Of a stretch of 24,932 nt of DNA, positions 1 to 24,932 are shown piece after piece; positions within the stretch are counted from its first letter, which is position 1; each line of letters begins with the position of its first letter. Where the stretch lies: positions 1-24,932 of IMG/VR virus record IMGVR_UViG_3300045421_000154. One strand, written 5' to 3'. Position numbers and translations under genes: made by a program. Under the pieces are notes generated by a model. It was given only the letters and a program-made list of their open reading frames with translations. It did no database searches and was not told the origin of the DNA. Source of the stretch: a virus.

Positions 1-2853
1 GACGCATTTACTGGATATTCAGTATCCGCCGTTTCAAGTCCAGATTGGTCTGCATCTATCGACAGACAGAATCGTTTTGTGACCGCAAAACAAGACAACG
101 CAAACAATACTGCATTCAGATATAATTCTGCAATTTCAACAACCGCACTACAAAATGGTAACAAAGTAATGTTGCCATATACTGAAGTTGCAGTTAGCAC
201 ACTTACACAACCATATGCTTCTCGTCAGTTAAGACTTGCTGAAGAACTTAACTTCATTTGGACTGGAAGCATGTCGATTTATCCATTTGTGGATAACTGG
301 GTAGAAACCACAAACGATCCAGAAAGAGCAATCATCTATGATGATACTGGAGAAGCAGATAACTGGGCAGCGTTAGTTGACGCATGGAACTCAGAAGTTG
401 CTCCATTGAATCAATTTTTGACTGGACCTACTACTACAAATTTTGTTGCAGGCACAACTCAATCAACAATTTCTGGTAATTGGAGAGTCACATCTCAGTT
501 GCAAAGAACTACTCAGTCTCTTGCACAACAGTTGGCTTCAGCGCAACAAGGCGCAACACAAACAATTTCTAGCGATAGAGTTGTTGATGTAATTGCATCT
601 CTCTACATGAGAAGCAGAGATTTCATTATTCACGCAACAGGCTTGAAGAGTGAATCTAAGATTTACGCATTCTTTGATAACATTGACGTTACTGAACATT
701 GCCAACAGATTCGTTTAACTGGCACTAAAACATTGTTGCAACTAGTCAATGAAAACTTCGACAATGATGGAACAATCAGCGGAGAAAACACCGATTGGAT
801 TAGCATCAAAGATGGTGCAACAGAAGACATGCGTGTTGAAAACAATGAAATTTATTTGTTGTTTACTGTTCCAGCAAACACATTCTTCGTTGGTCAAAGA
901 GAATTTAGAGTAACAGACAGCCCAACAAACGCTGAAGGAACTACTCTAACTAGCGCAAGAAATTCAATCTTTGCACAAGCACTCACACAAGTTAAGAGTG
1001 CAATCACAATTAACAGCAGACCATTTGACGTAAGTTTCAATAGCGCAGATGCGATTCAGATTGTTGGAAGACAAACAATCAACGAACAAAGAGTTGAGAT
1101 TGGTAGAGATTTTATTCCTCCACCACCTCCACCAAGAAACTGGGACCCATTGTCTCAGTCATTCTTTGTTGACTCAGAAACATATCCATCTGGATTCTAT
1201 GTAACGTCTATTGACTTGTTCTTCAGAACTAAGTCTAGGGACAATACAAGAAACGTTAGCGTAGAAATTCGTGAAATGGTAAATGGTTATCCTGGCGCTA
1301 AAGTAATTGGCATTGGTGATAAAGCAATCGTCAACAATGCAAGCATTAACATTTCTGAAGACGCTACAAGTGCAACTAAATTCACATTCAAGAATCCAAT
1401 TTATCTTGGACCTGGAAATGAATATGCATTCTGTATCAAGCCGGAAGCAAACGATCCAGACTTTGCTCTTTGGGTAGCAGAACTTGGTGAAGTAGACATT
1501 TCAGACGCAGAACGTGGAACAAGAATTGAATCTGCGTATGGTACTGGTGTTCTATTCACATCATCGAACGATAGAACTTGGACTGCTAAACAAAACTTAG
1601 ATGTTAAGTTTACCATGAGAATTGCTAAGTTTGATACTACATCAAAGATTGCATATTGGAACAATATTCCAGTAGGTACATCATACACATATGATGCTCT
1701 ACAAGCAATGATTTCTGATCAGATTCTTTCTGACACAAACATTCTGTATCAGATTAAAACAATCGATGAAAACAACGTTGTTGATTCTGATTGGACAGAC
1801 ATTAAGAACTACGAACGTCTAGTGCTTGCCGCTAGAAGAAAAATTGCAACAACAACTACAGAGACAACAAACAATATCAAGTCTCTACAGTTGAGAGCAA
1901 CGCTGACAACAAACAATCAGTATGTAACACCATACGTTGATAATGAAAACATTCGCTTTGGATTCTCAAAGAACATTATTAACAATGCTACATATACTGA
2001 CATTGCAGGCACAGTAACATTCAACAGCGGTTCAAATATCGTAGTTGGATCATCTACTGACTTTTCAAATACAGTATTTGCTGGTGAGTATGCATACTTT
2101 GGCGATGAATATCGTAGAATTCAGCAAATCAGCAACAATACATATCTGACAGTTGCGACAAACTTCACCACATCAGGTGCTGGTGAGACAATGCAGATTC
2201 GTAGAGAAGAAAACCCAAGCGGTCCATATTCTTCACAGTCTCGTTACATTACCCGTGTTGTAGAACTGAATGACGGATTTGAAGCAACTGACTTGGCGGT
2301 TTATTTAAACATCAATCGTCCAGCAGGAACTGGTATTAAAGTATACTGCAAACTTCTGAACGAAAACGACACCGACAGTTTCGATGATAAATTCTACACA
2401 GAAATGTCATTGGTTGGCGCAGAAACATTCACATCCGACAGAGAAGTGTTCAAAGAAGAGAAATATGTTGTTCCGTCAGTAGCAAAAACTGGCGGCTCAC
2501 AATTACTTGCAGGTACAGTAAGCGTATCAACTGGCACAAGCGTGACAGGCACTTCAACACGATTCATCGAAGATTTGAAGATTGGTGATACCATTGCTGT
2601 TGGTACTGCTAGAACAGAAAGAGTTGTTGCGACAATTGCAAACAATGAATTCTTAACTGTCGAAAGTGGATTTGGTGGTTCTGCGTCAAGTCAAGAAATT
2701 TACAAGGTGTTAAATAACGAAGTTGCATACACAACACCTGATGGTAGAACATTCAACGGATACAAATACTTTGCCATCAAAGTCGTATTTACCTCAAGTA
2801 GTGCAAATATTGCTCCTAAGGTAAAAGATTTGAGGGCTATCGCACTTGCTTAA
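1..2853 (+). CDS. Large virion structural protein, DUF4815-like (5'-partial)
   Basis: The reading frame is open from base 1 (DAFTGYSVS...), so the gene starts upstream of the window; the GTG at 79 is only an internal codon. 950 residues are visible. The central part has the WDPLSQSFFV-type segment, followed by FYVTSIDLFF and VNGYPGAK, which I recognise from the large DUF4815-type virion proteins of T4-like cyanophages. A run of six prolines (1117-1134) separates the N-terminal half from this segment. The C-terminal half carries two copies of a small beta-rich module (about 2008-2211 and 2512-2709) beginning GTV and containing a GD/GE turn. The protein is probably a tail or baseplate-associated surface component. 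Family assignment is from memory of motifs; the exact position in the virion is inference. Confidence 0.75.
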   Translation, partial: DAFTGYSVSAVSSPDWSASIDRQNRFVTAKQDNANNTAFRYNSAISTTALQNGNKVMLPYTEVAVSTLTQPYASRQLRLAEELNFIWTGSMSIYPFVDNWVETTNDPERAIIYDDTGEADNWAALVDAWNSEVAPLNQFLTGPTTTNFVAGTTQSTISGNWRVTSQLQRTTQSLAQQLASAQQGATQTISSDRVVDVIASLYMRSRDFIIHATGLKSESKIYAFFDNIDVTEHCQQIRLTGTKTLLQLVNENFDNDGTISGENTDWISIKDGATEDMRVENNEIYLLFTVPANTFFVGQREFRVTDSPTNAEGTTLTSARNSIFAQALTQVKSAITINSRPFDVSFNSADAIQIVGRQTINEQRVEIGRDFIPPPPPPRNWDPLSQSFFVDSETYPSGFYVTSIDLFFRTKSRDNTRNVSVEIREMVNGYPGAKVIGIGDKAIVNNASINISEDATSATKFTFKNPIYLGPGNEYAFCIKPEANDPDFALWVAELGEVDISDAERGTRIESAYGTGVLFTSSNDRTWTAKQNLDVKFTMRIAKFDTTSKIAYWNNIPVGTSYTYDALQAMISDQILSDTNILYQIKTIDENNVVDSDWTDIKNYERLVLAARRKIATTTTETTNNIKSLQLRATLTTNNQYVTPYVDNENIRFGFSKNIINNATYTDIAGTVTFNSGSNIVVGSSTDFSNTVFAGEYAYFGDEYRRIQQISNNTYLTVATNFTTSGAGETMQIRREENPSGPYSSQSRYITRVVELNDGFEATDLAVYLNINRPAGTGIKVYCKLLNENDTDSFDDKFYTEMSLVGAETFTSDREVFKEEKYVVPSVAKTGGSQLLAGTVSVSTGTSVTGTSTRFIEDLKIGDTIAVGTARTERVVATIANNEFLTVESGFGGSASSQEIYKVLNNEVAYTTPDGRTFNGYKYFAIKVVFTSSSANIAPKVKDLRAIALA
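2008..2211 (+). repeat. Beta-module copy 1 in DUF4815-like protein
   Basis: This stretch of about 68 codons starts GTVTFNSGS and ends near MQIRREE. It shares a pattern (GTv-x-v-S-x-G, a T/S-x-F step, a G-[DE] turn, an I..I..N.T.LTV strand) with 2512-2709 in the same gene and with 14403-14606 in the tail sheath gene. Similarity is at protein level only. Confidence 0.55.
2512..2709 (+). repeat. Beta-module copy 2 in DUF4815-like protein
   Basis: This module of about 66 codons starts GTVSVSTGTSVTG, with TRFIEDLKIGDTIAVG in the middle and NNEFLTVESGF later. It is laid out like the copy at 2008-2211. It looks like an immunoglobulin-like or small beta-barrel decoration domain; the fold is inferred. 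Confidence 0.55.
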
Positions 2854-3109
2854 ACATATGAATCCAACAAATAAACTTATTGTTTCGGAGCCAGTTAGGG
2901 GCTTTACAGAGAGAGACACTCACTCAAAGGCTATTTTGAACACGGATATTGATTCACTTTTGAAGTATAAGATTCAAAAGCGCAAGTTAATCGATATAAA
3001 TAAGAATAGTTCAGAAATAGACGCGGTAAAGTCCGAAATCAATCAGATCAAGTGCGATCTAACAGAAATCAAAACCTTATTGCTAAAAATCACTAAAGAG
3101 AGAGAATAA
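2846..3109 (+). CDS. Small coiled-coil phage protein
   Basis: This small protein of 83-87 residues overlaps or abuts the end of the preceding gene. Two starts are possible. TTG at 2846 has a GAGGG Shine-Dalgarno-like site at 2832-2836 with good spacing, while ATG at 2858 has no obvious site. The C-terminal third (after SSEIDAV) is a heptad-patterned helix ending KTLLLKITKERE, likely a coiled coil. Small proteins with this type of C-terminal helix occur beside fibre genes in pelagic T4-like phages; the function is unknown to me. It sits between two virion genes, so a structural or assembly role is plausible. Confidence 0.6.
   Translation: MLKHMNPTNKLIVSEPVRGFTERDTHSKAILNTDIDSLLKYKIQKRKLIDINKNSSEIDAVKSEINQIKCDLTEIKTLLLKITKERE
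2995..3002 (+). promoter_or_regulatory. Possible late promoter (TATAAATA) inside the small coiled-coil gene
   Basis: An exact TATAAATA octamer, the T4 late promoter consensus, lies 110 bases before the fibre gene at 3112. It is inside coding sequence, so it may be chance in AT-rich DNA. Confidence 0.3.
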
Positions 3110-3111
3110 CC

Positions 3112-4806
3112 ATGCCACAACAACAAATTGCGTTATCAAATACGTTCAACGAATTCAGATCAGCATATAATGATGCCGCTAATACTCTGGATCAAGTTCA
3201 AGGAACGTTAAACGGGATTACAACAACTGCGGTTGGAACAGTTTCTGCGGACTCTGTAACTGCAAATAATATTACCGGAAACACCTTAACAAACGGTAGA
3301 ATTGCTTTAGTTGGTCCTGGAGGATTAATTAGGGATGACGAATCACTTACTTACAACGTAACGACAAACGTAGTCACCGCAAATAGTTTATCCGTCACAA
3401 CATTAAATGCTGGAGCAACATCGTTGTCCAGCACACTTGCAGTTACTGGTGCCACCACTCTATCAAACAACACAACATTTGGTAGCGGCGCAAACGTTGC
3501 AACATACTTCTCATCAAACGGATATTTTGAAATATCAAAAGGCGTAAAGGCAACCGTTGACCTTCACGCAGACCAACACATTGGTGCTGGTGGTGAACTT
3601 TCAGTTTGGGTAGCCGCAAAAGGCGACAATCAAGATACTCACAAAGTATTTGCGATTGCGAATACTGATGCCGCTACTGATATGCTTGTTGTTAACACAA
3701 GTGATGGCGCAAACGCATATGGAGAATTTATTGCAATTCACCACAGCGGTAACACCGATCAGGGTTGGATTTCAATGGGTATCAACTCTTCCAACTATGC
3801 TGAAGGTGCTTATGGTATCACAAAAGCAGACGATGGATATATTCTTTATCAAGCACCACAAGGTACAACAGAATCTGGTGACCTTGTAATTGGTACAGGT
3901 GGTAACGGTGTCAGCAATAAGATTATCTTCTCTGCTGAAGGTTTCGATGATCCGGCAAATAACACTCAGATGGTTATTACTCCAGGTCAAAACATTCACA
4001 TTGAAATTGATACACAATCTTCAAACACTACAACTGGTGCGTTGACTGTTAACGGTGGTATTGGTCTTGTTGGTAACTTGAACATTGGTGGTAACGTAGC
4101 AATTACAGGTACGATTACTCTTGGTGGTGGCGGTAACACAGTTTCTACATCATCATTACAAGTTGACAACCCAATTATTTTCTTGGGTTCTAACAACGCC
4201 GCAGACGTTCTTGACTTAGGTTTCGTAGGCACATATACATCAAGCGGTACAAAGTATACTGGTCTTGTTCGTGACGCTAACGATAGTGGTATCTACAAAC
4301 TGTTCAATGGTATTTCAAACCTGCCATCTAATACAGTAAACTTTACTGGCGCTTCATACTCAACACTTCAAGTTGGTATTCTGAAAGCAGTTGATACTAC
4401 TGCATCGTCAAGCACAACAACAGGTGCGTTGATTGTTTCTGGTGGTGCAGGTATTGCTGAAGATGTATACGCTGGCGGTGACATTTACGACTCTAAAGGT
4501 AACGTTCGTGAAGTTCCACAAAACGCAACAACAGGCACATATACTCTAGTTGCAGCCGATAGTGGTAAACATGTAACTGCTACAGGTAACGTAACTGTTC
4601 CACAAAATACTTTTACTGTTGGTCAAGCAATCACCATCTACAACAATTCAAGTTCCACAATCTCAATTCTACAGGGCGCAGGAACAACATTGAGACAGGC
4701 GGGAACCTCAAATACTGGAACTAGATCATTGTTACAATATGGTGTTTGCACAATTCTTTGTGTTGCATCTAACGTATTTGTAATCAATGGCGGCGGATTG
4801 ACTTAA
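3112..4806 (+). CDS. Tail-fibre-like virion protein
   Basis: This 564-residue protein is rich in Thr, Ser, Asn and Gly, with almost no Cys, as expected of an elongated beta-structured fibre. A motif of the form TTTGALxVxGGxGI occurs twice (around 4030-4080 and 4418-4460), each time followed by a GG-containing turn; this repeat is common in fibres of marine T4-like phages. The C-terminus (from about GTYTLVAADSGKHV) resembles the terminal domains of other marine phage fibres. The start at ATG 3112 is preceded by a purine-rich AGAGAGAGAA. It lies three bases after the coiled-coil gene and just before an adhesin-like gene. The fibre assignment is fairly secure; receptor and attachment point are unknown. 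Confidence 0.7.
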   Translation: MPQQQIALSNTFNEFRSAYNDAANTLDQVQGTLNGITTTAVGTVSADSVTANNITGNTLTNGRIALVGPGGLIRDDESLTYNVTTNVVTANSLSVTTLNAGATSLSSTLAVTGATTLSNNTTFGSGANVATYFSSNGYFEISKGVKATVDLHADQHIGAGGELSVWVAAKGDNQDTHKVFAIANTDAATDMLVVNTSDGANAYGEFIAIHHSGNTDQGWISMGINSSNYAEGAYGITKADDGYILYQAPQGTTESGDLVIGTGGNGVSNKIIFSAEGFDDPANNTQMVITPGQNIHIEIDTQSSNTTTGALTVNGGIGLVGNLNIGGNVAITGTITLGGGGNTVSTSSLQVDNPIIFLGSNNAADVLDLGFVGTYTSSGTKYTGLVRDANDSGIYKLFNGISNLPSNTVNFTGASYSTLQVGILKAVDTTASSSTTTGALIVSGGAGIAEDVYAGGDIYDSKGNVREVPQNATTGTYTLVAADSGKHVTATGNVTVPQNTFTVGQAITIYNNSSSTISILQGAGTTLRQAGTSNTGTRSLLQYGVCTILCVASNVFVINGGGLT

Positions 4807-4833
4807 TTTCTAAGTTAAATTGGATAGAAAAAC

Positions 4834-4841
4834 TATAATTT
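4834..4841 (+). promoter_or_regulatory. Possible degenerate promoter TATAATTT
   Basis: The 55-base gap before the gene at 4862 holds TATAATTT, which matches TATAAATA at six of eight positions and also a bacterial -10 box. It is followed by an AAAAGGA Shine-Dalgarno site at 4848-4853. No clear -35 element is seen. It is a candidate promoter for the adhesin and accessory cassette. Confidence 0.25.
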
Positions 4842-4861
4842 TTAACTAAAAGGAATAAAAC

Positions 4862-5773
4862 ATGAGTGTAAGAAATATGTTAGTGGGTGCAGGTGGTGCT
4901 AGAAAACCAGATGCGCCGACAAGTGTAAGTGCATCATATTCTTCAGGAACGCAGGCTAGTGTTAGTTTTACTGCACCAGCAGACAATGGTTCTGCAATCA
5001 CATCGTATACAGTCACTTCAAGTCCAGGAAGTATTACTGCATCAGGATCATCATCTCCAATTACAATTACTGGACTTTCTACAGGAACAACTTATACGTT
5101 TACTGTTACTGCTACAAATGCGGTTGGAACAAGTGATGCATCATCTCCGAGTAATTCTATTACTACTCAACAACCTCCAGGAAGTCAAACATACAATACT
5201 GCTAACTTTGCGGGAGAAGTTTTTCAGCCAGCCGGTTATTCCACAGTAACATTAGAATTGTGGGGAAGTGGCGCAGAAACAAATCGTTCTTCAGGATCAG
5301 GTTCAAAAACTACTAAAAATAATGTTCCCGTATCAGGTCTTTATGTTTATATACCACAAAGTTATCGCCTTGGAAATTCCACGCTAGGTGGATATAGTGG
5401 AGGACCTTTTGGTCCAGCAAGCACCGGTCCTTATCGAGGAGGCTATGGAGGATCAGCAACGGTTGCGGTTAGGTCAGGAACATATTATGTAGCCGCTGGT
5501 GGTGGAGGCGGCAATGGAAGAAGTAATGGTAACTATTACGCCTCTGAGGGTACTGTTCTTTGGGGACCTCCATCAGGAACTAATGGTGGAACTGGCCAGG
5601 ATGGCGGATGTTATTACGGCGGCGGTGGCGGCGGCGGCGGTTCAACAGGCGGCTGGGGTGGCGCCAGAAATCAAGGTGGTAGTGCAGGAGTTAGTCAAAA
5701 CTATGATAGTCTTACTACAGACGGCGGCGCAGGCCGCGGAACAACAGGTTATGCCAAAATAACTTGGAGTTAA
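4862..5773 (+). CDS. Fibronectin type III / glycine-rich putative tail adhesin
   Basis: This 303-residue protein has two visible parts. Residues about 18-104 form a fibronectin type III domain (APTSVSASY at the start, the ITITGLSTGTTYTFTVTA strand signature, then a Ser/Thr linker). After a short beta segment containing LELWGSGAE, residues about 174-296 are glycine-rich, with GGYSGGPFG, GGYGG and an eight-glycine run (5618-5641), ending YAKITWS. Glycine-rich loops of this kind are known from T-even gp38-type adhesins and other phage tip proteins, so a receptor-binding role is likely but inferred. The Shine-Dalgarno AAAAGGA precedes ATG 4862. A likely assembly chaperone follows at 5794. Confidence 0.65.
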   Translation: MSVRNMLVGAGGARKPDAPTSVSASYSSGTQASVSFTAPADNGSAITSYTVTSSPGSITASGSSSPITITGLSTGTTYTFTVTATNAVGTSDASSPSNSITTQQPPGSQTYNTANFAGEVFQPAGYSTVTLELWGSGAETNRSSGSGSKTTKNNVPVSGLYVYIPQSYRLGNSTLGGYSGGPFGPASTGPYRGGYGGSATVAVRSGTYYVAAGGGGGNGRSNGNYYASEGTVLWGPPSGTNGGTGQDGGCYYGGGGGGGGSTGGWGGARNQGGSAGVSQNYDSLTTDGGAGRGTTGYAKITWS

Positions 5774-5793
5774 TTTTTTGAGGTGAATATATT

Positions 5794-6414
5794 ATGTCAG
5801 TTTTAAAATGGATAAAAGTAATAGATGGGAAAAATTTAGGACCTGTTTATTTTTCTAATGAAAATGGAGTTCTAGATTTTGAAAATCAAATTTTTGATAA
5901 AGATACTCCCGATGAAATATTAATTAAACACAATCTTTACAAATTAAAAGAGTGTTTACCTCCAGAGAATGTTAGATATTTCATTTCTAAACCTCCAATT
6001 TATAGAATACTGCAAGACGGATCATTAACTGTAGTTGAGGAAGTTGAGTATCAAATTTTTAACATTGAAGATATCAAACACGAAAAAATTCAACAGTTAT
6101 ATTACGATAAAGATAGACTGTTAAAAGATGGAATTTGTTTTAAAAATAAAATATTTGATTTAAGATTCAGAAATCTTGCTCATTTATCAATAATTTCAAC
6201 TCTAATATCATTTAAAAAATTTCCAAACAACTTTAAATGGTTTACAGTAGATGGTGAGTTAATTGATATGACAGAAAATGAAATGTTAGAATTGATTGAA
6301 CTTGCCGCAGAAAAAATTATTGACATTGAAACTAGAGCCGCAAAAGTTTTAGATCAAATTAATGCAATAACTGATTTAGAAGAATTAAATAAATTTGAAC
6401 CAAGAATAACATAA
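5794..6414 (+). CDS. Tail fibre assembly protein-like, DUF4376-like C-terminus
   Basis: This is a 206-residue protein. The C-terminal 60 or so residues contain a FKWFTVDGE strand-turn followed by a long helix and the ending INAITDLEELNKF. This is the layout of DUF4376 domains, often found in phage tail fibre assembly chaperones and fibre-linked proteins. The N-terminal part (KWIKVIDGKNLGPVYF) is not recognised. Its place directly after the glycine-rich adhesin supports a role in folding or assembling that protein. A GAGGTGA Shine-Dalgarno site lies about ten bases before the ATG. Base composition becomes strongly AT-rich from here, unlike the preceding and following virion genes. Function is inferred. 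Confidence 0.55.
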   Translation: MSVLKWIKVIDGKNLGPVYFSNENGVLDFENQIFDKDTPDEILIKHNLYKLKECLPPENVRYFISKPPIYRILQDGSLTVVEEVEYQIFNIEDIKHEKIQQLYYDKDRLLKDGICFKNKIFDLRFRNLAHLSIISTLISFKKFPNNFKWFTVDGELIDMTENEMLELIELAAEKIIDIETRAAKVLDQINAITDLEELNKFEPRIT

Positions 6415-6415
6415 A

Positions 6416-6994
6416 ATGTATTTTGATGAAAAACCTGAATTTTTAAATTCTGAAATAGTTGGCAGCACAAAATCAAATCTAGAATATAAACTGAAAAATA
6501 TAGAAAAATTTAAAAAATACTTGAGAGGTAAAGTTCTAGATATTGGCTGTTGTGACGGACGATGGTCCGCTTGGGCATTAGATAATGGGGCAAAATTTGT
6601 TCATGGTATTGACAAAGAAATATCTTACATAAATAAATCAAATGAAATTTTTTCAAAATATTTTGACAAATCAAATTATAAATTTGAAGCAATAAATTGG
6701 AAAAATTTTAAATCAACTAAAAAATATGATTTGATTTTTTTATTTGGTATATTATACTACAATGATCAAGAAAAACTTATAGAAACTTGTAGTTCTTTAT
6801 CAGATACGATCTTGGTAGATACAGTTTATTCCCAAGAAAAAAGAGAATCATTTTTAACAGAAGATCATATTGGACAAGATAGAGTTATGATAACTTTATC
6901 TAATGAAGAATTGTTTAAACTTTTTGAAAATTACAATTATAAAATTGAAATAATATCTTGTAATGAGAGAATTTTTTTTGTAGCAAATAGGTGA
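6416..6994 (+). CDS. Class I SAM-dependent methyltransferase
   Basis: This 192-residue protein has a Rossmann-type methyltransferase signature. Motif I is VLDIGCCDGRW (residues 40-50), the acidic motif II residue is in HGIDKE (Asp66), and a motif IV-like strand is YDLIFLFGILYYND. There is no target-recognition domain and no DPPY/NPPY motif, so a DNA adenine methyltransferase is unlikely; small-molecule, sugar or protein methylation fits better. It starts one base after the stop of the upstream gene, so the two are translationally linked. The DNA is extremely AT-rich (6661-6720 has only 10 G/C in 60). The substrate is unknown. Confidence 0.75.
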   Translation: MYFDEKPEFLNSEIVGSTKSNLEYKLKNIEKFKKYLRGKVLDIGCCDGRWSAWALDNGAKFVHGIDKEISYINKSNEIFSKYFDKSNYKFEAINWKNFKSTKKYDLIFLFGILYYNDQEKLIETCSSLSDTILVDTVYSQEKRESFLTEDHIGQDRVMITLSNEELFKLFENYNYKIEIISCNERIFFVANR

Positions 6995-7003
6995 TAAAAC
7001 ATT

Positions 7004-7792
7004 ATGAAAATTGCGTTTCTTGCCGGACTGCCTAGATCAGGATCAACTTTACTTGCATCTTTACTTTCACAGCATCCAAAAATTAAAGTAAGTGAAGCGT
7101 CAACATTACTTCCCCTCATAAACACAGTAAGAGAGTTTTGGTCGACTGCACCAAGACACAATGCTGTTTCAAAACGAGACAGATTAGTTCCAGTTTTAAA
7201 CTCAATAACCAAATCTTATCATTCAGAATTTGATGGAGTTGTTGTTGACAAGCATAGAGAATGGCCATTTTATTTGGACGTTGCAGATAAAATTTTTGGG
7301 TATTCACCAAAAACAATTATCACAGTAAGAAATCCATTAGAGTGTGCGGCATCGTTTGAACGACTAAAGCAAAAAGAACCTGAAGTATATTCTCAGGTAG
7401 AAAAACACACATACTCCACCAGATCAACAACTTATGACAGGGCAAATTCTATGTTTGCGCCTGATGGTAGTATAGGTTTGGCGTATTCTGCAATTTATGA
7501 AGCATCAATTGTTCAAGGTAGACACAAAGATATGTTGTTTGTAGATTATGATAAATTGTGTTTGCAACCTAAAAACGAAATGAATAGGGTGTTCAATTAT
7601 CTCAATCTTGATTCTCATCAAATCTCCACAGAAAATTTAGACAACGCAGAAGAACAAAATGATGAATTCTACGGACTATATAAATTACATGAGATACAGA
7701 AGTCTGTCAGAAATACAAATAAAGATTTAGACAGGTTGCAAATTTTTGCCGATAGATTTCAAATAGAGGAGTTTTGGAAAGAATGGACATAA
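7004..7792 (+). CDS. Sulfotransferase (PAPS-dependent family)
   Basis: This 262-residue protein has both cofactor motifs of sulfotransferases. The 5'-phosphosulfate loop is GLPRSGST (residues 8-15). The 3'-phosphate-binding segment is VRNPLECAASFERL, with Arg109 and Ser117 placed as in the family. A later LFVDYDKLCLQPKNEMNRVF segment matches the usual C-terminal helix pattern. The length fits a compact bacterial or phage sulfotransferase. The enzyme would move a sulfonate group from PAPS to a hydroxyl or amine; the acceptor cannot be read from sequence. There is no signal peptide or membrane segment, so it should act in the host cytoplasm. The APS-kinase-like gene two positions downstream could supply PAPS. 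Confidence 0.82.
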   Translation: MKIAFLAGLPRSGSTLLASLLSQHPKIKVSEASTLLPLINTVREFWSTAPRHNAVSKRDRLVPVLNSITKSYHSEFDGVVVDKHREWPFYLDVADKIFGYSPKTIITVRNPLECAASFERLKQKEPEVYSQVEKHTYSTRSTTYDRANSMFAPDGSIGLAYSAIYEASIVQGRHKDMLFVDYDKLCLQPKNEMNRVFNYLNLDSHQISTENLDNAEEQNDEFYGLYKLHEIQKSVRNTNKDLDRLQIFADRFQIEEFWKEWT

Positions 7793-8334
7793 TTGATAAT
7801 AGTAGATACATAACAAAAATCGATATCAAACCCCTATTTGATTTTTGCGTTAGTCTGGAAGATGAAGATTGGGAAGAATTTACCTTTAGGCAAAATAATT
7901 TTAAAGCGCATTCATCAACAAAAACAGTTGCCGCAATTTTTCCAGACAGGTCTAATTTTCCTAATATGAAAAAAATGACATTCAAACACACCGAACAAAT
8001 GATGACGTTGTTTGATCCTGCCATTCAAGCCGCAACAAATTTTTATAATGAAAAATTTGTAGTCACTACCGCAATGATTGTTCTTTTAATGCCAGATGAA
8101 AATGTTGAAGAACATTCTGATACTCATCCGTATTTTGGACTCACTCACAGATTTCATATATGCATACATGGTGATTATGATAATATGGATTTTTTAATTC
8201 GCGGCATGAAAGTTGATATGAATTTGGGTGATGTTATTGAAATAAATAATAGACTTCCTCACAAAGTTGTGTATCGAGGAAAAAAACCTAGACTAAACGC
8301 AATTTTTGATTTGCTTCCTGCATCTAAACTTTAA
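7783..8334 (+). CDS. Aspartyl/asparaginyl beta-hydroxylase-like 2OG-Fe(II) oxygenase
   Basis: This 183-residue protein starts at ATG 7783, chosen over TTG 7774 because AGAGGAG at 7765-7771 is correctly spaced only for the ATG. It overlaps the sulfotransferase by 10 bases. A double-stranded beta-helix oxygenase signature is visible: iron ligands His111-Ser-Asp113 in EEHSDTHPYFGLTHRFH, distal His160 in INNRLPHKV, and Arg170 ten residues later for 2-oxoglutarate. The GDVIEINN...H pattern is typical of AspH-type enzymes. The reaction would be hydroxylation of a protein side chain or small molecule using O2 and 2-oxoglutarate. AspH itself uses two His without the acid, so the HxD here is a small difference. 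The target is unknown. Confidence 0.75.
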   Translation: MDIIDNSRYITKIDIKPLFDFCVSLEDEDWEEFTFRQNNFKAHSSTKTVAAIFPDRSNFPNMKKMTFKHTEQMMTLFDPAIQAATNFYNEKFVVTTAMIVLLMPDENVEEHSDTHPYFGLTHRFHICIHGDYDNMDFLIRGMKVDMNLGDVIEINNRLPHKVVYRGKKPRLNAIFDLLPASKL

Positions 8335-8347
8335 ATGGAGATATAAT

Positions 8348-9202
8348 ATGGCTGTAAAAATTTTAATTATGGGACTTCCTGGATCAGGAAAAACATACTT
8401 TGCCGAAAGACTAAAATCATATTTGGAACTTAATAGCAACTTTAAAAATATGCCTTTGAACAAACTGGCGGAATATGAAATGCCGCCTTTATATTGGAGT
8501 GCTAAGGTCGAATGGTTTAATGCTGATGAAATACGAAAACGATATAACGATTGGGATTTTAGCAAAGACGGAAGAATTAGACAAAGTATAAGAATGGCCG
8601 ACTTTGCTTTAAGATCAACTTCAGATTATGTGATTTGTGATTTTGTTGCTCCTCTACCAGAAATGCGTAATAATTTTAAAGCAGACTGGACTATCTGGAT
8701 GGATACAATTGATCAGGGAAGATATGAAGATACCAATAAAGCATTTGTACCGCCAGAAATTTATGATTTCAGAATCAATGAACAGAATGCCGAGAAGTGG
8801 GTATCATTTGTTGGAGAGCATATTATTAATCAAAAACGAAGACCAGTTTTTGATTGGAAAAAAGAAACTGTTCAGATGTTAGGTCGTTGGCAACCATGGC
8901 ATGAGGGTCATCGTGCATTATTTGAAAGATCAATTAAAAAGACTGGTCAGGTTGTAATTCAAATTAGAGATTGTCAAGGATGGCAAGGTAGTAATCCTTT
9001 TGAAATTGAAAAAGTCAAAAATTTTATTAAAAAAGACTTGGATATGCTTTATCAGGGACAATATGAAATACAAGTGGTCCCTAACATTGTAAACATCACA
9101 TACGGCCGTGATGTTGGATATAAGATTGAACAGGAAACATTTGATGAAAAAACTCACTCTATTAGTGCCACAAAAATTCGCAAACAAATGGGTATTGAGT
9201 GA
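8348..9202 (+). CDS. APS-kinase-like P-loop kinase fused to HxGH nucleotidyltransferase
   Basis: This 284-residue protein starts at ATG 8348, with GGAG at 8337-8340 as ribosome site. The N-terminal domain (about 1-165) has the Walker A loop GLPGSGKT (9-16). An FNADEIRKRYNDWDFSKDGR segment resembles the adenylylsulfate kinase D-G-D..R....FS..DR region, although the acidic doublet is altered. The C-terminal domain (about 174-284) has GRWQPWHEGH, the HxGH nucleotidyltransferase motif (His185, His188), an NPF step and ISATKIR (272-278), as in NadM and related adenylyl/cytidylyltransferases. The order kinase then nucleotidyltransferase matches animal PAPS synthetase, but the second domain is far shorter than ATP sulfurylase. 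Making PAPS for the nearby sulfotransferase is plausible. A nucleotide or NAD-salvage role (NadR-like) is the main alternative. Confidence 0.65.
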   Translation: MAVKILIMGLPGSGKTYFAERLKSYLELNSNFKNMPLNKLAEYEMPPLYWSAKVEWFNADEIRKRYNDWDFSKDGRIRQSIRMADFALRSTSDYVICDFVAPLPEMRNNFKADWTIWMDTIDQGRYEDTNKAFVPPEIYDFRINEQNAEKWVSFVGEHIINQKRRPVFDWKKETVQMLGRWQPWHEGHRALFERSIKKTGQVVIQIRDCQGWQGSNPFEIEKVKNFIKKDLDMLYQGQYEIQVVPNIVNITYGRDVGYKIEQETFDEKTHSISATKIRKQMGIE

Positions 9203-9423
9203 ACAAGTATCACGTTAGATTCAATACTAAACATAATGGCAGTTCATTGGTTTGGCGTGTTTTTGAAAATGGTGTAGAACATTTGGCTTCAGATGTTCGC
9301 ATTCTAGGCGAAACTTTTACCGAATGCACCGAAGAATATGGCGAAACCAAGTGGAACATTGCGTGTCGTGGTCGTATGTTATGGGTTGATAGTGTTGCTG
9401 TAATTGTGTCCGATAAAGACTGA
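9199..9423 (+). CDS. Small conserved T4-like marine phage protein, function unknown
   Basis: This 74-residue protein starts at GTG 9199 and shares a GTGA overlap with the stop of the kinase/nucleotidyltransferase gene, indicating coupled translation. The motifs YHVRFNTKHNGSSLVWRVFE and TKWNIACRG are familiar to me from a short hypothetical protein found in many cyanophages of the T4 type. It has no signal peptide or membrane segment. Composition is mixed charged and aromatic, consistent with a small compact beta protein. Its position at the end of the accessory cassette and before the terminator makes it the last gene of that transcription unit. No function can be stated. Confidence 0.7.
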   Translation: MNKYHVRFNTKHNGSSLVWRVFENGVEHLASDVRILGETFTECTEEYGETKWNIACRGRMLWVDSVAVIVSDKD

Positions 9424-9445
9424 AAGCAATGTTGCGAATAAAAAA

Positions 9446-9500
9446 CCTCAAAACAAAGTTTCTTGAGGAAAAAAGGAAAGTTTAACTTTCCTTTTTTTTT
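9446..9500 (+). terminator. Double hairpin intrinsic terminator
   Basis: Two consecutive hairpins lie after the stop at 9423. The first pairs CCTCAA (9446-9451) with TTGAGG (9463-9468). The second pairs an A-rich GGAAAG arm with CTTTCC (about 9469-9500) around a five-base loop and runs straight into nine T residues. The second is a textbook Rho-independent terminator and separates the accessory cassette from the neck/terminase operon. Confidence 0.85.
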
Positions 9501-9514
9501 ATTTTCCACAAAAT

Positions 9515-9522
9515 TATAAATA
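9515..9522 (+). promoter_or_regulatory. T4-type late promoter TATAAATA upstream of gp13
   Basis: An exact TATAAATA lies immediately after the terminator and 28 bases before ATG 9551. It matches the T4 late promoter recognised by the gp55/gp33 system. It probably drives the 13-14-15-16-17 block. Confidence 0.8.
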
Positions 9523-9550
9523 GAGGTGTTAAATTTAAAGGACCACATTC

Positions 9551-10294
9551 ATGGCAAAACCAACCTCTAGAGAAGACTTCATTGAATACTGCCTAAAAAA
9601 GTTAGGCAAGCCTGTTCTTGAAATCAACGTTGACAATGATCAAGTTGAAGACAGAGTTGACGAAGCACTCGCATACTATCACGATTATCATTTTGATGGT
9701 TCCGAAAAAACTTATCTAATGTATCAGATTACTGAACAGGATCAAACAAACAAGTATCTGACAATACCTCAGAACATCATCGGCGTCACAAACATTTTTG
9801 ACATTGGTGATTCTTACTCTACAAATAATCTTTTTAATCTAAGATATCAAATTTCATTGAATGATCTATATGCATTCAATTCGACAAGTTATGCGCCATA
9901 CTATATGGCTCTACAAAACGTAGCACTTGCTGAAGAACTTTTTGTTGGCAAACAAGCAATCAGATACAATCGTCATATCAACAAACTTTACATTGACATG
10001 GCATGGCTAGAGAAAACAACTGTTGGCGAATACATCATTGTTGAAGCATATCAACTAGTTGATCCTGAAGTTTATACGGACGTTTGGACAGACCGCTGGT
10101 TGCAGAATTATGCAACACAATTGATCAAAAGACAATGGGGCGACAATCTGAAAAAATTCGAAGGCATGACAATGCCAGGTGGAGTTACATTCAACGGACA
10201 GAAAATTTGGGAAGAAGCAAACGAAGAAATTCGTAAGTTAGAGGAAGAAATGATCAACACTTATTCTCTTCCTGTTTCAGACATGATCGGCTAA
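9551..10294 (+). CDS. 13: Neck protein gp13
   Basis: This 247-residue protein is recognisable as T4-like gp13 from the N-terminal segment KKLGKPVLEINVDNDQVEDR followed by VDEALAYYHDYHFDG, and the later KRQWGDNLKKFEGM. gp13 forms the neck with gp14, closing the filled head below the portal and providing the docking site for the tail. The protein is somewhat shorter than T4 gp13 (309 residues). ATG 9551 is preceded by AAAGGA and by a late promoter. gp14 follows four bases after the stop, the usual T4 arrangement. Confidence 0.88.
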   Translation: MAKPTSREDFIEYCLKKLGKPVLEINVDNDQVEDRVDEALAYYHDYHFDGSEKTYLMYQITEQDQTNKYLTIPQNIIGVTNIFDIGDSYSTNNLFNLRYQISLNDLYAFNSTSYAPYYMALQNVALAEELFVGKQAIRYNRHINKLYIDMAWLEKTTVGEYIIVEAYQLVDPEVYTDVWTDRWLQNYATQLIKRQWGDNLKKFEGMTMPGGVTFNGQKIWEEANEEIRKLEEEMINTYSLPVSDMIG

Positions 10295-10298
10295 TCAC

Positions 10299-11114
10299 AT
10301 GGCAAGAAATCGTTATTTTAATCAGTATAATACCAATACTGAGCAAAATGTTTTAGAAGACTTAATCATTGAATCCATAAAGACATATGGCATTCAAGGC
10401 TACTACTTGCCTAGACAATTTCAAAATCTAGATCAGATTTATGGCGAAGATACTTTATCAAAATTTGAAGATGCAATTGAAATGGAATTATTTGTAAAGA
10501 GTTTTGACGGTTTTCAAGGACAAGAAGATTTCATTTCAAAGTTTGGTCTACAGATTGATGAATCAATTACGTTTGTAGTTTCTCAGAAAAGATTTGGACA
10601 GTCACTCAAAACATCTTTGTTGACAGAATATGGATATAACTTTATCAACGAAGATGGTGAACAACTTCTATATGATGTATCGGATGCATGGGATTATGCT
10701 TCAATCATTCGCCCTAGAGAAGGCGACTTGATTTGGATACCTATGATGAAATACATGTATGAAATTAAGTTTACTGAAAATATTGAAAACTTTTTCCAAC
10801 TAGGTAAACTGTTCACATACGAATTGCGTTGCGACAGATTCGAATACTCTAGCGAAGAAATCAATACTGACGTTGGTGAGATTGATAGTGTTGAAGACCA
10901 ATACAGTCTTTCTACTGCAAATCTTGAGAAGGCACTTCTTGAAGACGGCGATCTCATGCTCAACGAAGACGGCACATACTTTATCAATGAAGGTAATACA
11001 GTTATCACATACGATGCAACAGCAGACAACGAAGAGATTGGCGAGAAACTTATCGATGATGATATTCTCGACTTTACTGAAATGAATCCATTTGCACTTA
11101 CAAGGGCTTACTAA
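10299..11114 (+). CDS. 14: Neck protein gp14
   Basis: This 271-residue protein begins MARNRYFNQYN and contains YGIQGYYLPRQ and FLSKF-like EDFISKFGLQIDESITF segments that identify T4-like gp14. It also has WIPMMKYMYEIKF in the middle and MNPFALTRAY at the end. The length is close to T4 gp14 (256). With gp13 it makes the neck collar that joins head and tail. An acidic stretch near residues 195-260 (LLEDGDLMLNEDG and following) carries two near-repeats of an E-DG pattern, possibly an exposed loop. It lies in the expected order between gp13 and gp15. Confidence 0.88.
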   Translation: MARNRYFNQYNTNTEQNVLEDLIIESIKTYGIQGYYLPRQFQNLDQIYGEDTLSKFEDAIEMELFVKSFDGFQGQEDFISKFGLQIDESITFVVSQKRFGQSLKTSLLTEYGYNFINEDGEQLLYDVSDAWDYASIIRPREGDLIWIPMMKYMYEIKFTENIENFFQLGKLFTYELRCDRFEYSSEEINTDVGEIDSVEDQYSLSTANLEKALLEDGDLMLNEDGTYFINEGNTVITYDATADNEEIGEKLIDDDILDFTEMNPFALTRAY

Positions 11115-11116
11115 TT

Positions 11117-11854
11117 ATGATGTTCGGTCACGATTATTATCACGGAACACTCAGACGTTTCGTAATTATGTTTGGTAATCTCTTCAATGAGATTCAAATT
11201 GAACGCTATGATGCAAATGGAAATGTTGCACAGACACTTAACGTCCCCATTGAATATGGCCCAAAGCAAAAATTCTATCAAAGAATTTACGGCGATCCTA
11301 CTCTCAACAGAGAAATTGCTGTCACAAATCCTAGACTTGGATTTGAATTCCTATCAATGTCATATGCACCTAGCCGAAAATTGAATACTGCACATAAATT
11401 TGTCAAAGGACAAAACACAGGTGGCAATGATTTCAATTTTACATATGCGCCTGTACCATATGACATGCAGTTTCAGTTAAACGCATTCGTCAAAAATGCA
11501 GAAGACGGCACACAAATTGTAGAACAGATTGTGCCATTTTTCACACCAGACTGGACAGTTACAATGAAGATTCTGCCTGAGTTAGGCATTACAATGGATA
11601 TTCCAATCGAACTTACAAATGTATCTTCTACCGATGAATGGGAAGGCGACTTTGATACTCGCAGAGTTTTGACTTGGCAGTTTGATTTTACGGTCAAAGG
11701 TTATCTATTTGGTCCTCTACAGAAATACAAATACATCGACAGAGCCGATGTTCGCACGAAAATCGAACAGGCGACAATCACGACTCAGACTTTTGAGGGT
11801 GATGCCGCATTCGAGATTACTGAAACTGTTACGGAGAATAATCATTTACTATGA
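11117..11854 (+). CDS. 15: Tail completion / sheath stabiliser gp15
   Basis: This 245-residue protein begins MMFGHDYYHGTLRRFVIMFGNLF, the hallmark N-terminus of T4-like gp15, followed by PKQKFYQRIYGDP and FEFLSMSYAPSRKLN. gp15 caps the tail tube and sheath as a hexameric ring and binds the neck. It is slightly shorter than T4 gp15 (272 residues). It starts two bases after gp14 and its stop overlaps the gp16 start by four bases (ATGA at 11851-11854), so the two are translated together. Confidence 0.88.
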   Translation: MMFGHDYYHGTLRRFVIMFGNLFNEIQIERYDANGNVAQTLNVPIEYGPKQKFYQRIYGDPTLNREIAVTNPRLGFEFLSMSYAPSRKLNTAHKFVKGQNTGGNDFNFTYAPVPYDMQFQLNAFVKNAEDGTQIVEQIVPFFTPDWTVTMKILPELGITMDIPIELTNVSSTDEWEGDFDTRRVLTWQFDFTVKGYLFGPLQKYKYIDRADVRTKIEQATITTQTFEGDAAFEITETVTENNHLL

Positions 11855-12258
11855 AAAAGACAGTAGACGAAAAACTCAACGATATCTTTGATATCGTTCC
11901 AAGTGTTCAACAGGAAATTGTAACGAAAGAAGTTACGACTGTAACTAATGATGCTACAGTTGACGATGACTATGAGTATGCTCGAAAGAATCTACGCACA
12001 TTAATTGACAATGGCAAAGACGCAATGGAAAATCTAACGTTCTTAGCAAAAGAAGGCGAATCACCAAGAGCGTATGAAGTTGTCGGACAATTAATTAAAA
12101 CTTTAGCAGACACAAATAAAGACTTGTTAAATCTAGCAAAAGTAAAAAAAGATATTCAACAAAAGAAAGATGAAGAACAATTAAGTCCAACTCACGTAAC
12201 GAATGCCCTATTCGTTGGAAGCACAGCAGAACTACAAAAATTAATATCTAAAAGATGA
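11851..12258 (+). CDS. 16: Terminase small subunit gp16
   Basis: This 135-residue protein sits in the gp16 position, with ATGA overlaps on both sides (gp15 and gp17). The central region has YEYARKNLRTLIDNGKDAME and LTFLAKEGESPRAYEVVGQL, followed by a helix KDLLNLAKVKKDIQ. This is the helical-hairpin oligomerisation core typical of T4-like small terminases. The protein regulates packaging and stimulates the gp17 ATPase. It is a little shorter than T4 gp16 (164 residues). The tight overlaps suggest a fixed ratio to the large subunit. Confidence 0.85.
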   Translation: MKKTVDEKLNDIFDIVPSVQQEIVTKEVTTVTNDATVDDDYEYARKNLRTLIDNGKDAMENLTFLAKEGESPRAYEVVGQLIKTLADTNKDLLNLAKVKKDIQQKKDEEQLSPTHVTNALFVGSTAELQKLISKR

Positions 12259-13886
12259 GTGTAAAACAATATCTAGGAAATACAAATCTAAAGGCAGCCG
12301 GAGTGCCACTTAATTTTACAAAAGAGCAGATTGAAGAATATCTGAAATGTGTAAACGATTTGATATACTTCATTGAAACTTATTGTAAAATTGTGACTCT
12401 GGACCATGGACTTCAGCCATTCAAACTTTACGAATGTCAGAAAACCAAAGTCAATGTGATTCACAACAATCGCAAAGTGATTCTGATGGAGGGTCGCCAA
12501 CAGGGCAAGACTACCACATCTGCGGCGTATATCCTTTGGTATACCCTTTTTCAGGAAAGCAAGACAGTTGCAATTCTTGCAAATAAAGCATCGGCAGCTC
12601 GAGAAGTATTGTATCGTTATCAGATCATGTATGAAAATCTTCCAGTATGGCTACAACAAGGTGTAACAACATGGAACAAGGGTGACATTGCACTTGAAAA
12701 CGGATCAATTGTCTTTACTGCGGCTACAAGCGCATCAGGTATTCGTGGTAAGTCCGTAAACTTGCTATACGTTGACGAAGCGGCTATCATTCCAAACAAC
12801 ATTGCTGAACAATTCTTCACCTCAGTCTATCCCACAATCTCTGCGGGCGAAACAACAAAAATTCTATTGTCTTCGACACCACTTGGGTACAATCATTTCT
12901 GGAAGTTCTGGAACGAAGCAGAACAAAATCTCAATGGATTTGTCAATATGTTTATTCCATATTGGGAAATTCCTGGACGCACTAAAGAATGGGCGGAAGA
13001 ACAGCGCAGATTGCTTGGCGAAGTGAAATTTAATCAAGAAGTCTTGTGTAAATTCTTGGGATCAAGTCTTACTTTGGTTGCAGCCGATACAATTGCACAA
13101 ATGTCACCAATTCCCACAATCTATAGCAAAGATGGGTTGGACATTTACGAGGTGGCGCAGAAGGATCACACTTATGTTATCGTAGCAGACACCGCAAAGG
13201 GTGTTGGTGGTGACTATTCCGCATTTCAAATTATTGATGCTACACAAATACCATACAAAATGGTAGGAAAATACAGAGATAACAAAATTAGTCCTCTACT
13301 TTACCCATCAATTATATACAAAGTTGCAAAAGATTTCAATGAAGCATATATTTTGGTTGAAATCAATACATCGGAACAGGTAGCAGAAATTCTTTATGGT
13401 GATTATGAATATGAAAATATTATATCTGTTACCAAAACCACTTTAGGTCAAGTTGTCAACGGAGGTTTTGGTGGGGGCAAAACCCAATTAGGAGTAATTA
13501 CGGACAAAAAGGTGAAACGAATCGGTTGCTTCACCTTTAAATCTATGGTAGAAGAGAAGAAATTATTAATACATGATGCAGATACAATTTCAGAAATATC
13601 CACTTTCATTCAAAAAAAGAATTCTTACATGGCAGACGAAGGTTATCACGATGATCTAGTTATGCCTCTAGTTCTATTTTCATGGCTTACAACAAATTCA
13701 TACTTCAAAGATTTAACAAATGTGAATTTGAGAAAAGAATTATATGAATCTCGCATCAAAATGATCGAGGAAGAAGTGACACCTTTTGGATTTATAAATA
13801 ACGGCGATGACGAAAATGATCAAAAGATCGTAGACAGCACAGGACAAGTTTGGTATGAGGACAGATACAAATCTGATTTTTTATAA
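12255..13886 (+). CDS. 17: Terminase large subunit gp17 (packaging ATPase/nuclease)
   Basis: This 543-residue protein has complete motor and nuclease signatures. Walker A is GRQQGKTT (80-87), Walker B is LLYVDEAA (170-177) with catalytic Glu175, and the coupling motif is SSTP (206-209). The C-terminal RNase H-like nuclease has VADTAKGVGGDYSAF (Asp312), LVEINTSEQ (Glu369) and YHDDLVMP (Asp466/467), matching the three acidic residues of T4 gp17. It cuts concatemeric DNA and pumps it through the gp20 portal. The gene is shorter than T4 gp17 (610), mainly at the N-terminus. The start ATG 12255 overlaps the gp16 stop. Confidence 0.95.
   Translation: MSVKQYLGNTNLKAAGVPLNFTKEQIEEYLKCVNDLIYFIETYCKIVTLDHGLQPFKLYECQKTKVNVIHNNRKVILMEGRQQGKTTTSAAYILWYTLFQESKTVAILANKASAAREVLYRYQIMYENLPVWLQQGVTTWNKGDIALENGSIVFTAATSASGIRGKSVNLLYVDEAAIIPNNIAEQFFTSVYPTISAGETTKILLSSTPLGYNHFWKFWNEAEQNLNGFVNMFIPYWEIPGRTKEWAEEQRRLLGEVKFNQEVLCKFLGSSLTLVAADTIAQMSPIPTIYSKDGLDIYEVAQKDHTYVIVADTAKGVGGDYSAFQIIDATQIPYKMVGKYRDNKISPLLYPSIIYKVAKDFNEAYILVEINTSEQVAEILYGDYEYENIISVTKTTLGQVVNGGFGGGKTQLGVITDKKVKRIGCFTFKSMVEEKKLLIHDADTISEISTFIQKKNSYMADEGYHDDLVMPLVLFSWLTTNSYFKDLTNVNLRKELYESRIKMIEEEVTPFGFINNGDDENDQKIVDSTGQVWYEDRYKSDFL
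13793..13800 (+). promoter_or_regulatory. Second TATAAATA inside the 3' end of gene 17
   Basis: An exact late-promoter octamer lies within the last codons of gp17, 89 bases upstream of the intergenic copy at 13882. It may add transcription of the sheath gene or be a chance match. Confidence 0.3.
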
Positions 13887-13889
13887 ATA
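13882..13889 (+). promoter_or_regulatory. T4-type late promoter TATAAATA upstream of gp18
   Basis: An exact TATAAATA overlaps the gp17 stop and lies 51 bases before the gp18 start. GGAG ahead of ATG 13941 serves as ribosome site. Strong separate transcription of sheath and tube genes fits their high copy number. Confidence 0.75.
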
Positions 13890-13940
13890 AAATGAAAATA
13901 ACCGTATCAAACACATCATTATAAAAACAAGGAGAAATCA

Positions 13941-15836
13941 ATGGCTATAAGTCTCATCTCACCTGGAATCAAGATCACAGAACAAGACCTTGTTTCCTCA
14001 CAAGCCACCGTTGCAACAACAACTGGTGCATTTTCAGGACAATTCCGTTGGGGACCAATTGAGGAGGCAATTCCAGTTCAGTCTGAGGCTGATCTAGTAG
14101 AGCGATTCGGTAAACCAGACACAACAAACGCAGTTGATTTTCTTTCTGCGGCTAACTACCTTGGTTATTCATCGCCTCTTTATATTGTCCGTGTTGCTAA
14201 CACTGGCACAGTATTGAACTCTACCGCTGAAGCAACCACAGGTTCAGGTACAGCAGGTACGGGCCAACTGATCAAAAATGAAGATGTGTACATCAACACA
14301 GCATCTTTCAACGTAGGTCCTTGGGTTGCTAGGTATGCTGGCGCACTTGGAAACTCTCTGAAAGTTTCTACTTGCCCAACTTCAGCCGCTTGGCAGTCAA
14401 CCCTAACAGGAACATTCACAGTATCAGCAGGCGCAACCGCAGTTGTTGGTGCGGGTTCATTGGCTAACACACAATTGACAGTTGGCGATTTGTTTGTTTG
14501 CGAAGGTCGTGCAATTAAAGTTTCTGCTATCACTAATGCAACTCACTTCACACTTGCTTCTGCACACCTATCAGGTGCTTCGGCCGCATCAGCAGTTCGC
14601 CGTTGGGAATATTACAATGAATTTGATGGCGCACCAGGCACATCATTATATACTTCAACAAAAAATGGTACTGGTGATGAAATGCACATCGTTGTTGTTG
14701 ATTATGACGGCGACATTACTGGTTCAGCAGATACAGTTCTTGAAAAATATGCGCTAGTATCTAAGGCATCTGATGCAAGAGCAGATAACGGCGGCACAAA
14801 TTACTACAAAGATATTGTTAATAATAGTTCAACATATGTTTATTGGACAGATCACGACAATGCTGGAACAAATTGGGGTAATACAGCATCCGGCACAACA
14901 TTCACATCCGTGACTATTCCAAAAAACTACACCCTTGCTGGTGGTTCCGATGGCGCAACACTTACAGATGGCGATAGAACAACAGGTTATCTGAAGTTTG
15001 ATAACAAAGCAGATGTTCCATCTCCAATTATTGTTACTGGTCAAGCAAATGCTACAGTCGTTAATCGAATCATCGGTGACGTAGCAGAAGTTCGTAAAGA
15101 TACAGTTGTTTGCATATCTCCACTAAGAGCAAACGTAGTAAACAACTCAGGCGCAGAAACAACTTCTATCTTGGCATGGGCAGACACAGTCACACGTTCT
15201 ACATACGCAATCGCAGATAGCGGCTGGAAGTATCAGTACGATCGTTATAATGACAATTACGTCTATGTTCCTCTAAATGCGGACGTAGCAGGTTGCATCG
15301 GTAGAAACGATTCCGTTCGTGAGCCATGGCTGTCACCAGCAGGTTACACAAACGGCAATATTCAAAACCTAATTCGTCTTGCTTTCAATCCTAATCAGAC
15401 TGAAAGAGATTTGCTTTACAAGGCAGCAGTCAATCCAGTTCTGACGCAAGTTGGTAAAGGTACAGTTCTGTTTGGTGATAAGACATTCACAGTTAAAAAT
15501 ACTTCATTGAATCGTATTAACGTTCGTAAGTTGTTCATCGAACTTCAAAATACAATTGGCAATGCGGCTGAGAACGTTCTGTTTGATCAAAACGATGAAA
15601 TTACAAGAAACAACTTTGTTAACTTAGTTGTTCCTTATCTGCGTGGTGTTCAGGCTCGCCGTGGTATTACAGCATTTCGTGTTGTTTGCGATGAAAGCAA
15701 CAATCCAGAATCAGTTGTAAATGCAAACGAATTTATATGCGACATTTTCGTTCAGCCAATCCGGTCTGTTAACTTCATTCAACTTAACTTTGTTTCTGTA
15801 AGAGGAACCGCAACATTTACTGAAATCGCCGGCTAA
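13941..15836 (+). CDS. 18: Contractile tail sheath gp18
   Basis: This 631-residue protein starts MAISLISPGIKITEQDLV, the standard N-terminus of T4-like sheath proteins, and has the GAFSGQFRWGPIEEA and ERFGKP segments. The C-terminal half contains FNPNQTERDLLYKAAVNP, FGDKTFTVKNTSLNRINVRK and RGVQARRGITAFRVVCDE, the conserved sheath core. The length is close to T4 gp18 (659). Residues about 155-222 form an apparent extra beta module inserted between CPTSAAW and YYNEFDGAPGTS. It polymerises around the tail tube and contracts on infection. The gene has its own late promoter. Confidence 0.93.
   Translation: MAISLISPGIKITEQDLVSSQATVATTTGAFSGQFRWGPIEEAIPVQSEADLVERFGKPDTTNAVDFLSAANYLGYSSPLYIVRVANTGTVLNSTAEATTGSGTAGTGQLIKNEDVYINTASFNVGPWVARYAGALGNSLKVSTCPTSAAWQSTLTGTFTVSAGATAVVGAGSLANTQLTVGDLFVCEGRAIKVSAITNATHFTLASAHLSGASAASAVRRWEYYNEFDGAPGTSLYTSTKNGTGDEMHIVVVDYDGDITGSADTVLEKYALVSKASDARADNGGTNYYKDIVNNSSTYVYWTDHDNAGTNWGNTASGTTFTSVTIPKNYTLAGGSDGATLTDGDRTTGYLKFDNKADVPSPIIVTGQANATVVNRIIGDVAEVRKDTVVCISPLRANVVNNSGAETTSILAWADTVTRSTYAIADSGWKYQYDRYNDNYVYVPLNADVAGCIGRNDSVREPWLSPAGYTNGNIQNLIRLAFNPNQTERDLLYKAAVNPVLTQVGKGTVLFGDKTFTVKNTSLNRINVRKLFIELQNTIGNAAENVLFDQNDEITRNNFVNLVVPYLRGVQARRGITAFRVVCDESNNPESVVNANEFICDIFVQPIRSVNFIQLNFVSVRGTATFTEIAG
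14403..14606 (+). repeat. Beta-module inserted in the tail sheath protein
   Basis: This stretch of about 68 codons (STLTGTFTVSAGATAVVG, then LTVGDLFVCEGRAIKVSAI and HFTLASAHL) resembles the two modules of the DUF4815-like protein at 2008-2211 and 2512-2709. It sits in the outer-domain region of gp18 between otherwise typical sheath segments. The similarity is by eye at protein level. Confidence 0.5.
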
Positions 15837-15866
15837 ATAATAGAAACAGATTAAGGAGACAAAAAA

Positions 15867-16418
15867 ATGTCAATTACAACAATATCAAGTCTCGCTACCG
15901 CTATTAAGACCGGTGCGCGTTCTAATCTGTTCCGAGTGACACCATCATTCGGAACAGCATTACAAACTGCTGGTAATGCGACAGACGAAAAATTTAGTTT
16001 TTTGTGCAAGGCGGCTCAATTGCCTGGCTCAACCGTGGGACTGATTGAAATTCCATTCATAGCAGGAAGAAGATACAAGGTTGCTGGTGACAGAACCTTT
16101 GCTGAATGGACAATCACCGTTCTTAACGATAAGAATCAAAAAGTTCGTCAATTAGTTGAAGACATTCAAAAGAAATACTCTGTTGTTAACTACGAAGAAA
16201 CATTTTCTAGAAAAATTGATGATTCTTCATTAGGCACACAATATTCGACAATGCTTGTTAATCAATTAGACCAAGCAGGTAATGTAATTTACACATACAA
16301 ACTAGAACATTGCTGGCCTAGTGATATTAGCACAATTGACTTGTCATATGATACAACAGACACCATTGAAGAATTTACTGTGACTTGGTCTTATGACTAC
16401 TTCACAACAATAGAATAA
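15867..16418 (+). CDS. 19: Tail tube protein gp19, copy 1
   Basis: This 183-residue protein has the T4-like tail tube signatures: FSFLCKAAQLPGSTVG near the N-terminus, IPFIAGRRYKVAGDRTFAEW, and the C-terminal WPSDISTIDLSYDTTDTIEEFTVTWSYDYF (quoted in parts; residues about 150-180). Tube protomers stack as hexamer rings inside the sheath. AAGGAG nine bases ahead of ATG 15867 gives strong translation. The intergenic gap to gp18 is only 30 bases, so it is probably co-transcribed with the sheath. A second, divergent tube gene follows after 15 bases. Confidence 0.92.
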   Translation: MSITTISSLATAIKTGARSNLFRVTPSFGTALQTAGNATDEKFSFLCKAAQLPGSTVGLIEIPFIAGRRYKVAGDRTFAEWTITVLNDKNQKVRQLVEDIQKKYSVVNYEETFSRKIDDSSLGTQYSTMLVNQLDQAGNVIYTYKLEHCWPSDISTIDLSYDTTDTIEEFTVTWSYDYFTTIE

Positions 16419-16433
16419 TGATAGGGGAAAGAT

Positions 16434-17033
16434 ATGGCAACAACAAATGATGGAATTTTTAGCATTTCAAAATTTAGACAGACGCTAGGCACTGGCGCTA
16501 GAGCAAACCTTTTCCGCTGTTTCATTACTGCACCTACAGGTTTACCTGATTCGGCAGGAATTTTCTCAGCTGAAAGCAAGTTTTCTTTCTTATGTCGCTC
16601 CGCAGCCATTCCGGCAATGTCTGTTGGCGTAATTGAAGTTCCGTTCAGAGGACGTAGAATTAAAGTTCCTGGTGATCGAACATTTGCAGACTGGACAGTA
16701 ACCGTTATCAATGACGAAAAGCAAAATATGCGTAAAATCATGGATAACTGGATGAAGTATATCATTAATCCTGATGGTGAGTTGGCACTCAGAAATACCA
16801 CAGACGAGTATCGTTCAACTATTCGGATTCAGCACTTCAGAAGCGATGGTTCAATTAGCAGAATTTATGCTTTATATAACGCATTTCCAACTGATGTTTC
16901 GGCAATTGATCTGTCCTATGACACAACTGATGCAGTTCAAGAATTTACAGTTACCTTCCAATACACTCATATGGATATGGGAAACACTACAGAAACAGGT
17001 GACGCAAGCGCGCCGGCAACACTTATAGTATAA
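16434..17033 (+). CDS. 19: Tail tube protein gp19 paralogue, copy 2
   Basis: This 199-residue protein is clearly homologous to the preceding tube protein: FSFLCRSAAIPAMSVGVIEV, GRRIKVPGDRTFADWTVTV and DVSAIDLSYDTTDAVQEFTV line up one for one. It differs in an N-terminal extension, in the segment between these blocks and in a C-terminal tail (GNTTETGDASAPATLIV). Either both are tube subunits, or one acts as a specialised terminal ring, as known for tail-tube homologues such as T4 gp54 and gp3. An AGGGGA site precedes ATG 16434. It is followed by a terminator. Confidence 0.88.
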   Translation: MATTNDGIFSISKFRQTLGTGARANLFRCFITAPTGLPDSAGIFSAESKFSFLCRSAAIPAMSVGVIEVPFRGRRIKVPGDRTFADWTVTVINDEKQNMRKIMDNWMKYIINPDGELALRNTTDEYRSTIRIQHFRSDGSISRIYALYNAFPTDVSAIDLSYDTTDAVQEFTVTFQYTHMDMGNTTETGDASAPATLIV

Positions 17034-17052
17034 ATTGGCTTAAACGCAATCA

Positions 17053-17060
17053 CATAAATA
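17053..17060 (+). promoter_or_regulatory. Possible variant late promoter CATAAATA upstream of gp20
   Basis: CATAAATA differs from the late consensus by one base and lies 65 bases before the portal start. It is upstream of the terminator hairpin at 17085-17110, so transcripts from it would have to pass that hairpin. Confidence 0.35.
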
Positions 17061-17084
17061 GTTGCGTAATAGTCAAACAAACAC

Positions 17085-17114
17085 AAATGGGGGCTATTAC
17101 GCCCTCATTTTTTT
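17085..17114 (+). terminator. Intrinsic terminator between tail tube and portal genes
   Basis: A ten-base-pair stem (17085-17094 with 17101-17110, one G-U pair, core GGGC/GCCC) with loop TATTAC runs into seven T residues. The 3' arm and loop can instead pair with an upstream segment at 17064-17072 (GCGTAATAG with CTATTACGC at 17094-17102), giving a competing structure. Confidence 0.8.
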
Positions 17115-17125
17115 AGGAAGATAAC

Positions 17126-18781
17126 ATGGCGATAAAATTATTTGGATATAAAATTGGTAAAGAAGAAGACTTACCAGATATAAAGTCTTTTGTAGCACCT
17201 AAAGAAGATGCTGGTGCCGTAGCAGTATCAGGCGGTGGTGTATACGGAATCTATACTGATCTTGAAGGCACGGTTCGTAATGATGCAGACTTAATCAAGC
17301 GATATAGAGATATGGCAAATCAGCCCGAATGTGATGCGGCGATTGAAGACATTGTAAATGAATCTCTTGTTTTTGACGAAGGCAATTATCCAGTTCAAAT
17401 TATTTTAGATAAGCTAAAGCAGCCAGAATCGATCAAAAAGAAAGTTCGTGAAGAATATTATCATATTATGAAATTGCTTGATTTTAACAATCAAGGATAT
17501 GACATTTTTAGACGATGGTACATTGACGGAAGACTTTATTATCATATGATGATTGATGAAAAAAATCCTCGACATGGACTTAAAGAAGTGCGATACATTG
17601 ATCCTCGCAAGATTCGTAAGATTAAAGAAGTCAAAAGATCAAAGCCGCAATTAACGAATCGACCAGATGTTCCTGAAATGAATGAGTATTTCATTTACTC
17701 AAATAAAGGATTTAGTAACGATACTAATCATAGCATTAAAATTGCGACCGATTCTATCTGCTATGTTCATTCTGGCATTACAGATAAAGATGGTAGAATG
17801 GTTATCTCTCATCTGCACAAAGCAATTAAAACTCTGAATCAGTTGCGTATGCTTGAAGATGCAACTGTAATTTATCGAATCTCTCGTGCGCCAGAACGAA
17901 GAATTTTTTATATCGATGTTGGTAATCTGCCAAAAATGAAAGCCGAACAATATTTGCGAGAAATCATGCAAAAGTATAAAAATAAACTCGTGTATGATGC
18001 ACAGTCAGGTGAGATTCGTGACGATAGACGATATCAAACAATGTTAGAAGACTTTTGGCTGCCCAGAAGAGAAGGTGGCAAGGGAACTGAAATCACAACA
18101 CTGCAAGGCGGCCAAAATTTAGGTGAAATTGATGATGTTTTATACTTTCAGAAAAAATTATATAAATCTCTGAATGTTCCAGTTTCTCGATTGGAGTCTG
18201 ATACTGGATTTTCTCTAGGTCGCGCATCAGAAATTACTAGAGATGAGCTAAAGTTTTCTAAATTTATTCGGCGTTTGCGTTTGAGATTTTCTCATTTGTT
18301 TGATCGTTTACTTGAAACACAATTGTTGTTAAAAGGCATCTGTACTCGTGCAGAATGGAACATGATAAAAGAAGAAATCTCCTATGATTTTATTAATGAT
18401 ATGTATTTTTCCGAGTTAAAACAAACCGAAATTTTGAAAGAACGTATAGGCATGTTGAGTGATGTTGACAGCTATGTTGGCAAATATTTTTCTTCAACTT
18501 GGATTCGTAAAAATGTTTTACGTCAGACTGAAAATGATATCGAGCAAATTGATAACGAAATGAAAGAGGAATCTTCTGACGTTGATAATGAATCTGAAAT
18601 TGCACAAATTCCTCAACAACAGGCATCATTTGAAGAACATCTTCCGCAAGAAGCAATAATCAATGTAAAAAAAGAAGAAAAAGAATCAATTGTTTCTGAT
18701 ACCGATCAAATAGAATTGGCCAAATCAATGACTAAATTCTTTGACACATTAGTTGAAGAGGCAAAGGGTGACAAAGAATAA
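17126..18781 (+). CDS. 20: Portal vertex protein gp20
   Basis: This 551-residue protein is a standard T4-like portal. It has GVYGIYTDLEGTVRND, the NQPECDAAIEDIVNE block, NNQGYDIFRRWYIDGRLYYH, EVRYIDPRKIRKIKEV, DATVIYRISRAPERRIFYID and LNVPVSRLESDTGFSLGR, all conserved portal segments. It is slightly longer than T4 gp20 (524). The C-terminus is acidic and low-complexity. Twelve subunits form the DNA entry channel, seed prohead assembly and dock gp17. AGGAAG precedes ATG 17126. The end overlaps the collagen-like gene by 14 bases. Confidence 0.95.
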   Translation: MAIKLFGYKIGKEEDLPDIKSFVAPKEDAGAVAVSGGGVYGIYTDLEGTVRNDADLIKRYRDMANQPECDAAIEDIVNESLVFDEGNYPVQIILDKLKQPESIKKKVREEYYHIMKLLDFNNQGYDIFRRWYIDGRLYYHMMIDEKNPRHGLKEVRYIDPRKIRKIKEVKRSKPQLTNRPDVPEMNEYFIYSNKGFSNDTNHSIKIATDSICYVHSGITDKDGRMVISHLHKAIKTLNQLRMLEDATVIYRISRAPERRIFYIDVGNLPKMKAEQYLREIMQKYKNKLVYDAQSGEIRDDRRYQTMLEDFWLPRREGGKGTEITTLQGGQNLGEIDDVLYFQKKLYKSLNVPVSRLESDTGFSLGRASEITRDELKFSKFIRRLRLRFSHLFDRLLETQLLLKGICTRAEWNMIKEEISYDFINDMYFSELKQTEILKERIGMLSDVDSYVGKYFSSTWIRKNVLRQTENDIEQIDNEMKEESSDVDNESEIAQIPQQQASFEEHLPQEAIINVKKEEKESIVSDTDQIELAKSMTKFFDTLVEEAKGDKE

Positions 18782-20690
18782 AGATAATTTAACTATCGAT
18801 CAAGCAATTTCTGTAGCAACTTCAGTTGCATATACTAAAAAAGAAATAGCAAAACTTAGAGAAGAATTAAAGTCTGCAGAAAAAATAGTTGAGATCGTTC
18901 AAGGTCCACCGGGGACACAAGGCCCTGTTGGGCCCAGAGGTATTATGGGTATACAGGGCCCTCAAGGACCTCAAGGACCAAAGGGTAATATTGGAGAGCA
19001 AGGAGAGCAAGGAGAGCAAGGACCAAAAGGTGAGCAAGGTCTGCAAGGAATTCCTGGAGAAATTGGTCCTATCGGAGAAACAGGAATAAGAGGTCCTAAA
19101 GGTGACAAAGGCGACAAAGGCGACAAAGGCGATAAGGGAGATGCCGGTGAAGTTGGAGCAATAGGTTCTAAAGGATCTCAAGGCGACAAGGGAGATAAAG
19201 GCGATAAGGGAGATAAAGGCGATAAAGGCGATAAAGGAGACCGAGGCGATAAAGGTGATTCTGGAAAAAATGGTCTAGATGGAGAAGTGGGGCCGGCCGG
19301 TCCAGTTGGTCCAATAGGAAAACAAGGACCTCAAGGTCCTCAAGGGCCGAAAGGAGATACTGGAGAGCAAGGACCGCAGGGAATTCAAGGTCTTCCGGGT
19401 AAGGACGGTGACAGTAAACAAGTAGAACAAAAATTTGAAAAGTTCAAGTCTGTTTTAGAAAATGATCTAAGTCAATACAAGAATAAACTCAACGCACTTG
19501 TATCAAGTTCACTAGCAAACGATGCATGGAAATTATCTGGTGGCGGTGAAGTCAATCTAAGATATCTAGACGACATTGATCGAAATAGTATTCAAGATGG
19601 TTATGTTTTAAGTTATGATGAAATAACACAAAAATTTGTTTTTGTCTCACCAACAGCAGGCTCTTTTACTCCTACAGATGTAAAACAAATTTTTGCCGAA
19701 GTTAAAAATGCAGAATCAATAACAATTACTAAAGGACAAGCAGTTTATCTTTATGCTGCTACTGGTAATCGAGCATCAGTTAAACTTGCATATAGTGTGG
19801 GCGATTCAACTTCTGCAAAAACACTAGGACTTGTTTATAGTTCAAGCATTACGCCGGGCGGCACAGGTTTGATTATTACTCAGGGTGTATTAACCGGCAT
19901 CAATACGTCGCAGTATCAAGAAGGCAATACGTTATATCTTGCTAATACTCCTGGCCAGTTAACTGCAATTAAACCTTATGCACCGAACCGGTTAGTTTAC
20001 ATCGGAGTAGTTGAAAACACAAATCAAGGACAAGGACAGATTTATGTTCGTCTCCAAAATGGATATGAATTAAATGAAATACATGATGTAAACATTAATC
20101 ATACTGTTCCGCTGTCAAATGCTGATATTTTAGTTTATAATTCTTCATATGGTGTATGGGAAAATAGACCAATAAATTATCTTGGATTATCAACTTCAGA
20201 TACATTAGCAAGAACAACTGCTAATTCGGCATACACACAAGCAAATAATGCAACATCATTAGCATCCAGTGCATTTCATCAAGCCAACACAGCCACAACA
20301 TTAGCCCAATTAGCATATGATGCTGCTAATACTGCCTCACCTCCTGTTACACAAGATTCTCTAAATTTATTATTCAATAACGCGTCTGCAATTCAATATA
20401 AGATTGTTACTATGAATTCAAATGCACAAACTATTCTTGCTACTGCAACAGATATTAATCAAATTGATAAAATTATTGGTGTTTTAGACGATGGAGGAGA
20501 AACTGTTTCTTTAGGACTATTAGAAAATCAGGCGTGGGCATGGACACCAGATCAATCGTTGTTTCTTGGTTCAAATGGAAATATAGTAACAACTTCTACT
20601 ATAGATGGTGCGGCATTTTCTTTAAAAATTGGCTATGCAATAACGTCTACAAAAATTTTTATTAAAATTGGAACACCAATTTTATTATAA
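18768..20690 (+). CDS. Collagen-like virion fibre protein
   Basis: The start is taken as GTG 18768 (GAAGAGG at 18755-18761 is well spaced); TTG 18753 is the alternative. The product is 640 residues. A helical N-terminus (KKEIAKLREELKSAEKIVE) is followed by 57 uninterrupted Gly-X-Y triplets (18903-19415), then a predicted coiled coil (VEQKFEKFKSVLENDL). After that comes a beta-rich region with VTL-type repeats and YGVWENRPI, an Ala/Asn/Thr-rich helix (NSAYTQANNATSLA) and a C-terminal domain. Collagen stalks with flanking coiled coils are known trimeric phage fibre parts. This one lies between gp20 and gp67, where T4 has no such gene. It is probably a head- or tail-attached fibre; location is inferred. 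Confidence 0.8.
   Translation: MTKNKDNLTIDQAISVATSVAYTKKEIAKLREELKSAEKIVEIVQGPPGTQGPVGPRGIMGIQGPQGPQGPKGNIGEQGEQGEQGPKGEQGLQGIPGEIGPIGETGIRGPKGDKGDKGDKGDKGDAGEVGAIGSKGSQGDKGDKGDKGDKGDKGDKGDRGDKGDSGKNGLDGEVGPAGPVGPIGKQGPQGPQGPKGDTGEQGPQGIQGLPGKDGDSKQVEQKFEKFKSVLENDLSQYKNKLNALVSSSLANDAWKLSGGGEVNLRYLDDIDRNSIQDGYVLSYDEITQKFVFVSPTAGSFTPTDVKQIFAEVKNAESITITKGQAVYLYAATGNRASVKLAYSVGDSTSAKTLGLVYSSSITPGGTGLIITQGVLTGINTSQYQEGNTLYLANTPGQLTAIKPYAPNRLVYIGVVENTNQGQGQIYVRLQNGYELNEIHDVNINHTVPLSNADILVYNSSYGVWENRPINYLGLSTSDTLARTTANSAYTQANNATSLASSAFHQANTATTLAQLAYDAANTASPPVTQDSLNLLFNNASAIQYKIVTMNSNAQTILATATDINQIDKIIGVLDDGGETVSLGLLENQAWAWTPDQSLFLGSNGNIVTTSTIDGAAFSLKIGYAITSTKIFIKIGTPILL
18903..19415 (+). repeat. Collagen Gly-X-Y repeat tract (57 triplets)
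   Basis: 513 bases encode 57 Gly-X-Y triplets without interruption. Eleven are GDK (runs of four and six plus one more), and many others are GPQ, GEQ and GPK. Only a few have Pro in the Y position (GPP, GIP, GLP), so stability would come from Lys-Asp/Glu salt bridges rather than hydroxyproline. The DNA is locally repetitive (GGCGATAAG-type nonamers). Confidence 0.95.
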
Positions 20691-20693
20691 ATA
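20686..20693 (+). promoter_or_regulatory. T4-type late promoter TATAAATA
   Basis: An exact TATAAATA overlaps the stop codon of the collagen-like gene and lies 29 bases before ATG 20723, which has AAGGAG at 20709-20714. Confidence 0.75.
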
Positions 20694-20722
20694 GTATTGT
20701 TCAAAAATAAGGAGCAACTTCA

Positions 20723-21124
20723 ATGGCAAACGTATTATATCCAAAAGCAAAAGAAGCATTTTTAAACGGTGCAATTAACATGTCAAGCAATACAATTGTT
20801 ATTGCATTAGTTGACACTGCAACATATTCTTTTAGCACCTCACATCAACATCGTAGTGATGTATCAAATTCTGCGGTAATTGCAACAACCACATTATCAA
20901 ATAAAACAACTACGAATGGCGTATTTGATGCTAATGATGCAACATTTAGTTCCGTTACCGGAGCAAACTGTGAAGCACTTTTAATATTCCAAGACACCGG
21001 AACGCAAAATACTTCTCAGTTAATTGCATATATTGACAGCGCAACCGGATTGCCAATTCTTCCTAACGGCGGTGATATTACTGTAGCATTTTCTGGTGGA
21101 GCAAATAAGATATTTTCGCTTTAA
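20723..21124 (+). CDS. Small phage virion protein (conserved family)
   Basis: This 133-residue protein begins MANVLYPKAKEAFLNGAINM and contains IVIALVDTATYSFS, GVFDANDATFSSVTG, CEALLIFQDTGT and LPILPNGGDITVAF. I recognise this pattern from a widespread family of small phage structural proteins, found in many tailed phages near fibre or decoration genes. It is probably a virion component, a beta-rich decoration or fibre-associated protein; its place is not known. It has its own late promoter and a strong ribosome site, suggesting high expression. Its location between portal and head-core genes is an accessory insertion relative to T4. Confidence 0.7.
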   Translation: MANVLYPKAKEAFLNGAINMSSNTIVIALVDTATYSFSTSHQHRSDVSNSAVIATTTLSNKTTTNGVFDANDATFSSVTGANCEALLIFQDTGTQNTSQLIAYIDSATGLPILPNGGDITVAFSGGANKIFSL

Positions 21125-21153
21125 TTTCATTTTAATTAGAAAGAAACTTCGAT

Positions 21154-22317
21154 ATGACTACCCAAAGAATTGGGTTAGAAGCAATTTTAAGTGATGTAGA
21201 ATTTACGCAGATACAAATATATGCAAATTCTACATTTTTAGACGCGCCTTTTGATGATTCAATTTATTCTACTATTGCATTTGATCAATCTAAGTTAAAT
21301 TCTTTAATTGTTCAAATTCCTATACTTTTTGCCAATTTAGAAATTAGTGTTTTAAGTTCATCTACCTTACTAACAAATCAAACTTATCAGTTTAATCAAG
21401 AAATACCTTCTTTTGTTGAATTTGGTTCTTCACAATTAAACTTTATTATATATCCAGATTCAATAGAATCTACTGCAAATCTTATTGCAGAGGTAAGTCC
21501 TCCTTTATTAATATATCCTGAAACAATTTATTTTGACGATATATTAAATGAATATTATGCAGTTGCCATTGAAACGTATTCGTCAAATACTCTTGAAGAA
21601 TTTTTAACTGCAACATCTTCAAGTATACAATCATCAATATCTTTTGATGAAAACATTGTTGTTAGAATCGTTCCAATTTTAAATTCAATAGATTCGGCTT
21701 TAACTTTTGGAACTCATCAATTAAATTACATTATAAATGCAAGTTCTATTGAATCTACAGAAGTTATTGGAAACATAACTCAATTGAAAATGGAAATTAC
21801 TGATATTCCATTTCCATCAATTGATTCAACAGTAATATTCGGAACACATCAATTCAATTTAAATTTAAATCCGTCTTCAATTGAAAATCAAACAATAGTA
21901 TCTGAAGATGGACAATTAAATCAAAATATTGAATTGGGCGTATGGACTTCATCTTTATCGCTTAATAATTCAATTCAATTGAAAATGGAAATTACTGATG
22001 TTCCATTTCCATCAATTGAATCGAATATTACAATTCCAAATCCTGTAATGAAACTTTTTATAGGTCCATTAGGAATAGGATCTACAGAAAATTTTGGTAC
22101 CGCCAATTTTATTGATAATATTCATCGTTTGTTGGTTTTTAAAGACGATAACATTTCTAAAGTAGGAACAAATGATGCAGTTATAATTGCTGGTGGAATT
22201 AGATTAAATCCATCTTCTACTATACATGTAAGCGAACAATTACCAGAAGTTCCGATTGGATTTTTATCGATAAATATTAATGGCACAGATTACAAAATTC
22301 CATATTATGACACTTGA
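21154..22317 (+). CDS. Repeat-containing beta-rich putative virion protein
   Basis: This is a 387-residue protein of unknown family. It is rich in Ser, Ile, Asn and Thr, low in charge, and made of imperfect repeats: G(S/T)(S/H)Q(L/F)N..I.P.SIES occurs three times (SSQLNFIIYPDSIES, THQLNYIINASSIES, THQFNLNLNPSSIEN). The segment QLKMEITD[IV]PFPSI occurs twice, 65 residues apart. The C-terminal 70 residues differ (HRLLVFKDDNISK, then SININGTDYKIPYYDT) and may be a separate binding domain. The layout suggests a beta-solenoid or stacked fibre. It lies downstream of a small virion protein, so a surface-fibre role is likely but inferred. There is no signal peptide. Confidence 0.55.
   Translation: MTTQRIGLEAILSDVEFTQIQIYANSTFLDAPFDDSIYSTIAFDQSKLNSLIVQIPILFANLEISVLSSSTLLTNQTYQFNQEIPSFVEFGSSQLNFIIYPDSIESTANLIAEVSPPLLIYPETIYFDDILNEYYAVAIETYSSNTLEEFLTATSSSIQSSISFDENIVVRIVPILNSIDSALTFGTHQLNYIINASSIESTEVIGNITQLKMEITDIPFPSIDSTVIFGTHQFNLNLNPSSIENQTIVSEDGQLNQNIELGVWTSSLSLNNSIQLKMEITDVPFPSIESNITIPNPVMKLFIGPLGIGSTENFGTANFIDNIHRLLVFKDDNISKVGTNDAVIIAGGIRLNPSSTIHVSEQLPEVPIGFLSININGTDYKIPYYDT
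21781..21824 (+). repeat. 44-bp direct repeat, copy 1
   Basis: This copy starts CAATTGAAAATGGAAATTAC and ends CATCAATTGA. It matches 21976-22019 with one mismatch, encoding QLKMEITDIPFPSI in phase. Confidence 0.9.
21976..22019 (+). repeat. 44-bp direct repeat, copy 2
   Basis: This copy is identical to 21781-21824 except for one A-to-G change (Ile to Val). The copies are 195 bases apart, exactly 65 codons. Such high nucleotide identity between repeats points to recent duplication or gene conversion. Confidence 0.9.
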
Positions 22318-22329
22318 AAATCAATATTA

Positions 22330-22337
22330 TATAAATA
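22330..22337 (+). promoter_or_regulatory. T4-type late promoter TATAAATA upstream of gp67-like gene
   Basis: An exact TATAAATA lies 27 bases before ATG 22365, which has AGGAGA at 22351-22356. It probably starts the head-core operon. Confidence 0.75.
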
Positions 22338-22364
22338 AATGAAATTAATTAGGAGATATACACT

Positions 22365-22583
22365 ATGGAAAATATTCAACTAGCAATTGTGAGTGCTGCA
22401 GAATCAAAGCCTTTAGAATTTAAAAATTATATTTATTCTGCACTACAATCAAAAGTTTATGATGCATTACAAACAAAAAAAATTGAAATTGCAGGTTCAA
22501 TCTTTAGGGACAATGAAACAAAAGAAACAGCAGAAGTAGAATTTCAAACAAGCATAGAAGGAAACATAGATGAAGAGCTTTAA
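22365..22583 (+). CDS. 67: Prohead core protein, gp67-like
   Basis: This 72-residue protein is close in size to T4 gp67 (80). It contains NYIYSALQSKVYDALQTKKIEIAGSIF, a helix of the kind (ALxxKVxDALxxKKxEIA) that recurs in small prohead core proteins of T4-like phages. The C-terminus is acidic (EGNIDEEL) and includes an I-D-E gp21-type cleavage motif. The position, first gene of the head-core block upstream of gp68/gp21/gp22, supports gp67. It would assist scaffold assembly and then be degraded by gp21. Similarity to T4 gp67 itself is weak by eye, so the symbol rests partly on synteny. Confidence 0.6.
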   Translation: MENIQLAIVSAAESKPLEFKNYIYSALQSKVYDALQTKKIEIAGSIFRDNETKETAEVEFQTSIEGNIDEEL

Positions 22584-23154
22584 AGCATTCATACAACTTG
22601 ACGAATTAGAAGCTATTAAACTTAAGGCCAAAAAAGAACAAGAATTCGTTAAGTCAACTTACTTGGCGCAGACCAAAGATCCGGACGATTTGGAAAAAGT
22701 TGGCCCAAAAGAAGTTGGTTCAAAAGACCTCAAATTAGGACAAGGAAAGCGTCTGGCCGATAGACTTGACAATAAACAATCTTTTGGTGAAGAAAATAAA
22801 ATGAAAACATATCGCACAATGAAAAAATCAATGAAAGAAGCAGAATTTACAAAACAACAAACTAAGATGGCACACACCATCGGCAAAGAGTTTGAAAAGA
22901 AAGGTGTTGGAGATGACTCCAAGGGCGGTCCATACGCAATTGCTTCATCAATGGTAAGAGATAACCCAGACGCGGCTCAGAAAGCATACAATACAATCAA
23001 ATTGAAAATGAAAGAAGATGCTGATACTGAAATTCTTTTTAAGTTATTTAAAGATTTGAATGAAGATAATCAAGAATTTTTTATGATCAAATTAGAAGAA
23101 AATGCAGATGATCTTTTATCATTTGCACGAAAAATGGTAAATCAAAATGGCTGA
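22570..23154 (+). CDS. Hypothetical head-core-operon protein with capsid-targeting-like N-terminus
   Basis: This 194-residue, Lys/Glu-rich protein overlaps the gp67-like gene by 14 bases. The N-terminus MKSFKAFIQLDE resembles the T4 IPIII capsid-targeting sequence (MKTYQEFIAE) and ends in L-D-E, which fits the gp21 cleavage rule (L/I-x-E). The middle has KKGVGDDSKGGPYAIASSMV, a motif I associate with marine T4-like phage proteins. The acidic C-terminus ends FARKMVNQNG. It may be a capsid internal protein packaged with the DNA, but this is inference; T4 has no gene here. The following gene overlaps it by eight bases. Confidence 0.55.
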   Translation: MKSFKAFIQLDELEAIKLKAKKEQEFVKSTYLAQTKDPDDLEKVGPKEVGSKDLKLGQGKRLADRLDNKQSFGEENKMKTYRTMKKSMKEAEFTKQQTKMAHTIGKEFEKKGVGDDSKGGPYAIASSMVRDNPDAAQKAYNTIKLKMKEDADTEILFKLFKDLNEDNQEFFMIKLEENADDLLSFARKMVNQNG

Positions 23155-23608
23155 TACAGTAACTTCACAAATACTCAGAGATACCGCGTCACATTGGGCA
23201 GTAAAACTTATAAATGTATCCGATGGCACTGGAGAAACTGATGTTGTAAAAGTTTCTGCAAATACATTAGTTGCAAGCGATGGCGGCGGTACACAACGGC
23301 TAACCATCAATAAGATATTTTGGTCAATCGGATCAGGAACTTCAGCAACAATATCTCCTCGAATCACCTTAAAATGGAGAGGAACATCAAACACAACAAT
23401 TGTAACTTTGGCCGATTCGGGGTTTTGGGATTTAACAACAGCAGGACAATGTCCTCTTACGAATAATGCTGGTGCTGGCGCAAATGGAGATATTTTATTG
23501 TCTACCTCTGGTTTCACTACAAATGCAGCATATACTGTAATTATAGAAGGCAAAAAGACTGCAGGATATACTAGCAGAGAAACAACTGATGATGGTGTTG
23601 CTCCGTAA
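23147..23608 (+). CDS. Putative virion structural protein inserted in the head-core operon
   Basis: This 153-residue beta-rich protein starts MADTVTSQILRDTASHWAVK and contains LINVSDGTGETDVVKV, a motif familiar from a family of marine T4-like phage virion proteins, with LTINKIFWSIG and ITLKWRG later. It has low charge and Gly/Thr/Asn-rich loops, consistent with a capsid decoration or surface protein. The start overlaps the previous gene by eight bases, so it is expressed with the head genes. T4 has no equivalent between 67 and 68. The family call is from memory; the site on the virion is inferred. Confidence 0.6.
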   Translation: MADTVTSQILRDTASHWAVKLINVSDGTGETDVVKVSANTLVASDGGGTQRLTINKIFWSIGSGTSATISPRITLKWRGTSNTTIVTLADSGFWDLTTAGQCPLTNNAGAGANGDILLSTSGFTTNAAYTVIIEGKKTAGYTSRETTDDGVAP

Positions 23609-23613
23609 TCTAT

Positions 23614-23898
23614 ATGTTATCCTTTAATGAATTTATTTACAGGCCTGAGGTTGGCGAAGCAAATATTGCCAAAGTTAATCGCATTCGTGCAGGTAAAGTT
23701 CAAAGAAGAAAAATTGTTTCTTTACGGCCCGGATATAAAGTTCAAGACGGAAAGTTAGTGCGTATGACTTCTCAAGAGAGAATGCATCGCAAGATGGCAC
23801 AAAGAAAAGCAGCAAGAAAAAGAAAATCATTGATGTCACGCATTCTTAAAAAAAGAGCAATGTCATTAAGAAAAAGAAAATCTGCGGGGTTCAAATGA
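23614..23898 (+). CDS. 68: Prohead core protein, gp68-like
   Basis: This 94-residue, extremely basic protein begins MLSFNEFIYRPEVGE. From about residue 40 it has PGYKVQDGKLVRMTSQERMH followed by an Arg/Lys tract (KMAQRKAARKRKS, LMSRILKKRAMSLRKRK). The GKLVRM..QE then basic-helix pattern is what I know as gp68 of marine T4-like phages. T4 gp68 is longer (141) but is also a basic prohead core protein. It lies between the inserted structural gene and gp21, with an ATGA overlap to gp21. It would be part of the scaffold core and cleaved or expelled during maturation. Confidence 0.75.
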   Translation: MLSFNEFIYRPEVGEANIAKVNRIRAGKVQRRKIVSLRPGYKVQDGKLVRMTSQERMHRKMAQRKAARKRKSLMSRILKKRAMSLRKRKSAGFK

Positions 23899-24542
23899 AA
23901 TTAATCACAGAAATTATTGAACAAATTAATATTATTGCCGAAGAGACCGAAGGTGGCAAGAAACAATTCTTCATTGAAGGACCCTTCATGCAAGCCGAAC
24001 AAAAGAACCGTAATGGTCGCGTTTATCCTATTGAAATTCTTCAAAAAGAAGCAAATAGATATATTACAGAATATGTAAACAAAAACCGAGCATATGGCGA
24101 ATTGGGTCATCCTGAAGGTCCAATCATTAATCTTGAAAGAGTATCACACATGATTAAAGAGTTGCGTCAAGACGGCAACGACTTTATGGGTAAAGCAAAA
24201 ATTATGGATACACCTTATGGTACTATTGTTAAAAATCTCATGGTTGAAGGCGCATGTTTAGGTGTTTCTACACGAGGTATGGGAACACTTGAAGAGAAAG
24301 ACGGAGTTAAATATGTTAAAGATGATTTTTATCTTGCCACAGCAGCAGATATTGTTGCGGATCCTTCCGCACCAGATGCTTTTGTGAGAGGCATCATGGA
24401 AAATAAAGAGTGGGTTTGGGATAACGGAATTATAAAAGAAGTACAAATTGCACAATATATGAATACAATTAAAAAATCTTCAAAACGTGATTTAGAAGAA
24501 AATATGTTGCGTACCTTTAATGATTTTCTTTCTAAACTGTAA
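23895..24542 (+). CDS. 21: Prohead core protease gp21
   Basis: This 215-residue protein matches T4 gp21 (212) in length and pattern. FFIEGPFMQAEQKNRNGRVYP leads to GELGHPEGPIINLERVSHMI (candidate catalytic His72), then EGACLGVSTRGMG with the nucleophile Ser125, and ADIVADPSAPDAFV. This is the serine protease fold shared with herpesvirus assemblins. It digests the scaffold (gp22, gp67, gp68) and trims the major capsid protein after prohead assembly. An I-A-E sequence at residues 14-16 could be a self-processing site. It starts by ATGA overlap with gp68. Confidence 0.93.
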   Translation: MKLITEIIEQINIIAEETEGGKKQFFIEGPFMQAEQKNRNGRVYPIEILQKEANRYITEYVNKNRAYGELGHPEGPIINLERVSHMIKELRQDGNDFMGKAKIMDTPYGTIVKNLMVEGACLGVSTRGMGTLEEKDGVKYVKDDFYLATAADIVADPSAPDAFVRGIMENKEWVWDNGIIKEVQIAQYMNTIKKSSKRDLEENMLRTFNDFLSKL

Positions 24543-24547
24543 TTTTT

Positions 24548-24555
24548 TATAAATA
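24548..24555 (+). promoter_or_regulatory. T4-type late promoter TATAAATA upstream of gp22
   Basis: An exact TATAAATA lies five bases after the gp21 stop and 41 bases before ATG 24597. The AAGGAG ribosome site follows. It probably drives gp22 and, beyond the window, gp23. Confidence 0.75.
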
Positions 24556-24596
24556 AGGTAAAGTAAATCTTTAAATACGCATAAGGAGAAAGTATT

Positions 24597-24932
24597 ATGG
24601 CTGACAAATTTAAACAAGAAGAAAGCATCGAAAATAACGATGGACTTCATTTTGAAGAAATCAAAGAAATTAATGTATCAGAAGACATTGATGCGATTTT
24701 TTCTGATGAAAATCTTTCTGAAGAATTTAAAGCAAACGCCAAAGCAATTTTTGAAGCTGCGGTTATTACTAAAGTTAATGAGCAAATTAACAAGATTGAT
24801 AAAGAATATGCTTCAAAGCTTGAAGAAGAAATTAATGTAATTAATGAAACCATTGTTGCAAAAGTTGATGAATATCTTGAATATGTTGTTGGTGAATGGA
24901 TGGAAGAAAATCAGTTATCAATTGAATCCGGC
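24597..24932 (+). CDS. 22: Prohead core scaffold protein gp22 (3'-partial)
   Basis: The frame is open from ATG 24597 to the end of the window, giving 112 residues. The product is acidic and helical, starting MADKFKQEESIENND, with LSEEFKANAKAIFEAAVITK, a segment characteristic of T4-like gp22, and a long coiled-coil-like helix (VNEQINKIDKEYASKLEEE). T4 gp22 is 269 residues, so less than half is seen. It forms the major scaffold core on which gp23 assembles and is degraded by gp21. It is preceded by its own late promoter and an AAGGAG site, in the T4 order. Confidence 0.9.
   Translation, partial: MADKFKQEESIENNDGLHFEEIKEINVSEDIDAIFSDENLSEEFKANAKAIFEAAVITKVNEQINKIDKEYASKLEEEINVINETIVAKVDEYLEYVVGEWMEENQLSIESG

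Follow-up and report, generated by a model that had tools for sequence, protein, structure and literature searches.

The 24,932-nucleotide stretch of viral DNA analysed here ('the window') raises the question of whether a phage can encode both a sulfotransferase and the enzymes that supply its donor, PAPS. The window corresponds to a T4-like phage's structural region (the names gp13 to gp21, from position 9551 on, rest on gene order, on homology to the annotated T4-like phage DLP_6 and on cluster synteny), and the cassette that raises the question lies after fibre-like genes and ahead of gp13, with all genes on one strand (Table 1). The sulfotransferase gene, an oxygenase gene, a gene for a fusion of an APS-kinase-like domain with a nucleotidyltransferase domain (NT), and a small downstream ORF overlap or nearly abut. 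The oxygenase gene sits between the sulfotransferase and fusion genes and is missing from most related cassettes; relatives of the small ORF lie directly 3' of the fusion gene in 12 other loci, with 46-82% identity (the identical contig L001 not counted). The T4-type late-promoter −10 motif TATAAATA occurs 7 times in the whole window, vs. 1.9 occurrences expected, and because two of its occurrences flank the cassette, at 2995 and 9515, we infer that the cassette is probably transcribed late, together with the fibre genes. A collagen-like repeat protein (GxxGxx) is encoded elsewhere in the structural region, past gp20 (18753-20690).

Table 1. Features of the cassette and its surroundings, in window coordinates.
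Feature	Coordinates	Strand	Basis
T4-type late promoter −10 TATAAATA, nearest upstream of cassette	2995..3002	+	motif match
Fibre/virion-associated protein, DUF4376-like C-terminus	5794..6414	+	phrog_17968 virion structural protein 4e-8; phrog_1141 tail fibre 7e-5
SAM methyltransferase, 192 aa, cassette neighbour	6416..6994	+	Methyltransf_31 8.9e-9
Sulfotransferase, 262 aa	7004..7792	+	Pfam, PHROG, fold
Asp/Arg beta-hydroxylase-like 2OG-Fe(II) oxygenase, 182 aa	7786..8334	+	PF05118 4.2e-5, barely over cut-off
APSK-NT fusion, 283 aa, predicted compact PAPS synthetase	8351..9202	+	profiles of both halves
APS-kinase-like domain	8351..8848	+	P-loop GLPGSGKT 8372-8395; NADEIR, DFS..GRIRQ, FVAP...R motifs
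NT domain, predicted ATP sulfurylase	8849..9199	+	GRWQPWHEGH 8882-8911, YGRDVGY 9101-9121, ISATKIR 9161-9181
Small conserved ORF, 74 aa, GTG start	9199..9423	+	often immediately 3' of fusion in relatives
T4-type late promoter −10 TATAAATA ahead of gp13, bounds cassette unit	9515..9522	+	motif match

The sulfotransferase ORF matches Pfam Sulfotransfer_3 (1.7e-14) and Sulfotransfer_1 (3e-10), both over the curated cut-off, and matches phrog_27463 (1e-39). It contains a 5'-phosphosulfate loop of the PRSGSTxL type (GLPRSGST; 7025-7048) and a 3'-phosphate motif (VRNPLECAAS; 7325-7354), and residues G8, P10, R11, G13, R109, and S117 show no variation across 22 relatives. The best fold matches of the AlphaFold model (pLDDT 84; pTM 0.85) are tyrosylprotein sulfotransferases and 3-O-sulfotransferases, with a Foldseek value of 1e-8 to TPST2. 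We conclude, from sequence and predicted fold, that the product is a sulfotransferase with both PAPS motifs. TPST1/2 are its nearest solved-structure relatives by sequence and fold. However, identity to TPST is only 20%, and Ala33 of the phage protein aligns (phmmer) with the catalytic Glu of the TPST2 GEETR motif; the acceptor type therefore cannot be transferred from TPST. A pattern search with the window's sulfotransferase as its only source recovered a single locus, since the sequence diverges too fast, and an alignment-based profile is needed; a 340-aa TPR/glycosyltransferase-like group that had been chained into the sulfotransferase cluster was excluded before structure prediction and counting. 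Sulfotransferases of the same Sulfotransfer_3 family are found in cyanophages and an OM43 phage (S-SKS1, S-SRM01, and S-SCSM1), where their function has been called unclear (PMC10580990); the stretches fetched for these phages contain no fusion gene, and the host may supply PAPS.

The fusion gene most likely starts at ATG 8351, which has a GGAG motif upstream, rather than at TTG 8306, and the fusion is present in at least 263 viral contigs. As a single sequence, its N-terminal half scores just short of the PF01583 cut-off (6e-4; 20.3 bits vs. 21.1 bits); most cellular homologues exceed that cut-off. A profile of the fusion family aligns in the N-terminal half, motif by motif, with solved APS kinases (1.2e-7). 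APS kinases are also the top matches in a fold search with the fusion model, and the APS kinase of phage phiRSL1 ranks first in the viral fold search. The motifs GLPGSGKT, NADEIR, and FS..GRIRQ are divergent but align with the P-loop, DGDxxR, and FS..DR..N of APS kinases; D59, R62, F70, R75, and Q78 are invariant, and the aligned motifs include the residues that hold APS in APS kinase structures. Profile and fold thus establish that the N-terminal half is an APS-kinase-like domain; its activity, that is, conversion of APS to PAPS, is inferred.

The C-terminal half (~115 aa) is a HIGH-type nucleotidyltransferase for which the nearest named family is NadM (profile 8e-8), and its HxGH and ISxTxxR motifs (GRWQPWHEGH and ISATKIR) are invariant or almost so. 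Its scores are far under the curated NadM cut-offs (28.1 bits vs. 127 for PRK01153; 26 bits vs. 181.2 for TIGR01527). Between the NPF and ISGT motifs it is ~24 residues shorter than archaeal NadM (NadM 62-110 vs. query 232-256); Arg206, invariant in the NT, is Gly in the NadM of DLP_6, and YGRxVG is a motif of the NT's own. Profile comparison of the NT with a Pelagibacterales Sat (PF01747 type) gave a probability of 1.8, with only the ISGTKIR motif shared. In the structural model the kinase half is good and the C-terminal domain weak, with pLDDT below 50 at residues 247-262, and the fold search with this weak domain found no match specific to the NT half; because the model is poor in this region, we make no structural claim for the NT substrate site.

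To assess linkage, we fetched 80 viral loci via the fusion and a control set via gp13, and compared dereplicated loci that include gp13 and extend for 5 kb or more on the fibre side, counting a sulfotransferase when it lay within 10 kb. A sulfotransferase is present in 16/16 T4-like loci with the fusion vs. 2/39 without it (Fisher p=5e-12). The sulfotransferase profile was derived from fusion loci and may favour detection there. Over the full set of 80 fusion loci, 42 show a sulfotransferase in the available stretch, and the rest are mostly from other phage types; conversely, in sulfotransferase loci from viral contigs, the fusion or the NT lies within the fetched stretch in only 13-14 of 80. 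In 24 distinct loci with both the fusion and a sulfotransferase, median pairwise identity is 77.5% for the fusion vs. 30.5% for the sulfotransferase, and a near-constant fusion beside a variable sulfotransferase is the pattern expected for a common donor enzyme serving changing acceptors. We conclude that in T4-like loci the two genes belong together, as a matter of genetic association.

These results bear on a sequence-only reading of the window, which had claimed a sulfotransferase with both PAPS motifs and, one gene further on, an APS-kinase-like P-loop protein, in overlapping or near-abutting genes, and which would have been refuted had the P-loop domain grouped with nucleoside kinases or had the genes failed to co-occur in relatives. 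The sulfotransferase held by Pfam, PHROG, fold, and invariant residues; the kinase held, with its start most likely at ATG 8351, and by profile and fold it groups with APS kinases; the gene arrangement held for 7004-9423, which the late promoters bracket; and co-occurrence in relatives was confirmed by the comparison of T4-like loci. That reading missed the HIGH-type nucleotidyltransferase in the C-terminal half of the fusion.

Related cassettes carry other genes. In many, the fibre end encodes an ADP-heptose pathway (L029, L031, L034, and L070; for example, L031:7864-8962), with matches to rfaE_dom_II (5e-29), rfaE_dom_I (5e-40), and a heptose epimerase (1e-62), along with a cupin and FkbM-type methyltransferases, and it is therefore possible that the glycan under construction contains heptose. 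A carbamoyltransferase gene (PF02543/PF16861) adjoins the fusion gene in L028 and L030 (5477-6958), a hint of further decorations of the same target. In another phage type (L016, L021, and L069; clusters c46 and c64), P-loop proteins that resemble divergent sulfotransferases, with no Pfam match, adjoin the fusion.

A wider search of viruses for the NT yielded 114 distinct sequences, 9 fused to APS kinase and 105 standalone. For 98 of the 105 standalone copies, there is a same-strand APS-kinase-family gene no more than 1 kb away, and 36 of these 98 pairs also have a sulfotransferase within 3 kb. Several partner kinases are canonical CysC proteins (TIGR00455 228.6 bits for L228 and L413, and 266.7 bits for L357, vs. 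a cut-off of 138.7); two contigs found with the sulfotransferase profile, L210 and L228, encode the NT as its own gene, adjoined by a canonical APS kinase and by a sulfotransferase. The gene order sulfotransferase-kinase-NT recurs (L351, L420, L342, and L401), kinase-NT fusions occur in the window and L333, and a fusion in reverse order, NT-kinase, occurs with a canonical kinase in L344 (apsK 219 bits). In L357 the canonical APS kinase adjoining the standalone NT (7045-7992) has an extra C-terminal domain, which by eye appears HAD-like. Since the NT has repeatedly joined unrelated-looking APS kinases, in both orders, its simplest role is to supply their APS.

Only five sequenced isolates carry the fusion. 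In Stenotrophomonas phage DLP_6, a Sulfotransfer_2 protein is encoded at another place in the genome; the Casjensviridae phages Bhz60, Suzuki, and Clavibacter phage 33 encode a Sulfotransfer_4 protein two genes upstream of the fusion; and AhaSv has, at the same position, a weaker sulfotransferase match, below cut-off. A NADAR gene lies between the Sulfotransfer_4 gene and the fusion gene in the Casjensviridae phages (L086/L087:2562-3002 and equivalents). DLP_6 also encodes a true NadM-Nudix (PRK05379; 7e-98) and an annotated nicotinamide phosphoribosyltransferase, such that a role as NMN adenylyltransferase would be redundant for its fusion.

Known enzymes that adenylylate sulfate are Sat or CysDN. 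By profile, the NT lies outside both families and also fails the NadM cut-offs. The closest cellular relatives of the fusion are chromosomal genes of SAR11 and SAR86 (41-62% identity), where kinase and NT are often encoded by two neighbouring genes, in that order. Among 25 fusion-bearing SAR11 and SAR86 genomes, Sulfotransfer_3 is present in 21, Sat in 2, and a convincing CysD in none. Across 247 Pelagibacterales genomes, we find the NT in 194, a sulfotransferase in 185, Sat in 13 (12 over cut-off), and CysD in 10. CysD is present in 0/194 genomes with the NT vs. 10/53 without it (p=1e-7, kinship ignored); the cellular genomes are incomplete and related, and p-values are optimistic. The CysD ORFs of these ten genomes fall into two size classes, ~500 and ~300 aa, suggesting at least two lineages. 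CysN-CysC fusions (ORFs of 590-639 aa) are present in the ten CysD genomes and in G109, which also lacks the NT; a further CysC match lies in a 613-aa ORF of an NT-bearing genome, G266. In SAR86 there is one CysD genome among 203 (G424), and it lacks the NT, as predicted beforehand. A CysD with an N-terminal extension of ~190 aa, ahead of a CysN-CysC fusion, is found in some SAR11 genomes and one SAR86 genome (L462:2898-4385 and L463:3034-4521), and an extended form common to the two groups suggests gene transfer.

Sat is not exclusive with the NT in SAR11 (NT in 9/12 Sat genomes), and may possibly have another role there. The association of the NT with sulfotransferases in Pelagibacterales is not significant (77% vs. 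66%; p=0.11), and a sulfotransferase is still present in 26/42 genomes with neither the NT nor CysD/CysNC. We infer that the NT and APS-kinase module, as one or two genes, is the likely supplier of PAPS in SAR11 and SAR86 cells.

The reading that we favour, with a probability of about 0.78, is that the NT represents a hitherto unrecognised ATP sulfurylase, non-orthologous to the known ones, and that the fusion works as a compact PAPS synthetase supplying a variable sulfotransferase. According to this hypothesis, the C-terminal NT would adenylylate sulfate (ATP + sulfate to APS + PPi), the N-terminal APS-kinase domain would phosphorylate the 3'-OH of APS to give PAPS, and the neighbouring sulfotransferase would pass the sulfuryl group of PAPS on to an acceptor; we infer that this is most likely a glycan or a protein, belonging either to the virion fibres or to the host envelope. 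The sequence families, the fusion, the association of the NT with APS kinases, and the association of that pair with sulfotransferases are established; both catalytic activities are inferred, and ATP sulfurylase function rests on partner genes and exclusion of CysD. The sequence-only reading had linked donor supply to transfer, a guess made from the kinase half alone: the link is supported, with activity inferred, and the NT half, with its partners elsewhere, extends it by making a full supply from sulfate to PAPS likely. Its guess at the target (fibre, host glycan, or lipid) remains inference. A bolder form of our hypothesis, which we also consider likely, is that the NT, at ~115 residues, joins Sat and CysDN as a third, non-orthologous kind of ATP sulfurylase and that, together with an APS kinase, it provides PAPS in many viruses and in the majority of SAR11 and SAR86 cells.

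One alternative is NAD salvage, in which the fusion would be NadR-like, with the NT making NAD from NMN and the kinase phosphorylating nicotinamide riboside, and the cassette would counter host NAD depletion. In its favour, the best named matches of the NT are NadM models, phage NadM/NadR systems are known (PMC9503650), a NADAR gene adjoins the fusion in Casjensviridae, and no clear NadD match was found in the SAR86 genomes searched. However, both profile and fold place the kinase half with APS kinases, and elsewhere the NT is paired with canonical CysC; the NT lacks ~24 NadM residues and has Arg at the position that is Gly in the DLP_6 NadM; DLP_6 already has dedicated NAD enzymes; and NadD is present in most SAR11 genomes tested. 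We therefore regard NAD salvage as very unlikely. Assignment of the NT to CoA biosynthesis, as CoaD, was rejected, with CoaD over cut-off in 22/25 genomes and detectable in 25/25.

Hardly more credible is transfer of some other group, in which the NT would adenylylate another anion or metabolite, the kinase would 3'-phosphorylate the product, and the sulfotransferase-fold enzyme would move that group. One model for such a route is the phosphoramidate pathway of Campylobacter, in which an APS-kinase homologue takes part; APS-kinase homologues with other substrates exist, and donor and acceptor are both unproven in the phage cassette. Against this, some partner kinases exceed the curated apsK cut-off, the transferases are drawn from several sulfotransferase families, and canonical CysD does not occur together with the NT in SAR11 or SAR86. 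The remaining possibility, that the genes are chance neighbours, with the sulfotransferase using host PAPS and the fusion doing an unrelated job, could appeal to the cyanophage sulfotransferases in stretches without the fusion and to the low frequency (13-14/80) of the fusion or NT in fetched viral sulfotransferase loci. It is made very improbable by the contrast of 16/16 vs. 2/39, by the many sulfotransferase-kinase-NT clusters, and by the isolates, which repeat the pairing with different sulfotransferase families.

Among marine bacteria, SAR11 and SAR86 count as some of the most numerous; known sulfate-activation genes are usually absent from them, yet many encode sulfotransferases. If the PAPS-synthetase reading is correct, a gene now annotated as an NAD enzyme, plus a kinase, would be their missing PAPS source, sulfation in these cells and their viruses would be directly testable, viral lists that count the NT gene under NAD metabolism would be wrong, and many phages would appear to carry a full set for sulfating a chosen target. 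Virus-encoded sulfur-activation genes have been reported, for example in Lake Baikal viromes (PMC8066274); viral lists of cysC, sat, cysD, and cysH name cysC and nadM as separate, unrelated functions and, in the passages bearing on the point, draw no link between them or to sulfotransferases. We found no earlier description of the NT-APS kinase fusion or of a SAR11/SAR86 PAPS route in the open-access literature searched, and novelty is provisional.

NadM (PRK01153/TIGR01527) and NadR have the GRxQPxHxGH and ISxTxIR motifs in common with the NT. However, the NT has ~24 fewer residues in the NMN-binding half, a G-to-R change at 206, and the YGRxVG motif, and it is paired with an APS kinase rather than with a Nudix or ribosylnicotinamide kinase domain; the domain order is the reverse of that in NadR. 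PAPSS1/2 and bacterial Sat-CysC and CysN-CysC likewise fuse an APS-kinase domain to a sulfate-activating partner, and human PAPSS has the same kinase-first order as the window's fusion. The window's fusion differs from all of these in that its kinase is divergent and is joined to a NadM-like HIGH domain of ~115 aa, which detectably resembles Sat only in the ISGT motif and has no relation to CysD or CysN.
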